DNA of 64,000 nucleotides from Hydrogenophaga sp. GTDB lineage: Bacteria > Pseudomonadota > Gammaproteobacteria > Burkholderiales > Burkholderiaceae_C. Both the position numbers and the translations under genes were made by a program. The notes below the pieces were generated by a model. It made no database searches, was not told the origin of the DNA, and worked only from the letters and a program-made list of their open reading frames with translations. The stretch covers positions 62,001-126,000 of the forward strand of contig NZ_JAHVAB010000078.1 of assembly GCF_019264445.1 (NCBI RefSeq), in the 5' to 3' direction. This document shows positions 1-64,000 of the stretch, in pieces. Within the stretch, counting starts at the first letter, position 1. Each line of letters opens with the position of its first letter.

Positions 1-1
1 A

Positions 2-589
2 CACGGCGTGCAGGCGCTGCTCACCCGAACGGACCACCCCTCAGGCAGCGACCGCCTGGCCGAGGCGTGTCACTTGCTCGGTTTGACCGACGACACCGTC
101 GTGGTGAACGTTCAAGGGGACGAACCGCTGATCGAACCTGCGCTGATCAACGCTGTCGCGGCGGAGTTGCAACATCGATCCGACTGCGTGATGAGCACCG
201 CGGCACACGCCATTGAAAGCACAAGCGAACTGCTCAACCCCAACGTCGTGAAAGTGGTGCTGGATCGAGCCCGGACCGCCCTGTACTTCAGCCGCGCGCC
301 CATCCCATGGTGGCGCGATGGCATGGCTCCCGGTGGCACCGCACCCCACACACTGCCTTCCCCTGCCCCGCTGCGCCACGTGGGCATCTATGCGTACCGC
401 ACCGGATTTCTGCGGCAGTTTCCACAGCTGCAAGTGGCTCCGCTGGAGGTCACCGAGTCTCTGGAACAACTGCGCGTGCTGTGGCACGGCCATCGCATTG
501 CCGTACACCTGACAGCGCATGCACCTGGCCCGGGGGTGGACACCCCGCAGGATTTGCAACGGGTGCGCGAGCTGCTTGCCAACAGCTGA
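2..589 (+). CDS. kdsB: 3-deoxy-manno-octulosonate cytidylyltransferase, C-terminal part
   Basis: KdsB activates Kdo with CTP to give CMP-Kdo for lipopolysaccharide inner-core assembly in the cytosol. The window opens inside the gene: the frame is open from base 2 and reads [20 protein letters not shown], a hallmark of the family, followed by [10 protein letters not shown] and HVGIYAYR. About 195 residues are present, so roughly 55-60 N-terminal residues, including the sugar-nucleotide loop, lie outside the window. The in-frame GTG at base 8 is internal and is not a start. adk follows 156 bp downstream on the same strand, an arrangement common in Burkholderiales (known of the group). Confidence 0.95.
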
Positions 590-724
590 AAACCCGGGCT
601 TTCCCGCTCGCAGCGCCCTGCCTTTTTGTCAGCCAGCGCACAGGATGCGCGTGCTATCCTCGCCCGGTTGCCCCGGTGCCCACGGCCTGGGGCCGCCGCT
701 CGGGACAAGCGGCCACGCCATTGA

Positions 725-1402
<678 letters not shown>

Positions 1403-1425
1403 CGCTCGCCGGCACCCACCTGTCC

Positions 1426-1449
1426 ACCCGGCCATGCGCCGGGTTTTTT
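1426..1449 (+). terminator. Rho-independent terminator of adk
   Basis: Seven-base-pair stem ACCCGGC (1426-1432) / GCCGGGT (1438-1444) with loop CATGC, followed by a T run. It lies 24 bp after the adk stop and also separates adk from the convergent minus-strand operon that ends at 1464. Confidence 0.85.
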
Positions 1450-1463
1450 GTGTCATTCCAGCG

Positions 1464-1943
1464 TCATGCCGGGCTCGATCTCAAGCCGTACGCCTTGCCA
1501 TCGAGAAAGACGTACTCGGCGCGCAGGATCGCCGCACCCGCTTCATCCTTGAACGTGAAGCCCACCACCGACAGCATCGCGCCTCGCTGGATCTCGGGCA
1601 TTTGCCACTGTCCCAGGCGAAACAAAGGCGCCAGCTCGATTTCCCAGCGGCGATCACGCCGTGTCGGCAAAGCCGCCTTGGACAGCAGGGCCGCGCCATC
1701 CACGCCAGCCGTCTGAGCCGGCAAAGCACGTTGTGCCAGATCGGCGGGCAAGCGCAGCGCTTCAGGCAGCTCAAGCACAAGCTCCGCATGAGGATTTCGC
1801 CACTTGACCTCAACGGCGCGACCCTCAAGGTAAATCGGCCTTTCCTGATCGAAGCTGCTCCATCCATGGTGTGCCAGCGCGGCGCCGCCACATCCACCCA
1901 AGCCCATCAGCGCCCCGATTCGAATCACGTCGCGTCTTTGCAT
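1464..1943 (-). CDS. DUF6152 family exported protein
   Basis: Product of 159 residues starting MQRRDVIRIGALMGLGGCGG: an RR motif and hydrophobic stretch that looks like a Tat signal, ending around AHHGWSSFD. The body matches my recollection of DUF6152, small periplasmic proteins of unknown function. An in-frame GTG at 1949 lies upstream, but ATG at 1943 sits correctly behind AGGAGGTGAGC and is preferred. It is the last gene of a tight three-gene operon with a small membrane protein (3 bp gap) and an asparaginase. The function is not known, and no catalytic motif is visible. Confidence 0.75.
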   Translation of the reverse strand: MQRRDVIRIGALMGLGGCGGAALAHHGWSSFDQERPIYLEGRAVEVKWRNPHAELVLELPEALRLPADLAQRALPAQTAGVDGAALLSKAALPTRRDRRWEIELAPLFRLGQWQMPEIQRGAMLSVVGFTFKDEAGAAILRAEYVFLDGKAYGLRSSPA

Positions 1944-1952
1944 GCTCACCTC

Positions 1953-2372
1953 CTACACGTAGCCAATCCAACGGCCGCACGTCAGCACCAGCAGCCACAA
2001 GGCCGTTGACAACAACATCTGGACGCGTGCGGTGGCGTCCAGCAGGTGCAGCGAACGGCGGGCATGGAACCACCCGGCATTGCAACCTGCCAGCATGATC
2101 AACACCATTTTTGCTGTGAATACGCGATTGGCCAGCAGTTCCCCGGCCTGCGTTCCGAACATCAACAAACCCGAGATTCCAGCGAGACCGAAACCGACGA
2201 CGGCCAGCCCGAGACTCAGTTGGGCCAGGGGTTCCACCGGCAATGCACGACCCCACCCCCACACGCGCAGCTCCAGCAGCGCAAGGTTGCCCAACAGCAA
2301 GGCCACGCCGAGCAGATGCGCGACTTCGAGCATGGGATAGGCCCATGCATGGGAACCGAGCGCGGCGAACAT
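1953..2372 (-). CDS. small four-helix membrane protein (DUF6644-like)
   Basis: 139 residues with about four predicted membrane segments (near residues 10-35, 50-72, 85-105 and 115-137). No signal peptidase site or catalytic motif is recognised. It lies 3 bp after the asparaginase stop and 9 bp before the DUF6152 gene, so the three are probably co-transcribed. Small membrane proteins of this kind often accompany DUF6152 proteins (recollection, not checked), suggesting a two-component envelope unit. The family assignment is tentative; presence of a real gene is supported by compact packing and consistent hydrophobic periodicity. Confidence 0.7.
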   Translation of the reverse strand: MFAALGSHAWAYPMLEVAHLLGVALLLGNLALLELRVWGWGRALPVEPLAQLSLGLAVVGFGLAGISGLLMFGTQAGELLANRVFTAKMVLIMLAGCNAGWFHARRSLHLLDATARVQMLLSTALWLLVLTCGRWIGYV

Positions 2373-2375
2373 GGC

Positions 2376-3341
2376 TCAGCCGCCCAATAAATCCAGGGAC
2401 AAGGCCAGACGGGCCTTGACCGGCGAAAGCCCCTGCGAATGGTCGTACGCCAGGCCCGGATGCGGCACCACCCGGCCATGCGCGCATCGGCTGGACAAAA
2501 CCACGCGAACGCCCCGCGCCCGCGCATCGTCCAGTGCCTCCTTCAGATCGCGATGAACCGTGCCGTTGCCGGTCCCCGCGACGACGATTCCTCGCACCGG
2601 GCGCTGTGCATCCTGCGCGACAAGCGCTCGCACCATGTCGCCACCGCTGTCGGCGTGGCTGGTGACGAGTTCGACGCGTGGCAGAGCAGCGACTGAGAGG
2701 AACCGCTCAAGTTCACCAGCGTCCACCGGCGCAGCACCACCCTGTGGCCAGTCACGGAAGCGGCGCACCCGACCCTCCTCCACACAGGCGAGCGCCCCGG
2801 CATCCCCCGAATCGAATGCATCCAGCCGGTAGGTGTGGACCTTGGCCACATCCAACGCGGAATGCACCTGGCCAGCGCAAACAACCGATACACCACCTTG
2901 CGCCTGCTGCGCGACCGCGACCGCATCGATGAGGTTCTGCGGTCCGTCTGGCACCAACGCGCTGGCCGGGCGCATGGCACACGTCAGCACCACGGGCTTG
3001 ATCGGTTGAAGCAGGCGCTGAAGCAGATAGGCGGTCTCTTCCAGCGTGTCGGTGCCGTGCGTCACGATCACAGACGAGATGTCGGGCTGACGGAGGTGAT
3101 GCGCGACGCGTCTGACCAGCAACTGCCAGACGGACAGGCCCATGTCCTTGCTGTCCACTTGAGCGACCTGCTCCACTTCAAACCGCGAAGCACTCAGCGC
3201 GGGCACGGCGCTCACGAGATCTGCGACGTTCACTTGCCCCGCCGTGTAGCTCACGTTGTCGCTCGCCCGTTCCGCGCGGCCGGCAATCGTGCCGCCAGTG
3301 CCCAGAATCACGAGCCGCCCGGCTGCAGTTGAAGAAGACAC
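2376..3341 (-). CDS. L-asparaginase (asparaginase/glutaminase family)
   Basis: Hydrolyses asparagine to aspartate and ammonia. The 321-residue protein carries both active-site signatures: GTGGTIAG at residues 14-21, where the second Thr (T18) corresponds to the nucleophile, and THGTDTLEET at 94-103 with the T97-D98 pair. The length fits a bacterial monomer. No signal peptide is visible, favouring a cytoplasmic enzyme. The first codon is GTG at 3341 behind AAAGGATT; no better ATG precedes the catalytic motif. It heads an operon with the membrane protein and DUF6152 gene and diverges from lexA, whose SOS boxes lie just upstream. Confidence 0.9.
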   Translation of the reverse strand: MSSSTAAGRLVILGTGGTIAGRAERASDNVSYTAGQVNVADLVSAVPALSASRFEVEQVAQVDSKDMGLSVWQLLVRRVAHHLRQPDISSVIVTHGTDTLEETAYLLQRLLQPIKPVVLTCAMRPASALVPDGPQNLIDAVAVAQQAQGGVSVVCAGQVHSALDVAKVHTYRLDAFDSGDAGALACVEEGRVRRFRDWPQGGAAPVDAGELERFLSVAALPRVELVTSHADSGGDMVRALVAQDAQRPVRGIVVAGTGNGTVHRDLKEALDDARARGVRVVLSSRCAHGRVVPHPGLAYDHSQGLSPVKARLALSLDLLGG

Positions 3342-3358
3342 TTGCCAATCCTTTGAAA

Positions 3359-3374
3359 CTGGTTAAAAATACAG
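3359..3374. promoter_or_regulatory. SOS (LexA) box 1
   Basis: CTG at 3359-3361, ten bases (GTTAAAAATA), then CAG at 3372-3374. It fits the CTG-N10-CAG LexA operator plan. It lies in the lexA/asparaginase intergenic region, 18 bp upstream of the asparaginase start and about 100 bp upstream of the lexA start. Confidence 0.75.
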
Positions 3375-3377
3375 CCA

Positions 3378-3393
3378 CTGGATAAGAAAACAG
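3378..3393. promoter_or_regulatory. SOS (LexA) box 2
   Basis: ACTG then ten bases (GATAAGAAAA) then CAGT, a second CTG-N10-CAG operator whose centre is 19 bp from that of box 1. Tandem boxes of this spacing are the usual autoregulation pattern of lexA. The box overlaps an upstream in-frame GTG at 3393, which argues against translation starting there. Confidence 0.8.
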
Positions 3394-3470
3394 TGACCAA
3401 GGCTTCAGGCCCGCACCCGTTGATCCAGACGGCGCTTCCTTTTGGCATTCACGTTCCCGACGAGGTCCTC

Positions 3471-4157
3471 ATGCTCGATATGCCCCACATTGCACCGAAG
3501 CTGACGGCGAGGCAGCAGCAAATCCTTGAGTTGATTCAGTCCGCCATCGCTCGCACAGGTGCGCCACCTACGCGGGCCGAGATCGCGAGCGAACTCGGCT
3601 TCAAGTCCGCCAACGCAGCAGAAGAGCATTTGCAGGCACTTGCGCGCAAAGGCGTGATCGAGCTTGTGAGTGGTACATCGCGTGGCATTCGCTTGCGCAG
3701 CGAAGACCTCCAATCCATCAACGACTCGCGGGGGCGCCAGCTTACACTGCCCCTGCCCAGCTTGTCCCAGCTGGTGCTGCCCTTGATTGGCCGCGTCGCC
3801 GCCGGCTCGCCCATCCTGGCGCAAGAGCATGTCGATCAAACGTACCAGATCGAACGGAGCCTGTTTCAGCGCACGCCCGATTACCTCCTGAAAGTGCGCG
3901 GCATGTCGATGCGAGACATCGGCATCATGGACGGCGACCTGCTCGCGGTGCAATCGGCGAAAGAGGCCAAGAACGGCCAGATCGTCGTGGCCCGCCTGGG
4001 CGAAGACGTCACCGTCAAGCGCTTCATGCGGCGCCAGCACCTGATTGAGCTGCACGCCGAAAACCCCGACTACAAAACCATCGTCGTCGAGCCAGGCGAG
4101 CCCTTTGAGATCGAAGGACTCGCGGTCGGTTTGATCCGCAACAGCTTTCAGCTGTGA
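3471..4157 (+). CDS. lexA: SOS-response transcriptional repressor LexA
   Basis: LexA represses DNA-damage genes and cleaves itself when RecA filaments form. Starting at ATG 3471 gives 228 residues. The N-terminal winged helix is [18 protein letters not shown]...[19 protein letters not shown]. The hinge holds the Ala-Gly cleavage site ([10 protein letters not shown]), the catalytic Ser lies in [13 protein letters not shown] and the catalytic Lys in EDVTVKRF. The frame extends to a GTG at 3393, but that overlaps SOS box 2, while AGG at 3463-3465 fits 3471; ATG 3480 is an alternative. Two SOS boxes upstream show autoregulation. Confidence 0.96.
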
Positions 4158-4293
4158 TGCATTGAATCCCCTTCGCCTCAGCAGGTGGCGGGCGTTTGGT
4201 CCAGCGCGGTGTACAGCCGGCAGCCAGGACACATCCCTGCGAAGGCGCTATTTTCAATCCTGCCTGTGTTCAACCCCACCTCTGGAGTTTCGC

Positions 4294-4659
4294 ATGGGAA
4301 AAATCTTCAATACCAACACGTGGCGCGCTCCACTGCAGCTCATCGACTGCTGGCTTCCGTCTCCCGCCATTCGTCAAACCACCGCGGCCAACGAGCCCCT
4401 CGTCACAAGAGCGGTCCAGCGCTTTGCCCGTGCGGGTTGGCTGGGGCGAAGCGCCCCCTGTGATGCATTGGCCTGCCAACAGGTCACGACACCTTCACCC
4501 GACCCCTCTTCGCGCATTCGGGTGCTGCGTCAGGCCCGTCCTGCAGCTGCGCGCGGCGCGCGTGTGGGTCTTGTGATTTCCGGCCCGATCGACGATGTGT
4601 GCGCCGAACTCGACCGCCTCGCAGACCAGGAGCGCAGGCTGTCCACCCGCGCTGCTTGA
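4294..4659 (+). CDS. hypothetical protein downstream of lexA
   Basis: 121 residues from ATG 4294, preceded by TCTGGAG. I do not recognise a family. The middle is rich in Ala, Arg and Pro; the C-terminus VGLVISGPIDDVCAELDRLA is the most conserved-looking part and resembles short tails of uncharacterised Comamonadaceae proteins (recollection). No membrane segment or signal is seen. It is co-oriented with lexA, 136 bp downstream, and could be read from the SOS promoter. Proteins after lexA are sometimes SOS cell-division inhibitors, but nothing here identifies SulA. The stretch 4158-4293 holds no other gene. Confidence 0.55.
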   Translation: MGKIFNTNTWRAPLQLIDCWLPSPAIRQTTAANEPLVTRAVQRFARAGWLGRSAPCDALACQQVTTPSPDPSSRIRVLRQARPAAARGARVGLVISGPIDDVCAELDRLADQERRLSTRAA

Positions 4660-4751
4660 GACCTTCCCTGCCGCTCTCGCTCAAAGCGAAGGGGCTCGTA
4701 ACGGAGATGCACAGCGTCCGATCGCCCGAAAGGTGAAGGCACAATAGGGTC

Positions 4752-5759
4752 ATGAATATCGTGATCCTTGATGACTATCAGGACGCTGTGCGCAAGTTGC
4801 GTTGTGCCGAAAAGCTGGAGCCCTACCCGGCCAAAGTCTTCACCAACACCGTCAAAGGTGTAGGGCAGTTGTCCATTCGTTTGCGTGATGCGGACGTGCT
4901 CGTATTGATCCGCGAGCGCACCGCCATCACACGTCAACTGGTCGAGAAACTGCCGCGGCTCAAGCTGATTGCGCAGACGGGGCGCGTTGGAGCATACGTG
5001 GATGTCGCGGCCTGTACAGAGCGCGGCATTGCGGTCGCAGAGGGCATAGGCTCACCGGTGTCCACGGCCGAACTCACGTGGGCGCTCATTCTTGCTGCGA
5101 TGCGGCGCATACCTCAGTACGTCTCCAACCTCAAACATGGTGCATGGCAGCAGGCCGGCTTGAAGGCGGCGGCAATGCCCGCCAATTTTGGTGTGGGCAT
5201 GGTGTTGCGCGGCAAGACCCTGGGCGTATGGAGCTATGGGCGCATTGGCCAGATGGTGGCTGGTTATGGCCGCGCGTTTGGCATGCGGGTCGTTGTCTGG
5301 GGCAGTGAAGAGAGCCGAGCCCGGGCTGCATCAGACGGCTATGACGTCGCTCCAAGCAAAGCCGCCTTGTTTGAGACGGCCGACGTATTGAGCTTGCACT
5401 TGCGGTTGAGTGAACGCAACGCCGGTTGCGTCACCCCCGAAGATCTCGCCTGCATGAAAACCTCGGCCTTGCTCGTCAACACCTCGCGCGCCGAACTCAT
5501 CCAGCCGGAAGCTCTGATTGCGGCCTTGAACAGGGGGCGCCCCGGCATGGCGGCCATCGATGTCTTTGAATCCGAGCCGATTCTGCAAGGACACGCCCTG
5601 CTGCGCCTGGAGAACTGCATCTGCACGCCCCACATCGGCTATGTCGAGCAGGACAGCTACGAGATGTACTTTTCCTCGGCGTTTGACAACGTCGTCAACT
5701 TCATCCGCGGCACCCCCACCAACATCGTCAATCCGGGTGCACTGCAAGTGCGTCGCTGA
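4752..5759 (+). CDS. D-2-hydroxyacid dehydrogenase family protein
   Basis: NAD(P)-dependent reductase/dehydrogenase of 2-oxo/2-hydroxy acids (PGDH-like family), 335 residues. The substrate domain flanks a Rossmann domain beginning GKTLGVWSYGRIG; the family motif GxGxxG reads SYGRIG here, so its first Gly is Ser. The catalytic trio is visible as Arg in NTSRAEL, Glu in FESEPI and His in TPHIGYV. The physiological substrate cannot be told. The gene stands alone, with its own upstream region of about 90 bp, and converges on the FimV-like gene. Confidence 0.85.
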   Translation: MNIVILDDYQDAVRKLRCAEKLEPYPAKVFTNTVKGVGQLSIRLRDADVLVLIRERTAITRQLVEKLPRLKLIAQTGRVGAYVDVAACTERGIAVAEGIGSPVSTAELTWALILAAMRRIPQYVSNLKHGAWQQAGLKAAAMPANFGVGMVLRGKTLGVWSYGRIGQMVAGYGRAFGMRVVVWGSEESRARAASDGYDVAPSKAALFETADVLSLHLRLSERNAGCVTPEDLACMKTSALLVNTSRAELIQPEALIAALNRGRPGMAAIDVFESEPILQGHALLRLENCICTPHIGYVEQDSYEMYFSSAFDNVVNFIRGTPTNIVNPGALQVRR

Positions 5760-5793
5760 CCCAGGCAGAAGCCTGCGGGCGAGACGCCAGCCT

Positions 5794-7920
5794 TCAATGT
5801 TTCGGGTCCGGCGTGGTGCCCGGTTCATCCGGTGGCATGAAGTCAAGCACTTCGAAATCGATCAGGTTGCTCAAGGGCGCGCCGGGGGCATCTGCCGCCT
5901 TGGCCGTCGGCTCCACCGGCGGCGACACTTCTGGCAAAGACGCCTCGAAAGCGGAGAACTCGGACAGATCGTTCAAGTTGATGTCCAGGCCCAGGTGAGA
6001 CGACATGGGGACCAGCGCGTCCAACGGCATCGGTTCCGTATTGCGGCCGCCCACGCCCTCTTGGGCGTTGCGTGAGGCGGCAAACGCTGCGTCTTGCCGC
6101 CGCCCGTGCGCTTTCAACGGTTGCATGCTCGTGTTGCGAAATTCACTGCGCGGAGCGGCGAGCGCTTCATTGCGCGTGATGAGCTCCTTCGCAATCGCAT
6201 GCAACAGCAGCAGCTCGCGATAGGCCTCCAGATCAAACACCTCGACGTGATCGTCGGTGGCGTCCCGGAAGATGGACTCCTCGATCAGATCCAGCACCCG
6301 CGGCTCTGGCCACAGGGACTGAATGCGGCTGAAGGCGGCTTCGTAGGCTTCCAGACCACGACCGCTGTCGGTGTAGTGATCGAACGGTGGCGCACCGGCA
6401 TTGAAGACGTGGTTGAACTCGTCGCGCAGCTGCGTGTAGTCCTCGCGGCGGCCCAATCGGTGGTACAGCTTGAAAAGGTCGAGATAAGCCAGAGGACTGG
6501 GCTCGTGGCTTTCAGCGAGGTGATTGCGCAACACTTGAATCGCCTGCTCGTCTTCGCCAAGCGATACAAAGAAGTCCGCCTGCTGTTGGACGTCGAAGAG
6601 TTCCTCGGTGGCGACCGATCGCGACACACCCAGGGCGCTGGGGGAGAAATCCCTTCGCTCGCGAGGCTGCTCTCCCGCCGCTCCAACGTTGCCATGCGGC
6701 CCGTTGGCATCGTCTTGGGACGCAGGTACCGACTGCATGTCGTCCAGCGAAGAGTCTTGATCGAGGTTGAGATCGATGTCCGACCCTTCTTCTCGGGGCG
6801 CGACCGCAGCCTTCGACGGCGTGGATGCCGCCTGGCCGGGCACCGCTTGTGCGGCGATCTTGTCCTCGGGATGGGCCGACCACCAGGCGCGAGCGTCGGC
6901 ACCTGCCGCCGGGCGCCGACGCAGGGCGAGCAGCAGTCCCAGCAAGGCCAGAAGCAGCATTGCGCCAAGCAAGTACACCAACCAGTTTCGGTAACGTTGG
7001 TCGCGCGCTTCAGCCAGTTGCGCCGTCAGATCACCGACGCTGCTCTGGGTTTGGGCCTGGGTCGCGCGCAACTGACTGGCTTCTGCCTCCAGCGCTGCGA
7101 GCTTTTGCGCGTCACGCAGAATGTCTTCCGGTGAGGCGTTGATCGCCTTCCAGAGAAGTCCTGCAGCGGCTCGCGCCTCCTCCGAGCCGTTGGGCTCACT
7201 GAGCAGCGAGGGCGACAGCTTCAAGGTCGGGCTGCGTTCAATGCCGGCATCGAGTTCAATGGGGTCCAGTTGAAGCCGTGGTGCTGCCGCGGGCGCCGGC
7301 TTGCGCACAACGCTGGGCGCGCGGGCTGGGTTGGGACGCCCGGCAACAGCGTTTTCAGACGCTGTGCGCGTGGCCGGTGGCGATGCCTGCCCGGTGGCGC
7401 TCGGGCGCTGCGTCACGTTTCGGGCGGGAGGCACAACGGGGCGAGGAACCGGGGATTCGGTCGTGCCAGGCGGTGCTGCCAGGGGCTGCGCCTGCGGCGG
7501 CACAGGCCGGACGGCGACGGGCGCAGGCGGCTTGGATGCCGACGCAGCGGGCTCGTTGATGGGGTCGGCGAGCAGAACAAACCGACGGGTAAAAGCCGTG
7601 TCGCAGCCGGCACGCACATACAGCGTGACGATGGGCTCATTGATGGGGAGCGTGGCCTGGATGCGCACAGACGCCTCGGCGTCGGGCGTATTTCTCTGGG
7701 TGCTGCTGCGCACCAAACCCGGCGACAGCTGGGCATCGCCGTAAAAGACATCGGCGTTGATGCACTGGTTGGTGAGATCTTCACCCGGAGCGAGCAGCAC
7801 CTGCACACGAACATCGAGCGGCTGACCGATGACTGCAGCGCCGCTGTGGCGGCCAAGCGTTGCCGCCGAACCGCTCAATGCGGTTAATAGCAAAATACAG
7901 CCTGTCCATGTCTGGCGCAC
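5794..7920 (-). CDS. FimV-like large membrane protein
   Basis: 708 residues. An N-terminal signal-like segment (about 1-20) precedes a FimV-like beta domain with IGQPLDVRVQV, then a Pro/Ala-rich linker (130-220). A coiled-coil stretch follows (about 265-305), one membrane helix near 311-332 (NWLVYLLGAMLLLALLGLL), and a long acidic cytoplasmic part with TPR-like repeats (about 445-550). This order matches FimV/HubP-type polar or type IV pilus organisers; the assignment is by architecture and a short N-terminal match. Start is GTG 7920 after AAGGAC. No pilus genes are nearby, so its role here is unknown. Confidence 0.65.
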   Translation of the reverse strand: MRQTWTGCILLLTALSGSAATLGRHSGAAVIGQPLDVRVQVLLAPGEDLTNQCINADVFYGDAQLSPGLVRSSTQRNTPDAEASVRIQATLPINEPIVTLYVRAGCDTAFTRRFVLLADPINEPAASASKPPAPVAVRPVPPQAQPLAAPPGTTESPVPRPVVPPARNVTQRPSATGQASPPATRTASENAVAGRPNPARAPSVVRKPAPAAAPRLQLDPIELDAGIERSPTLKLSPSLLSEPNGSEEARAAAGLLWKAINASPEDILRDAQKLAALEAEASQLRATQAQTQSSVGDLTAQLAEARDQRYRNWLVYLLGAMLLLALLGLLLALRRRPAAGADARAWWSAHPEDKIAAQAVPGQAASTPSKAAVAPREEGSDIDLNLDQDSSLDDMQSVPASQDDANGPHGNVGAAGEQPRERRDFSPSALGVSRSVATEELFDVQQQADFFVSLGEDEQAIQVLRNHLAESHEPSPLAYLDLFKLYHRLGRREDYTQLRDEFNHVFNAGAPPFDHYTDSGRGLEAYEAAFSRIQSLWPEPRVLDLIEESIFRDATDDHVEVFDLEAYRELLLLHAIAKELITRNEALAAPRSEFRNTSMQPLKAHGRRQDAAFAASRNAQEGVGGRNTEPMPLDALVPMSSHLGLDINLNDLSEFSAFEASLPEVSPPVEPTAKAADAPGAPLSNLIDFEVLDFMPPDEPGTTPDPKH

Positions 7921-7996
7921 GTTGGATGTCCTTCGTTCTTACGTCGAATCATTTTGTCATAGCTCCAGACGCTCCCATTCCAAATACAACACACTT

Positions 7997-9517
7997 ATGC
8001 AACCCATATTTCCCCAAACTGGCGTCGTGGGCACCGGCGCAATGGGCCGCGGCATCGCCCAAATGGCAGCACAGGCGGGCAGCGAGGTCTGGCTGTTCGA
8101 TGTTCAGGAAGGCGCTGCCGAGGCGGCCAAACAGGCGCTGCAAACGACCTGGCAATCGCTTGTGAGCAAAAACCGCATGCAGCCAGGCGAGATGGAAGCC
8201 TGCCTGCAGCGGCTGCATCTGGCCACGCGGCTGACCGACCTGTCTCCCTGCGATCTGGTGGTGGAAGCGGTGGTGGAACGGCTGGACGTGAAGCAACGCC
8301 TGTTTGCGGATCTGGAGGGCATCGTGGGACCCGATGCGGTGCTGGCGACCAACACCTCTTCGCTGTCTGTCACGTCTATCGGGGCCGCACTGAAGCGCCC
8401 GGGCCAATTCGCCGGGTACCACTTCTTCAATCCGGTGCCGCTGATGAAGGTGGTGGAGGTCATTGCCGGGCTCAAGACCAACGACTCGGTTTGCCAGCGC
8501 CTCACGGCCTATGCAAGGCAGTTCGGTCACACGCCGGTGTCAGCGCAAGACACGCCTGGCTTCATCGTGAACCACGCAGGCCGTGGTTACGGTACGGAGG
8601 CCTTGCGGGTGGTGGGCGAGCGCGTGGCGGACTTCGCGACCGTTGACCGCATCCTCAAGGACCAGATCGGCTTCAAGCTGGGGCCTTTCGAGCTGATGGA
8701 CCTCACGGCGCTGGACGTCTCCCACCCCGTGATGGAGTCGATTTACCACCAGTATTTCGAGGAACCTCGGTACCGCCCCAGTGTGATTACCGCGCAACGA
8801 CTCGCTGGCGGCGTCGTCGGCAAAAAGGTTGGCGAAGGGTTCTATACCTACGACAAGGGCGTGGCTCAGGTGCCAGCCGAGCCCCCGGTGCCGAGCGTGA
8901 CCGAATGGCCTCCCGTGTGGGTATCGCCCAAGGCATCGCGCCGGGCAGAGCTGTACCAGCTGCTGAAGGACCTCGGTGCGCGCATCGAAACCGCTGCGGC
9001 GCCCTCTGCCGCCGCGCTGATTCTGGTCGCACCGCTGGGCCTGGACGTGACCACCCTCGCCGCCGTTGAAAGGCTGGATGCCACGCGCACCCTGGGCATT
9101 GACATGATGCTCGACGACGCCTCGACGAAACGCCGCGTGCTGGCGACCAACCCGGCCACCCGCGCCGACATGCGCGACGCCGCCCACGCCCTGTTCGCGA
9201 GCGACGGCAAGGCGGTGAGCGTGGTGCGCGACAGCGGAGGCTTCGTCACGCAGCGTGTGGTAGCCACCATCGTCAACATCGCCACCGACATGTGCCAGCA
9301 AGGCATCTGCTCGCCAGCCGATCTGGACATTGCGGTCACGCTGGGCCTGGGTTACCCGGCAGGCCCCCTGGCTTTGGGCGACCGCATTGGCCCGACCAAC
9401 CTGCTGGAGATCCTGTTCAACCTGCAGACGGTATACGGCGATCCGCGCTACCGCCCCTCGCCCTGGTTGCGCCGCCGCGGCGCCTTGGGCCTGAGCCTGA
9501 CGCACGAAGAAGCCTGA
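7997..9517 (+). CDS. paaH: 3-hydroxyacyl-CoA dehydrogenase (PaaH type)
   Basis: Oxidises 3-hydroxyacyl-CoA (3-hydroxyadipyl-CoA in phenylacetate degradation) with NAD. The 506-residue protein has the Rossmann motif VGTGAMGRGIAQMA at the start, NTSSLSVTSI, the catalytic His region GYHFFNPVPLMKVVEVI, and two C-terminal 3HCDH domains, the two-domain layout of PaaH/PaaC. ATG 7997 is chosen because residues upstream of MQPIFPQTG do not belong to the family. A crotonase-family gene follows after 24 bp. No other paa genes are in the window, so the exact substrate remains inferred. Confidence 0.85.
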   Translation: MQPIFPQTGVVGTGAMGRGIAQMAAQAGSEVWLFDVQEGAAEAAKQALQTTWQSLVSKNRMQPGEMEACLQRLHLATRLTDLSPCDLVVEAVVERLDVKQRLFADLEGIVGPDAVLATNTSSLSVTSIGAALKRPGQFAGYHFFNPVPLMKVVEVIAGLKTNDSVCQRLTAYARQFGHTPVSAQDTPGFIVNHAGRGYGTEALRVVGERVADFATVDRILKDQIGFKLGPFELMDLTALDVSHPVMESIYHQYFEEPRYRPSVITAQRLAGGVVGKKVGEGFYTYDKGVAQVPAEPPVPSVTEWPPVWVSPKASRRAELYQLLKDLGARIETAAAPSAAALILVAPLGLDVTTLAAVERLDATRTLGIDMMLDDASTKRRVLATNPATRADMRDAAHALFASDGKAVSVVRDSGGFVTQRVVATIVNIATDMCQQGICSPADLDIAVTLGLGYPAGPLALGDRIGPTNLLEILFNLQTVYGDPRYRPSPWLRRRGALGLSLTHEEA

Positions 9518-9541
9518 CCCTCGCACGGACGCCACACACGC

Positions 9542-10321
9542 ATGACCGCCAGCCTCAAAAGCCACAGCCATGGTCACACCATGGTGCTGACCATCAGCAA
9601 CCCCGAGAACCGCAACGCACTCGGCCCCGACATGTATGCCGCGGGTGTCGAGGCACTCAATGTGGCTGAAAGCAGCCCGGACGTGCGCAGCGTGGTGATC
9701 ACCGGTGAAGGGGCGCACTTCTGTGCGGGTGGCAACCTTCAGCGCCTGCTGGCCAACCGGCAGCTGCCGCCCGAAGTGCAGGCGCAAAGCATCGAAGGGC
9801 TACACAACTGGATCGAGACCATCCGTGCGTTTCCCAAACCCGTGGTGGCAGCGGTGGAAGGGGCTTGCGCAGGCGCGGGCTTCTCGCTCGCATTGGCGTG
9901 CGACCTGATCGTGGCAGCGCAAAACAGCGTGTTTGTCATGTCGTACAGCAGCGTGGGACTGTCGCCTGACGGTGGCGCGACCTGGAGTCTCATGCGCGCC
10001 CTGCCCCGCGCCACTGCGCTGCAATTGCTCCTGCTGGGCGAGCGTGCTGGCGCGCAGCGCCTTCAAGAGCTTGGCCTGGTCAGTCAGGTCAGCGCATCGG
10101 GCGAGTCGCTGCAAGACGCGCTGGCGCTGTGCGAACGCCTCAACGCACGCGCACCCAACGCACTGGCCAGCATCAAGGAGCTTGCCAACGACGCGCAGCA
10201 GGTTTCACTGCACGCGCAGCTGGCCTCGGAACGCGATCACTTCGTGCGCAACCTGCACCACGCCAATGCCGGTGAAGGCATCGCCGCCTTCATTGAAAAG
10301 CGAACAGCCACCTACCGCTGA
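9542..10321 (+). CDS. enoyl-CoA hydratase/isomerase family protein (oxepin-CoA hydrolase-like)
   Basis: 259-residue crotonase-fold protein. The oxyanion-hole segments are GEGAHFCAGGNLQRL and GACAGAGFSLALACDL. The first catalytic Glu of classical hydratases (in GGGCE) is Ser here, while the second region reads SSVGLSPDGGATW, so it is not a standard 2-enoyl-CoA hydratase. Proteins like this are annotated as alternative-type oxepin-CoA hydrolases (recollection). Together with the preceding PaaH-type dehydrogenase, 24 bp upstream, it suggests phenylacetyl-CoA or a related acyl-CoA route. The substrate is not proven. Confidence 0.8.
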   Translation: MTASLKSHSHGHTMVLTISNPENRNALGPDMYAAGVEALNVAESSPDVRSVVITGEGAHFCAGGNLQRLLANRQLPPEVQAQSIEGLHNWIETIRAFPKPVVAAVEGACAGAGFSLALACDLIVAAQNSVFVMSYSSVGLSPDGGATWSLMRALPRATALQLLLLGERAGAQRLQELGLVSQVSASGESLQDALALCERLNARAPNALASIKELANDAQQVSLHAQLASERDHFVRNLHHANAGEGIAAFIEKRTATYR

Positions 10322-10425
10322 AGTCAGCAAGCGGTCTCGTCGCGCTTGTGCGCGCATACCCTGATCGTCTCGCCGCGTCCCAGTGGCGACAATGAACGCT
10401 TTCCCAGTCACTCAAAAGACAGCCC

Positions 10426-11145
10426 ATGGACGAACCGATTCTGACAATGGAAGAACGCGAGGCGATCAACAGTGGTCGCTGGTTCAACAGCCTTTCTCCT
10501 TCCCTGCGTCACGACATACTCCGATGCGCCCACGTCAAGCGATTCAAGGACGGCGACCTGATCGTCGCCCGAGGCGACCCACCGACCGAGTGGACGGCCG
10601 TGGCGCGCGGCGCCGTGCGGGTGAGTTCGACCTCGCTCTCAGGCAAGCAGATCACGCTGACCTATGTGGAACCGGGTGTGTGGTTTGGCGACGTGGCGAT
10701 GTTCGACGGCGATCAGCGCACACACGACGCCTATGCACACGGCGCCACCACGCTGATGTGTGTGGCGCGAACCGATTTCCAGAAGATTCTGGCCACGCAC
10801 GTGGAGCTTTACGAAGCGTTGATGCGGCTGCAGGCGCGGCGCATCCGCACGCTGTTCGGACTGGTCGAGGACCTCAACACCCTGCCGCTGCGCGCCCGAC
10901 TGGCCAAGCAGTTGCTGCACCTGGTGCGCAGCTACGGCGTACCGTGCCTGGCCGATGGCAGCGAGATGCGCATCGGTCTGCAACTGGCGCAGGAAGAGCT
11001 GGCGCAACTGTTGGGCGCGTCCCGGCAGCGGGTGAATCAGGAACTCAAATCCATGGAGCGCGAGGATGCCATCCGCATCGAGCAAGGCGGTGTGGTGGTG
11101 CGCAACCGCGACATGCTGATGCGCATCGCAGAAGCAGAGACCTGA
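10426..11145 (+). CDS. Crp/Fnr family transcriptional regulator
   Basis: 239 residues: a cyclic-nucleotide-type sensor beta-roll (about 30-130, with GVWFGDVAMFDG), the long dimer helix (LMRLQARRIRTLFGLVEDL) and a C-terminal winged helix whose recognition helix reads LAQLLGASRQRVNQELKSM. No FNR-type N-terminal cysteine cluster is present, so oxygen sensing through Fe-S is unlikely. It stands between the beta-oxidation pair and the kinase/acyl-CoA dehydrogenase pair, all on the plus strand, and may control either; its effector is unknown. Confidence 0.88.
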   Translation: MDEPILTMEEREAINSGRWFNSLSPSLRHDILRCAHVKRFKDGDLIVARGDPPTEWTAVARGAVRVSSTSLSGKQITLTYVEPGVWFGDVAMFDGDQRTHDAYAHGATTLMCVARTDFQKILATHVELYEALMRLQARRIRTLFGLVEDLNTLPLRARLAKQLLHLVRSYGVPCLADGSEMRIGLQLAQEELAQLLGASRQRVNQELKSMEREDAIRIEQGGVVVRNRDMLMRIAEAET

Positions 11146-11209
11146 CGCCTGCGATGTCGCATCGTCGGGTGAAGGAAGTCCCATCACCAACGGCTATGAG
11201 CCCTAACGC

Positions 11210-12295
11210 ATGAGCGACACGCAGAACTTTTCCGGCACTCGTCCCGTCGCGAGCCAGCACACCTTTGACATCAGCGCGCTCGAGCAATGGCTGCAACCTC
11301 GGCTCCCGGGCTTCGCCGGGCCGCTGACGGTGGAGATGTTCAAGGGCGGCCAGTCCAACCCAACATACAAGCTCATCACGCCAAGCCGCGCGTACGTGAT
11401 GCGCGCCAAGCCTGGACCCGTCGCGAGGTTGCTGCCTTCCGCGCACGCGATCGAGCGCGAATTCCGCGTGATGAGCGCGCTGCGCGACACCGGCGTGCCC
11501 GTGGCCGAGATGATGGTGTTGTGCGAAGACGAGTCGGTGATCGGCCGGGCCTTCTACATCATGGAATGCGTGGAAGGCCGCGTGCTCTGGGAGCAATCGC
11601 TGCCCGGCGTGGACCGCGCGCAGCGCGGCGCCATCTACGACGAAATGAACCGCGTCATGGCGGCGCTGCACACGGTCAAGCCCACCGCCATCGGACTCAC
11701 AGACTACGGCAAACCGGGCAACTATTTCGAGCGCCAGATTGGTCGCTGGAGCAAGCAATACCAGGCATCCATCACGCAGCCCATCCCCGAGATGGATTGG
11801 CTGATGGACTGGCTGCCGAAAAACATCCCCGCCATGGCCCGCGACGAGTCCATGGTCGCGATCGTGCACGGCGACTTCCGCCTGGACAACCTCATGTTCC
11901 ACCCCACTGAGCCTCGCGTGCTCGCTGTGCTGGACTGGGAGCTCTCGACCCTGGGCCACCCCCTGGCCGACTTCAGCTACCACTGCATGTCCTGGCACAT
12001 TCCGCCGGGCACGTTTCGCGGCGTCAATGGCCTCGATCTGGTCGAGCTGGGCATTCCCAGCGAGGCGGAGTACATCACCCGATATTGCGAACGCACCGGC
12101 ATTGCGACGCCGGCACAGCTTCAGGCCGACTGGAACTTCTACCTCGCCTACAACATGTTCCGTCTGGCGGCCATCCTGCAAGGCATTGCCAAGCGGGTGG
12201 AAGCTGGAACGGCCTCCAACGAACAGGCGGTGAAGTCGGCCGCCGGCGCCCGCCCCATGGCAGAGATGGCCTGGCGATTCGCCAGCACCCGTTGA
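11210..12295 (+). CDS. APH-family phosphotransferase (hydroxyacyl-CoA kinase candidate)
   Basis: 361-residue aminoglycoside-phosphotransferase-fold kinase. Visible motifs are a nucleotide-binding loop (KGGQSNPTYKL), the catalytic loop IVHGDFRLDNLMFH and metal-binding VLDWELSTLGHPLADFSY. This is the ACAD10/ACAD11 N-terminal type rather than an antibiotic kinase. It lies 36 bp before an acyl-CoA dehydrogenase of the matching ACAD10/11 type. The split pair resembles LvaA/LvaC of Pseudomonas putida, where a hydroxyacyl-CoA is phosphorylated and the phosphate then eliminated (known). Activity on 4-hydroxyacyl-CoA is therefore inferred. Confidence 0.85.
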   Translation: MSDTQNFSGTRPVASQHTFDISALEQWLQPRLPGFAGPLTVEMFKGGQSNPTYKLITPSRAYVMRAKPGPVARLLPSAHAIEREFRVMSALRDTGVPVAEMMVLCEDESVIGRAFYIMECVEGRVLWEQSLPGVDRAQRGAIYDEMNRVMAALHTVKPTAIGLTDYGKPGNYFERQIGRWSKQYQASITQPIPEMDWLMDWLPKNIPAMARDESMVAIVHGDFRLDNLMFHPTEPRVLAVLDWELSTLGHPLADFSYHCMSWHIPPGTFRGVNGLDLVELGIPSEAEYITRYCERTGIATPAQLQADWNFYLAYNMFRLAAILQGIAKRVEAGTASNEQAVKSAAGARPMAEMAWRFASTR

Positions 12296-12331
12296 GCCGC
12301 TTCGCACACATACCCTTCCACTGGAGACCCC

Positions 12332-13591
12332 ATGAATTTCGACTACACCGACAAAGTCAAGGACATGCGCGAGCGCCTGCTGGCGTTCATGGATGAACAC
12401 ATCTACCCGAACGAAGCGCGCTTCTACAGCGAAATCGCAGCCAACCGCGCCAAGGGCAACGCCTGGGTTCCGACCACGATCGTCGAAGAGCTCAAACCGA
12501 AGGCGCTCAAGGCGGGCCTGTGGAACCTGTTCCTGCCACGCAGCCCGCGCGCACCGCAAGGCCTGTCGAATCTCGAATACGCGCCCATGTGCGAGATCAT
12601 GGGTCGCGTGCCATTCGCTGCCGAGATCTTCAACTGCTCGGCTCCCGACACCGGCAACATGGAGACGCTGGAGCGTTACGCCAGCGAAGCCCTGAAGGAC
12701 GAGTGGCTCGAACCGCTGTTGCGCGGTGAGATCCGCTCCGCCTTCCTCATGACCGAGCCCGAAGTCGCGTCGTCGGATGCCACCAACATCCAGTGCCGCA
12801 TCGAGCGCGATGGCGATCACTACGTCATCAACGGCCGCAAGTGGTGGTCGTCGGGTGCGGGTGACCCACGCTGTGCGGTGTATATCGTGATGGGCAAGAC
12901 CAACCCCGATGCGCCGCGCCATTCACAGCAGTCCATGATCGTGGTGCCCGCCAACAGCAAGGGCATCACCGTGGTGCGCCCGCTCTCGGTGTTTGGCTAC
13001 GACGATGCACCACACGGCCACATGGAAGTGATCCTCAAGGACGTGCGCGTGCCGGTGGGCAACCTGCTGCTTGGCGAAGGTCGCGGTTTCGAGATTGCGC
13101 AAGGTCGCCTGGGCCCTGGGCGCATTCACCACTGCATGCGCTCCATCGGTGCAGCCGAGCGAGCGCTGGAACTCATGTGCCAGCGGCTGAACAGCCGGGT
13201 GGCCTTCGGCAAACCGGTGTCCGCACAGTCGGTGTGGCACGAACGCATTGCCGACGCACGATGCCGCATCGAGATGGCGCGCCTGCTCACGCTGAAGGCC
13301 GCCTACATGATGGACACCGTTGGCAACAAGGTGGCCAAGGCGGAGATCGCCATGATCAAGGTCGTGGCGCCCAACATGGCCTGCGACATCATCGACATGG
13401 CCATTCAGGCACATGGCGGCGGCGGCGTCAGCGATGACTTTCCGCTGGCCTACGCTTACGCCGGTCAGCGCACGCTGCGGCTGGCCGACGGTCCGGACGA
13501 AGTGCACCGCCAGTCCATCGCCAAGCTTGAGCTGGCCAAACACATGGCGATCAAGACCGACGTGGACATGCCGGTCACCCGCGGCTTCTGA
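12332..13591 (+). CDS. acyl-CoA dehydrogenase family protein (ACAD10/11-LvaC type)
   Basis: 419-residue flavoprotein. The middle domain has [16 protein letters not shown] and [11 protein letters not shown]; the C-terminal helical domain contains [34 protein letters not shown] and the FAD-binding tail [15 protein letters not shown]. These match the ACAD11-like branch usually fused to or paired with APH kinases. ATG 12332 has TGGAGA upstream. It is co-oriented and nearly adjacent (36 bp) to the kinase. The probable role is dehydration of a phosphorylated hydroxyacyl-CoA to an enoyl-CoA; simple acyl-CoA dehydrogenation is the alternative. Confidence 0.88.
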
Positions 13592-13597
13592 AGCGGA

Positions 13598-14272
13598 TCA
13601 GCCCGAGGGCATCAGCCCGCGGGCGCGCTCGCTGAATCGGCGAAACAGCTCGAACGCATGCACCGTGGTGTCGGTGTCTCTGGGCTGGTCGATCTGCATG
13701 CGGAGGTAGGCCTTGCCTCGCAGCAGCATCAGCATCAGGGGCGTCTGCGGGCTCAGCCCTTCGCCGGGCCATTCCATGAGGTCGCGCTGGGCATCGGCGT
13801 CGATCCAGTGGCGTGCCATGTCGGGCTCATCGGTCAGCACGGCGTAGCGGGCCGCAAAGTGTCGATCGGGTCCGTTGTTCCAGCCCGCATCGCGGTACAT
13901 CGACAACCAACGGATTTCGTCCGGCACGGCCTGCGCCGTGGTTTGCAGCGTGTCGGTGTACTGCGCGTACAACTCGCTCGCCCATGACTCCAGGCGATGC
14001 TTGAGCGGACGGTTCAACACCACCACATTCCCCGGCATCGACATCCCGAGGTCCACGCGCCCATTGAGCTCCAGGCCTTGAATGAAGGGCCGCGACGGCG
14101 CGCCGCAATCCATGCGAGCGGGTTGACCATGCCACGCTCCCGTCATCGTGTACGCGCCACCCGCCTGCGGCGTGAAACTCAAACCGTGCGCCTGCGCCCA
14201 AGCCTTGAGCGGCACCGATCGCCCGTCTGACCACGACCGACGCACCCAGGCGTTTTTCAAACCTTCAAACAT
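13598..14272 (-). CDS. hypothetical protein
   Basis: 224 residues, soluble, with no signal peptide or membrane segment. I recognise no domain. The sequence has a mixed alpha/beta appearance with many aromatic residues (RDAGWNNGPDRHF, WPGEGLSPQTPLMLMLL), typical of conserved uncharacterised cytosolic proteins of Burkholderiales. It converges with the acyl-CoA dehydrogenase gene (6 bp gap) and diverges from the glutathione transferase gene, sharing a 69-bp intergenic region with it. A real gene is supported by the tight fit between neighbours. Confidence 0.65.
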   Translation of the reverse strand: MFEGLKNAWVRRSWSDGRSVPLKAWAQAHGLSFTPQAGGAYTMTGAWHGQPARMDCGAPSRPFIQGLELNGRVDLGMSMPGNVVVLNRPLKHRLESWASELYAQYTDTLQTTAQAVPDEIRWLSMYRDAGWNNGPDRHFAARYAVLTDEPDMARHWIDADAQRDLMEWPGEGLSPQTPLMLMLLRGKAYLRMQIDQPRDTDTTVHAFELFRRFSERARGLMPSG

Positions 14273-14341
14273 GGATTCTCAAATTCCCGTAGAGTGATTT
14301 TTCCCATCCCAACCCCACCGAGCCAAGAAAGGCCAGCTCCC

Positions 14342-15046
14342 ATGATCGACGTTTACTCCTGGGCCACACCGAATGGCCACAAAGTCCACATCATGCTGGA
14401 GGAATGCGGACTTCGACTGGGCCGCGACTGGCAGGTTCACGCCATCAATATCGGTCGCGGCGACCAGTTCGATCCAGCCTTCCTCAAGATCAGTCCCAAC
14501 AACCGGATTCCAGCGCTGGTCGACTCTGACGGTCCTGACGGCAAACCCATCAGCCTTTTCGAGTCCGGCGCGATTTTGCTGTATCTTGCCTCCAAGACGG
14601 GCAAATTCTTGCCCAAGAGCGACCGCGCGAAGTTCAAGGTGCTGGAGTGGCTGATGTTCCAGATGGGTGGCGTGGGTCCCATGCTCGGGCAGAACCACCA
14701 CTTCCGTCAGTACGCCCCCGAGAAAATCGAGTACGCCATCAACCGGTACACGAATGAAGCCAAGCGACTCTACGGCGTCATGGACCGCCAGCTCCAGAAC
14801 CAGAAGTTCATCGCGGGCAACCAGTACACCATTGCGGACATGGCGATTTTCCCTTGGCTGCGCAACTGGCAAAACCAGGGCATTGATTGGGCGGACTTCC
14901 CCCACGTGAAGCGCTGGTTTGACACCCTCGCCGCCCGACCGGCCGTGCAGCGGGGTGTGGCTGTGCTGGCTGCGGAGCGCAAGCCAATCACCGACGACCA
15001 GTCTCGCGAAGTGCTGTTTGGCAAGACGCAATACGAAAAACGCTGA
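14342..15046 (+). CDS. glutathione S-transferase family protein (YfcG/YghU type)
   Basis: 234 residues. The N-terminal thioredoxin-fold domain starts MIDVYSWATPNGHKVHIMLE, where the Asn in TPNG is the glutathione-activating position of the Nu/Ure2p-like class. NRIPALVD and FESGAILLYLA complete the glutathione site. The helical C-domain ends in FPHVKRWFDTLAARPAVQRG. This is the YfcG-like disulfide-bond reductase class rather than a detoxification enzyme (family knowledge). The start is placed at ATG 14342; the upstream extension MIFPIPTPPS is not family-like. It is followed directly by the tRNA-Pro gene. Confidence 0.88.
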   Translation: MIDVYSWATPNGHKVHIMLEECGLRLGRDWQVHAINIGRGDQFDPAFLKISPNNRIPALVDSDGPDGKPISLFESGAILLYLASKTGKFLPKSDRAKFKVLEWLMFQMGGVGPMLGQNHHFRQYAPEKIEYAINRYTNEAKRLYGVMDRQLQNQKFIAGNQYTIADMAIFPWLRNWQNQGIDWADFPHVKRWFDTLAARPAVQRGVAVLAAERKPITDDQSREVLFGKTQYEKR

Positions 15047-15092
15047 CGCAGCCGGATTGCCGCATTTCAGCGGGTACAATTCGCAACTTAGT

Positions 15093-15169
15093 CGGAGCGT
15101 AGCGCAGCCTGGTAGCGCATCTGCTTTGGGAGCAGAGGGTCGCGAGTTCGAATCCCGCCGCTCCGACCA
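15093..15169 (+). tRNA. tRNA-Pro (anticodon TGG)
   Basis: 77 nt including an encoded CCA. The acceptor stem CGGAGCG pairs with CGCTCCG at 15159-15165; discriminator A then CCA. The anticodon loop in CTGCTTTGGGAGCAG carries TGG. A TACAAT hexamer at 15075-15080 is a plausible -10 box. Confidence 0.97.
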
Positions 15170-15182
15170 TTCTTCAGAAATC

Positions 15183-15211
15183 AAAAAAGGCCCACTCTGT
15201 GGGCCTTTTTT
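15183..15211 (+). terminator. Rho-independent terminator after tRNA-Pro
   Basis: Stem AGGCCCAC / GTGGGCCT with loop TCT, flanked by A6 and T6. It lies 13 bp after tRNA-Pro and 20 bp before tRNA-Arg, so the two tRNAs are probably separate or attenuated units. Confidence 0.88.
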
Positions 15212-15230
15212 GTATTTCCGCTCACTCTGT

Positions 15231-15307
15231 CTGCCCGTAGCTCAACCGGATAGAGCAGCTGCCTTCTAAGCAGCAGGTCGGGGGTTCGAGTCCCTCCGGG
15301 CAGGCCA
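15231..15307 (+). tRNA. tRNA-Arg (anticodon TCT)
   Basis: 77 nt including encoded CCA. The acceptor stem CTGCCCG pairs with CGGGCAG, discriminator G, then CCA. The anticodon arm GCTGC-CTTCTAA-GCAGC gives anticodon TCT; the T-loop is TTCGAGT. Confidence 0.96.
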
Positions 15308-15391
15308 ACTCGCGGGCCCAGGCGGCCCATCAACGCGGGTTTACCCGGTGCCTCACCCCAAGATCATGAAGTATATTGCAGCTTCTTGATC

Positions 15392-15877
15392 ATGAATGTG
15401 CCCCCCAAACTCCTCATCCTGGTCGGTACCGTGACCGGTACCGCCGAGCAAGTCGCCAAAGCTTGCGAACTCGTGTGTGCTGAGTGGGTGGAACGGATCG
15501 AGATCCGGCGCATGGATGAACTCGATATCCGGGCGTTTGAGGAAGATGCACTATATGTCATATGTTCGGCCACCCATGGCTCGGGTGACGTACCTGACAA
15601 CGCCCGTCGTCTGTATGAGTCGCTGGCCAGCGAACCCCGTTACCTGGGACACGTCCGATACGGCGTGATGGCCCTGGGCGACAGCTGCTATCCCCAGACT
15701 TTCTGCCACGGCGGCCTGCGTTTTGACGAGCGCCTGGCCGACCTAGGCGCGGTGCGCATCGGCGAGGTGTTCCAGCACGACGCTTCCGCGGGCACCCAAG
15801 CCGAAGTTGAGGGAGCGGCCTGGTGCAGGAGCTGGTTGGCACAAGCGCTGCAGGCCTGTACCACCAACGCGGCCTGA
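15392..15877 (+). CDS. flavodoxin-domain protein (MioC-like)
   Basis: 161 residues forming a single flavodoxin fold. FMN phosphate loop: VGTVTGTAEQVA; further FMN loops are SATHGSGDVPDNA and ALGDSCYPQTFCHGG. It resembles MioC and the FMN domain of sulfite/P450 reductases, so it probably carries electrons to an unknown partner. ATG 15392 is preferred over TTG 15386. Nine bases, GATCATGAA, occur at 15362 and again at the start codon (15388). The gene is preceded by the two tRNAs, and no partner reductase is adjacent. Confidence 0.85.
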   Translation: MNVPPKLLILVGTVTGTAEQVAKACELVCAEWVERIEIRRMDELDIRAFEEDALYVICSATHGSGDVPDNARRLYESLASEPRYLGHVRYGVMALGDSCYPQTFCHGGLRFDERLADLGAVRIGEVFQHDASAGTQAEVEGAAWCRSWLAQALQACTTNAA

Positions 15878-16005
15878 ACCCCATGCCCCCACTCAATTCA
15901 GATGTAAATGTTTTAGACCTCAAGTACGGGTAATTCTGGATCGCCAACGCCCTACCCCACGTCTACAGTGACTCGCATTCCGGCAACCACCCACAGGAGA
16001 ACCCC

Positions 16006-17193
16006 ATGACCACCCGCCGAATCGTCCTGACCCGCAGCGCTGCCGTGATTGGCGCCGCATCCACTGGCCTGCTGCTGCCCCACGTGGCGCGCGCGCAGTC
16101 GGACAAGGTGCGCGTGGGCTTCATGCTCCCCTACACCGGCACGTTTGCCCAGCTGGGCGTGGCCATCGAAAACGGCTTTCGCATGGCCCTGAATGAACAA
16201 GGCGGCAAGCTCGGCGGGCGTGAGATCGAGTTCTTCAAGGTGGACGACGAATCCAACCCCGCCAAAGGCATCGAGAACGCCACCCGTCTCGTGCAACGCG
16301 ACAAGGTCGATGTGCTTGTCGGCACCGTGCACTCGGGCGTCCAGATGGGCATTCACAAGGTGGCGCGCGACACCGGTGTGCTCAACCTGATCCCCAACGC
16401 GGGCGTGCACATCGCCACCCGTGCCCAGTGCGCCCCCAACGTGTTCCGCACCTCGTTCACCAACTCCCAACCCACGCTCGCCCTGGGCAAGGCGATGGTG
16501 GCCAACGGCCACAAGAAGGCGGTGTGGATCACCTGGAACTACGCGGCTGGCGACGAGGCCTTTGAAGGCTTCGAGCAGAGCTACACCGCTGCAGGAGGCA
16601 CCATCGTGAAGAAGCTTGGGCTGCCCTTCCCCAACGTCGAATTCCAGGCGCTGCTGACCGAAATCGCTTCGCTCAAACCCGACGCCGTGGCCTGCTTCTT
16701 TGCCGGTGGCGGCGCGGCCAAGTTCATGAGCGACTTTGCTGCTGCAGGCCTGAACAAATCCATCCAGCTGTATGGCTCCGGCTTCCTGACCGAAGGCGTG
16801 CTCGACGCAGCGGGCCCTGCGGCCAATGGCGTGCTCACCACCATGCACTACGGCGACTCGCTCAACACGCCGCGCGACAAGCAGTTCCGCCTGGAGTACG
16901 CGAAGGCCTTCCGCCTGCAGCCTGATGTGTACGCCGTTCAAGGCTACGACACGGGCCTCTTGCTCATCAAGGGCGCCAACGCGGTCAAGGGCGACTTCAA
17001 CAACAAGAAAGCGCTGTACGCCGCCATGGAAGGCGCCACCATCGACAGCCCGCGCGGCAAATGGACCATGAGCAAGGCCCACAACCCGATCCAGGACATC
17101 TACATGCGCAAGGTGGAGAACAAGGAAAACAAGGTGATCGGCATCGCGCAAAAGGCCGTGGCCGATCCCGCCACCGGCTGCCGCATGGGCTGA
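16006..17193 (+). CDS. LivK-type ABC transporter substrate-binding protein
   Basis: 395 residues with an N-terminal export signal (MTTRRIVLTRSAAVIGAAST... cut near ARAQS) that includes a twin arginine and may be Tat-dependent. The mature part is a periplasmic type I binding fold (KVRVGFMLPYTGTFAQLG, VDVLVGTVHSGVQMG). It begins a five-gene LivKHMGF set. The neighbouring pobR/pobA genes suggest an aromatic acid such as 4-hydroxybenzoate as ligand rather than branched-chain amino acids. A terminator-like hairpin follows, so this protein may be made in excess of the permease. Confidence 0.9.
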   Translation: MTTRRIVLTRSAAVIGAASTGLLLPHVARAQSDKVRVGFMLPYTGTFAQLGVAIENGFRMALNEQGGKLGGREIEFFKVDDESNPAKGIENATRLVQRDKVDVLVGTVHSGVQMGIHKVARDTGVLNLIPNAGVHIATRAQCAPNVFRTSFTNSQPTLALGKAMVANGHKKAVWITWNYAAGDEAFEGFEQSYTAAGGTIVKKLGLPFPNVEFQALLTEIASLKPDAVACFFAGGGAAKFMSDFAAAGLNKSIQLYGSGFLTEGVLDAAGPAANGVLTTMHYGDSLNTPRDKQFRLEYAKAFRLQPDVYAVQGYDTGLLLIKGANAVKGDFNNKKALYAAMEGATIDSPRGKWTMSKAHNPIQDIYMRKVENKENKVIGIAQKAVADPATGCRMG

Positions 17194-17228
17194 TCGCTCC
17201 GCGCATCTCCCACGGACTTTTGCCTGCA

Positions 17229-17261
17229 CAGACCGGCGCCCACAGGCGCTGGTCTGGTTTT
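17229..17261 (+). terminator. hairpin between binding-protein and permease genes (partial terminator)
   Basis: Twelve-bp stem CAGACCGGCGCC (17229-17240) / GGCGCTGGTCTG (17245-17256) with one G-T wobble and a CACA loop, followed by GTTTTTG. It lies inside the transporter operon after the binding-protein gene; such hairpins often lower expression of downstream permease genes. Confidence 0.75.
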
Positions 17262-17298
17262 TGCTCGCCGCTTGCGTCCATTCCCTCCGAACCCCTCC

Positions 17299-18162
17299 AT
17301 GGACTTTGCCAACTTCCTCATCCAGTTGCTCAACAGCCTGCAATACGGCCTGTTGCTCTTCATGCTGGCGGCCGGGCTCACCTTGATCTTCGGGATCATG
17401 GGCGTGGTCAACCTCGCACACGGCAGCTTCTACATGCTGGGCGCTTACCTGGCGTGGTTTCTCGTGTCGCAGCTGGACAGCCTGGTGCTGGCCATCGTGC
17501 TCGGCACCTTGATGGCGGTGGTGTTCGGCTGGTTGCTGGAGTGGCTGCTGTTTCGCCACTTCTACCACCGCGATCACCTCGACCAGGTGCTGCTCACCTT
17601 TGGTCTGATCTACATCTTTGAAGAGCTGCGCTCCATCCTCTGGGGCGACGACGTGCACTCCGTGCAAGTGCCCGAGATGCTCAACTGGTCGATTCCGCTG
17701 ACCGACAACCTCTCTTACCCCGTGTACCGCCTCGTGATGTCGGGCGTGTGCATCCTGCTGGCGCTGGGCCTGTACCTGCTGATCTCAAAAACGCGCCTGG
17801 GCATGAAAATCCGCGCCGGCGCTTTCAACCGCGAGATGACGGAATCGCTGGGCATCAACATCCGGCTGATTCACGGTGTGGTGTTTGCCCTGGGCGTGGC
17901 ACTGGCCGCCATCGCCGGCATGATCGCCTCGCCCATCTCCAGCGTGTACCCCGGCATGGGCAGCTCGGTGCTGATCATGTGTTTTGTGGTGGTGGTGATC
18001 GGCGGCATCGGCTCGGTGCGCGGCGCCCTCGTGGCCGCGTTGCTCGTGGGCCTGGTCGACACGTTTGGCAAGGTGCTCGTGCCCCAGATCGCCGGCATGG
18101 CGGTGTACATGCTCATGGCGGCCGTGCTGCTCTACAAGCCTGAAGGGCTTTTCAAACAATGA
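17299..18162 (+). CDS. branched-chain amino acid-type ABC transporter permease (LivH)
   Basis: 287-residue inner-membrane permease with about eight hydrophobic helices; family signatures are GLTLIFGIMGVVNLAHGSFY and GGIGSVRGALVAALLVGLVD near the C-terminus. ATG 17299 (MDFANFLIQLLN) is preferred to an upstream in-frame start at 17272, which adds a Pro-rich non-membrane leader. Its stop overlaps the LivM start by ATGA, indicating translational coupling. Part of the LivKHMGF transporter. Confidence 0.9.
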   Translation: MDFANFLIQLLNSLQYGLLLFMLAAGLTLIFGIMGVVNLAHGSFYMLGAYLAWFLVSQLDSLVLAIVLGTLMAVVFGWLLEWLLFRHFYHRDHLDQVLLTFGLIYIFEELRSILWGDDVHSVQVPEMLNWSIPLTDNLSYPVYRLVMSGVCILLALGLYLLISKTRLGMKIRAGAFNREMTESLGINIRLIHGVVFALGVALAAIAGMIASPISSVYPGMGSSVLIMCFVVVVIGGIGSVRGALVAALLVGLVDTFGKVLVPQIAGMAVYMLMAAVLLYKPEGLFKQ

Positions 18163-19151
18163 GTTCGCCCAAAGCCCAACTGGAAAAACTGCCGCGCAGC
18201 CTGCAGGTGATCCTGCTGCTCGGTGCCATCGCCCTCGCCGCCTTCCCGCTGGTGCCTGTGGCCGGCGCCGACTTCTACCTGCAGATGCTTTCGCAGATGA
18301 TGATCCTCGCGATCTTTGCGATGAGCCTGGACTTGCTGCAGGGCGTCACCGGCCTGGTCTCGCTCGGCCACGCCGCCTACTTCGGCCTGGCCGGCTACGC
18401 GCTGGCGTTCCTCACGCCGGCAGACACCCCCATCAGCCTTTGGTGGTCGCTGCCGGTGGCGGCGCTGGGCGCAGGCCTGGCGGCACTGGTCATCGGTTTC
18501 TTCGTGGTGCGCACACATGGCATCTACTTCATCATGGTCACCATGGCCTTCGCGCAGATGGTGTTCTTCCTGTTCTTCGACAACAAGGCGCTGGGGGGAT
18601 CGGACGGCGTGTACGTGAACTTCCGTCCCGATGCGTCGCTGTTCGGCTGGACCGGCATCGACCTGGAAAACAAGACCACGTTCTACTACTTCACCTTGCT
18701 GCTGCTGGTGCTGGTGTACGCCTTCTTGCGCCGGCTGCTGTTCTCGCCCTTTGGCCGCGTCCTAGCGGGCATTCGCGTGAACGAGCACCGCATGCGCGCT
18801 GTGGGCTACGGCACCTTCGGCTACAAGCTCGCCGCGTTCACGCTGGCCGGTGCGCTGGCGGGTGTGGCGGGTTTCCTGTGGGCCGCGCAAACGGGCTATG
18901 TGAACCCGGAGCTCATGGGCTTTCACATGAGCGCACACGCCATCATGATGGTCATCCTGGGGGGCATGGGCAACTTTGCCGGCGCCATCGTCGGCGCGTT
19001 CGCCTTCGAATACGTCATGCATTTCTTCAAGGACCTCACCAAGCACTGGCAACTGCTCATGGGCAGCTTCATCGTGCTGGTGGTGGTGTTTGCGCCGCGG
19101 GGCCTGCTGGGTCTGGTGAGCCAGTTCTCGAAGAAGAAGGAGGCGCCATGA
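18159..19151 (+). CDS. branched-chain amino acid-type ABC transporter permease (LivM)
   Basis: 330 residues, about nine to ten membrane helices. Signatures: LDLLQGVTGLVSLGHAAYFG, RTHGIYFIMVTMAFAQM and a C-terminal VFAPRGLLGLV. It forms the heteromeric membrane channel with the preceding LivH homologue. Both ends overlap neighbouring genes by ATGA (18159-18162 and 19148-19151), so synthesis of the permeases and ATPases is coupled. Confidence 0.9.
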   Translation: MSSPKAQLEKLPRSLQVILLLGAIALAAFPLVPVAGADFYLQMLSQMMILAIFAMSLDLLQGVTGLVSLGHAAYFGLAGYALAFLTPADTPISLWWSLPVAALGAGLAALVIGFFVVRTHGIYFIMVTMAFAQMVFFLFFDNKALGGSDGVYVNFRPDASLFGWTGIDLENKTTFYYFTLLLLVLVYAFLRRLLFSPFGRVLAGIRVNEHRMRAVGYGTFGYKLAAFTLAGALAGVAGFLWAAQTGYVNPELMGFHMSAHAIMMVILGGMGNFAGAIVGAFAFEYVMHFFKDLTKHWQLLMGSFIVLVVVFAPRGLLGLVSQFSKKKEAP

Positions 19152-19912
19152 GCGAGCTGCTGCTCTCTGCGCGACACCTCACCAAGCGCTTTGGCGGGCT
19201 GGCCGCGGTCAACGACGTGTCGGTGGACCTGCACCGCAACCACATCCACGCGGTGATCGGCCCCAACGGCGCGGGCAAGTCCACGCTGACCAACCTGCTC
19301 TCGGGGGATCTCCCACCCACTGCCGGGCAGATCACCCTCAACGGCACGGAAACCGCCGGCCTGCGACCCGAACGCATCTCACGCCTGGGGCTGGGCCGCA
19401 GCTACCAGAAGACCAACATCTTCCTGCCCTTCACGGTGTGGGACAACGTGCGCCTGGCCGCGCAGTCCAGAGAGCGCCACGCGCCGTGGAACCCCGTGCG
19501 CTGGCTGTCCTCGGCCAGCAGCATGCAGGCCGTCAACCAGCGCTGCGAGCGTGCCATCGAGCTCGCTGGCCTCACCTCGCGCGCCCATACCGTGGCGGGC
19601 ACCACCAGCCACGGCGAGCAACGCCAGCTCGAAATCGCCATGACCCTGGCCACCGAACCCCATGTCTTGCTGCTCGACGAACCCTTGGCGGGCATGGGCC
19701 ATGCCGAGGCCGAGCGCATGGTGGAGCTGCTGCTGAAAATCAAGAAGGATCACGCGATGATGCTCGTGGAGCACGACATGGACGCGGTGTTCACGCTGGC
19801 CGATCGCCTCACGGTGATGGTCAATGGCCAGGTGATCGCCAGCGGCACGCCGGCCGATGTGCGCAACGACTCCGGCGTGCAGGCCGCCTACCTCGGTGAG
19901 GAGCACGCATGA
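19148..19912 (+). CDS. ABC transporter ATP-binding protein (LivG)
   Basis: 254-residue ATPase. Walker A is GPNGAGKSTLTN, the Q-loop/LivG insert is GLGRSYQKTNIF, the signature is SHGEQRQLEIAM (SHGEQ in place of LSGGQ, as usual for LivG) and Walker B is VLLLDEPLAGMG, followed by the LVEHDMDAVF switch His. It is coupled to LivM upstream and LivF downstream by ATGA overlaps. It drives uptake together with LivF. Confidence 0.92.
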   Translation: MSELLLSARHLTKRFGGLAAVNDVSVDLHRNHIHAVIGPNGAGKSTLTNLLSGDLPPTAGQITLNGTETAGLRPERISRLGLGRSYQKTNIFLPFTVWDNVRLAAQSRERHAPWNPVRWLSSASSMQAVNQRCERAIELAGLTSRAHTVAGTTSHGEQRQLEIAMTLATEPHVLLLDEPLAGMGHAEAERMVELLLKIKKDHAMMLVEHDMDAVFTLADRLTVMVNGQVIASGTPADVRNDSGVQAAYLGEEHA

Positions 19913-20625
19913 GCACCGATGCCTTGATCGAAGCGCGCGGGCTCCACACGCACTACGGCGCCAGCCACATCCTGCGCGGTGTCGATTTTTCGGTGGCGCA
20001 AGGCCAGACCATCGGGCTGATGGGACGTAACGGCATGGGCAAGACCACGCTGCTCAAGTCGCTCATGGGCATCGTCAAGCCCAGCGGCGGCAAGGTGTCG
20101 GTCAAGGGCCGCGACATGACCGGCGCACCCACCTTCGAGATCGCACGCCAGGGTATCGCGTACGTGCCCGAGGGCCGGGGCATCTTCGGCAACCTCAGCG
20201 TGCGGGAGAACCTGGTCATGTCCGCGCGCGCGGGCACGCGTGGCCAGCGCGAGTGGACCTATGAGCGCGTGCTCGACACCTTCCCGCGCCTGGCCGAACG
20301 GCTCAACCACGGCGGGCAACAGCTCAGCGGCGGCGAGCAGCAGATGCTCACCATCGGCCGCGCGCTGATGACCAACCCCGACCTGCTCATCCTGGACGAA
20401 GCCACCGAAGGCCTCGCCCCGCTGATCGCCCGGGAAATCTGGCGCATCTGCGGCGTGATCCGCGAAAGCGGCATCAGCAGCGTGATCGTGGACAAAAACT
20501 GGAAGCACGTCACCCAGATCACCGACCGCAACGTGATCCTGGTCAAGGGCGAGGTGGTGTTCGAGGGCAGCTCCGGGCAACTGCACGCCCAGCCCGCTTT
20601 GCTGGAGCAGTACCTAGGCGTGTGA
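19909..20625 (+). CDS. ABC transporter ATP-binding protein (LivF)
   Basis: 238-residue ATPase partner of LivG. Walker A GRNGMGKTTLLKS, Q-loop region GIAYVPEGRGIF, signature QLSGGEQQMLTIGRAL, Walker B LLILDEATEGLAP. The switch position reads VDKNWKHV, so the usual His is replaced by Lys/Asn, a feature also seen in some LivF proteins. It ends the transporter operon and converges with the IclR-type regulator only 3 bp away. Confidence 0.92.
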   Translation: MSTDALIEARGLHTHYGASHILRGVDFSVAQGQTIGLMGRNGMGKTTLLKSLMGIVKPSGGKVSVKGRDMTGAPTFEIARQGIAYVPEGRGIFGNLSVRENLVMSARAGTRGQREWTYERVLDTFPRLAERLNHGGQQLSGGEQQMLTIGRALMTNPDLLILDEATEGLAPLIAREIWRICGVIRESGISSVIVDKNWKHVTQITDRNVILVKGEVVFEGSSGQLHAQPALLEQYLGV

Positions 20626-20628
20626 ACG

Positions 20629-21408
20629 TCAGAGCAGCGGGCGCAGCTCGCGGGCCGCGTCCTGCAGCAAGGGCATCAGGTCTTTTTGAAAGTTCGGCGC
20701 ATCGAAGCGCTCGGGGGCTGCGACCACATTGAGCGCGGCCACCGTGCGGCCCTGCATGTTGCGCAAGGGCACGGCCAGAGCAAACACGCCCAGCTCGTGC
20801 TCTTCCCGTGCCACGGCCAGATCGTCCTGACGCACCTGGGCGATCAGGGCGCGAAAAGCCTTGTGCTCAACGGTGGTGTGCGGTGTGAGGCGCGGCAGCT
20901 CGCGCCCTTTGAGCCAGCCCGAGAATTCGCTGCGGGGCATGCCCGCCAGCAACACGCGACCCGTTGACGTGGCGTGCGCCGGCAAGCGTGCGCCGAGGTG
21001 CAGGCCATAGGCCATGAGCCGCTGCCCGCCCAGCGACACATTGCGCGCCACGATCACGACCTGGTCCCCGTCGAGCACCGCCGCCGAGAACGATTCGCGC
21101 GTCAACGCGGCCAGCCGGTTGAGCGTGGGCTGCAAGAGCCGCGGCAGTCGGGCAGAAGCCAGGTAGCTGCCCGAGAAGCGCAGCACCTTGGGCGACAGCC
21201 AGTAGTGGCTGCCGTCGGTTTCCAGGTACCCGAGGTGGGCCAGCGTGAGCAGGTGCCGGCGGGCGGCTGCGCGGGTGAGCCCGGCGCGTTCGGCGGCTTG
21301 CGTGGCGTTGAGGCGCTGGCGCTCGGTGTCAAAGCTCTCCAGCACCGCCATGCCTTTGGCCATGCCTTCAATGAAGTCGGCTTTGGCGATGGAAGGACTG
21401 GTGGTCAT
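20629..21408 (-). CDS. pobR: IclR family regulator, PobR/PcaR type
   Basis: 259 residues starting MTTSPSIAKADFIEGM. An N-terminal winged helix (LNATQAAERAGLTRAAARRH) is followed by the IclR effector domain (VSLGGQRLMAYGLHLGARLP, ATSTGRVLLAGM). The closest type is the PcaU/PcaR/PobR branch that activates hydroxybenzoate catabolism. The reading frame extends upstream to 21609, but ATG 21408 matches the family N-terminus, and the longer form would run through the pobA promoter. It is divergent from pobA and likely responds to 4-hydroxybenzoate (inference from position). Confidence 0.85.
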   Translation of the reverse strand: MTTSPSIAKADFIEGMAKGMAVLESFDTERQRLNATQAAERAGLTRAAARRHLLTLAHLGYLETDGSHYWLSPKVLRFSGSYLASARLPRLLQPTLNRLAALTRESFSAAVLDGDQVVIVARNVSLGGQRLMAYGLHLGARLPAHATSTGRVLLAGMPRSEFSGWLKGRELPRLTPHTTVEHKAFRALIAQVRQDDLAVAREEHELGVFALAVPLRNMQGRTVAALNVVAAPERFDAPNFQKDLMPLLQDAARELRPLL

Positions 21409-21437
21409 GGCGGCATTATGCCCATCGCACCTTTTGT

Positions 21438-22777
<1,340 letters not shown>

Positions 22778-22881
22778 GCGCCGCTCGGCGAGCCACATCC
22801 ACGGGCGACGCTGTCGCCTGTTTGCGCTGAACCAGCGGGCCCTGCAGGTACATTGAGGCGATCTCATTCAACGAGCAGCCC

Positions 22882-23793
22882 ATGGCCACGACTCCCCGCC
22901 CTGCCCCCGTACCCAAACCCCTGCGCGGCGTTCGCGTGCTGAGCCTTGCACTCAACCTGCCGGGCCCGGCGGCCTTCATGCGGCTCAAGGCCATGGGCGC
23001 CACCTGCTTCAAGGCGGAGCCACCAGGCCCCAAGGGCGCGCCCGCAGGCACGTCGGGCGACCCCATGGGGCAATACAACCCGCAGGCCTACGCCACCCTG
23101 CATGACGGCATCAAGGTCGCCACCATCGACCTGAAGTCCGAACGCGGCCAGGCGGCGCTGCACAAGCAGCTGGCCCGCACAGACGTGCTGCTCACCTCGT
23201 TTCGCCCGTCCGCGCTGGAGAAGCTGCAACTGGGCTGGCGGGCGCTGCACAAGCGCCACCCGGCGCTGTCGGTGGTGGCCATCGTGGGCGCACCGGGTGC
23301 GCGTGCGGAAGAACCCGGCCACGACCTCACCTACCTGGCCGATGCCGGGCTGGTGACGGGCCTGGACCTCCCCGCCACGCTGTTTGCCGACATGGGCGGC
23401 GCGCTCATGGCCAGCGAGGCGGTGCTCAAGGCCGTGCTCACCCAGAAGCTCCGGGGGCAGGCGTCATTCCAGGAGGTGGCGTTGTCCGACGCTGCCGCCT
23501 GGCTCGCCCTGCCCCGCACCTGGGGTTTGACGCAACCCTCGGGCGCCGTGGGCGGCGCGCACGCGGGCTACCGCGTGTACCCCTGCAAGGACGGTCGCGT
23601 GGCTGTGGCGGCGCTGGAGCCGCACTTCGCGGCCTCGCTGTGCGCCGCCGCCCAGGTGCCGCTGGGCAGCCCGCGCGACCTCTTCAAGCCAGGCACCCAC
23701 GCAGCCATCGAAGCCTTCCTGAAAAAACAGACGCGCCAGCAACTCGACCGGCTGGCCGTGGAGAAAGACATTCCGCTGCACACCCTGGCCTGA
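22882..23793 (+). CDS. CaiB/BaiF-type CoA transferase family III protein
   Basis: 303 residues, shorter than the usual 360-400 of the family. It opens with LRGVRVLSLALNLPGPAAFM and contains KVATIDLKSERG and the active-site region EPGHDLTYLADAGL with the Asp expected for acyl transfer. This spacing resembles alpha-methylacyl-CoA racemase and short CaiB-like proteins; part of the distal domain is missing compared with full-length enzymes. The substrate is unknown. It lies between pobA and the aromatic aminotransferase, all on the plus strand, with its own 104-bp upstream gap. Confidence 0.82.
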   Translation: MATTPRPAPVPKPLRGVRVLSLALNLPGPAAFMRLKAMGATCFKAEPPGPKGAPAGTSGDPMGQYNPQAYATLHDGIKVATIDLKSERGQAALHKQLARTDVLLTSFRPSALEKLQLGWRALHKRHPALSVVAIVGAPGARAEEPGHDLTYLADAGLVTGLDLPATLFADMGGALMASEAVLKAVLTQKLRGQASFQEVALSDAAAWLALPRTWGLTQPSGAVGGAHAGYRVYPCKDGRVAVAALEPHFAASLCAAAQVPLGSPRDLFKPGTHAAIEAFLKKQTRQQLDRLAVEKDIPLHTLA

Positions 23794-23856
23794 GGCCGCA
23801 CCAGACCGCATCGTTAAAATGCGCGGTGTTCTCGATCTCAACCCAGGAACTCCAGC

Positions 23857-25053
23857 ATGTCTCTCTTCTCCGCCGTCGAAATGGCACCCCGCGACCCGAT
23901 TCTGGGTCTGAACGAACAGTTCGCCGCCGACACCAACCCCAACAAAGTCAACCTCGGCGTCGGTGTCTACTTCGACGACAACGGCAAGCTGCCCCTGCTG
24001 CAATGCGTGCAGGCCGCTGAAAAAACCATGATGGACAAGCCCGCTGCGCGCGGCTACCTCCCCATCGACGGCATCGCCGCCTACGACGCTGCCGTGAAAA
24101 GCCTGGTGTTCGGTGCCGACTCCGAGCCTGTGAAGTCGGGCCGTGTGGCCACCGTGCAAGCCATTGGCGGCACCGGCGGCCTGAAGATCGGCGCCGACTT
24201 CCTCAAGCGCCTGAACCCCAAGGCCACCGTGCTGATCAGCGACCCGAGCTGGGAGAACCACCGCGCCCTGTTCACCAACGCCGGCTTCACCGTTGACACC
24301 TACGCCTACTACGACGCCGACAAGCGCGGCGTGAACTTCGACGGCATGCTCGCCAGCCTGAACGCAGCCGCCCCAGGCACCATCGCCGTGCTGCACGCCT
24401 GCTGCCACAACCCCACCGGCTACGACATCACCCCGGCCCAGTGGGACCAGGTGATTGCCGCCGTCAAGGCGCGTGGCCTCACGCCCTTCCTGGACATGGC
24501 CTACCAGGGCTTTGGCCATGGCATCGCCGAAGACGGCGCCGTCATCGGCAAGTTCGTGGCCGCCGGCCTGACCTTCTTTGTGTCGACCTCGTTCTCCAAG
24601 AGCTTCAGCCTGTACGGCGAGCGCGTGGGTGCGCTGTCGGTGCTGTGCGAAAACGCCGAAGAAGCCTCGCGCGTGCTCTCGCAGCTCAAGATCGTGATCC
24701 GCACCAACTACTCCAACCCGCCCATCCACGGCGGTGCGGTGGTCGCCGCCGTGCTCAACAACCCCGAGCTGCGCGCCCTGTGGGAGAAGGAGCTGGGCGA
24801 AATGCGCGTGCGCATCAAGGCCATGCGCCAGACGCTGGTGGATGGCCTCAAGGCCGCCGGCGTGAAGCAGGACATGGGCTTCATCACCACCCAGATCGGC
24901 ATGTTCAGCTACTCGGGCCTCAGCAAGGACCAGATGGTGCGCCTGCGCAGCGAGTTCGGCGTGTACGGCACCGACACCGGCCGCATGTGCGTGGCCGCCC
25001 TCAACAGCAAGAACATCGACTACGTCTGCCAGGCCATCGCCAAGGTGGTCTGA
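23857..25053 (+). CDS. tyrB: aromatic amino acid / aspartate aminotransferase
   Basis: PLP enzyme of fold type I, 398 residues, close to TyrB/AspC. Seen: the family opening MAPRDPILGLNEQFAADTNP, HACCHNPTGYD with the substrate Asn, FLDMAYQGFGHG with the PLP-pyridine Asp, the Schiff-base Lys in STSFSKSFSLYGERVG, and the C-terminal RMCVAALN Arg. It transfers amino groups between aromatic or acidic amino acids and 2-oxoglutarate. ATG 23857 follows AGGAAC. It stands as a single gene ending at a strong terminator. TyrB and AspC cannot be separated from sequence alone. Confidence 0.9.
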   Translation: MSLFSAVEMAPRDPILGLNEQFAADTNPNKVNLGVGVYFDDNGKLPLLQCVQAAEKTMMDKPAARGYLPIDGIAAYDAAVKSLVFGADSEPVKSGRVATVQAIGGTGGLKIGADFLKRLNPKATVLISDPSWENHRALFTNAGFTVDTYAYYDADKRGVNFDGMLASLNAAAPGTIAVLHACCHNPTGYDITPAQWDQVIAAVKARGLTPFLDMAYQGFGHGIAEDGAVIGKFVAAGLTFFVSTSFSKSFSLYGERVGALSVLCENAEEASRVLSQLKIVIRTNYSNPPIHGGAVVAAVLNNPELRALWEKELGEMRVRIKAMRQTLVDGLKAAGVKQDMGFITTQIGMFSYSGLSKDQMVRLRSEFGVYGTDTGRMCVAALNSKNIDYVCQAIAKVV

Positions 25054-25070
25054 GCGGCTTCGCTGCCCAC

Positions 25071-25099
25071 AAAAAAGCCGCTCCAGGAGCGGCTTTTTT
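25071..25099 (+). terminator. bidirectional Rho-independent terminator
   Basis: A6, stem GCCGCT / AGCGGC with loop CCAGG, then T6. The A and T runs on both sides make it functional for the aminotransferase (plus) and the convergent YgiD-type gene (minus). Confidence 0.88.
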
Positions 25100-25112
25100 C
25101 ATGGGCGTCTGC

Positions 25113-25994
25113 CTAGCTCCAGACCACGGAGCGCATGGAGATGGATGCCCCCTGAAAGCCCTCGTTGAAGACGCGAGGCACCTCAGCGTCGGCAACGGCC
25201 CCCGCCACATAGAGCAACGGCAGGTAGTGCTCCCAGCTGGGATGCGCCATCTGCGCCACCGCACCCAGCTGCTGGAAATCGTTGAGGGCCTCGAGCCGCC
25301 CCTGAGCGATGTGGTCGGTCGTGATGCGGTCGAACTCGATCGCCCAGTCGTAGGCCTGGTGGTCGGCCACGTCGCGCCGCATGGTGCGCAGGTTGTGCAC
25401 GATGTTGCCGCTGCCCACGATCAACACCCCGCGTTCGCGCAAGCGGGCCAGCTGGCGCCCGATGGCGAAATGCTCTGCCGGTGGCCGCCGGTAGTCCATG
25501 CTGAGCTGAATGACGGGGATGCTGGCGTCCGGGAACATGGGCTTGAGCACCGACCACGCGCCGTGGTCCAGGCCCCAATCGCCCTGGTCCAGATCGAGTG
25601 CGCGACCCGAGTCGGGCTGCTGCACCACGCCGCTGATGGCCTGGGCCATGGCAGGAGAACCGGGCGCGGGGTATTGCTGGTCAAACAAGGCCTGCGGAAA
25701 GCCGCCGAAGTCGTGGATGGTGCGCGGCTGGCTCATGGCGGTGAGTTGCCAGCCCGGCGTGAGCCAGTGGGCCGAAATGCAAAGAATGAGCGCGGGACGC
25801 ACGGCCCGGGCACCCAGGTCTGCGCCCAGTGCCTGCCAGCTGCGCCGCCATGCGTTGTCTTCAATGGCATTCATCGGGCTGCCGTGGCCGAGGAACAAGG
25901 CGGGCAGTCGTTCGGTGGCGGGGAGCGCGGCGGCGAGGTCGGCCAGGCTCTGGGCGTTCGCGGAGGTCGTGGGGGTGGCAACAGGCGTGGTCAT
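25113..25994 (-). CDS. ygiD: class III extradiol dioxygenase, 4,5-DOPA dioxygenase (YgiD) family
   Basis: 293 residues of the LigB-like superfamily. Metal-site and family motifs: LFLGHGSPMNAIEDN near residue 32-46, ILCISAHW, IQLSMDYRRPPAEHF, and GSGNIVHNLRTM. E. coli YgiD opens the catechol ring of L-DOPA in vitro (known). A Thr/Ala-rich 20-residue N-terminal lead precedes the conserved domain, so the true start may be slightly downstream. It is divergent from the PHB depolymerase gene with a 151-bp intergenic space. The natural substrate is unknown; it may act on another catechol. Confidence 0.88.
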   Translation of the reverse strand: MTTPVATPTTSANAQSLADLAAALPATERLPALFLGHGSPMNAIEDNAWRRSWQALGADLGARAVRPALILCISAHWLTPGWQLTAMSQPRTIHDFGGFPQALFDQQYPAPGSPAMAQAISGVVQQPDSGRALDLDQGDWGLDHGAWSVLKPMFPDASIPVIQLSMDYRRPPAEHFAIGRQLARLRERGVLIVGSGNIVHNLRTMRRDVADHQAYDWAIEFDRITTDHIAQGRLEALNDFQQLGAVAQMAHPSWEHYLPLLYVAGAVADAEVPRVFNEGFQGASISMRSVVWS

Positions 25995-26114
25995 GGGAGA
26001 TCGAAAAGCGCTGGCAAAGGAGCGCAGTGTGCAGCCGATTCTTTCACGAAGGTGACAGATGGACCCGAAAGTTAGGTGTTTTCACCCTGACGCCGGCGGG
26101 CGCATGCTGATATA

Positions 26115-26125
26115 TTGCACTGCAA
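26115..26125. promoter_or_regulatory. TTGCACTGCAA palindrome upstream of PHB depolymerase gene
   Basis: Perfect palindrome TTGCA-C-TGCAA lying 20 bp before the phaZ start and overlapping a TATATT sequence. TGC/GCA-rich palindromes are recognised by PhaR-type regulators of PHA granule genes (family knowledge), so it is a candidate PhaR operator; other repressors are possible. Confidence 0.4.
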
Positions 26126-26145
26126 CATAACGACGCTCGCTGCCC

Positions 26146-27552
26146 ATGCTCTATCAGATCTACGAAACCCAGCGCTCGATCATGGAGCCCTTTGCCGATT
26201 TGGCCGAAGTCGCCTCCAGGATGTTCAACAACCCCATGCTGCCGCTGGCGCAGCTGCCCGGTGCCCAGCGCATTTCTGCTGGCTACGACCTCATGCACCG
26301 GCTGGGCAAGGACTACGAGAAGCCGGTCTTCGGCATCCACACGGTGGATGTGAATGGCGTGGACATTGCGATCCACGAGCGCATCGAGATGGACCTGCCT
26401 TTCTGCGAACTGCGCCGCTTCAAGCGCTTTTCGGACGACACCGACACGCTGGCCCGCCTCAAGGGGCAGCCGGTGGTGCTGATCGTGGCCCCGCTCTCGG
26501 GCCACTACGCCACCCTGCTGCGCGACACCGTGCGCACCATGCTCAAGGACCACAAGGTCTACATCACCGACTGGAAGAACGCCCGCCTCGTGCCGCTGGC
26601 CGACGGTGAGTTCCACCTCGACGACTACGTCAACTACATCCAGACCTTCATTCGCCACCTTCAAAAGGGCTACGGCAACTGCCACGTGATGAGCGTGTGC
26701 CAGCCCACCGTGCCGGTGCTCGCGGCGGTGTCGCTCATGGCCAGCCGGGGCGAGACCACGCCGCTGTCGATGACCATGATGGGCGGCCCCATTGACGCGC
26801 GCAAATCCCCCACCGCGGTGAACAACCTCGCCACGCAGCGCAGCCACGAGTGGTTCGAGAACAACGTGATCTACCGCGTGCCCGACAACTTCCCCGGTGC
26901 GGGCCGCCGCGTGTACCCCGGCTTCCTGCAGCACACCGGCTTCGTGGCCATGAACCCCGACCGCCACGCGTCGAGCCACTACGACTACTTCAAGGACCTC
27001 ATCAAGGGCGACAACTCCAGCGCCGAGAGCCACCGCAAGTTTTACGACGAGTACAACGCCGTGCTCGACATGGACGCCGACTACTACCTGGAGACCATCG
27101 AAACGGTGTTCCAGGAGTTCAAGCTCGTTCATGGCACCTGGGACGTGAAGAACGAAAAGGGCCAGCTCGAACGCGTGCGCCCGCAAGACATCCAGCGCAC
27201 CGCCCTGCTCACCGTCGAAGGCGAGCTCGACGACATCTCGGGCTCGGGCCAGACCGCGGCGGCGCACGAGCTGTGCACCGGGGTGGCCAAAACCCACAAG
27301 ATGCACTACGAGGCGCAGGGTGCCGGGCATTACGGCATTTTCAGCGGCCGACGCTGGCGCGACATGGTGCACCCGGTGGTGAAGACCTTCATCCTGGCGC
27401 ACCAGCCGGACGAAGCCGTCACGGCGCGGCCCGTGGCCGCCCGCAAACCGGCTGCACCGGCGCCCAAGGCCGCGGCCCGCAAGCCCGCCGCCAAAACGCC
27501 CGCCGCACCCCGCAAGACGGCCAGCCGCAAAGCCACCACGGCCAAAGCCTGA
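26146..27552 (+). CDS. phaZ: intracellular polyhydroxyalkanoate depolymerase
   Basis: Mobilises stored PHB granules in the cytoplasm. The 468-residue alpha/beta-hydrolase has the i-PHB depolymerase hallmark of a Cys nucleophile instead of Ser: MSVCQPTVPVL with C185. A conserved GHYATLLRDTVRTML region, GELDDISGSGQT (acid region) and GAGHYGIFSGRRW (catalytic His) follow. The last 45 residues are a low-complexity Ala/Lys/Pro/Arg tail, histone H1 or PhaF-like, which may bind DNA or the granule surface. The phaCAB genes are 20 kb away on the other strand. Confidence 0.92.
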   Translation: MLYQIYETQRSIMEPFADLAEVASRMFNNPMLPLAQLPGAQRISAGYDLMHRLGKDYEKPVFGIHTVDVNGVDIAIHERIEMDLPFCELRRFKRFSDDTDTLARLKGQPVVLIVAPLSGHYATLLRDTVRTMLKDHKVYITDWKNARLVPLADGEFHLDDYVNYIQTFIRHLQKGYGNCHVMSVCQPTVPVLAAVSLMASRGETTPLSMTMMGGPIDARKSPTAVNNLATQRSHEWFENNVIYRVPDNFPGAGRRVYPGFLQHTGFVAMNPDRHASSHYDYFKDLIKGDNSSAESHRKFYDEYNAVLDMDADYYLETIETVFQEFKLVHGTWDVKNEKGQLERVRPQDIQRTALLTVEGELDDISGSGQTAAAHELCTGVAKTHKMHYEAQGAGHYGIFSGRRWRDMVHPVVKTFILAHQPDEAVTARPVAARKPAAPAPKAAARKPAAKTPAAPRKTASRKATTAKA

Positions 27553-27598
27553 AGACCGCGCCCCCGGGCGCTGACACAGCGCCGCTATATTCGTCGGC

Positions 27599-28261
27599 AT
27601 GAACGACCTCGCCCGGCGCATAGATGCCGCCTTGCCGCAGACGCAATGCAAGCGCTGCAGCTACCCCGACTGCGCCAGCTACGCACAGGCCATCGCTGCT
27701 GGTGAGGCGGGCATCAACCAGTGCCCGCCCGGCGGTGCCGAGGGCATTGAACGGCTCGCGGCCATCACCGGCCAGCCGGTGCAGCCCCTGGACACCCACT
27801 TCGGCATAGAAGGCCCGGTCACGGTGGCCGTGATCGACGAGGACTGGTGCATCGGCTGCACGCTGTGCATCGGAGCCTGCCCCACCGATGCAATCGTCGG
27901 CATCGCCAAGCGCATGCACACCGTGGTCGAACCGTATTGCACGGGTTGCGAACTCTGCTTGCCGGTGTGCCCGGTGGACTGTATTTCGCTGGACATCGTC
28001 AGCGGCGAGCGCACCGGCTGGCAGGCCTGGACGCCGGCGCAGGCACAGCAGGGCCGCGAGCGCTACACCGAGCGGCAGGCCCGCCTGGTGCGCGAGCAGA
28101 AAGCCAACGAAGAGCGTATGGAAGCCAAGGCCCGCGCCAAACTCGCCGACCTGGCCGCGCATTCGAAGATCACCGACGAAGCCGTGCTGGACAAAAAGCG
28201 CGCCGTGATCGAAGCGGCGCTGGCACGGTCACGCGCCCGGCGCGAACACCCCGCGGGTTGA
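27599..28261 (+). CDS. RnfB/RsxB-like electron transport iron-sulfur protein
   Basis: 220 residues. An N-terminal Fe-S domain starts near [17 protein letters not shown] with a later CPPGG; two 4Fe-4S ferredoxin motifs follow ([16 protein letters not shown] and [16 protein letters not shown]). A charged helical C-terminal tail ends the protein. It lacks the N-terminal membrane helix of classical RnfB and no rnfACDGE genes adjoin, as is usual for the stand-alone betaproteobacterial form. It probably shuttles electrons between soluble partners, perhaps protecting redox-sensitive factors as Rsx does; the partner is unknown. Confidence 0.85.
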
Positions 28262-28274
28262 GCCCGCAGGTGCT

Positions 28275-29792
28275 TCAGGCGGCCTGGCGAGCCACCGTTT
28301 TGTACACGCCGCAGCCCACATAAAGATCGTCGACCTTCACCACGTAGGACATCTTTGCCTGGATGGCGCCGGTGACGGGGTTGGCAATGTCGTACTCGAC
28401 CCAACCCTCACCCGCCTCGGCTTGATCGACGATGGCGTGGAGCAAGGCCTGGCCATCCACACCGGCGATGTCCTGCACACGGCTGCCCACCTTCTCGGGT
28501 TTGCCGCCGAAGGCGCGGTACACGCCCGAGCCGTCCAATGCAAACACGTACATGTCGCGGTCGTGAAAGCCTGCAGCGGGGTCGGTGAGGAGGTGGACGA
28601 AAGCGTCGCGCCCGCGCTGTTGTCGCATCGCCTGGGCACGGCTCACCAGCTGCATGGCCTCTTCAGCGGTGCCTTGCTGCAGCATGAACGACGAGACCGC
28701 CTGGGACAGGTTGGCTGCGCGCTGCTCCAGCTGGTTGGACTGCGTGACGGCGCGCTCCACCATCTGCGCATTGCGCTGAGTGATCTGGTCGAGTTGCGTG
28801 ACGGCCGACGAAATCTCGCTCAGCCCGGTGCTTTGCTCCGCGCTGGAAGCCGAGATCAGCGACATGTTGGCGGCCACCCCGCGCACGCCCGAGACGATCT
28901 GGCCGATGCTTTTTCCGGCGGTGCGGATCTGCGACACACCCGCTTCGACCTGCGTGCGAGAAGCCTCGATGAGTTCGCGGATTTCCTTCGCCGACGCCGA
29001 CGACCGCTGCGCCAGCGTGCGCACCTCGGCCGCCACCACCGCGAAGCCCCGCCCTTGCTCGCCCGCACGCGCGGCCTCGACCGCCGCGTTGAGCGCGAGG
29101 ATGTTGGTCTGGAACGCAATGCTGTCGATCACGCCGACGATCTCGTCCATCTGCTGGGCGCCCTTCTGGATGCCCTCCACCGACTCGACCGCACGCCCCA
29201 TGAAATTCGCGCCGGATTCCGCCACGTCGCGCAGCTGGGCGGCTTGCTGGTCGGACTCGCCCGCCGTCTGCGCGTTCTGGTGCACGGCGCTGGAGAGCTG
29301 CTGCACGCTGGCCGCGGTCTGCTCCAGGTTGGCCGCCTGCTGTTCGGTGCGGTCGGCCAGGTCGCGATTGCCCACCGCCAGGCTTTTGCCCGCGTGGGCC
29401 ACAAGCGCAGAGTTGCTGCGCACCTCGGCCACCATGGCCGAGAGGTTGCCGATGGTGCGGTCCAGCAGCCGCGAGAGGTCCCCCAGCTCGTCCTGGCCGT
29501 TCAAGCGCAGTGTGGAGCGCAGGTTGCCCGCCACGGTTTGCTCCATGGCCACCAGCACCTGCTGAAAATCGGCGGTGAAACTGGCATAGAAGGCCACCTT
29601 GAGGTACGCCAGCAGCGCCAGGCCCACCACGGCAACGGCCAGCGCACCGCCATGCAGGCCGTCCGGGCCTTGCAACGACCACGCCAGCAGCAATGGCAAC
29701 ACGGCCGCCGAGGCGAGCAGCAACAGCTTGCCGCGCAGGCGCAAGCGCCGCATCAGCCGCAGGCCGGGCGACAAGGGGTGAAAACCGGACAT
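28275..29792 (-). CDS. methyl-accepting chemotaxis protein with C-terminal Cache-like domain
   Basis: 505 residues. Two N-terminal membrane helices (about 20-38 and 46-66) with almost no periplasmic loop are followed by a HAMP-like region and the MCP signalling domain, whose conserved tip reads [20 protein letters not shown] and [16 protein letters not shown]. After residue about 390 comes a domain with [18 protein letters not shown] and [10 protein letters not shown] that looks like a single Cache fold, placed cytoplasmically. Sensory domains normally precede the signalling domain, so the order is unusual. No che genes are adjacent. Confidence 0.85.
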
Positions 29793-29872
29793 GGGTGTAC
29801 CGCTCCTCTACAAGGGAATGTCGTTGTATCGGTTGTGCACCAAACGCCTTGAGCCGGGGAAACCCCCGGTCG

Positions 29873-30160
29873 TCAATGCATGCCGGCAATGCCGGACTGG
29901 CGCGCCTCGAAATGGCGGAACAGTTGCACCGCCATCAGCCGCAAGGTGTCGTCGGCCATGTTGTGCGCGTGCGAGAGTTGCTCCAGGGCGTAGCGGCGGT
30001 CGCAGATCATCAGCGCCCGGCTCACACACATGCCCTGCGATGACATGCGCAGGCAGAAGTGTTCCAGCAGCTCCGCCGGCCACGCACCCGACGTCTCTCG
30101 CCCAGACCACAAGGCGGGGCTGCTGGTGTCTTTCGATGGTTGAGCGGGGACCGGGTTCAT
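29873..30160 (-). CDS. small hypothetical protein
   Basis: 95 residues from ATG 30160, which sits behind AGGAGTTCGCC; the longer frame start is rejected on that basis. Soluble, mostly helical after residue 25 (LLEHFCLRMSSQGMCVSR, HNMADDTLRLMAVQLFRHF). No known domain is recognised. It lies 80 bp upstream of the chemoreceptor gene on the same strand and could be co-transcribed, but no functional link can be shown. Confidence 0.55.
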   Translation of the reverse strand: MNPVPAQPSKDTSSPALWSGRETSGAWPAELLEHFCLRMSSQGMCVSRALMICDRRYALEQLSHAHNMADDTLRLMAVQLFRHFEARQSGIAGMH

Positions 30161-30305
30161 GGCGAACTCCTGCGACAAAGGGGGTGGGCCACACCGCATG
30201 CGGCATGGCCCTCGAATGTCACAAGCTTACGTTTGCAGCCCTGGCTGCAGTGGTCCGAAAAACGCGGGAAAAGACCGGCAGCTCCGGCGTTCGGCGGGTG
30301 CGGCG

Positions 30306-30797
30306 TCAGGCGGGCTGGCCAGCCAGCCGGGCGAACGCGTCCACCACTTCGGCGGGCGCCTGCACCAGTTCGATCAGCACGCCCTCGCCAGCAATCGGGA
30401 ACTCCTCGTTGGCCTTGGGGTGCAGAAATGTGATGTCGAAGCCGGCCGCGCCCCGGCGAATGCCGCCCGGCGCAAAGCGCACGCCCTGCGCACCCAGCCA
30501 GGTCACGGCGGCGGGCAGGTCGTCGATCCACAGGCCCACATGGTTGAGCGGCGTGGCGTGCACGGCGGGCTTTTTCTCTGGGTCCAGAGGTTGCATCAGG
30601 TCGACCTCGACCTTGAACGGGCCGCTGCCCATGGCGCAGATGTCCTCATCGACGTTCTCGCGTTCGCTGCGAAACGTGCCGGTGACCTCCAGACCCAGCA
30701 TGTCGACCCAGAGCTTCTGCAGGCGCAGCTTGTCGGGTCCGCCAATGGCGATCTGCTGGATGCCGAGCACTTTGAAGGGACGGGGTGAAGAAAGCAT
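30306..30797 (-). CDS. VOC family protein, probable methylmalonyl-CoA epimerase
   Basis: 163 residues with two betaalphabetabetabeta modules of the vicinal-oxygen-chelate fold: [20 protein letters not shown] and [18 protein letters not shown], with metal-ligand candidates in NHVGLW and VLIELVQAP. It is the last minus-strand gene after mcm, meaB, pccB and pccA, exactly where the (2S)/(2R)-methylmalonyl-CoA epimerase is needed. The function is inferred from fold plus context; the first module lacks an obvious His ligand at the usual place, so a lyase or another VOC activity is possible. Confidence 0.7.
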
Positions 30798-30882
30798 GGA
30801 TCAATGAACTCCGTGGAATGAACCCGGGCACCGGATCCGGCACCCACCTGACATCAAGGAAACCAGCGCGCCGGCGCTCATC

Positions 30883-32931
30883 TCAACCGAACTCGACAAT
30901 GGGCTGATCCACCACCAGCGATTCGCCCTTGTTGGCGAGCACCTTGGACACCACGCCATCGGCGGCGGCGAACAGCACGTTCTCCATCTTCATGGCCTCG
31001 ATCACGGCCACGCGCTCGCCGGCCTGCACCTTCTGGCCAGGTTGCACGGCCACTTCCACCAGCAGGCCGGGCATGGGCGAGAGCACGTATTTGCTCATGT
31101 CGGCCGGCGCCTTGAACGGCATGAGCGCATGCAGCTCGGCCATGCGCGGCGACACCACCATGGTCTCGATGCGCGTGCCGTTGTGCTGGACCACCAGGGC
31201 CAGCGGATTGCGCGGGGTGCCGCGCTCGATCTGCGCCGTGAACGGCTGGCCGTTGCAGGTGCCGGCGATGCTGATGTCGTTGAGGCGCGACGGGCTGGAG
31301 ATGGCATAGCGCTGAGCGTCGACCGTGACCACAGCCGAGCCGATCTGGCCCACCACCTCGTCCACATGCACCGCCTTGTAGCGGTGCTCGCCCGTGCTGC
31401 CCAGCACGATCACGGAGTAGTCGTGGCCCACCTTCACGCCGTAGCCGGGCAGCTGCCCCGACAGGCCTGCGGCGCGCTCGCGCGACTTGCGCCGCACGAA
31501 AGCCGCGAGCGCCACGAGGAAGTCCGGGTCGGCATGCGGCACGTCTTCGGCGCGAAAGCCCTGGCCGTAGTGCTCGGCAATGAAGCCGGTGTTGAAGTCA
31601 CCCGCCACAAACTTCGGGTGCGCGAGCAGCGCGGCCTGGAAGGGAATGTTGCTGCTGATGCCGCGGATGATGAAACCGTTGAGCGCCTCGCGCATCTTGG
31701 CGATGGCATCCAGGCGGTCGGTGCCGTGCACGATGAGCTTGGCGATCATCGAGTCGTAGAACATGGGGATCTCGCCGCCGTCCTGCACACCCGTGTCCAC
31801 GCGCACGCCGTACAAGGCGTTGGTGTCGCCCTGGTACATGCTTTGCGCGGGCGGTGCAAAGCGCACCAGGCGGCCCGTGCTGGGCAGGAAGTTGCGGAAC
31901 GGGTCCTCGGCGTTGATGCGGCACTCGATCGCCCAGCCTTCGCGCTTCACATCGGCTTGCGTGAGCGGCAGCTTCTCGCCGGCGGCCACGCGGATCATGA
32001 GCTCCACCAGATCGAGCCCGGTGATGCATTCGGTCACCGGGTGCTCCACCTGCAGGCGCGTGTTCATTTCCAGAAAGTAGAAGTCCTGGTCCTTGCCAAC
32101 CACGAACTCCACCGTGCCCGCGCTCTGGTACTTCACCGCCTTGGCCAGGGCCACGGCCTGTTCGCCCATGGCCTTGCGCGTGGCGTCGCTGATGAAGGGC
32201 GACGGCGCCTCTTCGATCACCTTCTGGTGGCGGCGCTGGATCGAGCACTCGCGCTCGTTGAGGTAGATCACGTTGCCGTGCGAATCGCCCAGCACCTGGA
32301 TCTCGATGTGGCGCGGCTGCTCGACAAATTTCTCGATGAAGATCCGGTCGTCGCCGAAGCTGTTGCGCGCCTCGTTCTGGCAGGCGGTGAAGCCTTCCAG
32401 CGCCTCCTTGTCGTTGAACGCCACGCGCAGGCCCTTGCCGCCGCCACCTGCGCTGGCCTTGATCATCACGGGATAGCCAATGCCTTTCGCGATCTCCACC
32501 GCGCGTGCTGCGCTTTCGATCGCGTCGTTCCAGCCGGGAATGGTGTTGACCTTCGCCTCGTTGGCCAGCTTCTTGGAAGCGATCTTGTCGCCCATGGCCG
32601 CAATGCTGAAATGGCGCGGCCCGATGAAGGCCATGCCTTCGTCTTCCACGCGCTTGGCGAAGGCTTCGTTCTCCGAGAGGAAGCCGTAGCCGGGGTGGAT
32701 GGCCTGGGCGCCGGTCTGCTTGGCGGCGGCAATGATCTTGTCGGCCACCAGGTAACTCTCGCGCGAGGGCGCCGGGCCCAGCAGCACGGCTTCGTCGGCC
32801 AGCTGCACGTGGCGCGCTTCCTTGTCGGCCTCGGAATACACCGCCACGGTGGCGATGCCCATTTTCTTGGCAGTGGCGATCACGCGGCAGGCGATCTCGC
32901 CGCGGTTGGCAATCAGTATCTTCTTGAACAT
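30883..32931 (-). CDS. pccA: acetyl/propionyl-CoA carboxylase, biotin-containing alpha subunit
   Basis: 682 residues: biotin carboxylase N-domain (FKKILIANRGEIACRVIATA), ATP-grasp with KASAGGGGKGLRVAF, and the carboxylase core ERECSIQRRHQKVIEEAPSP and MNTRLQVEHPVTE. A linker follows, and a C-terminal biotinyl domain carries the modified Lys in EAMKMEN. This is the PccA layout (BC plus BCCP on one chain). With pccB it carboxylates propionyl-CoA to methylmalonyl-CoA. A pair of inverted repeat elements separates it from pccB upstream. Confidence 0.93.
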   Translation of the reverse strand: MFKKILIANRGEIACRVIATAKKMGIATVAVYSEADKEARHVQLADEAVLLGPAPSRESYLVADKIIAAAKQTGAQAIHPGYGFLSENEAFAKRVEDEGMAFIGPRHFSIAAMGDKIASKKLANEAKVNTIPGWNDAIESAARAVEIAKGIGYPVMIKASAGGGGKGLRVAFNDKEALEGFTACQNEARNSFGDDRIFIEKFVEQPRHIEIQVLGDSHGNVIYLNERECSIQRRHQKVIEEAPSPFISDATRKAMGEQAVALAKAVKYQSAGTVEFVVGKDQDFYFLEMNTRLQVEHPVTECITGLDLVELMIRVAAGEKLPLTQADVKREGWAIECRINAEDPFRNFLPSTGRLVRFAPPAQSMYQGDTNALYGVRVDTGVQDGGEIPMFYDSMIAKLIVHGTDRLDAIAKMREALNGFIIRGISSNIPFQAALLAHPKFVAGDFNTGFIAEHYGQGFRAEDVPHADPDFLVALAAFVRRKSRERAAGLSGQLPGYGVKVGHDYSVIVLGSTGEHRYKAVHVDEVVGQIGSAVVTVDAQRYAISSPSRLNDISIAGTCNGQPFTAQIERGTPRNPLALVVQHNGTRIETMVVSPRMAELHALMPFKAPADMSKYVLSPMPGLLVEVAVQPGQKVQAGERVAVIEAMKMENVLFAAADGVVSKVLANKGESLVVDQPIVEFG

Positions 32932-32950
32932 CTTTGCTTCCTTCTTCCAA

Positions 32951-33032
32951 CCGTTCGGGCTGAGCCTGTCGAAGCCCAGCGCTGACCAGTCAACTTGTGT
33001 GAGAGCCCTTCGACAGGCTCAGGGCGAACGGG
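32951..33032. repeat. inverted pair of CTGAGCCTGTCGAAG-type elements (pccA-pccB junction)
   Basis: Element at 32951-32977 (core CTGAGCCTGTCGAAG) and an opposite-facing copy at 33004-33032 (core CTTCGACAGGCTCAG), separated by 26 bp. They could fold into a long stem in RNA. This is one of six sites of the same family in the window. Confidence 0.9.
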
Positions 33033-33041
33033 AGGGGAGAC

Positions 33042-34574
<1,533 letters not shown>

Positions 34575-34584
34575 GTGGGTGCTC

Positions 34585-35649
34585 TCAGTTCTCCGTTCGC
34601 CCTGAGCCTGTCGAAGGGCTTGCGTGGTGGTGGTGGATGTTCCGATCGTCCTGAGCTTGTCGAAGGGCAGGCTCAGCCCGAACGGTGTTTGATTCGTAAA
34701 CAAAAAGCAGCTGGCGCGCTGCGGTGCTGGCGGGCAAGGTGCCGGCCAGCACGCGTTGGGTGGTGTCGTCCAGCGCGGTGCGCACCTGCGGGTGTGCGCG
34801 AAAGCGTTGTTTGAGGCCAGCGTCGATGCGTTCCCACATCCAGGCTTTTGCTTGTTGCTGCCGGCGTGCGCCGAGCTGGCCATTGGCGGTTTGCAGCGTC
34901 CGAAAGCGCGAGACCTCGGCCCAGAACGCGTCCACGCCACGGCCCAGCAGCGCGCTGAGCTGGATCACCTGCGGGTGCCAGATGGCGTCGTTGTGGTGCG
35001 CGTGCTCGGGGTGGCCTTGCAGGCCCAGCAGGCGCAGCGACGACGTGATCTGCGCCCGCGCGCGCGTCGCGGCGTCGGGGTCGAGGTCGGCCTTGTTGAT
35101 CACCACCAGGTCGGCCAGCTCCATCACGCCTTTCTTGATCGCCTGCAGGTCATCGCCAGCGTTGGGCAGCTGCATGAGCACAAACATGTCGGTCATGCCG
35201 CTCACCGCCGTCTCGCTCTGGCCCACGCCCACCGTCTCGACGATCACGATGTCGTAGCCCGCCGCTTCGCACACCAGCATCGCCTCGCGGGTTTTCTCCG
35301 CCACGCCTCCCAGCGTGCCGCTCGACGGGCTGGGGCGGATGTAGGCCTGCTCGTGCACCGAGAGCTTTTCCATGCGCGTCTTGTCGCCCAGGATGGAGCC
35401 ACCCGAGACGGTGCTGGACGGGTCCACGGTGAGCACCGCCACGCGGTGGCCTTGGTCAATGAGGTACAGGCCCAGCGCTTCAATGAACGTGCTCTTGCCC
35501 ACGCCGGGCACACCGCTGATGCCCAGACGGAACGCCTGGCCCGTGCGCGGCAACAAGGCCGTGAGCAGCTCGTCGCCCTGCGCGCGGTGGTCGGCGCGGG
35601 TGGATTCGAGCAGGGTAATGGCTTTGGCGATGGCGCGGCGTTGGGACAT
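34585..35649 (-). CDS. meaB: methylmalonyl-CoA mutase-associated GTPase MeaB (repeat-encoded C-terminal tail)
   Basis: G-protein chaperone that loads and protects the B12 mutase. From [11 protein letters not shown] (ATG 35649) the P-loop is [10 protein letters not shown], followed by [19 protein letters not shown], the switch [13 protein letters not shown] and the base-specificity NKAD. The conserved end [11 protein letters not shown] is followed by about 34 residues (from NTVRAEPAL to the stop) encoded by repeat elements at 34593-34685, so the tail is not family sequence. The frame is also open upstream into a GIY-YIG domain, so a fused 494-residue product starting at 36069 is possible. mcm follows the GIY-YIG region upstream. 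Confidence 0.9.
34593..34685. repeat. repeat elements overlapping the meaB 3' end
   Basis: One copy at 34593-34621 (CTGAGCCTGTCGAAG core), then a variant at 34642-34668 (CTGAGCTTGTCGAAG) running directly into an inverted partial copy (AGGCTCAGCCCGAACGG, ending 34685). They lie inside the open frame of meaB and encode its last residues. Confidence 0.88.
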
Positions 35650-36069
35650 GGTGTTGCCCGCGGCAATGTCCCGGGTGAGCCCTTCGACAGGCTCAGGGCG
35701 AGCGGGGTTGGGGGGGGTGGGCTGAGCCACTCCCCTCTCGAGCTGAGCCACTCCCCGTTCGGGCTGAGCCTGTCGAAGCCCCTCCACGCCCTGCTTCGAG
35801 CGCGCCAAAGCCTGTACCCGCTCCCAATCCCCGGCGATCAACGCTTCCTTCTTCGCCCGCGACCAACCCTTGATCTGTTGCTCGAAAGCCAAAGCCCCCT
35901 CGCGCGATTCGAATTCACCCTGCCAGACCAGCTCCACCGGCTTGCGCGTGGCCGTGTAACCGGATTCGCTGGTCTGGTGTTGCAACAGACGCGCGTCCAG
36001 CTCGTCGGTGTGGCCGACGTAGTAAGTGCCGTCTCGACACAAGAGCAGGTAGACGTGGAAGGGTTTCAC
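35650..36069 (-). CDS. GIY-YIG nuclease-domain protein, in frame with meaB
   Basis: Starting at ATG 36069, residues 3-90 form a small GIY-YIG domain: VYLLLCRDGTYYVGHTDEL (a variant of GIY-x-YIG), the Arg-containing helix LDARLLQHQ, GYTATRKPVELVW, and a C-terminal helix with EQQIKGWSRAKKEALI containing the conserved Glu. Single-domain proteins of this size (about 85-95 aa) are common. No stop follows: residues 93-140 come from repeat elements at 35678-35781 and lead into MeaB at residue 141. It is either an independent gene whose frame happens to stay open, or a true fusion. Entry covers the part before the MeaB start. Confidence 0.75.
35678..35781. repeat. inverted repeat-element pair between GIY-YIG domain and meaB
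   Basis: Copy at 35678-35706 (core CTTCGACAGGCTCAG) and an opposite copy at 35755-35781 (core CTGAGCCTGTCGAAG), with two short GCTGAGCCACTCCCC-like units between them (35720-35756). It is stop-free in the minus-strand frame that links the two domains. Confidence 0.88.
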
Positions 36070-36086
36070 TCGGATGGTGTGGGTGA

Positions 36087-36159
36087 GGGCTTCGACAAGC
36101 TCAGCCCGAACGGAGTAAAGCTCAGCCCGAACGGAGTAAAGCTCATCCCAAAAGGAGAT
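36087..36159. repeat. repeat element with 21-bp tandem array (GIY-YIG/mcm junction)
   Basis: Element copy at 36087-36113 whose end is duplicated as a 21-bp tandem unit at 36097-36117 and 36118-36138 (identical), with a diverged third at 36139-36159. The region 36070-36183 between the GIY-YIG gene and mcm holds nothing else. Confidence 0.88.
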
Positions 36160-36183
36160 GGGTTCAGCATCAGTGGCCGGGAT

Positions 36184-38340
36184 TCAACCGATGGATTTGC
36201 GGATCTGCTCCAGCACGTCCTTCGCGCTGGCAGGAATCGGCGTGCCCGGGCCATAGATGCCCTTGACACCCGCCTCGTAGAGCATCTCGTAGTCCTGGCG
36301 GGGGATCACGCCGCCGACGAACACGATGATGTCGTCGGCGCCCTGCTTCTTGAGCTCAGCAATGATGGCGGGCACGAGCGTCTTGTGCCCCGCGGCCAGT
36401 GTGCTCACGCCCACCGCGTGCACGTCGTTCTCGATCGCCTGGCGCGCGCACTCTTCGGGCGTCTGGAACAGCGGGCCCATGTCGACGTCGAAACCGAGGT
36501 CGGCGAAGGCCGTGGCCACCACCTTGGCGCCGCGGTCATGGCCGTCCTGGCCGAGCTTGCTGATCATCACGCGCGGGCGGCGGCCCTGCGCTTCGGCAAA
36601 CGCATTGATCTCGGTCTTGAGGGCTTCCCAGCCCTCGGCGGAATCGTAGGCAGCTGCGTACACACCGGTCACCTTTTGCGTATCGGCGCGGTGGCGCCCA
36701 AAAACTTTCTCCAGCGCATCGCTCACCTCGCCCACCGTGGCGCGCAGGCGGATGGCCTGGATGCTCAGTTCCAGCAGGTTGCCCTCGCCGCTGTCGGCGG
36801 CATCGGTCAGTGCTTGCAGCGCGGCGGCCACTTTCGCGGCATCCCGCGTGGCCCGGATCTGCTGCAACCGGGCAATCTGTCCGTCGCGCACAGCCACGTT
36901 GTCGATGTCGCGCGCCTCGATCGGGTCTTCCTGCTTGAGCTTGTATTTGTTGACGCCGACGATCACGTCCTTGCCGGAGTCGATGCGCGCCTGCTTTTCA
37001 GCGGCGGCGGCCTCGATCTTGAGCTTGGCCCAGCCGCTGTCCACGGCCTTGGTCATCCCACCCATGGCCTCGACCTCTTCGATGATCGCCCAGGCCTTGT
37101 CGGCCATCTCCTGTGTGAGGCTCTCCATCATGTAGCTGCCGGCCCAGGGGTCGACCACGTTGGTGATGTGCGTTTCTTCCTGAATGATCAGCTGCGTGTT
37201 GCGCGCGATGCGGGCCGAGAACTCGGTGGGCAGCGCAATGGCCTCGTCGAACGAATTCGTGTGCAGCGACTGCGTGCCACCAAACACCGCAGCCATGGCT
37301 TCGATGGCGGTGCGCACGACGTTGTTGTAAGGGTCCTGCTCGGTGAGCGACCAGCCCGAGGTCTGGCAGTGCGTGCGCAGCATCAGGCTCTTGGGGTTCT
37401 TGGCGTTGAAGCCTTTCATGATGCGCGTCCACAGCAGGCGGGCCGCGCGCATCTTGGCGATCTCCAGGTAGAAGTTCATGCCGATCGCCCAGAAGAAGCT
37501 CAGGCGCCCGGCGAAGTCGTCCACATCCATGCCCTTGGCGGTCGCCGTCTTCACGTACTCCTTGCCGTCGGCCAGGGTGAAGGCGAGCTCCAGCGCCTGG
37601 TTGGCGCCGGCCTCCTGCATGTGGTAGCCGCTGATGCTGATCGAGTTGAACTTCGGCATGTGCTTGGCCGTGTACTCGATGATGTCGCCGATGATCTTCA
37701 TGCTCGGCTCGGGCGGGTAGATGTAGGTGTTGCGAACCATGAACTCCTTGAGGATGTCGTTCTGGATCGTTCCACTGAGCTTGTCTTGCGACACGCCCTG
37801 CTCTTCAGCCGCCACCACGTAGCCCGCGAGCACCGGCAGCACCGCGCCGTTCATGGTCATGGACACGCTCACCTTGTCCAGCGGGATCTCGTTGAAGAGG
37901 ATCTTCATGTCCTCCACGCTGTCGATGGCCACGCCGGCCTTGCCCACGTCGCCCGTGACGCGCGGGTGGTCGCTGTCGTAGCCGCGGTGCGTGGCCAGGT
38001 CAAAGGCCACGCTCACGCCCTGCCCGCCGGCGGCCAGCGCCTTGCGGTAGAAGGCGTTGCTTTCCTCGGCCGTGGAGAAGCCAGCATACTGCCGGATCGT
38101 CCACGGGCGCACGGCGTACATGGTGGCCTGCGGCCCGCGAATGAAGGGCTCGAAGCCGGGCAAGGTATCGGTGTGCGGCAGGTGCGCGGTGTCTTGTGCG
38201 GTGTACAGCGGCTTGACGCGAATGCCGTCGGGCGTGACCCAGTCCAGGGCAGACACATCGCCGCCGGGCGCGGACTTGCGGGCGGCCTGCGCCCAGGCTT
38301 CCAGGGTGGCGGGGGCGAATTCGGGCTGTTTCTGGCTCAT
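36184..38340 (-). CDS. mcm: methylmalonyl-CoA mutase
   Basis: B12-dependent isomerase converting (R)-methylmalonyl-CoA to succinyl-CoA. It is a single chain of 718 residues: TIM-barrel substrate domain ([59 protein letters not shown]) and a C-terminal cobalamin domain with [16 protein letters not shown] near residue 600, where the His of DGHDRG is the lower cobalt ligand. Length matches MutB-like homodimeric subunits. It is first in the minus-strand cluster, and its start at 38340 is 130 bp from the divergent GntR gene. Confidence 0.95.
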
Positions 38341-38378
38341 GGCGGGCGACTCGTTGGGGCGGGATCAAAACCGGGCGG

Positions 38379-38411
38379 ATTTTACATGATTCATAATTAT
38401 TGATGCAAAAT
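38379..38411. promoter_or_regulatory. AT-rich inverted repeat between mcm and GntR gene
   Basis: ATTTTACAT (38379-38387) and ATGCAAAAT (38403-38411) form arms with one mismatch around a central ATAATTAT palindrome (38393-38400). The tract stands out from the GC-rich surroundings and lies between divergent genes, so it is a likely promoter/operator for the GntR regulator and mcm cluster. Confidence 0.5.
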
Positions 38412-38470
38412 ATTCCTCCCGGCTTACAATCGCCCATCCTGCCACGACCCTGACCGCTCCCCGCCTGCCC

Positions 38471-39106
38471 ATGTCCGCCTTGTCGCTCTCGCCCCGCGCC
38501 CTCTACGAAGAAGTAGCCGAGTTGCTGCGCCAGCGCATTTTCAGCCGCGAGCTGGAGCCAGGCAGCTGGATCGACGAACTCAAGATCGCAGAGGAATATG
38601 GCATCAGCCGCACGCCCCTGCGCGAAGCGCTCAAGGTGCTGGCCGCCGAGGGCCTGGTGACGATGAAGGTGCGGCGCGGTGCCTACGTGACCGAAGTGTC
38701 GGAAAAAGACCTGGCCGACGTGTACCACCTGCTCGCGCTGCTCGAATCCGACGCGGCCGGCGTGGTGGCCGAGCGCGCCACCGACGACGAGCTCGCCAGC
38801 CTGCAGACCCTGCACCACGAACTCGAAGCGGCCGTGGGTGAGCGAGACCGATTCTTCGCACTCAACGAGCAGTTCCACATGCGCGTGCTCGAACTCGCGC
38901 GCAACCGCTGGCGCGAGCAGATGGTGGCCGACCTGCGCAAGGTCATGAAGCTCAACCGGCACAACTCGCTGCTCAAGAGCGGGCGCCTGGAAGAGTCGCT
39001 GGCCGAACACCGCGCCATCGTCGCCGCCCTCACCCAGCGCAATGCCGCACTCACGGTGCAGCGCATGCGCGAACACTTCCAGAACGGCCTGGAAGCAGCC
39101 GCATAA
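38471..39106 (+). CDS. GntR family (FadR/FCD) transcriptional regulator
   Basis: 211 residues: an N-terminal winged helix (ALYEEVAELLRQRIFSRELE, ISRTPLREALKVLAAEGLV) and a C-terminal FCD ligand domain with the metal/ligand His pattern (NEQFHMRVLEL, LAEHRAIVAAL). It is divergent from the mcm-meaB-pccBA cluster with an AT-rich inverted repeat between them. It is therefore the probable local regulator, perhaps responding to a propionate-derived acyl compound (inference). Confidence 0.87.
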   Translation: MSALSLSPRALYEEVAELLRQRIFSRELEPGSWIDELKIAEEYGISRTPLREALKVLAAEGLVTMKVRRGAYVTEVSEKDLADVYHLLALLESDAAGVVAERATDDELASLQTLHHELEAAVGERDRFFALNEQFHMRVLELARNRWREQMVADLRKVMKLNRHNSLLKSGRLEESLAEHRAIVAALTQRNAALTVQRMREHFQNGLEAAA

Positions 39107-39124
39107 GGCGGCGGGTGAACGCCT

Positions 39125-40837
39125 TCAGGCGCTGAAGGTGGCCGTGTAGCCCAGCGTCACGGTGTGGGTCGATGACTTCACGGTGTCCACAAAGTACCAG
39201 TCTCCGGTGGCGGCCTGCGCGGTGAAGGTCATCAGCAAGAAGCCGCGGCGCTCGGTGTCGGTGAACTTCAGGCTGCCCAGCACGCGGGTGAAGATGTCGG
39301 CCACCGTGGACGGCGACAGCGCATCGAGAAACACCTCCAGCCCCGGTGAGCTCACGGCCGGCGCCGCAAACTCTTCGCCCACTTTGGTCCCGTCCTCCAA
39401 GGTCAGGTCGCTGTACCAGGCGTTATGCGTGTCGCCGGCCAGTGACACCAGGCGCTTGCCCAGGCCCGAGGCCGTCGTCAGCAAGGTTTCGCGGGCCGCG
39501 GGATAGCCGTCCCAGGCGTCCATGTTGTAGCCCAGCCGGGGGTTGCGCACCGGGTCGACCAGCGCTTGCTGCTCGGGCGTCATCAGCTCGGGCGCGCTGG
39601 CTTCCAGCTCCCTGGCGAGCAAGTAGTCGGCGACGGCACGCGCGCCGTCGGCGGGGTCGGTGGCGGGCACGAGCGCCTGCAACACCGAGGCCGGGAACGC
39701 CATGCGGGCCATCAGCACCTGCTGGCCCAGCACCTGCCAGGTGGCGCTGGAGGCGGTCATCTGCTGCGTGAGCCAGCCCATCTGTTCGGTGCCCAGCATC
39801 TGGCGTGTGGGCGCGTTCAAGGTGGCGAGCGCGCTGGTGGCCGTGGCCGGGTCGGTGAGCGCGGCGAGCGTCACCTCGGGTTCGCGCGCCAGCAGGCGGG
39901 TCTCGAGCATGTGCAGCGACAGCAGGCTGCCGAAATCAAAGCTGCGGTAGATCCGGCGCTGGTTGTTCATGTCGGGCGTGCGGATGGGCAGCCACTCGTG
40001 GTACGCCTGCGCGGCCGCTGCGGCGCGGGCGCTGTAGGTGCCTTCCACGCCTTCGGTGTGGTTGAGCGCGCCCGTGGCGTTGGCGTTGTCGGCAATTTCA
40101 TGGTCGTCCCAGATCGCGATCATGGGCAGGTTCGCGTGCAGCTGCTTGAGGTCGGGGTCGCTGCGGTACTGGGCGTAGCGCTGGCGGTAGTCGGCCAGCG
40201 TCAGGCACTCGGTGGCCGGCAGAGACACGCGGCCCAGCGCCACCGCGTCTTCTGATGCGTAGCCGGTGGCTTCGTACTCGTAGATGTAGTCGCCCAGGTG
40301 CACGGCGTATTCGGCGCCCGCCGGCAGCGCCGCGCTGTAGGCGTGGAAATACCCCGCGGGGAAGTTGGCGCAGCTGAACACCGCCAGCTTCACGCTGGCC
40401 GCGCCCAGCGTGGGCAGCGTGCGGGTGCGGCCCACGGGCGACACGTCGCTGCCGGCGCGAAACCGGAAAAAGTATGTCTGACCGGGCGCCAGACCCGTGG
40501 CATCCACCTTGGCGGTGAAGCCCGCGTCTGCGGCCGCCTGCGCCTGCCCGCTGGAGACCACTTGGGCGAAGGCCGCGTCCAGCGCGACTTCCCACGAGAG
40601 CGCCACCACAGCCGGATCGGCCCCACCCGTGGCGTGCGTCCAGAGCACCACGCGGTCGGCCAGCGGGTCGCCGCTGGCCACGCCGTAGTCAAAGCGCACG
40701 GGCGTGGCGGGCGGGCTGCTGCCTCCATCGCCCCCGTCGCCGCCCCCACCACAGGCCGACAGCACGCCGCCAGCGGCCATGGCGGCAGAAGCGGAAGCCA
40801 GGCGAACGATGAAGACGCGGCGGCTGGAAAGACTCAT
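39125..40837 (-). CDS. PhoD-like alkaline phosphatase/phosphodiesterase, Tat lipoprotein
   Basis: 570 residues. The N-terminus SLSSRRVFIVRLASASAA has a Tat-type twin arginine; LSAC before a Gly/Asp run is a lipobox, so the protein is probably exported folded and lipid-anchored. The body follows PhoD: N-terminal Fn3-like domain (FDYGVASGDPLADRVVLWT), then the metallophosphatase core FSCANFPAGYFHAYSA, HLGDYIYEYE, WDDHEIADNANA and LAGDTHNAWYSDL. ATG 40837 has AGGAGCC upstream. It probably releases phosphate from phosphoesters in the periplasm. No Pho box was identified. Confidence 0.9.
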   Translation of the reverse strand: MSLSSRRVFIVRLASASAAMAAGGVLSACGGGGDGGDGGSSPPATPVRFDYGVASGDPLADRVVLWTHATGGADPAVVALSWEVALDAAFAQVVSSGQAQAAADAGFTAKVDATGLAPGQTYFFRFRAGSDVSPVGRTRTLPTLGAASVKLAVFSCANFPAGYFHAYSAALPAGAEYAVHLGDYIYEYEATGYASEDAVALGRVSLPATECLTLADYRQRYAQYRSDPDLKQLHANLPMIAIWDDHEIADNANATGALNHTEGVEGTYSARAAAAAQAYHEWLPIRTPDMNNQRRIYRSFDFGSLLSLHMLETRLLAREPEVTLAALTDPATATSALATLNAPTRQMLGTEQMGWLTQQMTASSATWQVLGQQVLMARMAFPASVLQALVPATDPADGARAVADYLLARELEASAPELMTPEQQALVDPVRNPRLGYNMDAWDGYPAARETLLTTASGLGKRLVSLAGDTHNAWYSDLTLEDGTKVGEEFAAPAVSSPGLEVFLDALSPSTVADIFTRVLGSLKFTDTERRGFLLMTFTAQAATGDWYFVDTVKSSTHTVTLGYTATFSA

Positions 40838-40926
40838 GGGGGGCTCCTGAAGAAAGATCGCCAAGTTAGCTCGCCCGTCACTTCAGGTCGGTGCGCTGTC
40901 GCACGCACCTCGCTCACCGCGCGCCC

Positions 40927-41958
40927 TCAGGCGCCGAGCGTTTCCACGTCTTGCTCCAGGCCCACGTGGGCTTGCGCCATGGCCCAGACCTCGCGGGGTG
41001 GCAAGGGTTTGAGGCGGTGGTCGCTCCAGATCTGGCGCCAGCGGCGCGCCCCGCGCAGGCCGTGGCGCAGGCCCAGCATGTGGCGCGCAATCGCGTACCA
41101 GGGGCATCCGTCTTCCTGGTGCGCACGCTCCATGTAGTCGACCATCTGCGCCTCCACGGCTTCCCGCGTGAGGGTGCTGGGTGCCGCGCCAAAGAAGGCT
41201 TCGTCCCAGCTGGTGAGCAGCCAGGGGTTGTGGTACGCCTCGCGGCCCACCATCACACCGTCCACCTGCTGCAGGTGCTCGGCGATCTGTGCGTTGGTGG
41301 TGATGCCCCCGTTGACCCCGATGGTGAGCTGCGGGAAGTCGCGCTTGAGGCGGTGAGCCAGCCCGTAGCGCAGCGGCGGAATCTCGCGGTTTTCCTTCGG
41401 GCTCAGGCCGTCGAGCCAGGCGTTGCGCGCGTGCACCAGGAACACCTCGCACCCGGCCTCGCTCACCGTGCCCACGAAATCGCGCACGAAGTCGTAGCTT
41501 TCGATCCGGTCAATGCCAATGCGGTGCTTCACCGTGACGGGGATCGACACCGCGTCGCGCATGGCCTTGACACCATCGGCCACGGTCTGCGGCTCGGCCA
41601 TGAGGCAGGCGCCAAACGCACCGCGCTGTACCCGGTCGCTGGGGCAGCCGCAGTTCAGGTTGATCTCGTCGTAACCCCACTGCTCGCCCAGCCGTGCGGC
41701 ATTCGCCAGATCGGCCGGCTCGCTGCCGCCAAGCTGCAAGGCCACGGGGTGTTCTTCGGCATTGAAGCGCAGGTGGCGCTGCACGCTGCCATGCATGAGC
41801 GCGCCGGTGGTCACCATCTCGGTGTAGAGCAAGGTGTGCTTCGACAGCAAACGGTGCAGGTAACGGCAGTGCCGGTCCGTCCAGTCCATCATCGGCGCGA
41901 CGCTTAACCGCCAGGGTGAGTGTTCGGCCACGAAAGCCCGGGTGTCTTCTGTTTGCAT
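40927..41958 (-). CDS. dusA: tRNA-dihydrouridine(20/20a) synthase DusA
   Basis: FMN enzyme reducing U20/U20a in tRNA D-loops. 343 residues from ATG 41958 (AAGGAATGC precedes it). Motifs: RLSVAPMMDWTDRHCRYLHR, ALQLGGSEPADLA, and the catalytic Cys loop INLNCGCPSDRVQRGAFGACLM. Then KHRIGIDRIESY and IGVNGGITT with the FMN phosphate site MVGREAYHNPWLL. The frame runs on to 42090, overlapping the LysR gene, but the extension is unlike DusA. It stands alone between the PhoD-like gene and the LysR gene. Confidence 0.94.
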   Translation of the reverse strand: MQTEDTRAFVAEHSPWRLSVAPMMDWTDRHCRYLHRLLSKHTLLYTEMVTTGALMHGSVQRHLRFNAEEHPVALQLGGSEPADLANAARLGEQWGYDEINLNCGCPSDRVQRGAFGACLMAEPQTVADGVKAMRDAVSIPVTVKHRIGIDRIESYDFVRDFVGTVSEAGCEVFLVHARNAWLDGLSPKENREIPPLRYGLAHRLKRDFPQLTIGVNGGITTNAQIAEHLQQVDGVMVGREAYHNPWLLTSWDEAFFGAAPSTLTREAVEAQMVDYMERAHQEDGCPWYAIARHMLGLRHGLRGARRWRQIWSDHRLKPLPPREVWAMAQAHVGLEQDVETLGA

Positions 41959-42086
41959 GCATTCCTTGTGTGCTTGGCTGCCGCGTGCGAAGCGGGGCGC
42001 TATTTTCCCGGAATCCAGGGTCGTCGGCGCACGATCAAAAGCCAAGGCAGACGCTGGCCAAGGTTGCTCTGGCCGCGGCGGGCCAC

Positions 42087-43019
42087 TCACCCCTTGGCGG
42101 CCCGCGCCGCGGCCAGCACCTCCTGCAGCGCCACCACCAGCTGTTCGGCCACCAGTTTCACCACCGACCCGGGCGGCCGTGCTGCGTCCACCGCCACGCT
42201 GATGCCCTGCGGCTCGGCGCCACGGTCGCGGATGGGCACGAACACCAGCCGGCCATCGATCAGCTCCGCTGCGGCATCGAGCTCGGAGGTGAACACCACG
42301 TGCTGCCCCGCCATGGCGAGCTGCTTGACCAGCTGCAGCGAATTGCTTTCCACAAAGCGGCGCGGCGCCTGAAACAGCCAGCTGTACTGCGCCTCCAGGT
42401 AGCGGCGGATCGTCAGTGCCCGGCTCTGCAGCGCCACCGGATGCACCGTCGCCTCCTGAAAGCTCACGCTAGCGCTCTGCGCCAGCGGATGTCCGGGCGC
42501 CACCACGCAGCCCAGCGGCAGCTCGCTTTTCCACAACACCATCAGGTCGCGGCGCGGCGCCAGGTTGAAGATGGCGCCCAGGTCGGCCTTGCCCCCCATG
42601 AGTGCCACCTCGGCGTCGTCGGGCGTGGCCAGGTCAATGGACAGGCTGATCAGCGGATGCTGCGCACTCAGCTGCGCGACCAGTCGCGGCAGCACGCTCG
42701 TGGAGTGGCTGTCCATGGCCACCAACGACACGTGGCCCTGCCGTACGCCCTGGATGCGCCGGACCTCGGCCACCAGGCGGCGCTCGTCCTGTCCCCAGCG
42801 CCGCAGCATGGTGATGACCGCCTCCCCCGAGGCCGTCGGCCGCATGCCACGCGGCAGCCGCTCGAACAGCGGCACCCCGAGCTCGTCTTCCAGCTGCAGG
42901 ATCTGGCGGTTGATCGCCGACGCGGCCACGTGCAGCTCGCGTGCGGCTTTCTGGATGGAGCCGGAACGCGCGACCTGGTCGGCATAGCGCAGGCTGGCTG
43001 GCACGAGCGAATGGGGCAT
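42087..43019 (-). CDS. LysR family transcriptional regulator
   Basis: 310 residues: N-terminal HTH (SGSIQKAARELHVAASAINR, LEDELGVPLFERLPRGMRPT) and a periplasmic-binding-like effector domain. Start ATG 43019 (MPHSLVPASLRYADQVARSG) is chosen over an in-frame site at 43124, which would overlap the divergent uraD start. Placed divergently from uraD and a Bug-type binding protein, it probably controls them; the inducer is unknown. Confidence 0.88.
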   Translation of the reverse strand: MPHSLVPASLRYADQVARSGSIQKAARELHVAASAINRQILQLEDELGVPLFERLPRGMRPTASGEAVITMLRRWGQDERRLVAEVRRIQGVRQGHVSLVAMDSHSTSVLPRLVAQLSAQHPLISLSIDLATPDDAEVALMGGKADLGAIFNLAPRRDLMVLWKSELPLGCVVAPGHPLAQSASVSFQEATVHPVALQSRALTIRRYLEAQYSWLFQAPRRFVESNSLQLVKQLAMAGQHVVFTSELDAAAELIDGRLVFVPIRDRGAEPQGISVAVDAARPPGSVVKLVAEQLVVALQEVLAAARAAKG

Positions 43020-43122
43020 GGCGGTGTTCCTGTCGAAAGTGGCTGATCGTACTGATTTTGCGCATGCAACGTATCTTTTTCTGTGATGGACGGCAACGCA
43101 AGGCGTGCCTACGATGCGGCCC

Positions 43123-43674
43123 ATGACCTACCCGCTGACCCTGCAAAACCTGAACACCTGCCCGTCGGACGCCTTCATTGAGGCGCTGGCCAGCATCTGG
43201 GAACACGCCCCCTGGGTGCCCGAGCGCGTGTTGGCGCAGCGCCCATTCGCCAGCGTGGCCGAGTTGCACGGCGCCATGGTGAACGTGGTGGCCGCGCTGG
43301 ACGAAGCAGACCGCGTCGCCTTCTATGCCGGCCACCCGGAACTGGCCGGCGCCGATGCCCGCCGGGGCTCGATGACCGACGACTCCATTGCCGAGCAGGG
43401 CAGCCTGGACCTCGCCAGCCTCGACGCCGACACGGCACAGCGCTGGGACGCGCTCAACCTGGCCTATCGCACGCGCTTCGGCTTCCCGTTCATCCTGTGC
43501 ATCCGCCGCCACACGCGTGCATCCGCGCTGCGCGCGTTCGAACAGCGGCTGCAGCACGACCGCGCGACCGAACTCGCCGCCGCACTCGACGAGATCACCG
43601 CCATCACGCGCCTGCGGCTCGAGCAGCGCGTGAATCCCTCCTCCATCGACACCGCCACCCCCACCCCCGCCTGA
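43123..43674 (+). CDS. uraD: 2-oxo-4-hydroxy-4-carboxy-5-ureidoimidazoline decarboxylase
   Basis: OHCU decarboxylase makes S-allantoin in uric acid breakdown. 183 residues from ATG 43123 (ATG 43114 and GTG 43105 are possible). Family marks: LNTCPSDAFIEALASIWEHAPWV, the catalytic His/Glu in FYAGHPELAG, and FGFPFILCIRRH with RL at the end. No urate oxidase, transthyretin-like hydrolase or allantoinase is in the window, so it is an isolated purine-catabolism gene. A Bug-type binding protein follows after 14 bp, suggesting uptake of a purine-related acid. Confidence 0.9.
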   Translation: MTYPLTLQNLNTCPSDAFIEALASIWEHAPWVPERVLAQRPFASVAELHGAMVNVVAALDEADRVAFYAGHPELAGADARRGSMTDDSIAEQGSLDLASLDADTAQRWDALNLAYRTRFGFPFILCIRRHTRASALRAFEQRLQHDRATELAAALDEITAITRLRLEQRVNPSSIDTATPTPA

Positions 43675-43688
43675 CACGGAGCCTCCCC

Positions 43689-44669
43689 ATGAACACGACC
43701 CGCCGACTTTCCCTTATCGCCTGCACGCTGGGCCTTCTGGCGGCCGCAGGGCCGACCCTCGCCCAGGGTGCCTACCCGGACAAGCCCGTCAAGCTCATGG
43801 TGGCCCTGCCTGCGGGCGGCGGCGTGGACATGATCGCGCGCCTGGTCGGGCAGAAGCTGGCGGCCATGAACGGCCAGCCTTTTGTGGTCGACAACCGGGC
43901 GGGCGCGTCGGGCCGCATCGGGCTGCCCGTGGTGGCCAAGGCCGCACCCGATGGCTACACCTTGATGGCCTCGCCGGCCTCGTTCCTGACGACCAACAAG
44001 CACATCTTCAAAGAGATGCCCTACGACCCCGAGGCGGATTTCGCGCCCATCACCAAGCTGGCGAACCAGTCGATGGTGCTGGTGGTCAGGGACCGGCAGA
44101 AGTTTCCCACCGCCGGTGCGGTGCTGGCCGCTGCCCGAACCAAACCGGAAGCCGTGAACTACGCGTCGTCCGGCGACGGCAGCCCCCAGCACCTGGCGGC
44201 GCTCATGTTCGAGACCCGCACGAAGGTGCGCATGACGCACATCCCCTACAAGGGCGGCGCGCTGGCCATCAACGACTTGCTCGGCGGCAACGTGGACATC
44301 CTGTTCGCGCCGCTGCCCGAGGCGTTGCCACACGTCAAGGCGGGCAAGCTGACGGCCCTGGCCGTCATGAGCGAGCAGCGCTCCGCGCTGATCCCCGATG
44401 TGCCGACCATGCGCGAATCCGGCATCGACAACATGGTGTTCCAGACCTGGATCGGCATGCTGGCCCCGGCCCGCACGCCACGTCCGCTGGTGGACCAGTT
44501 GAACCGCCAGATCCACGCGATCCTGGCCAGCGAAGAAGTCAAGGTCCAGCTGCGCGACGCCGGCATGGACGTGGCGCCCACCACGCCCGAACAGTTCGCC
44601 AAGACCATCTCGGAAGAGAGCCGGCTGCATGCGGAGTTGGTCAAGGCCGCCGGGCTAGTGCCGCAATAA
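43689..44669 (+). CDS. tripartite tricarboxylate transporter-type (Bug) substrate-binding protein
   Basis: 326 residues with a Sec signal (MNTTRRLSLIACTLGLLAAA... cut near TLAQG) and the Bug family pattern: YPDKPVKLMVALPAGGGVDM, VVDNRAGASGRIG, AAPDGYTLM and IPYKGGALAINDLLGG. Bug proteins bind carboxylic acids in the periplasm. No tctA/tctB membrane genes are present, which is usual for the many orphan Bug proteins of Burkholderiales. It lies 14 bp after uraD and so probably shares its LysR control. Confidence 0.9.
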   Translation: MNTTRRLSLIACTLGLLAAAGPTLAQGAYPDKPVKLMVALPAGGGVDMIARLVGQKLAAMNGQPFVVDNRAGASGRIGLPVVAKAAPDGYTLMASPASFLTTNKHIFKEMPYDPEADFAPITKLANQSMVLVVRDRQKFPTAGAVLAAARTKPEAVNYASSGDGSPQHLAALMFETRTKVRMTHIPYKGGALAINDLLGGNVDILFAPLPEALPHVKAGKLTALAVMSEQRSALIPDVPTMRESGIDNMVFQTWIGMLAPARTPRPLVDQLNRQIHAILASEEVKVQLRDAGMDVAPTTPEQFAKTISEESRLHAELVKAAGLVPQ

Positions 44670-44723
44670 GCGGGTCATCGGCGGCCCAGGCCACCGACGC
44701 GAGCGCGAGCACGCGTTGAGGAC

Positions 44724-46442
44724 TCAGGCCGCGGCCCGGGCGCCCGCCGGGGCGCCTTGTGATTGCTCCAGCACGTACCGCGTCATGGACTGCGCCAGCT
44801 CTTCTTCGCCGAGGAACACCTTGCCTTCGATTTCCCGCTCCAGAAGGCTGGCTTCTTCTTCGCTGTGGGTGCGCACCACGATCTGGATGTCGGGATTGAG
44901 TTCTCGGGCGATGGCGATCATCTGGCGCACGTTGAGGGTGTCGGGTGTGGCAATGACGAGCATGCCCGCGCGGGCAATGTGGGCCTGGATCAGCACCGCC
45001 GGGTCGGCCGCGTCGCCGAACACGGCGGCCACCCCCCGCTCGCGCAGGCGCTCCACGATGTCGCGGTTCTCTTCGGCCACCACATAGGGCAGGTGTTGCT
45101 CGTCCAGGGCCGCCGCAATGCGCCGCCCTACCCGCCCATAGCCCACCAGCACCACCTGGCGCGACAAAAACTTCTCGTGCGTGGTCATGGGCAGCTCGGC
45201 GAGTGGATCGTCGCGCTGCTCCAGCTGGCGCGCAAAGGCGGAGTTCTTGCGCAGCCATTCCTGCAACGGGTTGATGGCCTTGAAGACCAGCGGGTTGGCG
45301 GCAATGGAGATGAGCGCGCCAGCGAGTACCAGGCTCTGGCCCTCCGGCGGCAGCAGACCGAGCGAAGCGCCCAGGCCCACCAGGATGAAGGAGAACTCGC
45401 CGATTTGCGCCAGGCTGGCCGAGACGGTGAGCGCGGTGTTGAGCGGGTACCGCATGGCGACCACCAGCGCCGCTGCGGCGACCGACTTGCCCACGATGAT
45501 GATCAGGACCACGCCCAGCACCTGCAGCGGCCGCTCGATGAGCACAGCCGGGTTGAACAGCATGCCCACCGACACGAAGAACAGCACGGCGAAGGCGTCG
45601 CGCAGCGGCAGCGATTCCTCGGCCGCACGGTGACTGAACTCGGATTCGCGCAGCACCATGCCGGCGAAAAACGCGCCCAGTGCAAACGACACGCCAAACA
45701 GCGCGGCCGATGCAAACGCAATGCTGACGGCCGCAGCCACCACGCACAGCGTGAACAGCTCACGCGAACCGGTGCGCGTCACCTGCCACAGCAGCCAGGG
45801 GAAGAGCCGGCGCCCGACCACCAGCATCAGCGCCACGAACCCACCCACCTGCAGCAGCGTGAAACCGAGCGTGCGCCAGATGGAATCCAGATCGCCATCG
45901 GACCCTGTGCCGCCGAGAAAGCCGGCCAGCGGCGGCAGCAGCACGAGGACCAGCACCATGGCCAGGTCTTCCACCACCAGCCAGCCCACCGCAATGCGGC
46001 CGGTGAACGAGTCCAGAATGCCCATGCTCTCGAGCGCGCGCAGCAGCACCACGGTGCTGGCCACCGACAGGCAAACGCCAAACACCAGCGACGCGCCAAA
46101 GCTCCAGTCCCACCACCACATCGCCATGCCCACGCCCATGAGCGTGGCCACGGCCATTTGCACCACGGCGCCGGGCAGCGCGATCTTGCGCACGGAGAGC
46201 AGGTCGTCGAGCGAGAAATGCAGGCCCACGCCAAACATGAGCAGCATCACGCCGATCTCGGCGAGCTGGGCGGCGATGCCCACGTCTGCCACGAAGCCGG
46301 GCGTGAAGGGTCCGATGATCACACCCGCCACCAGGTAGCCCACCAAGGCCGGCAGGCGCACCTTGGCCGCCAGGAACCCCAGGATCAGCGCCAGACCCAG
46401 GCCCGCAGCGATGGTGTTGATCAACGAAACACTGTGGGGCAT
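44724..46442 (-). CDS. monovalent cation:proton antiporter (YbaL/Kef type) with RCK domain
   Basis: 572 residues. About twelve membrane helices of the CPA2 exchanger (GYLVAGVIIGPFTPGF, GVMLLMFGVGLHFSLDDL, ALGAFFAGMVLRESEFSHRA) are followed by a TrkA-N Rossmann domain (VVLVGYGRVGRRIAAALDEQ, FGDAADPAVL). No obvious C-terminal RCK-C is present. This layout matches YbaL/KefB-like potassium efflux antiporters regulated by nucleotide or glutathione binding. Start ATG 46442 (MPHSVSLINTI); the upstream frame extension passes through a terminator and is rejected. No neighbour suggests a special role. Confidence 0.88.
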   Translation of the reverse strand: MPHSVSLINTIAAGLGLALILGFLAAKVRLPALVGYLVAGVIIGPFTPGFVADVGIAAQLAEIGVMLLMFGVGLHFSLDDLLSVRKIALPGAVVQMAVATLMGVGMAMWWWDWSFGASLVFGVCLSVASTVVLLRALESMGILDSFTGRIAVGWLVVEDLAMVLVLVLLPPLAGFLGGTGSDGDLDSIWRTLGFTLLQVGGFVALMLVVGRRLFPWLLWQVTRTGSRELFTLCVVAAAVSIAFASAALFGVSFALGAFFAGMVLRESEFSHRAAEESLPLRDAFAVLFFVSVGMLFNPAVLIERPLQVLGVVLIIIVGKSVAAAALVVAMRYPLNTALTVSASLAQIGEFSFILVGLGASLGLLPPEGQSLVLAGALISIAANPLVFKAINPLQEWLRKNSAFARQLEQRDDPLAELPMTTHEKFLSRQVVLVGYGRVGRRIAAALDEQHLPYVVAEENRDIVERLRERGVAAVFGDAADPAVLIQAHIARAGMLVIATPDTLNVRQMIAIARELNPDIQIVVRTHSEEEASLLEREIEGKVFLGEEELAQSMTRYVLEQSQGAPAGARAAA

Positions 46443-46510
46443 GGGCCGAAGGCTCCTGGGAAGGTGGTGAAGGGGAGCGATCGAATTTACACCAGCACCC
46501 CCGGCACAAG

Positions 46511-46541
46511 GGGAAAAAGAAAAACCCGCCGAAGCGGGTTT
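46511..46541 (-). terminator. Rho-independent terminator of the pha operon
   Basis: On the minus strand the sequence reads AAACCCGC-TTCG-GCGGGTTT followed by a T-rich tract; a UUCG tetraloop closes the stem. It lies about 120 bp after the phaB stop. Confidence 0.8.
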
Positions 46542-46559
46542 ATGCAGGGGCCGCGCAGG

Positions 46560-46664
46560 CTCTTCTTCAAGGGCAACGCCGTTCCGGCTGCGCCGGCCGG
46601 CAGTGCCGCCCCCTGGGGGGTGACGGGCTCGCAAGCGCGAGCCCGGCGCGGGGGGGGGACCCTC
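46560..46664. repeat. hairpin-rich GC intergenic sequence after phaB
   Basis: Between the terminator and the phaB stop lie a C5-T-G6 palindrome (46609-46620), an 8-bp hairpin GGGCTCGC-AAGC-GCGAGCCC (46625-46644) and a G9 run (46651-46659). No gene is seen. It looks like a family-wide intergenic repeat of Comamonadaceae (recollection). Confidence 0.5.
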
Positions 46665-47402
46665 CTACCCCATGTGCAGGCCGCCGTTGACGGAGAAGTC
46701 CGCCCCGGTGGCGTAGCCGCCCTCTTCGCTGGCGAGCCAGGCAATGATGGACGCGATCTCGCTGGGCTCACCCAGGCGCTTGACCGGCACGGTGGCCACG
46801 ATCTTCTCGAGCACGTCGGGGCGAATGGCCTTGACCATGTCGGTGCCGATGTAGCCCGGGCTCACGGTGTTGACCGTGACGCCCTTGGTGGCGAGCTCCT
46901 GCGCCAGCGCCATCGAGAAGCCGTGCATGCCCGCCTTGGCCGCCGAGTAGTTCGTCTGACCCGCTTGCCCTTTTTCGCCGTTGACGGAGCTGATGTTGAT
47001 GATGCGGCCCCAGCCCTTTTCCACCATGTCGGCCACGACCTGCTTGGTCACGTTGAACATGGAGTTGAGGTTGGTCTCGATCACCGCATCCCAGTCGTCG
47101 CGCGACATCTTCAGGAACATACGGTCGCGCGTGATACCGGCGTTGTTCACCAACACGTCGATCGTGCCGTGTTCGGCCTTGGTCTTGGTGAAGGCTTCGA
47201 CGGTGGAGTCCCAGTCACCCACGTTGCCCACGGAAGCGTGGAACGTGTAGCCCAGTGCCGCCTGCTCGTCGAGCCACTTCTTGAAGTCGCGCGTGGGGCC
47301 GCAGCCCGCAATGACCGTGAAACCTTCCTTGTGCAGGCGCTGGCAGATGGCGGTTCCGATGCCTCCCATGCCACCTGTGACGTACGCGACTTTTTTGCTC
47401 AT
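46665..47402 (-). CDS. phaB: acetoacetyl-CoA reductase
   Basis: NADPH-dependent reduction of acetoacetyl-CoA to (R)-3-hydroxybutyryl-CoA, the second step of PHB synthesis. 245-residue SDR: cofactor motif YVTGGMGGIGTAIC, NNAG in VLVNNAGITRD, catalytic Ser in NISSVNGEKGQAGQTNYSA with Tyr-x-x-x-Lys (YSAAKAG). These correspond closely to Cupriavidus PhaB. Start ATG 47402 (MSKKVAYVTGG); an upstream frame extension overlaps phaA and is rejected. It follows phaA by 80 bp. Confidence 0.95.
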   Translation of the reverse strand: MSKKVAYVTGGMGGIGTAICQRLHKEGFTVIAGCGPTRDFKKWLDEQAALGYTFHASVGNVGDWDSTVEAFTKTKAEHGTIDVLVNNAGITRDRMFLKMSRDDWDAVIETNLNSMFNVTKQVVADMVEKGWGRIINISSVNGEKGQAGQTNYSAAKAGMHGFSMALAQELATKGVTVNTVSPGYIGTDMVKAIRPDVLEKIVATVPVKRLGEPSEIASIIAWLASEEGGYATGADFSVNGGLHMG

Positions 47403-47482
47403 TCTTGTGCTCCTTGTGCCTTTTGGCGGTGTTGTGACCGCAAGGCCTTCCCTGCGGTCTCCAATTTCATTTAACCGTGAAT

Positions 47483-48661
47483 TCAGCGTTCGACTGCGAG
47501 GGAAACCCCCATGCCGCCGCCGATGCACAACGCGGCCAGACCCTTCTTGGCGTCGCGGCGCTGCATTTCGTGCAGCAGCGTCACCAGGATGCGGCAACCC
47601 GACGCACCGATGGGGTGGCCAATGGCGATGGCACCGCCGTTGACGTTCACGCGTGCGGGGTCGATGTCCAGCGCCTTGTTGACGGCACACGCCTGGGCGG
47701 CAAAGGCTTCGTTGAGTTCGAACAGGTCCACGTCGCTGGCCTTCCAGCCTGCGCGGGCCAGGGCCTTCTTCGAGGCCGGCACCGGTCCCATGCCCATGGT
47801 GGCCGGGTCCAGGCCGCTGGTGCCGAAGGCGGCAATGCGCGCCAGCGGCTTGAGGCCCAGCGAGGCGGCCTTCTTCGCGGTCATCACCACCACGCCGGCG
47901 GCGCCGTCGTTGATGCCCGAGGCGTTGCCGGCGGTCACCGAGCCGGCCTTGTCGAACGCAGGGCGCAGGCCGGCGAGTGCTTCGGCGCTGGTCTTCTTGT
48001 TGATGAATTCATCGGTGTCGAACACCACCGGGTCGCCCTTGCGCTGCGGAATGCTCACGCCCACGATCTCGTCCTTGAACTTGCCGGCGTCCTGCGCAGC
48101 GCTCGCCTTTTGCTGGCTGCCCAGCGCGAGGGCGTCCTGCGCGTCGCGGCTGATGCCGTGTTCCTTGGCCACGTTCTCGGCCGTGATGCCCATGTGGTAT
48201 TGGTTGTACACGTCCCACAGGCCGTCCACGATCATGGTGTCGGTCATCTTCCACTCGCCCATGCGCTGGCCGTCGCGGCTGCCGTTGAGCACGTGCGGCG
48301 AAGCGCTCATGTTCTCCTGGCCACCGGCGATCACGATCTCGCTGTCGCCCCAGGCCACCGCCTGTGCCGCCAGCATCACGGCCTTCAGGCCCGAGCCGCA
48401 CACGGCGTTGATGGTGAGCGCAGGCGTTTCCTTGGCCAGCCCTGCCTTCATCATGGCCTGGCGCGCCGGGTTCTGGCCCACGCCCGCGGCCAGCACCTGG
48501 CCCATGATCACTTCGCCGATGGCGTCCACCGGCAGGCCGCTGCGGGCAAGCAGCTCCTTGATGACGATGCTGCCCAGCTCGGTGGCGGGCGTCTTGGCGA
48601 GCGAGCCGCCAAACTTGCCGACGGCGGTGCGGGCGGCTGCGACGATGACGATGTCTTCCAT
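47483..48661 (-). CDS. phaA: acetyl-CoA C-acetyltransferase (beta-ketothiolase)
   Basis: Condenses two acetyl-CoA to acetoacetyl-CoA. 392 residues: N-terminal Cys nucleophile in NAVCGSGLKAVMLA, GGQENMSASPHVL, the NEAFAAQ motif, GGAIAIGHPIGASGCR with catalytic His, and CIGGGMGVSLAVER with the second Cys. Start ATG 48661 (MEDIVIVAAART) matches the family; an upstream in-frame start is 11 codons earlier. It is the middle gene of phaC-phaA-phaB, with an inverted repeat-element pair in front of it. Confidence 0.96.
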   Translation of the reverse strand: MEDIVIVAAARTAVGKFGGSLAKTPATELGSIVIKELLARSGLPVDAIGEVIMGQVLAAGVGQNPARQAMMKAGLAKETPALTINAVCGSGLKAVMLAAQAVAWGDSEIVIAGGQENMSASPHVLNGSRDGQRMGEWKMTDTMIVDGLWDVYNQYHMGITAENVAKEHGISRDAQDALALGSQQKASAAQDAGKFKDEIVGVSIPQRKGDPVVFDTDEFINKKTSAEALAGLRPAFDKAGSVTAGNASGINDGAAGVVVMTAKKAASLGLKPLARIAAFGTSGLDPATMGMGPVPASKKALARAGWKASDVDLFELNEAFAAQACAVNKALDIDPARVNVNGGAIAIGHPIGASGCRILVTLLHEMQRRDAKKGLAALCIGGGMGVSLAVER

Positions 48662-48695
48662 GGTTCTTCCTGGTTGGTTTAGGTTTACAAACACG

Positions 48696-48768
48696 CCCGT
48701 TCGCCCTGAGCCTGTCGACGGGCCTCCAGCGGTGCTGGCGAGGGCTTCGACAGGCTCAGCCCGAACGG
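48696..48768. repeat. inverted pair of CTGAGCCTGTCGAAG-type elements (phaC-phaA junction)
   Basis: Copy at 48696-48723 (variant core CTGAGCCTGTCGACG) and an opposite-facing copy at 48742-48768 (CTTCGACAGGCTCAG), 18 bp apart, filling most of the 125-bp gap between phaC and phaA. The hairpin could adjust expression of phaA relative to phaC. Confidence 0.88.
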
Positions 48769-48786
48769 TAATCTTTCAATCGGTGG

Positions 48787-50634
48787 TCAGGCTCTGGCTT
48801 TCACATAGCGACCAGGCGCGGGCTCGATGACCGCGTAAGTCTTGCCCTTGCCAAAGGTTTTGGGCGCTGCAATTTGCTTGCCAGCCAGAGGCTTGAGCCA
48901 GGCAGACCAGTCGGTCCACCAGCTGCCCGGGTGCTCGGTGGCGCTGGCGATCCAGTCCTGCACGTCGGCGGGAAACTTGCCGGCCGGGCCGATCCAGTGG
49001 CTGCGCTTGTTCTTGGACGCGGGGTTGATCACACCGGCAATGTGGCCGGAGGCGCCCATGACAAAGCGCTTCTTGCCGGGGAATATCTGCGTGCTGCCGT
49101 ATGCGCCACCAATCGGCACGATGTGGTCTTCACGCGAGCCGTAGATGTAGACCGGCAACCTGACCTTGCGGAAATCGATCTTCTCGCCACACACCGTGGT
49201 CTTGCCCGGCTTGACGAGGTTGTTCTCCAGGTACATCTGGCGCAGGTACCACGCGTAGTAAGGACCCGGCAGGTTGGTGCTGTCGGAGTTCCAGTACAGC
49301 AGGTCAAACGGCGGCGGCGTCTCGCCCTTGAGGTAGTTGCCCACCACGTAGTTCCACACCAGGTCGTTGGGCCGCAGGAAACTGAAGGTGGTGGCCAGAT
49401 CGCGCCCGGGCATGAGGCCACCCTGGGCGAACTGCGCCTCGCGGTACTTCACGAAGTTCTCGTCGATGAACACATCCAGGATGCCGGTGTCGGTGAAATC
49501 CAGCAGCGTGGTGAGGAAGGTGGCGCTGTGCACCGGCTCTTCACCGCGCGCGGCCAGCACCGCCAGCGCGGTGCCGAGCATCGTGCCGCCCACGCAGAAG
49601 CCCAGTGCGTTGATGGTCTCGGCGCCGGCAATGTCTTGCGTCACGCCAATCGCCTGGATCACCGCGTCCTCGATGTACTGGTCCCAGGTGGCCTGGGCCA
49701 GCGACTCATCGGGGTTGCGCCAGCTCACCACGAAGGTGCGGTGGCCCTGCTCCACGCAGTAACGGATCAACGAGTTCTCGGGCTGCAGATCCAGGATGTA
49801 GAACTTGTTGATGCAGGGTGGCACCAGCAGAAACGGGCGCTCGTACACCTTCGCGGTCAGGGGCTTGTATTCGATCAGCTGGAACAGCTCGTTCTCGAAC
49901 ACCACGGCGCCTTCGGTGGTGGCCACGTTCTTGCCGACCTCGAACACGCTTTCGTCCGTCATCGACACATGACCCTGCTTCATGTCGTGCAGCAGGTTGG
50001 CCATGCCTTTGGCGATGCTCTCGCCCTGGGTTTCGATGGCTTTTTTCTGGGCCTCGGCGTTGAAGGCCAGGAAGTTGCTCGGCGCGCTCGCGTCGATCCA
50101 CTGCTGCACGGCAAAGCGCACGCGCGTGCGGGTCTTGGCGTCGCCTTGAACGGCGTCGGCGAGCGCCATCAGGGTGCGCGCATTGAGCAGGTAGGCCGCC
50201 GCTGCAAAGGCCGCCATCGGGTTGCTGGCCCAGGCGTCCGAGGCAAAACGCCGGTCACCGGCGGGCTTCACGTTGGGCCCCTGGTTCCACAGCCCGGTGA
50301 GTTCCTTGAGGTAGTTGTTCTGGATCTCCAGCAGCTGCGCGGGGTCGAAGCTCACCGGCTGGCCGTTGTGGCCCTGGTTGAACATGTCACCCATGGGCGG
50401 CATGCCGGGGAAAGCCGCACCCACCGAGGGCATGGCCATGCCGAATGGATTGGCCGCCCCGGCCTGTGGCATGAACGCCTTGAAGGCGGCGAAAGGGTCG
50501 CTGGCGCCTGGCTGGGCGGCGGCTGCAGCGCCAGGGAAAGTCTGGGCCATCTGGGTCCACTGCTGGACGAGGTTTTGCTGGAACTGCTGTGCGGTTTCCA
50601 GCCAGTCTGTGGGTGGGTTTTTGCCCGATGTCAT
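48787..50634 (-). CDS. phaC: class I poly(3-hydroxyalkanoate) synthase
   Basis: Polymerises (R)-3-hydroxybutyryl-CoA on granule surfaces. 615 residues from ATG 50634 (AGGAGA upstream): an Ala/Pro/Met-rich N-domain (about 1-200), then the alpha/beta-hydrolase core with lipase-like box GFCVGGTM, nucleophile near C347. Catalytic Asp lies in the region IYGSREDHIVPIGGAYGS and His in GASGHIAGVINP. Length and motifs fit class I PhaC (about 590-630). It heads the phaCAB operon; no phaR or phasin gene lies in the window. Confidence 0.96.
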   Translation of the reverse strand: MTSGKNPPTDWLETAQQFQQNLVQQWTQMAQTFPGAAAAAQPGASDPFAAFKAFMPQAGAANPFGMAMPSVGAAFPGMPPMGDMFNQGHNGQPVSFDPAQLLEIQNNYLKELTGLWNQGPNVKPAGDRRFASDAWASNPMAAFAAAAYLLNARTLMALADAVQGDAKTRTRVRFAVQQWIDASAPSNFLAFNAEAQKKAIETQGESIAKGMANLLHDMKQGHVSMTDESVFEVGKNVATTEGAVVFENELFQLIEYKPLTAKVYERPFLLVPPCINKFYILDLQPENSLIRYCVEQGHRTFVVSWRNPDESLAQATWDQYIEDAVIQAIGVTQDIAGAETINALGFCVGGTMLGTALAVLAARGEEPVHSATFLTTLLDFTDTGILDVFIDENFVKYREAQFAQGGLMPGRDLATTFSFLRPNDLVWNYVVGNYLKGETPPPFDLLYWNSDSTNLPGPYYAWYLRQMYLENNLVKPGKTTVCGEKIDFRKVRLPVYIYGSREDHIVPIGGAYGSTQIFPGKKRFVMGASGHIAGVINPASKNKRSHWIGPAGKFPADVQDWIASATEHPGSWWTDWSAWLKPLAGKQIAAPKTFGKGKTYAVIEPAPGRYVKARA

Positions 50635-50762
50635 GCTGGTCTCCTGGGATGTTGCCTGCGACTTATCATGGGCAGCCCGAGGGAGAGATTCCGGATCTTC
50701 CCCAGGGTTTTCGTGCCAGCATCCCGCAGGCTGACACGGTGGTCCGGGCTGCAAGGAATGAT

Positions 50763-51065
50763 GTGTATCTGGTGGTGATCGGTTGGATGTACGTGGTGCT
50801 CATGATGTCGGTGGCCGAAGCCACCAACACCACAGGCTCTGTGCTGGGAGCCATTGTGACCTTTTTTCTGTACGGTTTGCTGCCAGTCGCACTGGTGGTT
50901 TACCTGATGCTCACGCCCCAAAGACGCAAGGCCATCAAGGCCCGCGAAGCCGCCGAACTGCAGGCACAGCAGCAAGCCGCGGCCTCAGCCGATCCAGATG
51001 CAGGCGGCCATGCGGCCGGTGCTGCCCAGGCGCCCGGCGTCTCGCCGGTGCGAAAAGAACCGTGA
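50763..51065 (+). CDS. small membrane protein, hypothetical
   Basis: 100 residues from GTG 50763, which sits 5 bp after AAGGA; ATG 50787 is an alternative. Two hydrophobic helices (about 1-18 and 28-50, AIVTFFLYGLLPVALVVYLM) precede a basic/Ala-Gln-rich cytoplasmic tail (RKAIKAREAAELQAQQQ). The family is unrecognised, though similar short proteins occur in Burkholderiales (recollection). Its last 81 bp overlap the 3' end of the convergent pgeF gene. It is divergent from phaC with about 128 bp between starts. Confidence 0.6.
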   Translation: MYLVVIGWMYVVLMMSVAEATNTTGSVLGAIVTFFLYGLLPVALVVYLMLTPQRRKAIKAREAAELQAQQQAAASADPDAGGHAAGAAQAPGVSPVRKEP

Positions 51066-51755
51066 GGCCTGGCTGACGGTGCACCAGTCGGCACGGCCGT
51101 CGTTGCCGTGCACATCGGTCACCCCGGCGGCGGCCAGCCTGCGGCGCGCGAGCGCAGGCAGATCGGCGAGAAACTTGTCCTCGCTCCCGGGCCAGAAGTG
51201 CGCTGCGGCCCCGGCATCAGCACCCATGAACGCCTCGCACACCTCGGCCCCGACCTCGAAGGCCTGAGGCCCGATGCAGGGGCCCAGCCAGGCCATCACC
51301 TCACCCTCGCCCGCCGCCTCGCGCAGCGCCTGCACCGTCGCTTCGATCACACCGTGGGCCAGGCCACGCCAGCCGGCGTGCGAGGCCGCCACCGCCGTGC
51401 CGGACGCGTGCGCCAGCAGCACGGGCAGGCAGTCCGCCACCATGATGGTGGCGACCACGCCCGCCCCTTGCACGACGCAGCCATCGGCCACGGTGCCATT
51501 GGCCGTGTCCGGCTGCAGGCGCACCACCTGCGTGCCGTGCACCTGCTGCAGAAACACGGGCCGCGCCGGTGCCGTGAACGCAGCCAGCCGCTCGCGGTTG
51601 GCCGCCACGGCCAGTGGCTCGTCGCGCACATGGTCGCCCAGGTTGAAGCTGTCGAAGGGCGGCACCGACACGCCACCGGAGCGCGTGGTGAACAGCGCCC
51701 GCACGCCCGGCGGCGCAGGCCAGTCGGGGGTGATGCCGTCGGCCGCCTGCAGCAT
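50985..51755 (-). CDS. pgeF: peptidoglycan editing factor PgeF / multicopper polyphenol oxidase-like (YfiH)
   Basis: 256 residues of the DUF152/laccase-domain family: FTTRSGGVSVPPFDSFNLG, QQVHGTQVV, the metal-ligand set ADCLPVLLA, ASHAGWRGLAHGVIE and WLGPCIGPQAFEVG. E. coli YfiH removes wrongly incorporated L-Ser precursors from peptidoglycan building (known). ATG 51755 overlaps the stop of the upstream isomerase as TGATG, so translation is coupled; an upstream in-frame start at 51776 is less likely. Its 3' end overlaps the convergent small gene by 81 bp. Confidence 0.9.
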   Translation of the reverse strand: MLQAADGITPDWPAPPGVRALFTTRSGGVSVPPFDSFNLGDHVRDEPLAVAANRERLAAFTAPARPVFLQQVHGTQVVRLQPDTANGTVADGCVVQGAGVVATIMVADCLPVLLAHASGTAVAASHAGWRGLAHGVIEATVQALREAAGEGEVMAWLGPCIGPQAFEVGAEVCEAFMGADAGAAAHFWPGSEDKFLADLPALARRRLAAAGVTDVHGNDGRADWCTVSQASRFFSHRRDAGRLGSTGRMAACIWIG

Positions 51756-52396
51756 CAGGCTTCGGCGTCGGGGCAAGCGGAGGGTTGGGCCTGCTGAAAC
51801 GCGGGATGGGCCATGCAGGCCTCAAAGGCGGCCATGGTGCGCGTCAGGCCACTGAAATCGGTCTTGAAGCGCTGGCCGTTGAAGATTTGTGGCACCAGGC
51901 AGCAGTCGGCCATGGTGGGGGTGTCGCCAAAGCAGTAGGTCGACGCGGGCTGCTGCTCCAGCTGGCGCTCGAACGACTCCAGCCCCGCACGCACCCAGTG
52001 GCGGTACCAGACGTTCTTGGGCTCCTCTTCCACCTTGAGTTCCTTGGTGAGGTACTTGAGCACGCGCAGGTTGTTGATCGGGTGGATTTCGCAGGCCACG
52101 ATCTGCGAGAGCGCGCGCACGCGGGCACGACCCAGCGCGTCGGCGGGCAGGAGCGCTGGCGCAGGCTGCAGCTCATCGAGGTATTCGATGATCGCCATCG
52201 ACTGCGTCAGCCGCGTGCCGTCGTCGAGCTCGAGCAACGGCACCAGGCCTTCCACCGCCTTGTCGGTGAAAGCGGGCAGCTTATGGTCGCCGCGCGCGAT
52301 GTGCACGGGGATGTAGTCGTAGGCGATGCCTTTGAGCGCCAGCGCAATGCGCACGCGAAACGAGGCCGAGGAGCGGAAGTAGTTGTAGAGCTTCAT
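51755..52396 (-). CDS. maiA: maleylacetoacetate / maleylpyruvate isomerase (zeta-class GST)
   Basis: Glutathione-dependent cis-trans isomerase of tyrosine (maleylacetoacetate) or gentisate (maleylpyruvate) degradation. 213 residues: SSASFRVRIALALKGIAYDY with the glutathione Ser, QSMAIIEYLDELQPAPALLP, ALSQIVACEIHPINNLRVLKYL (a zeta-class hallmark) and GDTPTMADCCLVPQ. MaiA and NagL cannot be told apart; the nearby fumarylpyruvate-hydrolase-like gene (57764) would fit either. TGATG coupling to pgeF downstream; 48 bp after the OYE gene. Confidence 0.88.
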   Translation of the reverse strand: MKLYNYFRSSASFRVRIALALKGIAYDYIPVHIARGDHKLPAFTDKAVEGLVPLLELDDGTRLTQSMAIIEYLDELQPAPALLPADALGRARVRALSQIVACEIHPINNLRVLKYLTKELKVEEEPKNVWYRHWVRAGLESFERQLEQQPASTYCFGDTPTMADCCLVPQIFNGQRFKTDFSGLTRTMAAFEACMAHPAFQQAQPSACPDAEA

Positions 52397-52443
52397 GCGC
52401 CCAAGGATAAACCCGCCGGCCCGGGCCCCGTTGCCTTTCCGGC

Positions 52444-53541
52444 TTACAGCGTCGGGTAGTCGGTGTAACCCTTCGCACCACCACCGTAGAACGTGGTCTT
52501 GTCCGGCTCGTTGAAGGGGCCGCCCTGTTTGAGGCGGGCGACGAGATCCGGGTTGGCGATGTAGGTCTTGCCGAAAGCGACCAGATCGGCGCCGTCTTCC
52601 ACAGCCTGCTGCGCCAGCGGCAGGTCGTAGCCGTTGTTGACCATCCACGCGGCCTTGCCGCCGGCCACGCGGTACGCGCTGCGCAAGGCGGCGTAGTCGA
52701 ATGGTCGGTCGGCCAGCTCGCGTGGGCCGCCGGTGGCGCCTTCAATGAAATGCACGTAGGCCAGATCGAAGCCCGCCAGTTCGCGCATCACATGCGCAAA
52801 CAAGGGTTGCGGGTCGGCGTCCACCACGTCGTTGGCCGGCGTCACCGGCGAGAGGCGGATGCCGGTGCGGCCGGCGCCGATGGCATCCGTCACCGCCTTG
52901 ACCACCTCGAGCAGCAGGCGCGAGCGGTTCTCGATGCTGCCGCCGTAGGCGTCGGTGCGCTGGTTGCTGCCGGTCTTCAGGAACTGATCGATCAGGTAGC
53001 CGTTGGCGGCATGAATCTCCACGCCGTCAAAGCCCGCTTCGATGGCGGCCAGCGCCGCCTTGCGGTAGTCCTCGACGATGCCGGGCAGCTCGGCGAGCTC
53101 AAGTGCACGCGGCACCGAGGTGTCGACGAAGGTGGGTACGCCGTCCTTGATGAGCACGGTCTTGGTCTTGGCCGCAATGGCCGATGGCGCCACGGGGGCA
53201 CCGCCGCCGGGCTGCAGCTCGGTGTGCGACACGCGGCCCACATGCCAGAGCTGGGTGACGATCTTGCCGCCCGCGGCGTGCACGGCTGCGGTCACGCGTT
53301 TCCAGCCGTCGATCTGCTCGGGCGCGTAGAGCCCGGGCACGTCCGCATAACCCTGGCCCTGGTGGCTGATGGCGGTGGCTTCGGTGATGAGCAGGCCGGC
53401 CGTGGCGCGCTGCTCGTAATAGGTGGCCATGAGCGGCGTAGGCACGGCGCCCGGCGCGCGGTTGCGCGTGAGGGGCGCCATGACGACGCGGTTGGACAGG
53501 GTCAGCTGGCCAGCGGTGGTGGGTTCGAACAGTCGGGTCAT
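52444..53541 (-). CDS. nemA: Old Yellow Enzyme family alkene reductase (NemA type)
   Basis: 365-residue FMN TIM barrel reducing activated C=C bonds and nitro compounds with NAD(P)H. Motifs: NRVVMAPLTRNRA, LITEATAISHQGQGY, LWHVGRVSH, GVEIHAANGYLIDQFL (His-x-x-Asn substrate pair), RLSPVTPANDV, and FGKTYIANPDLVARL. Start ATG 53541 (MTRLFEPTTAGQL). It belongs to the minus-strand set OYE-maiA-pgeF. NemA-like is the best guess; the natural substrate is unknown. The region 53542-53708 upstream contains no gene. Confidence 0.9.
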   Translation of the reverse strand: MTRLFEPTTAGQLTLSNRVVMAPLTRNRAPGAVPTPLMATYYEQRATAGLLITEATAISHQGQGYADVPGLYAPEQIDGWKRVTAAVHAAGGKIVTQLWHVGRVSHTELQPGGGAPVAPSAIAAKTKTVLIKDGVPTFVDTSVPRALELAELPGIVEDYRKAALAAIEAGFDGVEIHAANGYLIDQFLKTGSNQRTDAYGGSIENRSRLLLEVVKAVTDAIGAGRTGIRLSPVTPANDVVDADPQPLFAHVMRELAGFDLAYVHFIEGATGGPRELADRPFDYAALRSAYRVAGGKAAWMVNNGYDLPLAQQAVEDGADLVAFGKTYIANPDLVARLKQGGPFNEPDKTTFYGGGAKGYTDYPTL

Positions 53542-53708
53542 GTGGGGCGTGGCAATCAAACGGTGGAGGGGCATGCACGGTGTGCGCATGCAGGCCGGCC
53601 ATTGTGCGCAGCCGCCTTCGCAGGCTGGTCCACCGCCACCAAAAGCCCCACCGTCTCAGGGACGTTGACACACCACGGGCACGGACTGCCCGGTTGTGGT
53701 GACGGCCT

Positions 53709-54428
53709 TCAGCCCACCACGAGGCGAATGCCCGGCAGCACCTGCTCGGACTCGGCCCTGCGCTCCAGCGCCATGCGCATGTTCATCTGCGCCACCTCGG
53801 TGTGCTCCATCGCCAGCGACTGGGCCCGCGCGCTTTCACCCCGGCGCAGCGCATCAAACAGCATGTGGTGTTGGCGGTGTGCATAGAGCATCCAGTCGCG
53901 GTCCATGGCCAGCGTGCCTTGCATCGGCAGCATGGCCGAGGCGGGCGCAAAGGGCAGCTTGTCGTTGAGCGCCACGGCGCGCTGCAACGCGCGGTTGCCG
54001 CAGGCGTCCAGGATGAGCGCGTGAAATCGGTCGTTCATCACCGAGTACGCGGCATAGCTCTCGATGGTCAGCGGGTTGTCGGCCAGCAGGCGGTCGCCCT
54101 CGTCCAGCACGGTCTGCAACTGACCCTGCAGCTGGCGCGACACACCATGCTCGGCCACCAGCCGTGCGGCCATGCCTTCCAGATGCCCACGCACCGAGAT
54201 GGCGTCGATCACTTCCTGCGCCGTGAACTGCCGCACCAGGTATTTGCCGGTCTCGTTCGCCTCGACCAGCCCCTCCTGCTCCAGCGTCACCAGCGCGGCC
54301 CGCACAGGTGTGCGCGAGGCGCCCAGGCGCTCGGCCAGCTGTTGCTCGGCCAGGCGCTGGCCGGGTTCGAACTGACCGCTGAGGATCAGGTCGCGCAGTT
54401 GCATCAAAACGGTGTCTTGCAAGCTCAT
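53709..54428 (-). CDS. GntR family (FCD) transcriptional regulator
   Basis: 239 residues from ATG 54428: winged helix (VLMQLRDLILSGQFEPGQRL, ASRTPVRAALVTLEQEGLV) and FCD domain (NDRFHALILDACGN, RQHHMLFDALRRGE). It is divergent from the Rieske oxygenase gene, and a GGTATACC palindrome lies between them. It is therefore the probable regulator of the oxygenase-GS-ferredoxin cluster (VanR/FadR-like logic, inferred). Confidence 0.88.
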   Translation of the reverse strand: MSLQDTVLMQLRDLILSGQFEPGQRLAEQQLAERLGASRTPVRAALVTLEQEGLVEANETGKYLVRQFTAQEVIDAISVRGHLEGMAARLVAEHGVSRQLQGQLQTVLDEGDRLLADNPLTIESYAAYSVMNDRFHALILDACGNRALQRAVALNDKLPFAPASAMLPMQGTLAMDRDWMLYAHRQHHMLFDALRRGESARAQSLAMEHTEVAQMNMRMALERRAESEQVLPGIRLVVG

Positions 54429-54454
54429 GGCGCAAACTGTACACGGAAATTGAA

Positions 54455-54470
54455 AAACGGTATACCATTT
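54455..54470. promoter_or_regulatory. GGTATACC operator candidate
   Basis: AAACGGTATACCATTT, a 16-bp palindrome with one mismatch, between divergent GntR and Rieske oxygenase genes. FCD-type GntR proteins often bind TGGTATACCA-like sites (family knowledge). Confidence 0.6.
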
Positions 54471-54514
54471 CGCCACACACCCACCACCCACCCCTTTTTC
54501 TGCCGGAGATGTCC

Positions 54515-55894
54515 ATGAAAGCCGAACTCAATCAACGCATCACCCAGGTCGGGCCGGGCACGCCCGGCGGCGAGTTGCTGCGCCGCTACTGGCAGCCGGT
54601 GGCCTTGCTCGATGAATTCAACCCCGCGCTGGTCCCCGAGATGGCGGTGCGCCCTGTCAAGGCGGTGCGCGTGCTGGGGCAGAACTTCGTGCTGTTCCGC
54701 AATGCCCAGGGCGAATTCGGCCTGCTCGACCGCGATTGCCCGCACCGGGGTGCCGACCTCGCCTTCGGCCGCAATGAAGGCGACGGCCTGCGGTGCCCGT
54801 TTCACGGCTGGAAGTTCGACACCACCGGCCAGTGCATCGAAACCCCCGCGGAACCTGCCGGCAGCAAGATGTGCAGCCGCATCCAGCAGCGCAGCTACCC
54901 GCTCGTGCAGCGCAGTGGCGTGCTGTTTGGGTGGTTTGGCCCCGAAGACCAGACGCCGCCGCCCTTCCCCGAACTCGACTGCTTCAAGGCGCCAGACACC
55001 CACACCTTCGCCTTCAAGGGCCTGTGGCATTGCAACTGGCTGCAGTCGCTGGAAGTGGGCATCGACCCCGCGCACGCGTCGTACCTGCACCGCTTTTTCA
55101 ACGATGGATCGCTCGAAGACAGCTACGGCAAACAGTTCCGCGGCGCCAGCGCAGGCGACGTGGGCGGCGAGCGCTGGCCCATGACGCGCGTGATGCGCGA
55201 ATTCGGCCAGCCCGAGATCAGCTTCGAGGCCAAGCCCTACGGCTTCCAGCTCACCGCGCTGCGCCCCATGACCGACGAACTCACCCACGTGCGCGTGACC
55301 AACGCGGTGTTCCCGCAGACCTTCGTCATTCCGCTGTCGGAGACCATGACGATCACGCAGATGCACGTGCCCGTGGACGACACACACAACTACTGGTACG
55401 CCTTCTTCACCAGCTTCACTGGCCCGGTTGACAAGGAAGCCATGCGCACGCCGCGCCTGCAGGCCGTCACCCTGCCCGACTACATCCCGAAGTCGGGCCG
55501 CCACAACAACTGGGGCTTCAACGCCGAAGAACAACAGAACCGCACCTACCTCGGCATGGGCGAGGACGACATCAACGTGCACGACCAGTGGGCCTGCGAA
55601 AGCATGGGCCCCATCCAGGACCGCACACGCGAGCACCTCGGCACCACCGACAAGGTGGTGATGGCCCACCGCCGCCTGCTGCTGCAAGCCATCGACTCGG
55701 TGGAGCAAGGCGGCACCGCCCCCGGCGTGGCCGACCCCGCCCTGCACGGCCAAATTGCCGGGCCGGACACGGTCGACGGCATCGCGCCCGCAAAAGATTG
55801 GGAGAACTGGTGGCAGGACGCTGTGCGCGACAAGCGCGAGGGCGCACCCTGGCACCACAAGGCCTCGGCCGAGGAAACGGCGGGGGCGAAATGA
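54515..55894 (+). CDS. Rieske non-heme iron aromatic-ring oxygenase, alpha subunit (phthalate-dioxygenase/VanA type)
   Basis: 459 residues from ATG 54515, six bases after GGAG; ATG 54509 abuts the GGAG and is less likely. Rieske cluster: C75-P-H77 and C94-P-F-H97 (CPHRGADL, CPFHGWKF). Mononuclear iron site: D184-P-A-H187-A-S-Y-L-H192. The C-terminal part (about 200-440) is long, as in the phthalate 4,5-dioxygenase branch, which is an alpha-only oligomer needing a separate reductase. It overlaps the GS-like gene by ATGA. The substrate is unknown; gamma-glutamylated aromatic amine is one hypothesis from context. Confidence 0.9.
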   Translation: MKAELNQRITQVGPGTPGGELLRRYWQPVALLDEFNPALVPEMAVRPVKAVRVLGQNFVLFRNAQGEFGLLDRDCPHRGADLAFGRNEGDGLRCPFHGWKFDTTGQCIETPAEPAGSKMCSRIQQRSYPLVQRSGVLFGWFGPEDQTPPPFPELDCFKAPDTHTFAFKGLWHCNWLQSLEVGIDPAHASYLHRFFNDGSLEDSYGKQFRGASAGDVGGERWPMTRVMREFGQPEISFEAKPYGFQLTALRPMTDELTHVRVTNAVFPQTFVIPLSETMTITQMHVPVDDTHNYWYAFFTSFTGPVDKEAMRTPRLQAVTLPDYIPKSGRHNNWGFNAEEQQNRTYLGMGEDDINVHDQWACESMGPIQDRTREHLGTTDKVVMAHRRLLLQAIDSVEQGGTAPGVADPALHGQIAGPDTVDGIAPAKDWENWWQDAVRDKREGAPWHHKASAEETAGAK

Positions 55895-57369
55895 CCTCAT
55901 TCGCCCAACGTTGCGGCCTGCAATCGCCCGAGCGCGACGCCGAGTGCCAGCGCGTGGCCGCGCTCATCGAGGCCAGCGGCCTGGAGCTGGTGCGCTTTGG
56001 CTGGTGCGACGCCCACGGCATGCTGCGCGGCAAGACGCTCACGGCCGCAGCGGCGGTGCGCGCCCTGCGCGACGGCGTGGGCATGGTGGGCACGCTGATG
56101 CTCAAGGACACCGCCGACCGCACGGCCTGGAAAGTGTTCGAGCCCGGTGGTGCCGCCGACCTGCCCGGCTTCGCGGGCGCCTCCAACCTCATGCTCATGC
56201 CCGACCCGGCCAGCTTCACCGTGCTGCCCTGGCTGGAGCGCACCGGCTGGCTGCGCTGTCAGCCCTGGTTTGCCGACGGCACGCCCGTGCCGCTGGACGC
56301 GCGCCGCATGCTGCAGACCGCACTCGGGCGGCTGGCCGAGGCAGGCTACGGCCTGAAGACCGGGCTCGAGGTGGAGTTTCACATCTACCGCATCACCGAC
56401 GCCCGCCCGCAGCTCGATCCCGAGCTGGCCGCCTGGCCGGGCCTGCCGCCCCGCGTGGAGATGATCCACCCCGGCTACAACCTGCAGGCCGAAGCCATGA
56501 GCGACCTGAGCGACGAGCCTCTGCGCATCGTGCAGCGCACGGCGCAAGCGCTGGGCTTGCCATTGCAATCGCTCGAAATCGAACTCGGCCCGAGCCAGGT
56601 GGAAGCCGTTTTCGACGCCACCGACGCGCTCACCGCCGCCGACCAGATGGTGCTGTTTCGCAACGGCGTGCGGCAGGCGCTGCGCCGCGCGGGCTACCAC
56701 GCGACCTTCATGTGCCGCCCGCCGTTCCCGAACATCATGTCCAGCGGCTGGCACCTGCACCAGTCGCTGGTCGACCAGAAGACCGGGCGCAATGCGTGTG
56801 TGCGCGAGGCGCCGGCCGCCGGCACCACACGCGCCGACGCCACGCACACGCTGTCTGAGGCGGGGGCGCACTGGCTTGCCGGCTTGCTGGCACACGCCCG
56901 CGGCATGACGGTGCTGTGCACCTCCACCATCAACGGCTTCGCCCGCTTTCGCCCCAACGCGCTTGCGCCGCAGTCCGCGCTGTGGGGACAGGACAACCGG
57001 GGCGCCATGCTGCGCGTGGTGGGCGCCGCAGGTGACAACGCCACCCGCATCGAAAACCGCGTGGGCGAACCGGCCGCCAACCCTTACCTCTACATGGCGG
57101 CGCAAATCCACGCCGGGCTGGATGGGCTGGCGCGCGCCACACTGCCACCACAGGCCAGCGAATCGCCCTACGCCGCCGAACACCAGAAACTGCCCTCCTC
57201 GCTGGGTGAAGGGCTGGACGCACTGCGCACAGACACTTCGCTCTGCGCCGCACTGGGCGAGGACTTCGTGCGCTACTTCTGCCGCATCAAGCAGAGCGAA
57301 ATCGACCGACACGCCCAGGCCGAAGACAAGACCGACTTCGAACGGCGCGAGTACTTCAGCCGCATCTGA
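55891..57369 (+). CDS. glutamine synthetase family protein (possible gamma-glutamyl-amine ligase)
   Basis: 492 residues, GS fold. N-domain FGWCDAHGMLRGKTL; metal Glu pair E160-V-E162 in GLEVEFHIY; SSGWHLHQSL with H288/H290 and the ATP site. Then GFARFRPNALAPQSALWGQD and IENRVGEPAANPYLYMAAQI. It is not canonical GlnA: shorter conserved loops, and the GlnA adenylylation Tyr segment is not evident. Relatives ligate glutamate to amines (PuuA, IpuC, aniline TdnQ/AtdA1; known). ATGA overlap with the Rieske gene and a 12-bp gap to the ferredoxin indicate one operon, so it probably activates an amine for the oxygenase. Confidence 0.85.
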   Translation: MTSFAQRCGLQSPERDAECQRVAALIEASGLELVRFGWCDAHGMLRGKTLTAAAAVRALRDGVGMVGTLMLKDTADRTAWKVFEPGGAADLPGFAGASNLMLMPDPASFTVLPWLERTGWLRCQPWFADGTPVPLDARRMLQTALGRLAEAGYGLKTGLEVEFHIYRITDARPQLDPELAAWPGLPPRVEMIHPGYNLQAEAMSDLSDEPLRIVQRTAQALGLPLQSLEIELGPSQVEAVFDATDALTAADQMVLFRNGVRQALRRAGYHATFMCRPPFPNIMSSGWHLHQSLVDQKTGRNACVREAPAAGTTRADATHTLSEAGAHWLAGLLAHARGMTVLCTSTINGFARFRPNALAPQSALWGQDNRGAMLRVVGAAGDNATRIENRVGEPAANPYLYMAAQIHAGLDGLARATLPPQASESPYAAEHQKLPSSLGEGLDALRTDTSLCAALGEDFVRYFCRIKQSEIDRHAQAEDKTDFERREYFSRI

Positions 57370-57381
57370 CCCCCCATCGAC

Positions 57382-57705
57382 ATGATCACGATTCGCTTCA
57401 TCCAGCCCGACGGCACGGTGCAGACCCTTGAGGCCGAGCCCGGGCAGAGCCTCATGAAAGCCGCGGTGGACGCCAACCTGCCCGGCATCGAAGCCGACTG
57501 CGGTGGCAGCCTCACCTGCGCCACCTGCCACGTCATGATCGGCGCGCCGTGGTCGGCCCTGCTGCCCGCCCCCGTGCCCGACGAAACCGACATGCTCGAC
57601 TTCGCTTCAAGCCCCGTGGTGCCTGAGAGTCGCCTGAGCTGCCAGGTGCGCCTGACGCCCGAACTGGACGGCATGGAGGTGCGCCTGCCCGCGTCGCAAC
57701 ACTGA
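57382..57705 (+). CDS. adrenodoxin/putidaredoxin-type [2Fe-2S] ferredoxin
   Basis: 107 residues. Cluster ligands C40, C46, C49 ([16 protein letters not shown]5CX2C) and C87 (SRLSCQVRL) follow the vertebrate-type ferredoxin pattern, with the acidic helix [11 protein letters not shown] before the last Cys. Such proteins carry electrons from a flavin reductase to P450s or Rieske oxygenases. It lies 12 bp after the GS-like gene and is the likely electron donor to the oxygenase. No ferredoxin reductase gene is in the cluster, so a housekeeping reductase must serve. Confidence 0.9.
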
Positions 57706-57763
57706 AGCCACTGGCCAACGCCCGTGGCACACTGACCGCCTCCCCCTCCAGACCCGACTCCCC

Positions 57764-58468
57764 ATGCCCGACACCACCTACTCCTTTGCCCCGCCCGCCG
57801 TTGTCAGCGTCCCGGTTCTCGGACGGCCTGAGCGCTTCCCGGTGCACCGCATTTACTGCGTCGGCCGCAACTACGAAGAGCACGCCAAAGAAATGGGCTT
57901 CACCGGCCGTGAGCCGCCTTTCTTCTTTCTCAAACCCGCCGACGCGCTGGTGATCGCCAACAGTGGCCAGACCGCCACCATTCCCTACCCCAGCCTCACC
58001 AGCAACCTGCACCACGAAATCGAACTCGTGGTGGCCATCGGCACCGGCGGCAAAAACATCAAAGCCGCCGACGCCGCGAAACACATCTACGGCTACGCCG
58101 TGGGCCTGGACATGACGCGCCGCGACCTGCAGAACGACATGAAGAAACAGGGTCGGCCCTGGTGCATCGGCAAGGCCTACGACCACTCCGCACCCATCGG
58201 CCCCATCACGCTCGCCGCAGACGCGGGCGACATCCACCACGCGCCCATCTGGTTGCAGGTCAATGGCGCCGACCGCCAGCGCAGCACCGTGGCCAAGCTG
58301 ATCTGGAACGTGAGCGAGACCATCGAGCACCTGTCGGCCGCGTGGGAACTGCAGCCCGGTGATCTGATCTACACCGGCACGCCCGAAGGCGTGGCGGCAG
58401 TGGTGCAGGGAGACACCCTGCGCGGTGGCGTCGAGGGCCTCACCGAGATTTCCGTGCGCGTGGCCTGA
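57764..58468 (+). CDS. fumarylacetoacetate hydrolase family protein (fumarylpyruvate hydrolase-like)
   Basis: 234 residues of the FAH C-domain fold. Seen: the start of the domain [20 protein letters not shown], metal-binding acidic residues in [11 protein letters not shown] (Glu-x-Glu) and the [12 protein letters not shown] Asp, [12 protein letters not shown], and the family end [15 protein letters not shown]. This short form is typical of NagK fumarylpyruvate hydrolases and acylpyruvases. It follows the ferredoxin by 58 bp and may complete ring-cleavage product breakdown together with the zeta-GST isomerase 5 kb upstream. No ring-cleavage dioxygenase is adjacent. Confidence 0.87.
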
Positions 58469-58479
58469 GCCCCGTGACG

Positions 58480-58505
58480 GAGGTCTCACCTGAGGGTAAG
58501 ACCTC
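58480..58505. promoter_or_regulatory. inverted repeat before TRAP binding-protein gene
   Basis: GAGGTCT (58480-58486) and AGACCTC (58499-58505), perfect 7-bp arms with a 12-base centre, 11 bp after the FAH-family stop and 66 bp before the next start. No T run follows, so operator is likelier than terminator. Confidence 0.4.
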
Positions 58506-58571
58506 TGACGCATCGGTCATGGCCTGACATATGCTTGCTCCGTTTTTCATTGACCCCAGGAGACCCTTTTC

Positions 58572-59618
58572 ATGATCCAACGCAGAACCCTGCTCCAGTC
58601 TGGTGCAGCCGTGGCCTTGGGCGCACCCGCGCTCACCGGCTTCGCCCAGCAAAGCGTCACGCTCAAGTTCCACACGTTCATGGCGCCGCAGTCCAACGTG
58701 TACATCAACATGCACAAGGCCTGGATGGACAAGGTCGAGAAGGAATCGGGCGGCCGCATCAAGTTCGAGGGCTACCCCGCCATGACGCTGGGTGGCACGC
58801 CAGTGCAGCTGTTTGACCAGGCGCGGGACGGCGTGGTCGACATCGTGTGGACGTTGCCCGGCAACACGCCAGGCCGCTTCCCGCGCACCGAAGTGTTCGA
58901 GCTGCCTTTCATGATGAGCAACGCCGAAGCCACTTCCAAGGCCTTCTGGGAGTACATCACCACGATGGCCCCCGACGAGTACAAGGAAGTGCAGCCCATC
59001 GCCCTGCAAGTGCACGGCCCGGGCATGTTCCACATGCGCAGCAAGCAGGTCAAGACCGCTGAAGACCTGCGCGGCTCCAAGGTGCGCGGCCCCACCCGCC
59101 AGATCACCAAGATGCTCGGCTACCTCGGCGCCATCCCCGTGGGCATGCCGCTGCCGCAAATCCCCGACTCGCTCTCCAAGGGTGTGATCGATGGTTGCGT
59201 GATCCCCTGGGAAGTGGTGCCTTCGGTGAAGGTGCACGAACTCACCAAGTTCCACAGCGAATTCGACCCCGCTGGCGGCGCGCTCTACACCACCACATTC
59301 GTGATGGCCATGAACCGCAACAAGTACTCGTCGCTGCCGCCCGACCTCAAGGCGATCATCGACAAGAACTCCGGCATCGAAACCTCCGGCTGGCTGGGCA
59401 AGACGCAGCAGGCCGGCGACGCCGCCGGCCGCGACGCTGCGGTGAAGCAAGGCAACACCATCTACACGATTCCGTCTGCAGAGGCGCAGGAGTTCAAGCG
59501 CAAGGCGCGCCTGGTGGAAGTGGAGTGGGTGCAGGACATGGACAAGCGCGGCTTCGACGGCAAGAAGCTGCTGGAAACCGCCAAGGCACTGATCGTCAAG
59601 CACAGCAAGAAGGCGTAA
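58572..59618 (+). CDS. TRAP transporter solute-binding protein (DctP family)
   Basis: 348 residues. N-terminal signal IQRRTLLQSGAAVALGAPAL contains RR and fits a Tat or Sec leader cut near GFAQQ. DctP/TAXI-like motifs: TLKFHTFMAPQSNVYINMHK, QLFDQARDGVVDIVWTLPGN, FELPFMM, and KVRGPTRQITKMLGYLGA with the carboxylate-binding Arg. It binds an organic acid in the periplasm. The DctQ and DctM membrane partners are not in the window, so it is an orphan or works with distant ones. AGGAGA precedes the ATG. Its position suggests uptake of the oxygenase cluster's substrate. Confidence 0.9.
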   Translation: MIQRRTLLQSGAAVALGAPALTGFAQQSVTLKFHTFMAPQSNVYINMHKAWMDKVEKESGGRIKFEGYPAMTLGGTPVQLFDQARDGVVDIVWTLPGNTPGRFPRTEVFELPFMMSNAEATSKAFWEYITTMAPDEYKEVQPIALQVHGPGMFHMRSKQVKTAEDLRGSKVRGPTRQITKMLGYLGAIPVGMPLPQIPDSLSKGVIDGCVIPWEVVPSVKVHELTKFHSEFDPAGGALYTTTFVMAMNRNKYSSLPPDLKAIIDKNSGIETSGWLGKTQQAGDAAGRDAAVKQGNTIYTIPSAEAQEFKRKARLVEVEWVQDMDKRGFDGKKLLETAKALIVKHSKKA

Positions 59619-59634
59619 GCCACCTTGTCGACCG

Positions 59635-59664
59635 AAATACCGGGCCATGGCCCGGTATTTTTTT
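59635..59664 (+). terminator. Rho-independent terminator after TRAP binding protein
   Basis: Perfect palindrome AAATACCGGGCCA / TGGCCCGGTATTT (59635-59660) followed by more T. The arms meet with no loop, so the functional hairpin opens about four central bases. Confidence 0.85.
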
Positions 59665-59694
59665 GGCTATCGCCTACCTCGATAAACTGCCCCG

Positions 59695-60249
59695 ATGCTG
59701 CGTCCACCCCCAAAACACTGCCGCAACTGCGGCACCGCCGTCGAGATGCGCCTGCCCGACGATGGCGACACCAAACTCCGTGCCGTCTGTCCTGCCTGCC
59801 ATACCGTGCACTATGAGAACCCGCTCAATGTCGTGGGCACCGTGCCTGTGTGGGGCGACACGGGCCAGTACGTGCTGCTGTGCAAGCGCAACATCGAGCC
59901 GCGCTGGGGCAAATGGACCCTGCCTGCCGGCTTCATGGAGCTGGGCGAAACCACGGCAGAGGGCGCCGCGCGCGAGACCACCGAAGAGGCGGGCGCGCAA
60001 TTCGAGATGGGTGAGATCTTCACGCTGATGAACGTGGCGCGCGTGGGGCAGGTACACGTGTACTACCGCGCCCGCCTCCTCAGCGATCAGTTCGACCCGG
60101 GCCACGAAACCATCGAAGCCCGACTCTTCACCGAAGACCAGATTCCCTGGGACGACATCGCCTTTCGCACCGTCAAGGAAACGCTGGAACACTACTTTGC
60201 CGACCGCCGCGCGGGCCGGTTCGGCTTTCACGCCTTCGATATCGCCTGA
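59695..60249 (+). CDS. Nudix hydrolase with N-terminal zinc ribbon
   Basis: 184 residues. A zinc ribbon (CRNCG at 9-13 and CPACH near 34) precedes the Nudix domain: the box is GFMELGETTAEGAARETTEE with the trailing AG, matching GX5EX7REX2EEXG. The layout resembles NudC/NADH pyrophosphatase and ADP-ribose pyrophosphatase-like proteins but lacks the NudC N-domain. Cleaves a nucleoside diphosphate derivative; the substrate is unknown. It stands alone behind a terminator and converges with the minus-strand hypothetical gene. Confidence 0.88.
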   Translation: MLRPPPKHCRNCGTAVEMRLPDDGDTKLRAVCPACHTVHYENPLNVVGTVPVWGDTGQYVLLCKRNIEPRWGKWTLPAGFMELGETTAEGAARETTEEAGAQFEMGEIFTLMNVARVGQVHVYYRARLLSDQFDPGHETIEARLFTEDQIPWDDIAFRTVKETLEHYFADRRAGRFGFHAFDIA

Positions 60250-60274
60250 GGTACGCCGGGCCTGCGGGCCAGCC

Positions 60275-60607
60275 TCAGGCGGCGGTGTCGCCTGCGGCGT
60301 CTGCGGCCAGGGGGGGCCAGTTCAGCAGCTCGGCCAGCCGACGCGCCACCCACACCGACTCCACCTCGCTCACCACCGCCGGCTCCACCCGCAGGCCCTG
60401 CAGGCAACGCGTGAGCACATCGGCCTCGGTGATGCCGAGGCTGAACGCCATGTTGCTCGCGGTCTCGGTGAGCATCTGCGCCATGTCCTCACACAGCTCG
60501 TAGCGCGCCGCCAGCTCGTCGCGCGGCAGGCTGGGCTTCTGGCGCCCCGGCGCCACATACAGCGCCACAAACGACTGCGGGATTTCGATTTGCGATTCGT
60601 CGGACAT
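60275..60607 (-). CDS. hypothetical protein downstream of the Zeta toxin
   Basis: 110 residues, soluble and acidic, mostly helical. QSFVALYVAPGRQKPSLPRD, then LAARYELCEDMAQMLTETA and SLGITEADVLTRCLQGL look like a conserved Burkholderiales protein of unknown function (recollection). It starts 10 bp after the Zeta-type toxin stop on the same strand, so it may be co-transcribed with the toxin-antitoxin pair. No known TA accessory is recognised; it could equally be an independent housekeeping gene. Confidence 0.6.
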   Translation of the reverse strand: MSDESQIEIPQSFVALYVAPGRQKPSLPRDELAARYELCEDMAQMLTETASNMAFSLGITEADVLTRCLQGLRVEPAVVSEVESVWVARRLAELLNWPPLAADAAGDTAA

Positions 60608-60616
60608 TCGGCTCTT

Positions 60617-61255
60617 TCAATGGGAGGTGGCCGTGGAGCCATCGGGCACCTCTGCCAGCAGCTGATCGGCCCAACCGGGCAAGCGCAAGGGCGTTTTCCA
60701 CGTCACGCGACCCGCACGGCAGCGCGCCACGAGGCGCGGTGGCTGGACCACGCGGTTGCGTGGGCCGGAAGTGTCGTACAGCAGCACAAGGTCGGCCAGC
60801 GCGATGGCCTTGGTCAGGTTCGCCAGCGTGCGCGGGTAGCGCGCCAGAATCCGCTCGGGCGGCACGCTGTGGCCGCCCTCCTGTTCGCGTTGCTGCACGC
60901 GCGCCAGCAGGTGCCGGGGCTCGTCCACGCACACCACAAGCAACACCACCGCAAAGCCGGCGGCCCTGGCCTGGGCCAGCAGATCGAGCTTGGCCGGATG
61001 GGAAAACACCGTCTCGCTCGCAAAGGATTCACCCGCGGCCAGACAGGCCGCCCGGCGCTCATCCGCCCATTGGCGAGCCGCCTGGGACCGCCGGGCCGCA
61101 TCGTTGATGTGCTGAAGGTGTGCCGCCTCATGCAGGTCGGCGTTGACGAACTCGGCCTCGGGCGGGATCAGCCCGCTGGCCAGCGCGGCCCGGTACAGCG
61201 TGGACTTGCCCGCGCCGTTGGGGCCGGCCAGCAGGTAGAAAACCGGTGGGCTCAC
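60617..61255 (-). CDS. Zeta toxin family protein
   Basis: 212 residues from GTG 61255, which overlaps the antitoxin stop as GTGA. Walker A is LLAGPNGAGKSTLYRAAL (residues 7-24), then FVNADLHEAAH (Asp at the substrate-binding site), SFASETVFSHPAKLDLL (the conserved Ser-Glu-Thr) and RYPRTLANLTKAIALADLVLLYD. Zeta toxins phosphorylate UDP-N-acetylglucosamine and block wall synthesis (known for characterised members). Small chromosomal zeta-like kinases of this type are less well studied. It pairs with the ParD-like gene directly upstream. Confidence 0.82.
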   Translation of the reverse strand: MSPPVFYLLAGPNGAGKSTLYRAALASGLIPPEAEFVNADLHEAAHLQHINDAARRSQAARQWADERRAACLAAGESFASETVFSHPAKLDLLAQARAAGFAVVLLVVCVDEPRHLLARVQQREQEGGHSVPPERILARYPRTLANLTKAIALADLVLLYDTSGPRNRVVQPPRLVARCRAGRVTWKTPLRLPGWADQLLAEVPDGSTATSH

Positions 61256-61596
61256 GCGGCGCGGCGAGCGGCCGGCGCCTTGCTGCGGTTGTCCAGCACG
61301 GTGTCGCGCACGGCCTGGGCCAGGCGGCCGCTGGATTCCGCCGCGAGAAACCGGGCTTCGATGGCACTGACGGGGTCCACCCCCTCGGCGTGGCGGGCGG
61401 CGGCGTCGTAACGGGCGATGGCCTCGCGGGCTTCCTGCACCGTCAGGCCGGTTTCCTCGGCGATGCGGCCCAGGGTGGCCCAGTATTCGATCTGGCCAGC
61501 CACCGAGCGGCGCTGGGGCTGCGCGGCTTCGCGCGCCTGGCGAACCAGATGGGCCGGCAATTTGACCGAAGAAAATGCGCTGCTGGAAGACGACAT
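61252..61596 (-). CDS. ParD-like antitoxin
   Basis: 114 residues from ATG 61596. The N-terminal part (AFSSVKLPAHLVRQAREAAQ) has the ribbon-helix-helix pattern of ParD-like antitoxins, with SVAGQIEYWATLGRIAEE following; the C-terminal part (VSAIEARFLAAESS...) would wrap the toxin. The stop overlaps the Zeta start by 4 bp. A perfect palindrome lies 15 bp upstream of the start codon, suggesting autoregulation. Pairing of a ParD-like antitoxin with a Zeta toxin differs from the classical Epsilon/Zeta pair. Confidence 0.78.
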   Translation of the reverse strand: MSSSSSAFSSVKLPAHLVRQAREAAQPQRRSVAGQIEYWATLGRIAEETGLTVQEAREAIARYDAAARHAEGVDPVSAIEARFLAAESSGRLAQAVRDTVLDNRSKAPAARRAA

Positions 61597-61610
61597 GAAA
61601 GCTCTCCTGG

Positions 61611-61629
61611 ATGGCGCATTTTGCGCCAT
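61611..61629. promoter_or_regulatory. palindromic operator of the ParD-like/Zeta module
   Basis: ATGGCGCA-TTT-TGCGCCAT, perfect 8-bp arms, 15 bp upstream of the antitoxin start and between it and the divergent cold-shock/DUF1294 gene. It is a likely binding site for the RHH antitoxin. Confidence 0.65.
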
Positions 61630-61682
61630 TTGGGATACCATGACAACCCACCGGATTTCACCGGACACCATCAGTTGCGATC

Positions 61683-62354
61683 ATGAAAAAACAGGGAACC
61701 GTGGTGCGCTGGAACAGCGAGAAGGCCTTCGGCTTCATCCGCTGTCCGCAAATCCCCGCCGACGTTTTCTTCCACGTGCGCGATTTCAGCGGCCCGGGCA
61801 AACCGGCCGACGGCATGCAGGTGACGTTTGAAGACATCCACGTGGGCGGCAAAGGGCCGCGTGCGCTGTCGGTCGAGCCTGCGCGCAATGCCATCGTCAG
61901 CGAACCGCCTGCCGCGCCGCCACCGGCGCAAGCGGAGTTGCTGCCGCGCAGCCCACCGTCGTCACGCTCGCGTTCGCAATGGCAGAAGCGCCGCGAAGAG
62001 CGCCCGTTGTGGATCGGCCTGGGCTTGATGGCCTTCTGGCTGCTGCTGTGGCTGGTGGGCATTGGCATGGGCCGCTTCCCGTGGGTGATCCTCACCGCCG
62101 TGGTGCTGCTCAACCTGGTGACGTTCTACATGTACTGGCGCGACAAACACGCCGCCATCAACGAGGTGCAACGCACACCCGAGGACTGGCTGCATGGCCT
62201 GGCCTTGGCGGGCGGTTGGCCGGGCGCCTGGTTCGCGCAGCAGATCCTGCGCCACAAGACCAGCAAGCAGCCGTTCCGGATGATCTATTGGGCAACGGTG
62301 GCGGCCAACACGCTGGCCCTGATGGGCTGGGTTGCCTGGCCCGCGTTTCAGTAG
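61683..62354 (+). CDS. cold-shock domain / DUF1294 membrane protein
   Basis: 223 residues: an N-terminal cold-shock OB domain (GTVVRWNSEKAFGFIRCP, ADVFFHVRDF with RNP-like motifs, residues 4-66). A Pro/Ser/Arg-rich linker follows (about 67-105), then a membrane part with helices near 112-130, 134-152 and 198-218 (DUF1294, motif YMYWRDKHAAINEVQRTPED). This two-domain arrangement is known across Proteobacteria but its role is not. ATG 61683 is divergent from the toxin-antitoxin operon, sharing an 86-bp intergenic region. Confidence 0.9.
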   Translation: MKKQGTVVRWNSEKAFGFIRCPQIPADVFFHVRDFSGPGKPADGMQVTFEDIHVGGKGPRALSVEPARNAIVSEPPAAPPPAQAELLPRSPPSSRSRSQWQKRREERPLWIGLGLMAFWLLLWLVGIGMGRFPWVILTAVVLLNLVTFYMYWRDKHAAINEVQRTPEDWLHGLALAGGWPGAWFAQQILRHKTSKQPFRMIYWATVAANTLALMGWVAWPAFQ

Positions 62355-62384
62355 GTCTGCCCGAGCCGCTGCGCAGGCGCTGCC

Positions 62385-64000
<1,616 letters not shown>

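Follow-up and report, generated by a model that had tools for sequence, protein, structure and literature searches.

The closest described system is the sad operon of Hydrogenophaga, which in the accessible text of PMC5632844 comprises the Rieske gene sadA (4-aminobenzenesulfonate dioxygenase), the glutamine synthetase (GS) gene sadB and a ferredoxin gene. The same text gives 4-aminobenzenesulfonate as the sad substrate in H. intermedia, the one species for which a 4-sulfocatechol lower pathway is reported there, and its authors expected the natural substrate to be a different one (PMC5632844). The aniline and 1-naphthylamine pathways (AtdA1, TdnQ, NpaA1) likewise pair a Rieske oxygenase (RO) with a GS-like ligase; these pathways further include an amidotransferase and a beta subunit, both seen by us in the loci L032-L034. 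Two other candidates were set aside. For the mab cluster of Comamonas QT12 (3-aminobenzoate), the main text of PMC9584955, as far as accessible, mentions neither Rieske, glutamine nor ferredoxin, so that no match was retained. SadABC of Microbacterium BR1 shares the gene names, yet the accessible part of PMC12589209 describes flavin monooxygenases acting on sulfonamides, which are unrelated.

The window (the whole stretch of 64,000 nucleotides that was analysed, from the 4.43 Mb genome G000 of a Hydrogenophaga sp.) contains the following features at the locus.

53709-54428, minus strand: GntR/FCD regulator, probable repressor (Pfam GntR and FCD)
54439-54466, no strand: candidate operator pair GTACAC-N14-GGTATACC (conserved pair and spacing)
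54509-55894, plus strand: alpha-only Rieske oxygenase, sadA-type, 461 aa (Pfam Rieske 66.4 bits, LigXa_C 94.3 bits)
55891-57369, plus strand: GS-like arylamine ligase, sadB-type, 492 aa (Gln-synt_C 233.3 bits)
57382-57705, plus strand: [2Fe-2S] ferredoxin, 107 aa (Fer2 42 bits)
57764-58468, plus strand: FAH (fumarylacetoacetate-hydrolase)-family protein, possibly co-transcribed (FAA_hydrolase)
58572-59618, plus strand: TRAP DctP-type binding protein, possibly linked (DctP)

The RO and GS genes share an ATGA overlap, 12 bp separate GS from the ferredoxin gene, and the GntR/FCD gene is divergent from all three; this packing and the protein families, both named in an earlier note on this DNA, are borne out by the ORFs and by Pfam. 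The span given in that note, 54455-57705, ends correctly with the ferredoxin coding sequence but begins in intergenic DNA, the first coding sequence starting at 54509. Its remark that beta-subunit, amidotransferase and reductase genes are lacking agrees with the ORFs picked at 40-64 kb of the window, among which we saw none; the linked amidotransferase and beta subunit that mark the aniline dioxygenase (atd/tdn) type are thus missing from the ORFs picked around the operon. What did not survive is the idea of an undescribed pathway, since the same gene set, a beta-less Rieske oxygenase, a GS-like ligase and a ferredoxin in one operon, has been published from the same genus as the sad operon (accessible part of PMC5632844). 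The sad operon of H. intermedia PBC (4-aminobenzenesulfonate 3,4-dioxygenase, glutamine synthetase, ferredoxin) shares both genus and gene set with the window. In H. intermedia MER 62 there is one RO-GS-ferredoxin operon (L055), orthologous to that of the window (RO 80%, GS 75%, ferredoxin 64% identity), and this strain's other matched RO genes (33-41%) do not share a contig with its other GS matches (at most 44%). Judged by orthology, the window operon is of the sad type, an assignment that runs via the sister strain MER 62 and not via the PBC proteins WP_009515254.1, WP_009515256.1 and WP_009515258.1. What is new here is a proposal for the natural substrate; the operon type itself is already described. 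The 44% GS of MER 62 forms a tight group with the ligase of a plasmid cluster that has aniline-type annotation and, by eye, adjoins a large oxygenase-like ORF and more ORFs resembling that cluster. Near-identical aniline-type clusters were noticed in MER 62 (L130, 7420-15001) and in G022 (L134), with ORFs resembling those in L033 and L034, two plasmid clusters flanked by IS66.

A tree of 28 rows, from which IpuC was absent, united the sad-type ligases, NpaA1, the TdnQ-type ligases and one Pseudooceanicola protein in a group of 22 rows (support 100/100), with E. coli PuuA, E. coli GlnA and four other GS proteins of G000 outside; the sad-type ligases alone formed a group of 17 rows (support 81/91). 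Long branches outside the 22-row group leave the deeper branching order unsure, and the TdnQ label of L034 was assigned in the present analysis from its annotated aniline-type neighbourhood. The phylogeny that the earlier note had proposed as a check therefore came out in favour of an amine ligase, grouping with the NpaA1/TdnQ-type enzymes and apart from PuuA and GlnA. The same placement, beside arylamine ligases whose function has been identified and away from GlnA, also characterizes the GoaS (glutamyl organic amide synthetase) class. The window ligase stays far below the NCBIfam equivalog cut-offs for PuuA (gamma-glutamylputrescine synthetase; 207.4 versus 650 bits), GlnA (185.3 versus 429.15 bits) and type III (197.8 versus 469.6 bits), and is 38% identical to NpaA1 and 43% to the TdnQ-type row. 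Its best PDB match, 8wwu, whose record title reads 'Glutamine synthetase', we take to be NpaA1. The GoaS amine-site glutamates, E232 and E234 in NpaA1, correspond to E229 and E231 in the window and are Glu in 90 of 90 aligned rows. At the position of Phe75 in the amine-entry loop of NpaA1 the window ligase has Lys72 (codon 56104-56106); this residue is Lys in 87 of the 90 rows and Phe in three, all of the aniline/naphthylamine type, the column being one of seven group-separating columns picked out post hoc.

Conservation was assessed on 80 named loci, the best 80 of 554 confirmed candidates, to which all locus counts below refer. RO lies directly before GS in 80 of these 80, which answers the earlier note's concern that homologous operons might lack the GS gene, and the ferredoxin gene lies directly after GS in 71. 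Of the 23 further genomes of the genus that were searched, 19 have an orthologue of the ligase with 70-93% identity, that of G019 being partial and lying at the end of a contig, and there was no match in G008, G009, G012 and G015; the best named match, among the matches listed, is a Hydrogenophaga MAG contig (L035, 92%). Because of these three counts (80/80, 71/80 and 19/23) the arrangement is not a matter of chance. With 19 of 23 genomes, the ligase is less universal than the statement in the accessible text of PMC5632844 that the operon is present in 'all currently reported Hydrogenophaga genomes'. Of the 23 plasmid records that contain an RO, 13 reach at least 43% identity in it, and all 13 also carry GS, within about 7 kb, while the other 10 (RO at most 36%) are absent among the 40 of 48 GS records listed. 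The sad-type RO branch and the GS-like ligase go together.

The ferredoxin, with four cysteines at residues 40, 46, 49 and 87, is not always linked to the RO-GS pair: in nine of the best 80 loci it was not detected next to GS, and eight of the nine have 7 kb of downstream sequence. A homologue of the plasmid-type reductase was found in one of the best 80 loci, as a weak match. In the cloning of the sad genes by Gan et al. in 2012, sadB was reportedly essential in E. coli and the reductase gene sadC unlinked. G000 has homologues of the plasmid reductase at 45%, 43% and, partially, 36%; none was assigned as sadC, the two best sitting, by eye, among other Rieske-type, P450-like and ferredoxin-reductase-like ORFs. 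These surroundings look, again by eye, like two parallel clusters (L131 and L132; G000:C70 and C34) with ORFs of the same three kinds.

The GntR/FCD gene is present in 53 of the 80 best loci. The 80-bp divergent region of the window carries GTACAC-N14-GGTATACC, a pair that occurs once in the window, and either this pair or GTACAC-N14-GGGATACC, with identical spacing, was found in 49 of the 53 intergenic regions compared (the window plus 52 named loci with a GntR-RO distance of at most 300 bp, one plasmid locus having been dropped). From this pattern, we infer that the GntR/FCD protein would act at the conserved candidate operator pair.

As to function, the oxygenase belongs to the phthalate branch. 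It has a Rieske motif from residue 77 and an iron-site (mononuclear-iron) motif from residue 186, the solved folds nearest to its predicted model are phthalate and isophthalate dioxygenases, and it is about 30% identical to the phthalate and isophthalate dioxygenases of Comamonas testosteroni KF1. We consider it rather likely that the substrate of the sad-type operon is an aromatic acid with a para-amino group, which would be glutamylated and then dioxygenated with loss of the nitrogen; 4-aminobenzoate, converted to protocatechuate, is the probable candidate. By homology to the NpaA1/AtdA1 class, the ligase would couple the gamma-carboxyl of glutamate with the amino group at the expense of ATP, with Lys72 possibly gripping the acid end of the substrate. 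The oxygenase, presumably receiving electrons from the ferredoxin of the operon and from a reductase whose gene lies elsewhere, would then dioxygenate carbons 3 and 4, as reported for 4-aminobenzenesulfonate, whereupon the ring would rearomatize and the nitrogen leave as glutamine. In this way 4-aminobenzenesulfonate would give 4-sulfocatechol, and 4-aminobenzoate, the probable natural substrate, would give protocatechuate, which could be passed to the protocatechuate 4,5-dioxygenase of the genome; its alpha and beta genes are present in G000, above curated cut-offs.

Three observations point towards 4-aminobenzoate: the distribution of Lys72, the resemblance of the oxygenase fold to phthalate dioxygenases, and the surroundings of the plasmid operons. 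Of the 11 plasmid records whose RO is at least 54% identical, 6 have PnbB (4-hydroxylaminobenzoate lyase) no more than about 11 kb away. As a general rule the PnbB linkage was not confirmed: in a set of 300 genomes of the order, PnbB occurs in 8, the RO in 19 and the two together in 2, against 0.5 expected (P 0.085), and then on separate contigs; PnbB is in none of 24 same-genus genomes, so that the linkage stands for the plasmid clusters only. The proposal as a whole is favoured by the published sad operon, the MER 62 orthology, the ligase clade, the RO-GS adjacency in all of the best 80 of 554 loci, the presence of GS in each of the 13 plasmid records whose RO is at least 43% identical, Lys in 87 of 90 rows, the dicarboxylate-dioxygenase-like fold, the plasmid PnbB and the protocatechuate 4,5-dioxygenase. 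Against it count the nine of these 80 loci with no ferredoxin detected, the weak genome-wide link to PnbB, the post hoc choice of Lys72, and the FAH genes and, in other genera, gentisate genes nearby. It also fits oddly with a 4-aminobenzoate-destroying pathway that H. intermedia PBC and S1 require p-aminobenzoate as a growth factor (accessible text of PMC5632844), unless the operon is expressed only at high substrate.

Downstream of the operon, the best 80 loci include an FAH gene in 57 cases and a TRAP DctP-type gene in 34. In the window the TRAP binding protein has no membrane subunits (of the expected two) alongside; in L060 and L075, transporter-like ORFs are retained at this place. In loci of Ramlibacter, Polaromonas and Caenimonas, the sad-type operon is followed directly by a 3-hydroxybenzoate/gentisate cluster (L062, 8949-13806). 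Such neighbours suggest a different acid (3-aminobenzoate, anthranilate or another amino-aromatic acid), handled with unchanged chemistry and followed by gentisate-type cleavage with FAH and MaiA-like lower enzymes. The counts among the best 80 speak for it: besides the 57 FAH genes, there is a MaiA-like gene in 42 loci, gentisate dioxygenase in 33 and 3-hydroxybenzoate 6-monooxygenase in 26. We nevertheless find it unlikely, for in Ramlibacter and Polaromonas the FAH gene is part of a 3-hydroxybenzoate/gentisate cluster that has a MarR-type gene of its own, on the opposite strand, and among the 80 loci this cluster was not found in those of Hydrogenophaga, which keep the FAH gene; moreover, the reported sad reaction yields an ortho-diol, and G000 has a gentisate-dioxygenase-like gene elsewhere with its own FAH-family neighbour. 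In Hydrogenophaga the FAH gene may be a remnant or else take part in the amine pathway.

The ligase clade shared with NpaA1 and the TdnQ-type enzymes would also suit neutral arylamines (aniline, chloroaniline) or alkylamines, the operon then being an aniline pathway variant that has no beta subunit. This is improbable to our mind, given that Lys replaces the Phe of the aniline and 1-naphthylamine ligases in the entry loop, that the oxygenase is of the phthalate branch, that the reported substrate is 4-aminobenzenesulfonate (accessible part of PMC5632844) and that the ligase stands apart from PuuA. The nine loci with no ferredoxin detected next to GS might even hint at a ligase, or an entire operon, that is defunct and kept by chance; with open frames, complete metal motifs, both amine-site glutamates in all 90 rows and RO-GS pairing in all of the best 80 loci, we regard this as highly improbable.

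Returning to 4-aminobenzoate, no natural substrate of the sad-type operon is named, beyond the suggestion in PMC5632844, in the accessible parts of the open-licence literature searched, and 4-aminobenzoate offers one concrete and cheaply testable candidate for what was left open in 2017 (PMC5632844, accessible text). A broader reading, on which we are nearly evenly divided with a slight leaning against it, is that the sad operon exists primarily not for pollutants but for 4-aminobenzoate or forms of it derived from folate, as a chromosomal pathway found widely in Comamonadaceae, 4-aminobenzenesulfonate use being a side activity; N-glutamylated 4-aminobenzoate, with Lys72 on the carboxylate, would give protocatechuate and glutamine, so that ring and nitrogen would both be recovered. 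If the 4-aminobenzoate proposal is right, a single loop residue would separate arylamine ligases for neutral amines from those for acidic ones, and genome sequences could better be used to predict what becomes of sulfanilate-type pollutants.

More distant relatives vary in their accessory genes. The plasmid clusters of Caballeronia, Cupriavidus, Polaromonas JS666 and Methylobacterium have, like the window, an alpha-only RO (57-60%), GS (46-50%), a ferredoxin and, in several, GntR; unlike in the window, a ferredoxin reductase gene is linked to these, in many cases along with genes for PnbB and nitroreductase. Within the genus, a second version of the operon (L136, G020:C55, 5171-16001; 46-47%) has a linked reductase and branched-chain-type ABC transporter ORFs and resembles the Polaromonas JS666 plasmid cluster. 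In Pseudooceanicola algae (L031) and Palleronia (L150) there is a distant variant with the GS-like and alpha-type Rieske genes apart and with flavodoxin and FAD oxidoreductase genes near.
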